NCBI GenBank assembly: GCA_004525155.1
Contig: SPDA01000009.1
Coordinates: 1 to 15,306, forward strand
Length of the DNA: 15,306 nt
Reading direction: 5' to 3'
From: Spirochaetales bacterium
GTDB lineage: Bacteria; Spirochaetota; Spirochaetia; SPDA01
Part shown: positions 1 to 15,306 of the stretch, in pieces
Layout: every line of letters starts with the position of its first letter
Numbering within the stretch: position 1 is the first letter of the stretch
The notes under the pieces: model-generated
What the model was told of the DNA's origin: nothing
What the model saw: only the letters and a program-made list of their open reading frames with translations
Database searches by the model: none
Program-made: the position numbers and the translations under genes

Positions 1-1
1 A

Positions 2-538
2 ACTTCGCCTGATAACAGGCCCGTCCTCCTGATATTAGGCGGCAGCCAGGGTTCAAGGCAGATCAACGACCTTGTTTTCGAGGCGCTTCCCGAACTTGCT
101 GCCAGATGTTTTGTCGTGCACCAGACCGGCCCGTCCGAAACACGGAATGCGGCACATGCGAATTACAGAAGTTTCTCCTACCTGGGTCCCGAGCTTGCAG
201 ATGTAATGGCCGCGGCCGATATAGTTCTGTCGAGGGCCGGGGCAAATGTGCTCTGGGAACTGGCTGTTCTGGGCAAGCCGTCGATACTGATTCCGCTGGA
301 CCTAACCGGCAGCAGGGGCGACCAGATAAAAAACGCCCGTTATTTCGCGGACCTTGGCGCCTCGATCGTCCTGAGCGGACAGGAGGTTACAACGAAACAT
401 CTATTCGCAACCCTAGACAGGCTCCTGGGAAATGGTGAATATCTGGCTGCGATGTCAAGGGCCGCTGCCGGGGCCTGCGTCAAAGATGCGGCTGACGTTA
501 TTGCGCGCATTCTTAAGGAGAACCTTACGCCATCATGA
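2..538 (+). CDS. murG: MurG, UDP-GlcNAc:undecaprenyl-PP-MurNAc-pentapeptide transferase (5' end outside window)
   Basis: This is the C-terminal half of MurG, the membrane-associated GT28 enzyme that adds GlcNAc to lipid I to make lipid II for peptidoglycan. The reading frame is open from base 2, so the start lies upstream. Visible family landmarks, in order, are GGSQGS followed by IND (start of the C-terminal Rossmann domain), the RAGANVLWEL donor-binding segment, PSILIPL, and DQIKNARYF. About 178 codons are present, against roughly 360 for a whole MurG. Its TGA overlaps the ATG of cvpA (ATGA), which indicates translational coupling in an operon. Identification is firm. Only the N-terminal acceptor domain is missing, because of the window edge. 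Confidence 0.95.
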   Translation, partial: TSPDNRPVLLILGGSQGSRQINDLVFEALPELAARCFVVHQTGPSETRNAAHANYRSFSYLGPELADVMAAADIVLSRAGANVLWELAVLGKPSILIPLDLTGSRGDQIKNARYFADLGASIVLSGQEVTTKHLFATLDRLLGNGEYLAAMSRAAAGACVKDAADVIARILKENLTPS

Positions 539-1023
539 CACTTAACACGTTCGATATCATCATGGGTCTGTTGTTTATTTTGCTTGTTATCCGCGGACTG
601 TTCCGGGGATTTGTAACGGAACTTCTCACCATGGTCGCCATTATTGCAGGCCTGGCCTGCGCCGTTTTTCTTTCGGGGCCCGCGGCCCTGTTTCTCCAGA
701 ACAACACACATCTCCAGTGGGGTACCCAGATAATTTCCTTTGCCGTCATTTTCATCGCTGTATTCGTCGTGGTTAAAATAATAGAAACCATCCTGCACCG
801 TGTATTCGAGTCGCTCAACCTGAAGCAGCTTGACAGGTTTCTCGGTTTTGTACTGGGGATTGCGGAAGGGTTTCTTCTCGTATGTCTTGTAGTTCTCATC
901 CTGGACAGGCAGCCTTTTTTTCCCACGGAAGCGCTTTACGCAAAAAGTTTTATTTACAGAATCATCGTTTCAATCCTGCCCTACGGCATCTCCATAATAA
1001 GGGACACAAAGATTCATGTTTGA
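535..1023 (+). CDS. cvpA: CvpA family inner-membrane protein
   Basis: A 162-residue hydrophobic protein with about four membrane segments (roughly residues 5-22, 27-48, 62-85 and 103-123). The Asp-Arg-Phe-Leu-Gly-x3-Gly-x3-Gly segment near residues 95-107 is typical of CvpA proteins. The family is known from colicin V production in E. coli and is linked to envelope homeostasis, but its molecular role is unsettled. The start is the ATG overlapping the murG stop, and the stop overlaps the next gene's start by 8 bases, so it sits inside a coupled operon. The fold assignment is well supported; the function remains general. Confidence 0.88.
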   Translation: MTLNTFDIIMGLLFILLVIRGLFRGFVTELLTMVAIIAGLACAVFLSGPAALFLQNNTHLQWGTQIISFAVIFIAVFVVVKIIETILHRVFESLNLKQLDRFLGFVLGIAEGFLLVCLVVLILDRQPFFPTEALYAKSFIYRIIVSILPYGISIIRDTKIHV

Positions 1024-2212
1024 AAATATCCTCGGCCAGCCGGCGGCGGTTCAGACGCTTTCGCAGAATCTTGAAGCTGGTGAGGTGCCCCGGTCACTGC
1101 TGTTTTACGGCGAACCCTACACAGGCAAACTTTCAACGGCGCTGGAACTCGCGAGAGTGCTTACCTGCGAACAGGGTTCCGCGGCCTGGAATTGTTCATG
1201 CGCTTCCTGCGGCCTTCACCGGGTTCTTCTCCATCCCGGAACGATAATGATGGGTCCCCGTTATTTCATGCGGGACATCACCGCTGCCGGGGACGTTCTC
1301 AAGCGGCATCCCAAACCTATAGCGCAGTATCTCTACCTGCGGGCCATGCGAAAACTTTTAAGGCGCCTGGACCCCTTACTGTGGGAGGGGAACGAACAAA
1401 AACTGAAAAAAATCAGCGATGCCTATTCGAGTCTGGAGGACAATCTCGAGCTAATCCATCCTGCCAGGTCCCTGCCGGAAGAGAAAAAACTTGTGAAGCT
1501 GCTTGATGAAAACAGGAATAATGCGGAAAAGATATGCGCTTCCGGTCTTCTCGATTCCGTTTCAATAGACAATATACGCAAAGTGACCTACTGGGCGCAT
1601 ACCACATCGCAGGGATACAATAAAATCATCATCCTGGAACACGCGGACAGGCTTCTGGAGAGCGCGAGGAACGCTTTTCTTAAAATACTCGAGGAACCGC
1701 CGTCGGGGGTGTATTTCATATTGCTCACAACTAACCGGCAGGGCGTTATCGATACCATCCTGTCCCGGGTGCGGTCACTCTACTTCATGCAGAGGACAGC
1801 GGAAACCTCGGGTCTGGTCATAGAAAAAATATTCCGCGACAATCCGGAAAATTTTAAAACCCTCGCCCAGTATTTCGAAACCTGGGAGGATGTGAATGCG
1901 GAAGAATTGAATGCCATTGCCCGGCGGTGGCTCCGCCTGCTCCTGCATGAGAAAGACGCGCTCGCCGCGGACAGGGAACTGGAAAACATCATTACCCAGC
2001 TTGCGCGTAAGGACCTTTCGTCGCGCTTTATCGTCAAGTTTACCGAACAGCTCAGGCTTTCCCTTTCGGGAGAGGCTGACCAGGTGCCTCTGGGAACACA
2101 GGAAAGATGGCTGGAAATTATCAGGCGCGGCGCCTCCAGAATGGAGGTATTCCATCAGAATCCCCAGCTCGTTTTCTCAAGCATGTTTTCCGAAATGAAG
2201 GTACAGGCATGA
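1016..2212 (+). CDS. holB: DNA polymerase III clamp-loader delta'-like AAA+ protein with a large internal insertion
   Basis: The 398-aa protein has a clamp-loader ATPase layout. The N-terminus MFENILGQPAAV resembles the delta'/gamma family. The P-loop (GEPYTGKLS, residues 32-40) has Leu after the Lys where Thr or Ser is expected. Four cysteines (51, 60, 62, 65) resemble the zinc module but with one residue missing between the second and third. The sensor region follows: a degenerate Walker B (IIILEHADR), NAFLKILEEPP and ILSRVRS in place of the SRC motif. These losses fit a delta' subunit that does not hydrolyse ATP. About 85-100 residues (roughly 78-178) separate the zinc module from SIDNIRKV, where usual delta' proteins have some 15-20. 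The insert is charged and probably helical. The gene lies between cvpA and the kinase, coupled to both. The exact subunit name is inferred. Confidence 0.78.
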   Translation: MFENILGQPAAVQTLSQNLEAGEVPRSLLFYGEPYTGKLSTALELARVLTCEQGSAAWNCSCASCGLHRVLLHPGTIMMGPRYFMRDITAAGDVLKRHPKPIAQYLYLRAMRKLLRRLDPLLWEGNEQKLKKISDAYSSLEDNLELIHPARSLPEEKKLVKLLDENRNNAEKICASGLLDSVSIDNIRKVTYWAHTTSQGYNKIIILEHADRLLESARNAFLKILEEPPSGVYFILLTTNRQGVIDTILSRVRSLYFMQRTAETSGLVIEKIFRDNPENFKTLAQYFETWEDVNAEELNAIARRWLRLLLHEKDALAADRELENIITQLARKDLSSRFIVKFTEQLRLSLSGEADQVPLGTQERWLEIIRRGASRMEVFHQNPQLVFSSMFSEMKVQA

Positions 2213-3387
2213 GAAGGTTCATAAAAAAAGCCCTGGAGATTTTTCAAAAACTCGATAAAAAACAGGTTTATTCCCTCCTCGTTGACATGGCCACGGAAAA
2301 CGAGCGGCTCGAAATGGCAATTGAATCGATGCCGGACGGCATAATGGTGAGCGACAAGGAGCACAGGCTTGTGCTCGTCAACAAGACTGCGGAGCGGCTG
2401 CTGCATATAACCATGCGCGACCTGAATGAACGCTTAGTATGGGAAATCGTGAACGATCAGGAAGTGTCGGATTTTATCCGTCAGACGCTTACGAACCAGG
2501 AAAAGATACCGGAAAAGGAATTCACCATGAACGAGGGTAACGGAAACATGTTTATCCTCTCATTTATTATTACCCCCTATGTAAAAGAAGGGACCGTGGA
2601 GGGGAACCTTATCCATATAAGCGACATTACGGAAAGGAAAAAACGGGAAGCCCGCCTGCGGAGGGCGGAAAGCCTGGCGTCCCTGACGACCCTTGCCGCG
2701 GGTGTTGCGCATGAAATCAAAAACCCTCTGGGCTCCATCAGTATTCACATTCAGCTCATAAAAAAATCGATTCAAAAAAAGAAAAAAATCGAACAGGCCG
2801 CCATGGAAGACCATCTGAAAATTATAGACGAGGAAATAAACCGTCTTAACGGAATAATCGTCGATTTTCTGTTCGCCGTACGGCCCATGAACACGAATCT
2901 GGAAAAAGAGAGTATTAACGACATTATCGAGGATTTGATGGAATTCATCCGTCCCGAACTCGAGAGTGCAAAGATAACCGTGGAACTCGGCCTGGAAAAG
3001 GACCTTCCGTATCTGCCTCTGGACGTAAAATATATCAAACAGGCGCTGCTCAACATTATTAAAAACGCCGAAGCGGCCATGCCGGAAGGCGGATATTTAC
3101 GGGTTACAACCAGGCAGGAGGAGGGTTTTATAACGGTGAAAATTGCGGATTCGGGAGCGGGTATTCCTGACCATCTCATGGACAAGATTTTCGAGCCTTA
3201 TTTTACAACAAAGGAATTCGGTTCGGGTCTAGGTCTTACGCTGGTGTATAAGATAATCAAGGAACATGACGGGGAAATCTCCGTAGAGTCCCGGGAAGGG
3301 AAGGGGACGACCTTTTCCCTGAATTTCCCGATTCCGCAGAAAGAGCAAAGGCTTATCGACTTCAAAGGAGCTGACAATGAAGTTTAA
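2209..3387 (+). CDS. Cytoplasmic PAS-domain sensor histidine kinase (NtrB/AtoS type)
   Basis: A 392-aa kinase. I chose the ATG at 2209, which overlaps the preceding TGA (ATGA) and has GAAGG seven bases upstream, instead of the in-frame ATG at 2107. No membrane segment is visible, so the sensor is cytoplasmic. A helical leader is followed by a PAS domain (about 33-145, beginning ESMPDGIMVSDKEHRLVLVN). The HisKA phosphoacceptor is His168 in GVAHEIKNPLGS. The ATP-binding domain has the N box (NIIKNAEAAMPEGG), G1 (DSGAGIP), F box (FEPYFTTKEFGSGLGL) and G2 (GKGTTFSLNFP). All catalytic motifs are intact. It overlaps the response regulator gene by 11 bases, so the two are almost certainly cognate partners. 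The signal is unknown; PAS points to an internal redox, ligand or energy cue. Confidence 0.93.
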   Translation: MRRFIKKALEIFQKLDKKQVYSLLVDMATENERLEMAIESMPDGIMVSDKEHRLVLVNKTAERLLHITMRDLNERLVWEIVNDQEVSDFIRQTLTNQEKIPEKEFTMNEGNGNMFILSFIITPYVKEGTVEGNLIHISDITERKKREARLRRAESLASLTTLAAGVAHEIKNPLGSISIHIQLIKKSIQKKKKIEQAAMEDHLKIIDEEINRLNGIIVDFLFAVRPMNTNLEKESINDIIEDLMEFIRPELESAKITVELGLEKDLPYLPLDVKYIKQALLNIIKNAEAAMPEGGYLRVTTRQEEGFITVKIADSGAGIPDHLMDKIFEPYFTTKEFGSGLGLTLVYKIIKEHDGEISVESREGKGTTFSLNFPIPQKEQRLIDFKGADNEV

Positions 3388-4732
3388 CGTACTCATCGTG
3401 GATGACGAAAAAAACATCAGGGAAGGCCTCGCTAAAGCGCTTGAAATGGACGGTTACGGAACACTGCTTGCGAAGGACGGCACGGACGCGTTATCCGTTT
3501 TCGAGAACAACGAGATAGATCTGGTTATATCGGACCTCAAAATGCCCAACATGTCAGGCGAGGATCTGCTTAAAAAAATCAGTTCTTCGACACCATCGAT
3601 ACCGGTCATCATCCTCACGGGGCATGGAACGATAGAGGCTGCCGTTCAGGCAATGCACAACGGCGCTTATGACTTTCTCACGAAACCGGTAAACCTCGAC
3701 AGATTATCGCTTCTGGTAAAAAGGGCCTTAAGCAGCAGGGAACTCATCCTTCAGTACCGGGTCCTGCAGGAGGAATTGAACAAGTCTCTCGGGAAACAAA
3801 AATACGCCAAAATAATAGGCAAAAGCAATGCCATGAAAAAGATACTGGAAGTTGTAGAACAGGTGGCTTCTAGCAGGGCTTCGATTCTTATTACCGGGGA
3901 GAGCGGCGTGGGGAAGGAACTTGTGGCAGATGCCATCCATAATCTCTCAAACCGGCGGGACAACCCTTTTATCAAGGTCCATTGCGCGGCTCTTACGGAA
4001 AGCCTTCTGGAAAGCGAGCTTTTCGGCCACGAAAAGGGCTCCTTTACCGGCGCCGTGGCGAGGAAGAGGGGCCGTTTCGAACTGGCCCACAACGGGTCCA
4101 TTTTTCTTGATGAAATCGGGGACATCAATTCCGCGGGTCAGGTAAAAATTCTAAGGGTGCTGCAGGAAAAAACTTTCGAAAGGGTGGGGGGAGAGGAAAC
4201 AATCGAGGTCGATGTGCGGATTATCGCTGCCACGAACAGGGATTTGAAGGAAGAAATCGCCCAGGGCAGGTTCCGGGAGGACCTTTATTACAGGCTCAAC
4301 GTCGTCACCATTCTTGTGCCTCCCCTGCGGGAAAGAAAAGAGGACATTCCCATCCTCACCGCCGCCTTCCTGAAGGAATTTTCCGCAGAAAACAACAGGG
4401 TAATCGAGGGCATAGATTCGAAAGCGATAAACGCGCTCTATTCCTATTCGTGGCCCGGCAATATACGGGAGCTTAGGAACTGCATTGAAAGCGCAGTTGT
4501 ACTCGCCAAGGGCAACATTATCGAACCGGACGATCTTCCGCCGGCCATATATTCGGCAAATGAAAAAAATTACATAAAAATTAATGTGGGTATGGATATG
4601 GCAATGGCGGAAAAACAGATAATCCAGGCAACATTGCACAGTCTAGGCGGAAACAAGTCCAAGACCGCGGAAATGTTAGGAATTGGAAGAAAGACCCTTC
4701 ACCGTAAAATTGAGGAATACGGCATAGAATAA
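3377..4732 (+). CDS. NtrC-family sigma-54-dependent response regulator (REC-AAA+-HTH)
   Basis: A 451-aa enhancer-binding protein with all three domains. The receiver (1-120) has Asp9/Asp10, phosphoacceptor Asp53 (VISDLKMPNMSG), Thr81 and Lys103. The AAA+ domain has Walker A GESGVGKEL (174-182), Walker B SIFLDEIGDI and the sigma-54 contact loop GSFTGA (221-226), a Ser variant of GAFTGA. The Fis-type helix-turn-helix at the C-terminus includes NKSKTAEMLGIGRKTLHRKI. AAAGGAG precedes the start by about six bases, and the gene overlaps the kinase gene. Phosphorylation should drive oligomerisation and ATP-dependent opening of sigma-54 holoenzyme promoters. One such promoter lies in this window at 11231-11246. 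That this protein acts there is inference. I recall the Treponema orthologue being labelled AtoC. Confidence 0.95.
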   Translation: MKFNVLIVDDEKNIREGLAKALEMDGYGTLLAKDGTDALSVFENNEIDLVISDLKMPNMSGEDLLKKISSSTPSIPVIILTGHGTIEAAVQAMHNGAYDFLTKPVNLDRLSLLVKRALSSRELILQYRVLQEELNKSLGKQKYAKIIGKSNAMKKILEVVEQVASSRASILITGESGVGKELVADAIHNLSNRRDNPFIKVHCAALTESLLESELFGHEKGSFTGAVARKRGRFELAHNGSIFLDEIGDINSAGQVKILRVLQEKTFERVGGEETIEVDVRIIAATNRDLKEEIAQGRFREDLYYRLNVVTILVPPLRERKEDIPILTAAFLKEFSAENNRVIEGIDSKAINALYSYSWPGNIRELRNCIESAVVLAKGNIIEPDDLPPAIYSANEKNYIKINVGMDMAMAEKQIIQATLHSLGGNKSKTAEMLGIGRKTLHRKIEEYGIE

Positions 4733-4735
4733 TTT

Positions 4736-5155
4736 TCAGATTTTCCGGGCTTCGAACCAGGCTTCCAGTTTGGCATAAGCCGAGTTTAATTCCTGAGTTT
4801 TTTCTGTGGCAATTTTTCGCGCCTCCGCGTTTCCGGCATGCTTGTCCGGGTGGTAGAGACTTATAATTTTTTTGTAGGCCTTTTTTACCTCTTCCAGGGA
4901 TGCGCCGAACCGAAGATTGAGCGTTTTATAATGCACCCGGAGGTCTTCCGGAATGACAGGTCCCCTGTTCTGCGTACCGTCCCGATTGAAATCAGGTTTT
5001 GGTTCCGATTTCCCCGTTTTAAGGAAATCGTCCAGTTCGTTCCAGGCATCCTGATAATCCGCATCGTGGGATTGAGGCCTGTGGCGGGTTTTCCCTTCTT
5101 CTTCGCTGAGGATCGATTTAAGCCAGTCGCCCAGTTTGTCAAAAAATTGGTCCAT
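4736..5155 (-). CDS. Small J-domain protein (class C DnaJ-like)
   Basis: A 139-aa soluble protein whose C-terminal half (about 73-139) is a J domain: HYKTLNLRFGASLEEVKKAY, then the HPD signature (residues 102-104) in SLYHPDKH, then a helix III/IV region. The J domain should stimulate the ATPase of a DnaK/Hsp70 partner. There is no Gly/Phe region, zinc module or client-binding C-terminal domain, so it is not DnaJ itself. The first 70 residues are charged, with an amphipathic start (MDQFFDKLGDWLKSIL), and match nothing I recognise. AAAGGAA sits at the right distance before the ATG, within the end of the DapF-like gene 8 bases upstream. Its stop lies 3 bases from the convergent response regulator stop, with no terminator between them. 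Confidence 0.9.
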   Translation of the reverse strand: MDQFFDKLGDWLKSILSEEEGKTRHRPQSHDADYQDAWNELDDFLKTGKSEPKPDFNRDGTQNRGPVIPEDLRVHYKTLNLRFGASLEEVKKAYKKIISLYHPDKHAGNAEARKIATEKTQELNSAYAKLEAWFEARKI

Positions 5156-5163
5156 TGTTTCCT

Positions 5164-6006
5164 TTAACGGGCATCTTCAACGTAACAGGAGCCGGTAAAA
5201 ACGTAGTCGGAGGCGGCTGTGACGTATACCATGTTGTCCTTTTCATTCCAGTTGATGTAAAGATTGTCATCATCATATACCGCAACCGAATCCCTTTCAA
5301 TAAAGCCGTTTATAATGGCCCCGACAGCTGCGATGCCGGAAAATGAAGCAATATCCCAGGGGCTTTTTTTGGTGAATACTGAAAAACACAGTTCCTCCCT
5401 GCTCAGGACGCTGGTAAAAACGGGTACGGGAGATTCGTTGAAAAGGCCCCCTGTGTTCAGCAGCCGCGAAACACGGGCATACTCCCGCCTCTGGGGATTC
5501 TCCACAAAAACAACAACGCCCGTGAACTGGAGGAAGAAAGGAGTAACCATGAAGGATTTTCCCTTTAAAATGACCTGGCGGCTGTAGGAGGTTTCGGAAA
5601 GTTCCTGAAGGGTTTCTTTTCTGTTGTAGGTCATGGGAATGCCGAGGGAAATACGGAAATTTCTGGAATCAATTATTTCAATGGTAACTGTCCCGTTTAT
5701 AGTTTCGATTACAATGGAGGATTTGGAAATCATACCGCTGTCGAACAGGTATCTGCCCGCGCAGATAACAGCGTCATTGATAAGCCTCGACTCGGTTCCG
5801 TCCGCAAGGAGAAGGTCCATCCTTACTGCGTGTTCCCTGCCCGGGGTAAGAATAATGACGCCTTTCGCTCCGATGCCTTTGTGATACGGACAAAGAACAA
5901 GCGCCAGGGCAGCATACTGTTCCCGGAAGCTTTTTTTACCTGCCATATGGTTTATCAGGATAAAATCGTTTTTACATGTTTGGAGTTTGTAAAATTCCAG
6001 CTCCAT
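5164..6006 (-). CDS. DapF-fold protein lacking both catalytic cysteines (probable pseudoenzyme)
   Basis: At 280 aa it matches diaminopimelate epimerase in length (about 274) and layout. The N-terminus MELEFYKLQTCKNDFILIN aligns with the family's FxKMHGxGNDFVxxD. DGT followed by ICAGRYLFDSG matches the segment after the first active site, but the family MCGNG reads LINDA, so catalytic Cys becomes Ile. The second site, normally ETLACGTGA, reads WDIASFSGI, so Cys becomes Ser. The substrate-binding GNPH before the VVFV strand is also lost. The frame is intact, which argues for a maintained non-epimerase role and against a decaying pseudogene. It lies 62 bases after lysC and 8 bases before the J-domain gene. 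Spirochaetes of the Treponema/Spirochaeta group use ornithine in place of diaminopimelate in peptidoglycan, so the epimerase activity may be dispensable. No Shine-Dalgarno is visible. The fold call is fairly sure; the function is unknown. Confidence 0.75.
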   Translation of the reverse strand: MELEFYKLQTCKNDFILINHMAGKKSFREQYAALALVLCPYHKGIGAKGVIILTPGREHAVRMDLLLADGTESRLINDAVICAGRYLFDSGMISKSSIVIETINGTVTIEIIDSRNFRISLGIPMTYNRKETLQELSETSYSRQVILKGKSFMVTPFFLQFTGVVVFVENPQRREYARVSRLLNTGGLFNESPVPVFTSVLSREELCFSVFTKKSPWDIASFSGIAAVGAIINGFIERDSVAVYDDDNLYINWNEKDNMVYVTAASDYVFTGSCYVEDAR

Positions 6007-6012
6007 GCAAAA

Positions 6013-6018
6013 AGTATA
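6013..6018 (-). promoter_or_regulatory. Candidate extended -10 element upstream of the DapF-like gene
   Basis: Read on the minus strand, TGgTATACT matches an extended -10 (TGnTATAAT, one mismatch in the hexamer). It ends six bases before the DapF-like ATG, so initiation would fall on or next to the start codon and give a leaderless transcript. No good -35 is seen. The element could be chance; the gene may simply be read through from lysC. Confidence 0.3.
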
Positions 6019-6068
6019 CCATGAGCTTCGGGAAAAAATCCATCACAATTCCTTTGGAATAACGTGCA

Positions 6069-7406
6069 TCAGGAGAAAAATTCCCTGTGAAGTTTCTGAA
6101 CGGCCTCCTGTAAGGAAGCGCCGGGAATGACGATGGAAAGGTTGATATCCGAGGAACCGAGGGAAATCATACGTACTTTTATGCCGTGGAGGGATTTGAA
6201 AACCCTTTCCACAAAGGCCGAATCCTGCCAGAAATTCTGACCCACAAGACAGATAATGGATTTTCCCTGTTCCACGTTCACGTAACCGATTTTTTCGGCT
6301 TCTTTCACAATGTCCTCGATGTAGGTGAGATTGTCGATAGTCATTGAAACGGAGACTTCCGAGGTGGCTATAAGATCAACAGGGGTCTTGTACTTGTCGA
6401 AGATGGCGAAGATTCTATTAAGAAAGCCGTAGGCATTGAGCATTCTGGTGGAATTAATGTTTATAAGGGTAATGTCCTTCTTGCTCGCGATTGCGCGGAT
6501 GCCCGGCTTGTTCGAATAAACCTCGATGGAAGTGTATTTACCCTGCGGATTCATCGTGTTTTTGACAAGCACAGGGATGTTTTTTTCCACTGCCGGCTGA
6601 ATAGTGGAGGGATGGACAACCTTGGCGCCGAAATAGGCCAGTTCCGCAGCTTCCTCGTAACTTATTTTAGCGATCGTTTTCGCTTCCGGCACGATCCTCG
6701 GGTCCGTGGTCATAATGCCGTCCACATCGGTCCAGATCTGCACCTCCTCCGCATTCAGGGCCGCGCCGAAAATGGTGGCGCTGTAGTCTGAACCTCCACG
6801 CCCCAGGGTGGAAGTTGCCCCTGCCTTTGTCCTGGCGATAAAACCCTGGGTGATGATAATTTTCCCGGGTTCCGGCCTGAGGGCTTCCCCGATCCTTTTA
6901 TTGGTTTCTTCCACCAGGGGAAGAGCGGAAGTGAAATTATCGTCCGTAAGCACCATGTCCCTGGCATCGGCAAATTCGGCTTGTATGCCCCTGGTAAGGG
7001 CCCTGTAATACAGCAGAGTGGTGGACATGAGCTCCCCGAAGGAAGCTATGGCATCGAGGCTGCGGGGCGTGCATTCCTTCAGTAGTAAAAGACCTCTTGT
7101 AAGCGAGTGAAGTTCGGTAAAGTAGGATTCGAGGTGTTCTGCCGCTTTTGACAGGTTATCGCCTTTGAGAAAGGCTTCGGCGGTGGAAAGGTGCCGGTTC
7201 CTGATATCCTCAAAAAGCTGCAGGGCTTCCTTTTCCTCGCCGCTTTTCGCCTTCTGGCTCAGCAGAAGAAGACTGTCCGTTATTTTGGACATGGCGGAAC
7301 TTACCAGGACCGGGGCTCTGTCTATCTGGTATTCCGTAATGGTTAAAACCTCATCCATTCGCTCCGCATTCTGAACTGAAGTACCGCCGAATTTGAGAAC
7401 AATCAT
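6069..7406 (-). CDS. lysC: Aspartate kinase (monofunctional, LysC type)
   Basis: A 445-aa aspartokinase that phosphorylates L-aspartate, the first step toward lysine, threonine and methionine. Signatures are KFGGTSV (5-11), FGELMS (123-128), GRGGSDYSA (202-210) and WTDVDGIMTTDPR (225-237), followed by two C-terminal ACT domains (about 305-445) for amino-acid feedback. Length and order match the single-chain E. coli LysC class, not the homoserine-dehydrogenase fusions. The start is set by GGAGGAG and a further AAAGGA directly before the ATG. The gene is divergent from the helicase and followed by the DapF-like gene, recalling an ancestral lysine/diaminopimelate gene pair. All catalytic motifs look intact. 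Confidence 0.96.
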   Translation of the reverse strand: MIVLKFGGTSVQNAERMDEVLTITEYQIDRAPVLVSSAMSKITDSLLLLSQKAKSGEEKEALQLFEDIRNRHLSTAEAFLKGDNLSKAAEHLESYFTELHSLTRGLLLLKECTPRSLDAIASFGELMSTTLLYYRALTRGIQAEFADARDMVLTDDNFTSALPLVEETNKRIGEALRPEPGKIIITQGFIARTKAGATSTLGRGGSDYSATIFGAALNAEEVQIWTDVDGIMTTDPRIVPEAKTIAKISYEEAAELAYFGAKVVHPSTIQPAVEKNIPVLVKNTMNPQGKYTSIEVYSNKPGIRAIASKKDITLININSTRMLNAYGFLNRIFAIFDKYKTPVDLIATSEVSVSMTIDNLTYIEDIVKEAEKIGYVNVEQGKSIICLVGQNFWQDSAFVERVFKSLHGIKVRMISLGSSDINLSIVIPGASLQEAVQKLHREFFS

Positions 7407-7425
7407 TCCTTTCTCCTCCGAAACC

Positions 7426-7454
7426 TGAATATCATAACCCGGTCACTCTGTCAA
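7426..7454 (-). promoter_or_regulatory. Candidate sigma-70 promoter for lysC
   Basis: On the minus strand a perfect -35 TTGACA (7449-7454) is followed after 17 bases by TATTCA (7426-7431). GATATT at 15-base spacing is an alternative. The -10 is poor (3-4 of 6), so the call rests on the -35 and its position about 20 bases before the lysC start. Confidence 0.45.
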
Positions 7455-7507
7455 TCATTTTCCTGCTTCTCTACGGCACGTGTTTTACTGTACAATACCG
7501 GAACTTT

Positions 7508-9943
7508 ATGAACATTCTTGACAGATTCACTGAAGCCTCCATCGGGTACATGCGCAGAGAAATTATCGACGCCATGCGGAACGAAGTGCTGTGCGTAGGT
7601 CTTTGCGATAGAAGCGGAAGAATATCGGATATAAGCGCCGCAGCCAGGGGCAGCTCCGGCGAGGTGCCGGCCCTCTATCCCTTCATGGAAAAAGGCAATG
7701 TGGTTATTCACAATCACCCGTCGGGAAATCTTTCTCCGAGTCCGGCGGACCTTCAGGTCGCCTCCAGGCTGGGCAATGAGGGAATCGGTTTTTTCATCGT
7801 GAACAACGATGTAGACGATGTATACGTGGTCGCGGAACCCATTCCGGAGAGAATAACGGAATACCTGGACCCTTTAAAACTGCTGCCCCTCCTCGACAAA
7901 GGCGGCCGTCTCGAGGAACGGCTTCCCGGGTTCGAACCCAGGGCGGCCCAGCTCGATATGCTCTCGAGCATAATCGAGGCTTTCAACGAAGAGAAAATCT
8001 GCCTTGTGGAGGCGGGCACAGGGGTAGGCAAGTCCTTTGCCTATCTTGTCCCGGCCGTGCAGTGGGCTTCCCTCAACAATGAGCGGGTGGTGATATCAAC
8101 ATCCACCATCAACCTGCAGCAGCAGCTTATGGAAAAGGACATACCCGTGGTAGCCGATATCCTTGATTCCAAAGTAAAAACGGTGCTGGTAAAGGGCAGA
8201 GGTAATTATGTCTGTCTGCGCCGCCTGTATCATGTCCGGGACGAGGCGCCGCTGTTTCTTGAAACAGGCGACCAGCTGGAGGAACTCCTGGAATGGACGG
8301 AATCGACAAAAACCGGCTCAAGGCAGGACCTTTCATTTCTGCCTGACGAGCAGGTATGGTCCCAGGTATGCTCCGAGGCGGATGCCTGTCTGGGGATTCA
8401 CTGCAGACACAGGGACCGCTGTTTCGTTCTCAAAGCGAGAAGGGAGGCCGCTTCGGCCCGGGTTCTTCTCGTGAACCATCACCTGCTGTTTTCCGATGTC
8501 GCCATGCGGCTTAATGGAACCGGCCAGGAACAGACAGCGGTACTCCCCCCTTTCAGCAGAGTCATTTTCGACGAAGCCCACAATATGGAAACCGCAGCTA
8601 CCTCCTTTTTTTCCGAAAAAATAAACAAACTGGGTATTCTTAAACAGGTTTCCCTTCTGTACCGGAAAAAACAAAAAAAAGTCCTTGGGCTCGCGGCGGT
8701 TCTTGCCGGAAAGGGAATGAAAGGAGAACTCTTCAAGGGTATTCCCCGTTTGTATGCCTCCATAATCATGGAAACGGTGAATATGGAAGAAGAAACGGCG
8801 GATCTTTTTAACGGTTCCACGGCCCTGCGGCTTAAAGACCTGTCTGAGGAGTCGGCGGAAGTAATCATCGGTCATATTTCGAAAATCCGCTCTCTGCTGC
8901 TCAAGCTCATTCAGCTGTGTACTTCTGTGCTCGACGAGATTGATGCGGAGCAGGATCTTCCGGAACTCTATGAACTCGGCCTGGTGCGCAAAAGAATAAA
9001 CAGCATGGTTTCCACCTGCAACCAGTTTACCGACATGGAGGACTATCCGAACCAGATATTCTGGATGGAAAAATCGGTGTTGTCCGGCGGTGAAAGACTC
9101 ATCACTTTTTACAGCACTCCCCTTGATATTTCCGGACTGATGAAGGAATCGGTTTTTGACACCTACAGTACGGTGATATGCACATCGGCAAGCATGACCG
9201 TACAGGACAGCTTTACTCATTTCAAATCGCGGATAGGTCTCGCCGATACCGGACAGGAAAGAATTCTGGAATCCCTGCTTCCCTCACCCTTCCCGTTTAA
9301 AAAAAACGTGCTTCTCGCGGTGCCGGCTGATGCCCCTTTTCCCTCGGAACCGGGCTACATTTCTTTCATTGCGGGACTGCTGTATGACATTCTCCTTGTT
9401 TCCGAGGGAAAAGGCCTTGTACTGTTCACTTCCTTCGACATGCTCAACAGGGCTTACGAGTACACCTCTGCCAGACTTGAAAAGGCCGGCATAACCGTGC
9501 TCAGGCAGGGAACCCTCGACCGCTCCCGGCTTCTCAGCCGGTTTTCCCTGGAGATAAACAGCGTGCTTTTCGCTACGGATTCTTTCTGGGAAGGGATAGA
9601 CGCGCCCGGGGAAACCTGCAGCATCGTCATCATATGCAGGCTGCCGTTCAAGGTGCCGGCGGATCCCATTGTCAAAAGCAGGGTGGAAGCATTGGAGGCA
9701 AAGGGGAGAAACAGTTTTATGGAGTTTTCGGTTCCTTACGCAGCCATAAAACTGAAACAGGGTTTCGGCAGGCTGATACGGAAGGCTGACGACCGGGGCA
9801 TAGTTGTCATCATGGATCCGAGGATAGTCAGGAAAAATTACGGTCAGCTTCTGCTGTCCTCCCTGCCGGAAACGGGACGTTCTTTCAAGGACAGCCGGGA
9901 ACTTCTAGGCGATATAGAACGTTTTCTGTACACAAACCCGTAA
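7508..9943 (+). CDS. DinG/XPD-like Fe-S helicase with N-terminal RadC-like JAMM (JAB/MPN+) domain
   Basis: An 811-aa fusion. Residues 1-115 form a JAMM fold like the RadC C-terminal domain: Glu26 and HNHPSGNLSPSPAD, giving His68, His70, Ser78 and Asp81, the complete zinc-metalloprotease motif. From about 140 it is a superfamily 2 helicase: Walker A EAGTGVGKS (168-176), DEAH box (IFDEAHNME), FWEGIDAPGE (motif V) and QGFGRLIR (motif VI). Four cysteines, 236, 294, 299 and 305, have the C-x4-C-x5-C spacing of the DinG iron-sulfur cluster (Cys288 is extra). It probably unwinds 5'-tailed DNA, D-loops or R-loops during repair. Other DinG proteins carry an N-terminal DnaQ-like exonuclease or nothing there. 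No strong Shine-Dalgarno precedes the ATG. It is divergent from lysC with a 101-base gap. Domain calls are firm; the JAMM role is unknown. Confidence 0.92.
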   Translation: MNILDRFTEASIGYMRREIIDAMRNEVLCVGLCDRSGRISDISAAARGSSGEVPALYPFMEKGNVVIHNHPSGNLSPSPADLQVASRLGNEGIGFFIVNNDVDDVYVVAEPIPERITEYLDPLKLLPLLDKGGRLEERLPGFEPRAAQLDMLSSIIEAFNEEKICLVEAGTGVGKSFAYLVPAVQWASLNNERVVISTSTINLQQQLMEKDIPVVADILDSKVKTVLVKGRGNYVCLRRLYHVRDEAPLFLETGDQLEELLEWTESTKTGSRQDLSFLPDEQVWSQVCSEADACLGIHCRHRDRCFVLKARREAASARVLLVNHHLLFSDVAMRLNGTGQEQTAVLPPFSRVIFDEAHNMETAATSFFSEKINKLGILKQVSLLYRKKQKKVLGLAAVLAGKGMKGELFKGIPRLYASIIMETVNMEEETADLFNGSTALRLKDLSEESAEVIIGHISKIRSLLLKLIQLCTSVLDEIDAEQDLPELYELGLVRKRINSMVSTCNQFTDMEDYPNQIFWMEKSVLSGGERLITFYSTPLDISGLMKESVFDTYSTVICTSASMTVQDSFTHFKSRIGLADTGQERILESLLPSPFPFKKNVLLAVPADAPFPSEPGYISFIAGLLYDILLVSEGKGLVLFTSFDMLNRAYEYTSARLEKAGITVLRQGTLDRSRLLSRFSLEINSVLFATDSFWEGIDAPGETCSIVIICRLPFKVPADPIVKSRVEALEAKGRNSFMEFSVPYAAIKLKQGFGRLIRKADDRGIVVIMDPRIVRKNYGQLLLSSLPETGRSFKDSRELLGDIERFLYTNP

Positions 9944-9957
9944 AGAGGAAAAATGAT

Positions 9958-9991
9958 AAAAAAAAGGCTTTCCGGAAAATCCCGGAAAGCC
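9958..9991 (-). terminator. Rho-independent terminator of groES
   Basis: Read on the minus strand: a perfect 10-bp stem (GGCTTTCCGG/CCGGAAAGCC), a 6-base loop, then eight T residues, starting about 30 bases after the groES stop. On the plus strand the same stem lies 22 bases after the helicase stop but has no T-tract, so it is at best a weak terminator in that direction. Confidence 0.93.
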
Positions 9992-10021
9992 CTTGTGAAT
10001 GATACCTGCAGATACTTAAAA

Positions 10022-10288
10022 TTAGTTGATTGTTGCGAGAATATCAGCCATTTTAAGAATGAGGTGATCAGCTCCGTCGATCTTGACGTTGGTTCCCGCG
10101 TACTTGTCGTACATTACTTTGTCCCCGCTCTTTACCTTGATGGCATCTTTGTCATCACCGACGGCAACAACTTTCCCTATCTGCGTCTTTTCCTGCGCGG
10201 TCTGGGGAATGTAAATACCGCCCTTTGTTTTCTCTTCCACTTCTTCCATCTTTACGAGCACACGATCGCCAAGTGGTTTGATCTTCAT
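10022..10288 (-). CDS. groES: GroES (10 kDa co-chaperonin)
   Basis: An 88-aa co-chaperonin that caps GroEL and releases folded substrate in the cytoplasm. The sequence starts [20 protein letters not shown] and continues with [14 protein letters not shown] (mobile loop) and [16 protein letters not shown], a full-length and undamaged GroES. AGGAGG lies five bases before the ATG. It has its own promoter (10343-10371) and terminator (9958-9991), so it is a single-gene unit. No groEL is adjacent on either side, unlike the usual groESL operon. I recall the same separation in Treponema pallidum. Confidence 0.97.
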
Positions 10289-10342
10289 ATAGTCCTCCTG
10301 AAACGCTATAATTTAACCTGTTGTATTTGTATTTTCTTGAAA

Positions 10343-10371
10343 AATATACGTACGACAGCCTGCATGGTCAA
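10343..10371 (-). promoter_or_regulatory. Sigma-70-type promoter for groES
   Basis: On the minus strand TTGACC (10366-10371), exactly 17 bases, then TATATT (10343-10348); each hexamer matches consensus at 5 of 6. The predicted start near 10336 gives a leader of about 48 bases carrying the strong ribosome binding site. No CIRCE inverted repeat for HrcA is visible, so heat control, if any, works by another route. Confidence 0.8.
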
Positions 10372-10386
10372 GCAAATTGTAAAGAG

Positions 10387-10415
10387 TTGCCGAAAAAAAC
10401 AATTGTGAGTATTTT
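10387..10415 (+). promoter_or_regulatory. Possible promoter for the TPR/SEC-C gene, divergent from groES
   Basis: TTGCCG (10387-10392), 17 bases, then TATTTT (10410-10415), each 4 of 6 to consensus. It would start transcription just before the ATG at 10432. The groES -35 lies only 15 bases away on the other strand, so the two promoters would share one short control region. Weak on sequence alone. Confidence 0.35.
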
Positions 10416-10431
10416 AGTTACGTGATCTGAT

Positions 10432-11100
10432 ATGGAAACATGGAACAGTTTTTTCAACAAAGGTAAACACAGTTTAACCCGACACAAACCTCATGAGGCT
10501 CTTCCTTTTTTTATAGAAGCCTTAAACTGTTGTCCTGTAACGGACAATAAATCCCATGCCCGGATTCTGTTTTACCTTGGCGCTACCCTTAAAAAGCTCC
10601 GCTTCGATAATTCAGCTCTCAAGTCCTGGATTCTCGGGATGAAATTTAACAAAGTAGGGTATTCCTTCAAGATGATTCAGCGGTTTTCCAACGAATACGG
10701 CATGATTAAGCAGGATTCAACATCGATGGACGACTGGCAGGCATTTTTTTCACTGCAGCTGGCAAAATACATCCAGGGGAAAAAAACAAAAAAAATCGGT
10801 TCGCCTGCGGAACTGGACATGGTAAAGGACCTGATTTATGATTTCTGGAAAGAAGTACAGGGGCACATTGCAGATATGAAGGCAAACGAGAAAACAGCGT
10901 TTTTCAGAAGTGTGACCATAATGTTCCCTATCCCCGGAAACCGGCAGGAATTCGCCACCCAGGAGGCCATTCCTTACAATTTCAGGCTCAAGAAACACAT
11001 TACGGGTACCATGAGGTGCTTTTGCGGTTCGAACATTCCCTATGCCCTCTGCTGCGGCCGCATTACATCGGGAGAAGAGTTGATAAATGGTTGTTTTTGA
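10432..11100 (+). CDS. TPR-like protein with C-terminal SEC-C zinc motif
   Basis: A 222-aa soluble protein. Residues 1-95 look like about two helical TPR-type repeats (FFNKGKHSLTRHKPHEALPF, then ILFYLGATLKKLRFDNSALK). The C-terminus has a SEC-C motif, CFCGSNIPYALCCG (Cys196, 198, 207, 208), the zinc-binding tail seen in SecA and many stand-alone proteins. The helical middle (100-180) has no recognisable domain. The ribosome binding site is poor. It is divergent from groES and ends 171 bases before the sigma factor gene. SEC-C tails commonly mediate binding to proteins or ribosomes, so an adaptor role in proteostasis is possible. That is a guess, as no function can be read from the sequence. 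Confidence 0.8.
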   Translation: METWNSFFNKGKHSLTRHKPHEALPFFIEALNCCPVTDNKSHARILFYLGATLKKLRFDNSALKSWILGMKFNKVGYSFKMIQRFSNEYGMIKQDSTSMDDWQAFFSLQLAKYIQGKKTKKIGSPAELDMVKDLIYDFWKEVQGHIADMKANEKTAFFRSVTIMFPIPGNRQEFATQEAIPYNFRLKKHITGTMRCFCGSNIPYALCCGRITSGEELINGCF

Positions 11101-11117
11101 TACAAAATACAGCCCGT

Positions 11118-11154
11118 TTCCGGAATATGTGTAATATTGACACACATTACGGAA
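11118..11154. promoter_or_regulatory. Inverted repeat, candidate upstream activator site for the sigma-54 promoter
   Basis: Arms TTCCGGAATATGTGT (11118-11132) and ACACACATTACGGAA (11140-11154) pair at 13 of 15 positions across a 7-base centre. The dyad centre (11136) is about 122 bases upstream of the start site predicted from the sigma-54 promoter, which is the usual distance for an NtrC-type enhancer. It also begins 18 bases after the TPR/SEC-C stop, so a hairpin at the end of that transcript is an alternative. The T-tract expected of an intrinsic terminator is missing (TTTGAG follows). Confidence 0.5.
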
Positions 11155-11230
11155 TTTGAGTGTTCTAGCCGGAAAAATATTTTATAAGTGTTTATGTAAT
11201 ATAAAATTATAAATCCGTAAAATTGCTGAC

Positions 11231-11246
11231 TTGGCACGGTACTTGC
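11231..11246 (+). promoter_or_regulatory. Sigma-54 (-24/-12) promoter of the sigma factor gene
   Basis: TTGGCACG-N4-TTGC followed by A is a complete match to the RpoN consensus, with GG (11233-11234) and GC (11245-11246) exactly one helical turn apart. The predicted start is near 11258, giving a leader of about 14 bases that begins right at the GGAGGA ribosome binding site (11259-11264). An AT-rich stretch (11172-11230) separates it from the dyad upstream and could help DNA looping. No clear -35/-10 pair is needed to explain expression. Confidence 0.9.
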
Positions 11247-11271
11247 ATAGGTATATGCGGAGGACAGAATC

Positions 11272-12147
11272 ATGACAACAACAAAACCAGTAAAAAAGCA
11301 GAAATCAGCCCTCGGCGATGATGAAAATATACTTTCACTTTACCTTAAAGAAATCAATAAGATCCCCCTTTTAACCAGGGAAGAAGAAAACAGGTACGCA
11401 CGCGAGGCCGCCACAGGCGACTCTAACGCAAAAAACATGCTGATAAAAAGCAATCTGCGCTTTGTCGTCAATGTGGCAAAAAAATATCAGAACCAGGGTC
11501 TTCCCCTTTCCGACCTCATAAGCGAAGGCAACATCGGTATCATGAATGCCATCGATCGGTACGATGTAGACAAGGGCTACCATTTTATTTCCTACGCCGT
11601 CTGGTGGATCCGGCAGGCAATTTTAAAGGCAATATGTGAAAAATCCAGAATGATCCGTCTTCCCTTAAACCGTGCCAACGAACTGGTTCAGATTGAGAAG
11701 GCGCGCAAGGAACTGTTGAACCAGAAGGGAGACGAACCGGACATGAAGGAAATTGCGGACATAGTCATGATGGACAAAGACCATGTAAATGACCTTCTCT
11801 CCATCTCCCGCGAGCTAGTATCCCTGGATACACCGGTATACTCCGAAAAGGATTCTTCCAGCCTGGGAGAATTCATCGAGGACAAGGGATACAAGATGCC
11901 GCTGGATGAAATTGTTGAACGCTCCCTGCAGGACGACATCAACCAGGTCCTGACAAGCCTGAGTAAAAAAGAAGCGGACATAATCGAGTACCGTTTCGGA
12001 CTAAATGGCAAGAAATCCATGTCTTTAAAAGAAATAGGCGATCAGTACAACCTTACGAAAGAAAGGATAAGGCAGATAGAAAAAAAGGCCCTGAAAAGGC
12101 TTCAACATCCTTCCCGCTCCCAGTATCTCGAGGCATATACAGCCTAA
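11272..12147 (+). CDS. Group 2 (RpoS/RpoD-like) sigma-70 family factor
   Basis: A 291-aa sigma factor without region 1.1, the size of non-essential group 2 factors. Region 1.2 starts near DENILSLYLKEINKIPLLTR. Region 2 has SNLRFVVNVAKKYQNQGL and ISEGNIGIMNAIDRYD. Promoter-melting and -10 recognition (2.3-2.4) read HFISYAVWWIRQAILKAI, where primary factors have FSTYATWWIRQAI. Region 4.2 has MSLKEIGDQYNLTKERIRQI and ends HPSRSQYLEAY. The near-standard 2.4 and 4.2 suggest it reads promoters close to those of the housekeeping factor. GGAGGA lies eight bases before the ATG. Expression should depend on sigma-54 and an activator, given the promoter at 11231-11246. I recall Treponema calling the factor beside groES sigma-43. 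Whether it is a functional RpoS counterpart is inference. Confidence 0.93.
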   Translation: MTTTKPVKKQKSALGDDENILSLYLKEINKIPLLTREEENRYAREAATGDSNAKNMLIKSNLRFVVNVAKKYQNQGLPLSDLISEGNIGIMNAIDRYDVDKGYHFISYAVWWIRQAILKAICEKSRMIRLPLNRANELVQIEKARKELLNQKGDEPDMKEIADIVMMDKDHVNDLLSISRELVSLDTPVYSEKDSSSLGEFIEDKGYKMPLDEIVERSLQDDINQVLTSLSKKEADIIEYRFGLNGKKSMSLKEIGDQYNLTKERIRQIEKKALKRLQHPSRSQYLEAYTA

Positions 12148-12162
12148 ATCAGGCAGAATGTG

Positions 12163-12191
12163 TTGACCTGGAAAGCCATCCGGTATAGTAT
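12163..12191 (+). promoter_or_regulatory. Candidate promoter of the tRNA-Leu/tRNA-Thr unit
   Basis: TTGACC (12163-12168) is followed by TATAGT at 15-base spacing (12184-12189) or TAGTAT at 17 (12186-12191), 13-20 bases before tRNA-Leu. The -35 is strong. The -10 can be read two ways. Confidence 0.55.
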
Positions 12192-12203
12192 GTTCACGCT
12201 CCC

Positions 12204-12288
12204 GCCGGAGTGGTGAAATTGGTAGACACAGAGGACTTAAAATCCTCCGGCTGTATAAGCTGTACCGGTTCAAGTCCGGTCTCCGGCA
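12204..12288 (+). tRNA. tRNA-Leu (anticodon TAA)
   Basis: The acceptor stem GCCGGAG pairs with CTCCGGC (12281-12287), discriminator A. The anticodon stem GAGGA/TCCTC encloses CTTAAAA with anticodon TAA for UUA codons. It has a long class II variable arm as expected for Leu and a T arm with GGTTCAAGTCC. The 3' CCA is not encoded (ACCT follows), so CCA must be added enzymatically. Confidence 0.95.
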
Positions 12289-12294
12289 CCTAAC

Positions 12295-12368
12295 GCCACC
12301 TTAGCTCAGCTGGCCAGAGCACGTGACTTGTAATCTCGGGGTCTTCGGTTCGAATCCGAAAGGTGGCT
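12295..12368 (+). tRNA. tRNA-Thr (anticodon TGT)
   Basis: Acceptor GCCACCT pairs with AGGTGGC (12361-12367), discriminator T. D arm GCTC/GAGC, anticodon loop CTTGTAA with anticodon TGT, five-base variable loop, and T arm TTCGG/CCGAA. The anticodon stem CGTGA/TCTCG has a T-T mismatch at its middle pair, a small irregularity. CCA is not encoded. It starts only 6 bases after tRNA-Leu, so the two are probably cotranscribed. Confidence 0.93.
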
Positions 12369-12394
12369 TGACATATCGGTAATATTATTTTAAT
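12368..12394 (+). promoter_or_regulatory. Possible promoter overlapping the tRNA-Thr 3' end
   Basis: A perfect TTGACA (12368-12373) starts on the tRNA-Thr discriminator base. TTTAAT lies at 15-base spacing (12389-12394); at 17 bases only TAATGT is found. It would start transcription near 12400, covering the structured spacer and tRNA-Tyr. Confidence 0.4.
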
Positions 12395-12429
12395 GTACCA
12401 ACCACAAAAGTGAGCGTTCAAGTAGTATA

Positions 12430-12491
12430 TGCAGTTTCAGAACCGGGGTGTTCTGAGACTGCAAGCTTAATCAGTGGGTCCACGGGACCTA
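12430..12491 (+). other. Structured spacer: two adjacent hairpins before tRNA-Tyr
   Basis: The first hairpin has a 14-bp stem (arms 12430-12443 and 12450-12463, one G-U pair) and loop CGGGGT. The second (arms TGGGTCC 12475-12481 and GGACCTA 12485-12491, one G-U) has a 3-base loop. Neither has a T-tract, so they are not canonical terminators. They could be a processed tRNA leader or a small RNA. I do not recognise the family, and no open frame of note is present. Confidence 0.55.
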
Positions 12492-12502
12492 GGGATTGAG
12501 CC

Positions 12503-12584
12503 GGGGAGATTCCCGAGCGGCCAAAGGGGGCAGACTGTAAATCTGTTGGTTACACCTTCGAAGGTTCGAATCCTTCTCTCCCCA
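12503..12584 (+). tRNA. tRNA-Tyr (anticodon GTA)
   Basis: Acceptor GGGGAGA pairs with TCTCCCC (12577-12583), discriminator A. The anticodon stem CAGA/TCTG flanks CTGTAAA with anticodon GTA. The class II long variable arm is typical of bacterial Tyr, and the T arm is GAAGG/CCTTC. CCA is not encoded. Confidence 0.95.
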
Positions 12585-12612
12585 GTAGTTCTCAACAAGG
12601 AACGGGACATCG

Positions 12613-13050
12613 ATGCAGGGAAATTTTTATGATAAGGGTTTAAGTTTTACCTGTGTAAGGTGTTCCCGGTGCTGCAGAATCGAACCTGGGTTCGTTTTCC
12701 TGTCTGCGCGGGATTGTAAAAAAATGGCGGATTTTTTCTCCATTGCCGTACCTGTTTTCCTGGAAAAATACTGCAGAATAGTCGACATAGGCGCATTCAA
12801 ACGGTACAGTCTCCGGGAAAAAGACAATTACGACTGCATTTTCTGGGAAAATGGAAAGTGTATCGTTTATGAATCCCGTCCGCGTCAGTGCAGCTCCTAT
12901 CCCTTCTGGCCCGCGAATTTGATGGATGCCGAAGCATGGAACAGTCTTCAGACCACCTGTCCCGGTATCAATCAGGGTAAAAAACATTCGAAAAAAGATA
13001 TAAAGGGCGTTCTTGCTCTCCGGCAGGAAGAACCGCTTATTTCACTATAG
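12613..13050 (+). CDS. CxxCxxCC (YkgJ/UPF0153-type) metal-binding protein
   Basis: A 145-aa protein with the full cysteine pattern of the YkgJ family: CVRCSRCC (Cys14, 17, 20, 21), then YDCIFWENGKCIVYESRP (Cys75, 83), RQCSSYPFWP (Cys93) and a late Cys116. The family is thought to bind a zinc or iron-sulfur site, but its reaction is not established. No signal peptide or membrane segment is visible, so it is cytoplasmic. The ATG follows tRNA-Tyr by 28 bases with a modest AAGGAACGGG upstream, so it may be read from the tRNA transcript. A long bulged hairpin follows its stop. Confidence 0.87.
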   Translation: MQGNFYDKGLSFTCVRCSRCCRIEPGFVFLSARDCKKMADFFSIAVPVFLEKYCRIVDIGAFKRYSLREKDNYDCIFWENGKCIVYESRPRQCSSYPFWPANLMDAEAWNSLQTTCPGINQGKKHSKKDIKGVLALRQEEPLISL

Positions 13051-13057
13051 ATTTTGA

Positions 13058-13120
13058 GCGCAGTTTTCGACAATTATATATGATACCGATACTAAAATTC
13101 GGTATCATCGAAAACCGCGC
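13058..13120. repeat. Long bulged inverted repeat between the YkgJ-like and MBL genes
   Basis: The inner stem is a perfect 10 bp (ATGATACCGA 13080-13089 with TCGGTATCAT 13099-13108, loop of 9). The outer stem of 12 bp (13058-13069 with 13109-13120, one A-C mismatch) is stacked directly on the right side and separated on the left by a 10-base AT-rich bulge (13070-13079). It lacks a T-tract, so it may be an operator, an RNA leader structure for the MBL gene, or a bidirectional terminator hairpin. Confidence 0.7.
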
Positions 13121-13150
13121 GGCTTTTCGCCCGGCGGAGGAGGCGTTTTT

Positions 13151-14098
13151 GTGAAAGTCAGATTCTGGGGCGTGCGCGGCTCGATTCCCACCCCTCTAAC
13201 CATCAATCAGATTCAGGGCAAAATATCGTCCATAGCGCAGCGGCTGTCACCGGCGGATCTCGTCAGCGAGGAGAGCATCGAAAAATTCCTCGCAATGCTT
13301 CCTCCCTACCTCATGGGTGCCGTGGGAGGCAATACGACCTGCGTCGAAGTACGGCTCAATGACGATACCATAATTATTTTTGACTGCGGTTCCGGCATTA
13401 CCGATCTTGCCCACGCGCTTAAAAAAGAGGACCGGTATATCAGGACCTATCATATCTTTTTTTCGCATTTTCACTGGGACCATATCCAGGGTCTGCCTTT
13501 TTTTGTACCCATTGCCTATGATCCGAAATGTACGATTCATTTTTACAGTCCCATCAGAAATTTTGAGGATCTGCTGAAAAACCAGATGAAGGTTCCCTAC
13601 TTCCCTGTAACCATGGACGTCATGGGAGCTGATATATCGTACCACGTGCTGACGGAGCCGATTATTCGAATCGGTTCATCGGAAGTGATGTGGAAGCGTG
13701 TCAAACATCCCGGCGGATGTTTCAATTACAAGGTCCGTGAAAACGGAAATACCCTCATTTTCGCCACGGACACGGAACTTACGGAACAGGACTTCAAAAA
13801 GACGAAAGAAAACGTAGACTTTTACGAGGATGTCGACGCAATCATACTGGACAGCCAGTACACGCTGGGGGAAGCCATCGAAAAATATGACTGGGGGCAT
13901 TCATCCTACAGTATGGCTGTCGATTTTGTTAATGAGTGGGCAATCAAAAACCTGTATCTTTTTCACCATGAACCGCAGTATGACGATAAAAAGATTTATT
14001 CGATTCTTCAATCTGCCAAATGGTACATGAATCACCTGGATCCCGATCACGACAAAAATATATATTTGGCCCGGGAAAACCTGGAATTTGACGTATAA
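13151..14098 (+). CDS. Metallo-beta-lactamase-fold hydrolase
   Basis: A 315-aa MBL-fold protein opening MKVRFWGVRGSIPTP, typical of a widespread family related to RNase Z and PhnP. Metal ligands are intact: SHFHWDH (His106, His108, Asp110, His111), His186 in VKHPGG, Asp207 in FATDTE and His272 in FHHEP; GHSS (250-253) is also present. It should be a two-metal phosphodiesterase or related hydrolase; the substrate cannot be read from sequence. Residues 15-55 add a helical segment between the opening strand and GGNTTCVEV. The start is GTG at 13151, with GGAGGAGG seven bases upstream. The stop abuts the next ATG, so it heads an operon with the 72-aa gene and mltG. Confidence 0.9.
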   Translation: MKVRFWGVRGSIPTPLTINQIQGKISSIAQRLSPADLVSEESIEKFLAMLPPYLMGAVGGNTTCVEVRLNDDTIIIFDCGSGITDLAHALKKEDRYIRTYHIFFSHFHWDHIQGLPFFVPIAYDPKCTIHFYSPIRNFEDLLKNQMKVPYFPVTMDVMGADISYHVLTEPIIRIGSSEVMWKRVKHPGGCFNYKVRENGNTLIFATDTELTEQDFKKTKENVDFYEDVDAIILDSQYTLGEAIEKYDWGHSSYSMAVDFVNEWAIKNLYLFHHEPQYDDKKIYSILQSAKWYMNHLDPDHDKNIYLARENLEFDV

Positions 14099-14317
14099 AT
14101 GATAAACCTCACGGAAATGGAGATGCTGGGGCTGTATGTCCTTTTACGGCGCCATGAAAAGGATCTGGATTCAAACACGGCCGGCATAAAACATAAAATT
14201 GAAGAACTGCTTTTCGACCTCCTTACCATCGATGAACTTGAAAACCTCGAACAGAGCTATGTACTTGAAGGCCGGACCCTGATGGAACGGTTGAAACATA
14301 AAGGGGATACCGCATAA
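14099..14317 (+). CDS. Small hypothetical protein between MBL and mltG genes
   Basis: A 72-aa acidic, helical, soluble protein that I do not recognise. It begins MINLTEMEMLGLYVLLRRHE and has no cysteines, signal peptide or membrane segment. Its ATG follows the MBL stop with no gap, and its own stop is one base before the mltG ATG. Such exact packing on both sides supports a real, translationally coupled gene. Its start has no independent Shine-Dalgarno, in line with reinitiation. It may be a partner of the MBL protein or of MltG. Confidence 0.72.
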   Translation: MINLTEMEMLGLYVLLRRHEKDLDSNTAGIKHKIEELLFDLLTIDELENLEQSYVLEGRTLMERLKHKGDTA

Positions 14318-14318
14318 C

Positions 14319-15306
14319 ATGAAAAAATCCAACGGCTTTCGCGTACTGCTGATACTGGTAATACTTGTCATTGTTCTTGCCGGCGGTCTTTTAGGCACGG
14401 CCTTTCTGCTCAACAGTCCCGGCAAGGCCGTCGCGTCCGCGGATGCATCCTTCAGCATTACCAAAGGTGAAAATCTGCACAGCCTTGCCCGCCGCCTTTA
14501 CGGGGAACGGATAATACATTCCGCCCGTTTCCTGCGCCTTCTTGCAAGGGCCTTGAAGACGGAAACACTGTTCAAGGCAGGAACGTATACAATTCCCGCC
14601 GGCAGCACGACGCTCGCGATACACGACCTTTTCGTTGAGGGAACGCAGACCCTGGTCAAGGTAACCGTGCCGGAAGGCTTTACCCTTTCAAGGATAGCCC
14701 GGCTGCTCGAGGAAAAAGGTCTGGTCAAGGCCGACGATTTTAAAACAGTCTGCATGGACAGAAGTTTTCTCGAATACTTCCGGATTCCGGGGAAATCGGC
14801 GGAAGGCTACCTCTTTCCGGATACCTATTTTTTCTCGCCCGCCATGGACGCGAGAGATCTGGCGGATGACATGATAACCAACTTTTACAAGCGGCTTGGG
14901 GAAATAGTCCCCGGATACGAGACGATGAAACCCGCGGACCTTTACGATAAAATCATCGTGGCATCGATTGTGGAGCGGGAATACAGGGTAGCCTCCGATG
15001 CTCCGAAAATAGCCTCTGTTTTCTACAACCGCCTCAAGATAAATATGGGTCTCGGTTCCTGCGCCACCATCGAATACATAATAACCGATATCGAGGGGAA
15101 ACCGCATCCCGAGTATCTCAAAAAGGAGGATCTGGAAATTAAATCAAATTACAATACCTATATGTGGGCAGGTCTTCCGCCCTGGCCGATTTCCAATCCG
15201 GGCCTGATTGCTCTCAAGGCGGCCTTTTATCCGGAAAAATCATCGTACATGTATTTTCTGCTGAAAGATCCGGCAACGGGGGAGCATGTCTTCACAAACA
15301 GTATAG
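14319..15306 (+). CDS. mltG: MltG, endolytic murein transglycosylase (3' end outside window)
   Basis: The first 329 codons of an MltG/YceG protein that cleaves nascent glycan strands at the inner membrane. A short basic N-terminus is followed by one membrane anchor (about 8-31), then a LysM-like domain (about 44-92, ITKGENLHSLARRLYG). The catalytic domain shows AEGYLFPDTYFFSP, ASIVEREY (catalytic Glu219 by alignment with E. coli), VFYNRLKINMGL, then NYNTYMWAGLPPWPISNPGL. Where the family usually has LQSDPTV, this reads LGSCATI, a small departure next to the active site. The ATG begins one base after the preceding stop. The frame runs open to the last base. It works in the same pathway as murG at the other end of the window. 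Confidence 0.95.
   Translation, partial: MKKSNGFRVLLILVILVIVLAGGLLGTAFLLNSPGKAVASADASFSITKGENLHSLARRLYGERIIHSARFLRLLARALKTETLFKAGTYTIPAGSTTLAIHDLFVEGTQTLVKVTVPEGFTLSRIARLLEEKGLVKADDFKTVCMDRSFLEYFRIPGKSAEGYLFPDTYFFSPAMDARDLADDMITNFYKRLGEIVPGYETMKPADLYDKIIVASIVEREYRVASDAPKIASVFYNRLKINMGLGSCATIEYIITDIEGKPHPEYLKKEDLEIKSNYNTYMWAGLPPWPISNPGLIALKAAFYPEKSSYMYFLLKDPATGEHVFTNSI

What the first reader, a model, noticed from the sequence alone, without database searches (positions are those of the whole stretch)
11118..12147. Sigma-54 promoter driving an alternative sigma-70 factor: possible RpoN-to-group 2 sigma cascade with an NtrC-type pair in the same window
Seen: TTGGCACG-N4-TTGC, a full RpoN consensus, 26 bases before the ATG of a 291-aa group 2 sigma factor. 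Also in the window are an intact PAS histidine kinase and NtrC-type regulator (2209-4732). Known: in Borrelia the NtrC-type Rrp2 with RpoN switches on rpoS, the master regulator of host adaptation. Inference: a homologous two-step cascade exists in this other spirochaete, with a cytoplasmic PAS kinase as input. I saw no second site of this quality elsewhere in the window, so the match is unlikely to be noise.
Basis: partly seen in the sequence, partly recalled or inferred. Interest (0 to 1): 0.85.

Follow-up and report, generated by a model that had tools for sequence, protein, structure and literature searches.

The report
Ancient spirochaete two-step sigma-factor switch
A spirochaete gene for a gene-switching protein carries a control region, predicted to be worked by a neighbouring sensor pair, that recurs in most of the spirochaete families examined, which suggests that the Lyme bacterium's virulence switch is a reduced relic of an older general system.

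Summary
TTGGCACG-N4-TTGC lies 26 bases before a 291-aa group 2 sigma gene, and the genome has rpoN. It is not local: 45 of 50 orthologues (26 family codes) have a strong -24/-12 site near the start codon, against 0 of 19 RpoD and other group 2 paralogues. In a second, named set 70 of 71 have it.

Two copies of a palindrome, TGTGTCATTTTGACACA, sit 40 bp apart upstream (window 11088 and 11128). In held-out loci 25 of 26 have two or more copies (shuffled control 0.1).

The neighbouring PAS kinase and NtrC-type regulator are orthologues of Borrelia Hk2-Rrp2. Five genomes whose only detected enhancer-binding protein is that regulator keep promoter and paired enhancer, so it is very probably the activator.

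The sigma gene is not RpoS. By gene order Borrelia RpoS belongs to a second family, which is also sigma-54-driven in other spirochaetes, through a different palindrome. Both enhancers are missing upstream of rpoS in three Borrelia-like genomes. Hence the Lyme cascade looks like a reduced, rewired remnant of an older network. All of this is computational.

The parts
2209..3387 (+). Cytoplasmic PAS histidine kinase, orthologue of Borrelia Hk2
   Evidence: Pfam PAS, HisKA, HATPase_c; max 19-residue hydropathy 0.89, no membrane-like segment; 38% identity and same gene order as in Borreliaceae-like loci
3377..4732 (+). NtrC-type response regulator (enhancer-binding protein), orthologue of Borrelia Rrp2; proposed activator of the sigma gene
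   Evidence: REC, Sigma54_activat, HTH_8; GSFTGA loop and helix IGRKTLHRKI; sole EBP detected in 5 genomes that keep promoter and paired enhancer
11088..11104 (+). Distal enhancer copy (UAS), TGGTTGTTTTTGATACA; overlaps the end of the preceding gene
   Evidence: score 14.1 with the UAS matrix; 40 bp from the proximal copy
11128..11144 (+). Proximal enhancer copy (UAS), TGTGTAATATTGACACA
   Evidence: score 20.1; these two are the only window hits at 11 or more
11186..11210 (+). A+T-rich conserved element between enhancer and promoter (possible DNA-bending or UP-like site)
   Evidence: score 15.7, start 45 nt before the sigma-54 site; motif trained on half of the loci is above the 95% control level in 21 of 26 held-out loci; function unknown
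11231..11247 (+). -24/-12 sigma-54 promoter TTGGCACGGTACTTGCA; predicted transcription start about 11258
   Evidence: start site inferred
11272..12147 (+). Group 2 sigma factor gene, family S1 of this report
   Evidence: sigma-70 regions 1.2-4; the 50 orthologues used (the window's own copy included) are otherwise 59-79% identical; not the RpoS orthologue
2..2212 (+). murG end, cvpA-like gene and DNA polymerase III delta'-like gene, the conserved left part of the block
   Evidence: same order murG-cvpA-holB-HK-RR in Borreliaceae-like and other spirochaete loci

Best explanation
The window carries a two-step sigma cascade. A cytoplasmic PAS kinase phosphorylates the NtrC-type regulator beside it (inferred). 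The regulator binds two palindromes (consensus TGTGTCATTTTGACACA) set 40 bp apart, about 100-145 bp before the promoter (sites shown by comparison; binding inferred). By DNA looping it opens sigma-54 polymerase at TTGGCACGGTACTTGCA (inferred from the established sigma-54 mechanism). This makes a group 2 sigma factor that then redirects polymerase to its own, here unknown, gene set. Kinase, regulator, enhancer, promoter and sigma gene form an old module found through most families examined of this spirochaete class, with traces elsewhere in the phylum. The regulator pair is orthologous to Borrelia Hk2-Rrp2; the sigma gene is a paralogue, not the orthologue, of RpoS.
For: Promoter: 45 of 50 orthologues (the window's own copy is one of them) in 26 family codes score 13 or more, 41 of the 45 within 23-30 nt of a start codon (loci re-oriented, where minus-strand loci had been read backwards). 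Named set: 70 of 71 new loci, against 6 of 350 control windows. Paralogue control 0 of 19. Enhancer: matrix trained on 24 loci finds two or more copies in 25 of 26 held-out loci, Markov control 0.1; over all 50 upstream regions 56 of 60 successive spacings are 39-41 bp; 0 of 350 control windows have a pair. Link to the regulator: G008, G012, G033, G037 and G055 have a single EBP at E <= 1e-30, which is the orthologue of this regulator at 56-64% (G033 partial), and all five have the promoter and a 39-40-bp enhancer pair. Regulator and sigma gene lie 3.1-12.1 kb apart on one contig and strand in 25 of 55 genomes with an S1-like gene. rpoN in 59 of 60 genomes. In G000 the enhancer half-site plus promoter pattern occurs once, at this gene.
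Against: No transcript, binding or mutant data. G000 has 8 EBP matches, so the link rests on relatives; in 7 of 55 genomes regulator and sigma gene are far apart on one contig, and in 23 on different contigs. Five of 50 orthologues lack a strong site (L009, L045, L051, L054, L056). Nine more divergent S1-like copies (L085-L093, kept out of the 50): only 4 have one (L088, L090, L091; L089). Of 71 named loci, 16 lack the strict 40-bp pair beside a strong site. The sigma-54 matrix was typed from recall, and the enhancer seed was typed after reading all upstream regions. Small heat-shock genes are partner targets elsewhere, but the only hsp20 found in G000 has neither element. G000 is fragmentary (88% complete, 687 contigs).
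Confidence: 0.8

Rival explanations
1. The sigma-54 promoter and tandem enhancer are real, but another of the genome's EBPs, not the regulator in the window, binds them.
For: G000 has 8 PF00158 matches, and most of the 60 relatives have several; in 7 of 55 genomes regulator and sigma gene lie far apart on one contig.
Against: Five genomes with one detected EBP, the orthologue of this regulator, keep promoter and paired enhancer; regulator and sigma gene lie within 12.1 kb in 25 of 55 genomes.
Confidence: 0.13
2. The sigma gene is the direct orthologue of Borrelia RpoS and the cascade is the same one.
For: Same EBP and sigma-54; RpoS 33% identical over 260 aa; the AU test does not reject a Borrelia RpoS plus S1 clade (p = 0.09).
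Against: In a Borreliaceae-like genome rpoS lies between flgJ and a Polysacc_deac_2 gene followed by tsaD. S2 is followed by tsaD in 6 of 6 other loci, with the deacetylase gene between in 5 (not L128) and flgJ before it in 5 (L132 ends at a contig edge). Borrelia RpoS is 42% identical to S2 and joins S2 in the trees at 100/99 (long branch). G003, G017, G019, G024, G026 and G029 hold both S1 and S2.
Confidence: 0.07
3. The -24/-12 match is incidental and the gene is driven chiefly by a sigma-70-type promoter.
For: Borrelia rpoS also has a sigma-70-type long transcript (PMC11109971, passages); an A+T-rich element lies upstream here.
Against: Conservation in 45 of 50 and 70 of 71 orthologues with none in 19 paralogues, plus the phased enhancer.
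Confidence: 0.03

Closest known systems
Rrp2-RpoN-RpoS pathway of Borrelia burgdorferi
   Same: Orthologous PAS kinase and NtrC-type regulator in the same gene block, sigma-54, and a -24/-12 promoter driving a group 2 sigma gene.
   Different: Here the sigma gene is a paralogous family (S1) downstream of the regulator, with a tandem enhancer. In Borrelia the regulator works without an enhancer (PMC1976401, passages), and no copy of either palindrome was found in the 200-300 bp before rpoS in three Borreliaceae-like genomes.
Group 2 sigma factors (RpoS, cyanobacterial types)
   Same: Regions 1.2, 2, 3 and 4 detected; no region 1.1 listed.
   Different: Below the curated cut-offs of the RpoS and RpoD models (271 against 378.7 bits for TIGR02394); S1 with its divergent copies forms a group of its own in the trees.
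NtrC/AtoC-type two-component activators of sigma-54
   Same: REC-AAA-Fis architecture, GAFTGA-type loop, paired palindromic upstream sites.
   Different: Target is a sigma factor; AtoC and NtrC models match only below cut-off.
Sigma-54-driven small heat-shock genes
   Same: In 13 relatives the same palindrome and a -24/-12 site precede an hsp20 gene (14 proteins confirmed as PF00011).
   Different: Not seen at the only hsp20 found in the window's genome.

Membership tests
Sigma-54-dependent promoter | GG and GC core 10 bp apart in a YTGGCACG-N4-TTGCW context | tested here: met
   11231-11247, exact
Sigma-54-dependent promoter | rpoN and at least one EBP in the genome | tested here: met
   rpoN at G000:C221; 8 EBP matches
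Sigma-54-dependent promoter | Enhancer sites upstream | tested here: met
   two palindromes 40 bp apart, conserved in relatives; binding not tested
Sigma-54-dependent promoter | Transcription lost without sigma-54 | not testable with these tools
   needs bench work
Borrelia-type Rrp2-RpoN-RpoS cascade | Orthologous Hk2-Rrp2 pair | tested here: met
   same block and 38% / 56% identity
Borrelia-type Rrp2-RpoN-RpoS cascade | Driven sigma gene is orthologous to RpoS (BB0771) | tested here: not met
   gene order and identity place RpoS in family S2; trees agree, the AU test alone is inconclusive
Borrelia-type Rrp2-RpoN-RpoS cascade | Enhancer-independent activation | tested here: not met
   by sequence only: tandem enhancer present here, absent in three Borreliaceae-like loci
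Borrelia-type Rrp2-RpoN-RpoS cascade | BosR control of the sigma mRNA | not tested
   no search made
RpoS (proteobacterial equivalog TIGR02394) | Score above the curated cut-off | tested here: not met
   271.3 against 378.7 bits
Group 2 sigma factor | Regions 1.2-4 present, region 1.1 absent, non-housekeeping | tested here: met
   many relatives carry a separate RpoD-length match (e.g. 575-650 aa); in G000 itself RpoD was not found

The most novel reading that the evidence does not exclude
Early members of this spirochaete lineage had two sigma-54-driven group 2 sigma genes, each with its own conserved enhancer: S1, activated by the Rrp2 orthologue through the 40-bp tandem palindrome, and S2 (= RpoS), served by another EBP through a single TGTATA-N6-TATACA site. 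The Borrelia lineage lost S1, the second EBP and both enhancers, and Rrp2 was reassigned to the surviving RpoS promoter, which would explain why its activation there is enhancer-independent.
Probability: 0.5. Interest if true: 0.87.

Novelty: new variant of a known kind. Interest (0 to 1): 0.75.

Why it matters
The RpoN-RpoS switch is a central regulatory pathway of Lyme borreliae, and a 2019 research paper describes RpoN there as something Borrelia 'appropriated' (PMC6719511, passages). Here both halves appear in many other spirochaetes, with enhancers that Borrelia rpoS lacks. This gives a concrete DNA sequence for the Rrp2 family, whose binding site was sought at rpoS without success (PMC1976401, passages). 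It turns the puzzle of enhancer independence into a testable story of loss and rewiring, and it predicts a stress-linked regulon (sigma S1, plus Hsp20 in a number of relatives) in organisms for which my searches found no description of this pathway.

Tried and rejected
The first orthologue scan seemed to show the promoter in only half of the 30 loci. The misses were minus-strand loci, which genome search returns un-oriented; after re-orientation 45 of 50 have it. I discarded.

I rejected S1 as the RpoS orthologue. I tested whether S2 shares the S1 enhancer: 0 of 35 S2 upstream regions have it (one region, L081, is only 66 nt long), and 1 of 49 S1 regions has the S2 palindrome in the same place. 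I tested whether hsp20 belongs to the regulon in the window's own genome: the one hsp20 found has no site. I tested the third, A+T-rich element on other sigma-54 sites: absent at glnA and at a divergent pair in G000, but its position drifts in the named set, so I keep it as a minor feature. A first paralogue control included two S2 members and some truncated genes; one search replaces it (22 genes given, 3 not evaluable).

No structure prediction, fold search, the search for homologous proteins, Rfam or RNA-model search was run. Leptospira- and Brachyspira-like genomes could only be guessed among unnamed phylum members, so I make no named claim about them. Seven of the 26 non-S1 matches were not fetched. 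One S2 copy of 36 (G013, contig edge) was not examined.

Full report
OBSERVATION. The site TTGGCACGGTACTTGCA is at 11231-11247, 26 nt (from the C of TTGC) before the ATG at 11272. In the 3.18-Mb assembly the pattern TGGCAYG-N4-TTGCW has 4 matches against 0 for the reversed pattern. rpoN is present at C221. The predicted start, about 11258, leaves a 14-nt leader (CGGAGGACAGAATC).

THE GENES. The ORF 11272-12147 has sigma-70 regions 1.2, 2, 3 and 4 and reaches no RpoD or RpoS cut-off among the models listed: a group 2 factor. The kinase 2209-3387 has PAS, HisKA and HATPase_c domains and no membrane-like segment. The regulator 3377-4732 has REC, Sigma54_activat and Fis-type HTH domains.

CONSERVATION OF THE PROMOTER. 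The genome search gave sigma matches, RpoD included, in 60 of 60 relatives. I took the 30 loci returned with that call (the window's own among them) and 20 more, 50 in all; the others are 59-79% identical to the window's factor. After correct orientation, 45 of 50, from 26 family codes, have a site scoring 13 or more; 41 of the 45 have a start codon 23-30 nt downstream. The misses are L009 (12.1, core intact), L045 (one of several S1-like copies in G036), L051, and L054 and L056 (family f26, GG changed to AG). Nine more divergent S1-like copies (46-62% identical, fetched) were kept out of the 50: 4 of 9 have a strong site (L088, L090, L091; L089), so conservation fades with distance. RpoD and other group 2 paralogues in the same genomes: 0 of 19 evaluable. 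A second set, the best 80 loci from named genomes (Spirochaetes MAGs, Treponema sp. MAGs, Breznakiella homolactica), was scored with the same matrix: 79 are evaluable, 8 repeat the first set, and of the 71 new ones 70 have the site; control windows from the same loci 6 of 350.

A TANDEM ENHANCER. Upstream regions show a palindrome. A matrix started from TGTGTCATTTTGACACA (typed after reading the regions) and trained on 24 regions finds two or more copies in 25 of 26 held-out regions; Markov-resampled regions give 0.1. The one held-out miss, L002, ends at a contig edge 106 nt upstream. Over all 50 regions of that call (48 of the 50 loci above, L045 and L051 left out, plus L090 and L091), 56 of 60 successive spacings are 39-41 bp. 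In the named set 55 of 71 new loci have promoter plus a pair; pairs were sought at 38-42 bp, and the 65 found (all 79 loci) are at 40 (60) or 41 (5); 0 of 350 control windows have a pair. In the window the copies are at 11088-11104 and 11128-11144, the only hits at 11 or more. A pattern made of the enhancer half-site plus the promoter matches once in G000, at this gene, with 0 in the control; over 60 genomes 47 against 2. Among 20 upstream regions of good matches outside the class, 11 have a sigma-54-like site at 13 or more and 6 have an enhancer pair 40-42 bp apart (L271, L272, L275, L276, L277, L283).

WHICH ACTIVATOR. All 60 genomes have PF00158 proteins, but G008, G012, G033, G037 and G055 have only one at E <= 1e-30. 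In each that EBP is the orthologue of the window's regulator (56-64% identity; G033 partial), and each keeps the promoter and a 39-40-bp enhancer pair. If no EBP was missed, that regulator must serve the promoter. None of the five has an S2 gene. Regulator and sigma gene lie 3.1-12.1 kb apart on one contig and strand in 25 of 55 genomes with an S1-like gene; in 7 they are far apart on one contig and in 23 on different contigs. The regulator's recognition helix (IGRKTLHRKI) and GAFTGA-type loop are conserved.

RELATION TO BORRELIA. Three family-f21 genomes with a main contig of about 0.9 Mb (unnamed; Borreliaceae by gene content, my inference) carry murG, holB-like, HK and RR in the window's order, and rpoS; the fully read one has, in transcription order, rpoS - deacetylase gene - tsaD - pdxK (my reading) - murG - cvpA - holB-like - HK - RR. 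The block equals the window's left part, and the regulator is 56-57% identical: the pair is Hk2-Rrp2. rpoS there has TTGGCAYGATTTTTGC but no S1 enhancer in the 300 bp before it. These genomes give two sigma-70-type matches or fewer in the S1 searches, RpoD and RpoS, and no S1. That agrees with published work: Rrp2 did not bind DNA near rpoS and needed no upstream sequence (PMC1976401, passages), and a minimal promoter suffices (PMC11109971, passages).

TWO SIGMA FAMILIES. Borrelia RpoS is not S1. In 6 loci of other spirochaetes family S2 is followed by tsaD (6 of 6), with a Polysacc_deac_2 gene between in 5 (not L128) and a Rod-binding (flgJ) gene before it in 5 (L132 ends at a contig edge); the Borreliaceae-like locus has all three. 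Borrelia RpoS is 42% identical to S2 against 33% to S1 and groups with S2 at 100/99, though on a very long branch; the AU test does not reject grouping with S1 (p = 0.09). S2 occurs in 36 of 60 genomes (the model contained one Borrelia row). Of 35 upstream regions examined, Borrelia-like ones included, 32 score 13 or more for sigma-54. S2 has its own single palindrome near TGTATA-N6-TATACA at about 110 nt before the site in 30 of 31 evaluable non-Borrelia loci (Markov control fraction 0.05; the consensus was typed after reading these regions) and in 0 of 3 Borrelia-like loci. So sigma-54 control of RpoS looks older than Borrelia, and Borrelia rpoS lacks the enhancers of both families.

REGULON HINT. 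The enhancer-plus-promoter pattern gave 47 places in 60 genomes: 21 at S1 genes (20 genomes) and 26 others. I examined 19 of the 26: 13 precede a small heat-shock gene, and of the 14 with a matrix-supported enhancer 13 do. With one more from G012 that is 13 genomes; all 14 proteins match Pfam HSP20. This suggests a proteotoxic-stress input. Against it, the single hsp20 found in G000 has neither element.

MODEL. PAS kinase -> regulator~P -> tandem enhancer -> sigma-54 polymerase at -24/-12 -> S1 sigma -> its regulon. Shown by comparison: sites, their spacing, conservation and gene identities. Inferred: phosphorylation, binding, looping, start site, and everything downstream of S1.

LITERATURE. 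In nine searches of the open-access library I saw no account of a spirochaete-wide RpoN-sigma cascade or of this enhancer. I saw the listings, and passages of five papers. Subscription papers are mostly not held, so this is not proof of absence. A 2025 survey of sigma-54 regulons in 1,414 organisms (PMC12316311, passages only) reports that sigma-70-type genes (COG0568) are associated with sigma-54 generally and that COG0533 (TsaD, my reading) is in a cluster enriched in Spirochaetia, which fits the S2-tsaD order; its database may hold some of these sites. A 2025 review of Leptospira sigma factors states that L. interrogans lacks RpoS (PMC12655853, passages). A 2019 paper says that Borrelia 'appropriated' RpoN to transcribe rpoS (PMC6719511, passages).

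VERDICT. A real, conserved and mechanistically legible cascade. It is a variant of a known kind, but with an older and wider spread, a new enhancer and a rewiring hypothesis that specialists would probably not expect.

Noticed in passing
11186-11210: A+T-rich element near AAnTnnTTATAnnnTAAnnAATTA about 45-50 nt before the sigma-54 site in many S1, S2 and hsp20 promoters but not at glnA; perhaps a DNA-bending or UP-like site.
   Followed up: partly
L267 (G076:C1:1104663-1105535): A 1.1-Mb treponeme-like genome keeps a sigma-54-like site (ATGGCATGATATTTGCT) before its S1-like sigma gene but shows no enhancer hit, parallel to Borrelia.
   Followed up: partly
L130 1878-1894 (G000:C84): Another sigma-54 site of the window's genome precedes a glutamine synthetase-like gene (my reading), without the S1 enhancer.
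   Followed up: no
L129 (G000:C4:1317-1456): Two divergent sigma-54 sites about 110 bp apart; the rightward one precedes a 519-aa ORF of unknown role.
   Followed up: no
4736-5155 and 10022-10288: A J-domain gene next to the regulator (L073, L074, L076) and groES near the sigma gene or dinG (L073-L076) recur in other loci, another hint of a protein-stress link (groES by sequence reading).
   Followed up: no
12204-12584: tRNA-Leu, tRNA-Thr and tRNA-Tyr genes follow the sigma gene.
   Followed up: no
G000: No RpoD match was found in the window's own assembly (one sigma match), probably because the MAG is incomplete.
   Followed up: no
L092, L093 (family f22): Divergent S1-like genes with a strong enhancer hit but only a degenerate promoter-like site (GGGAACA...TTGC, score 11.4).
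   Followed up: no
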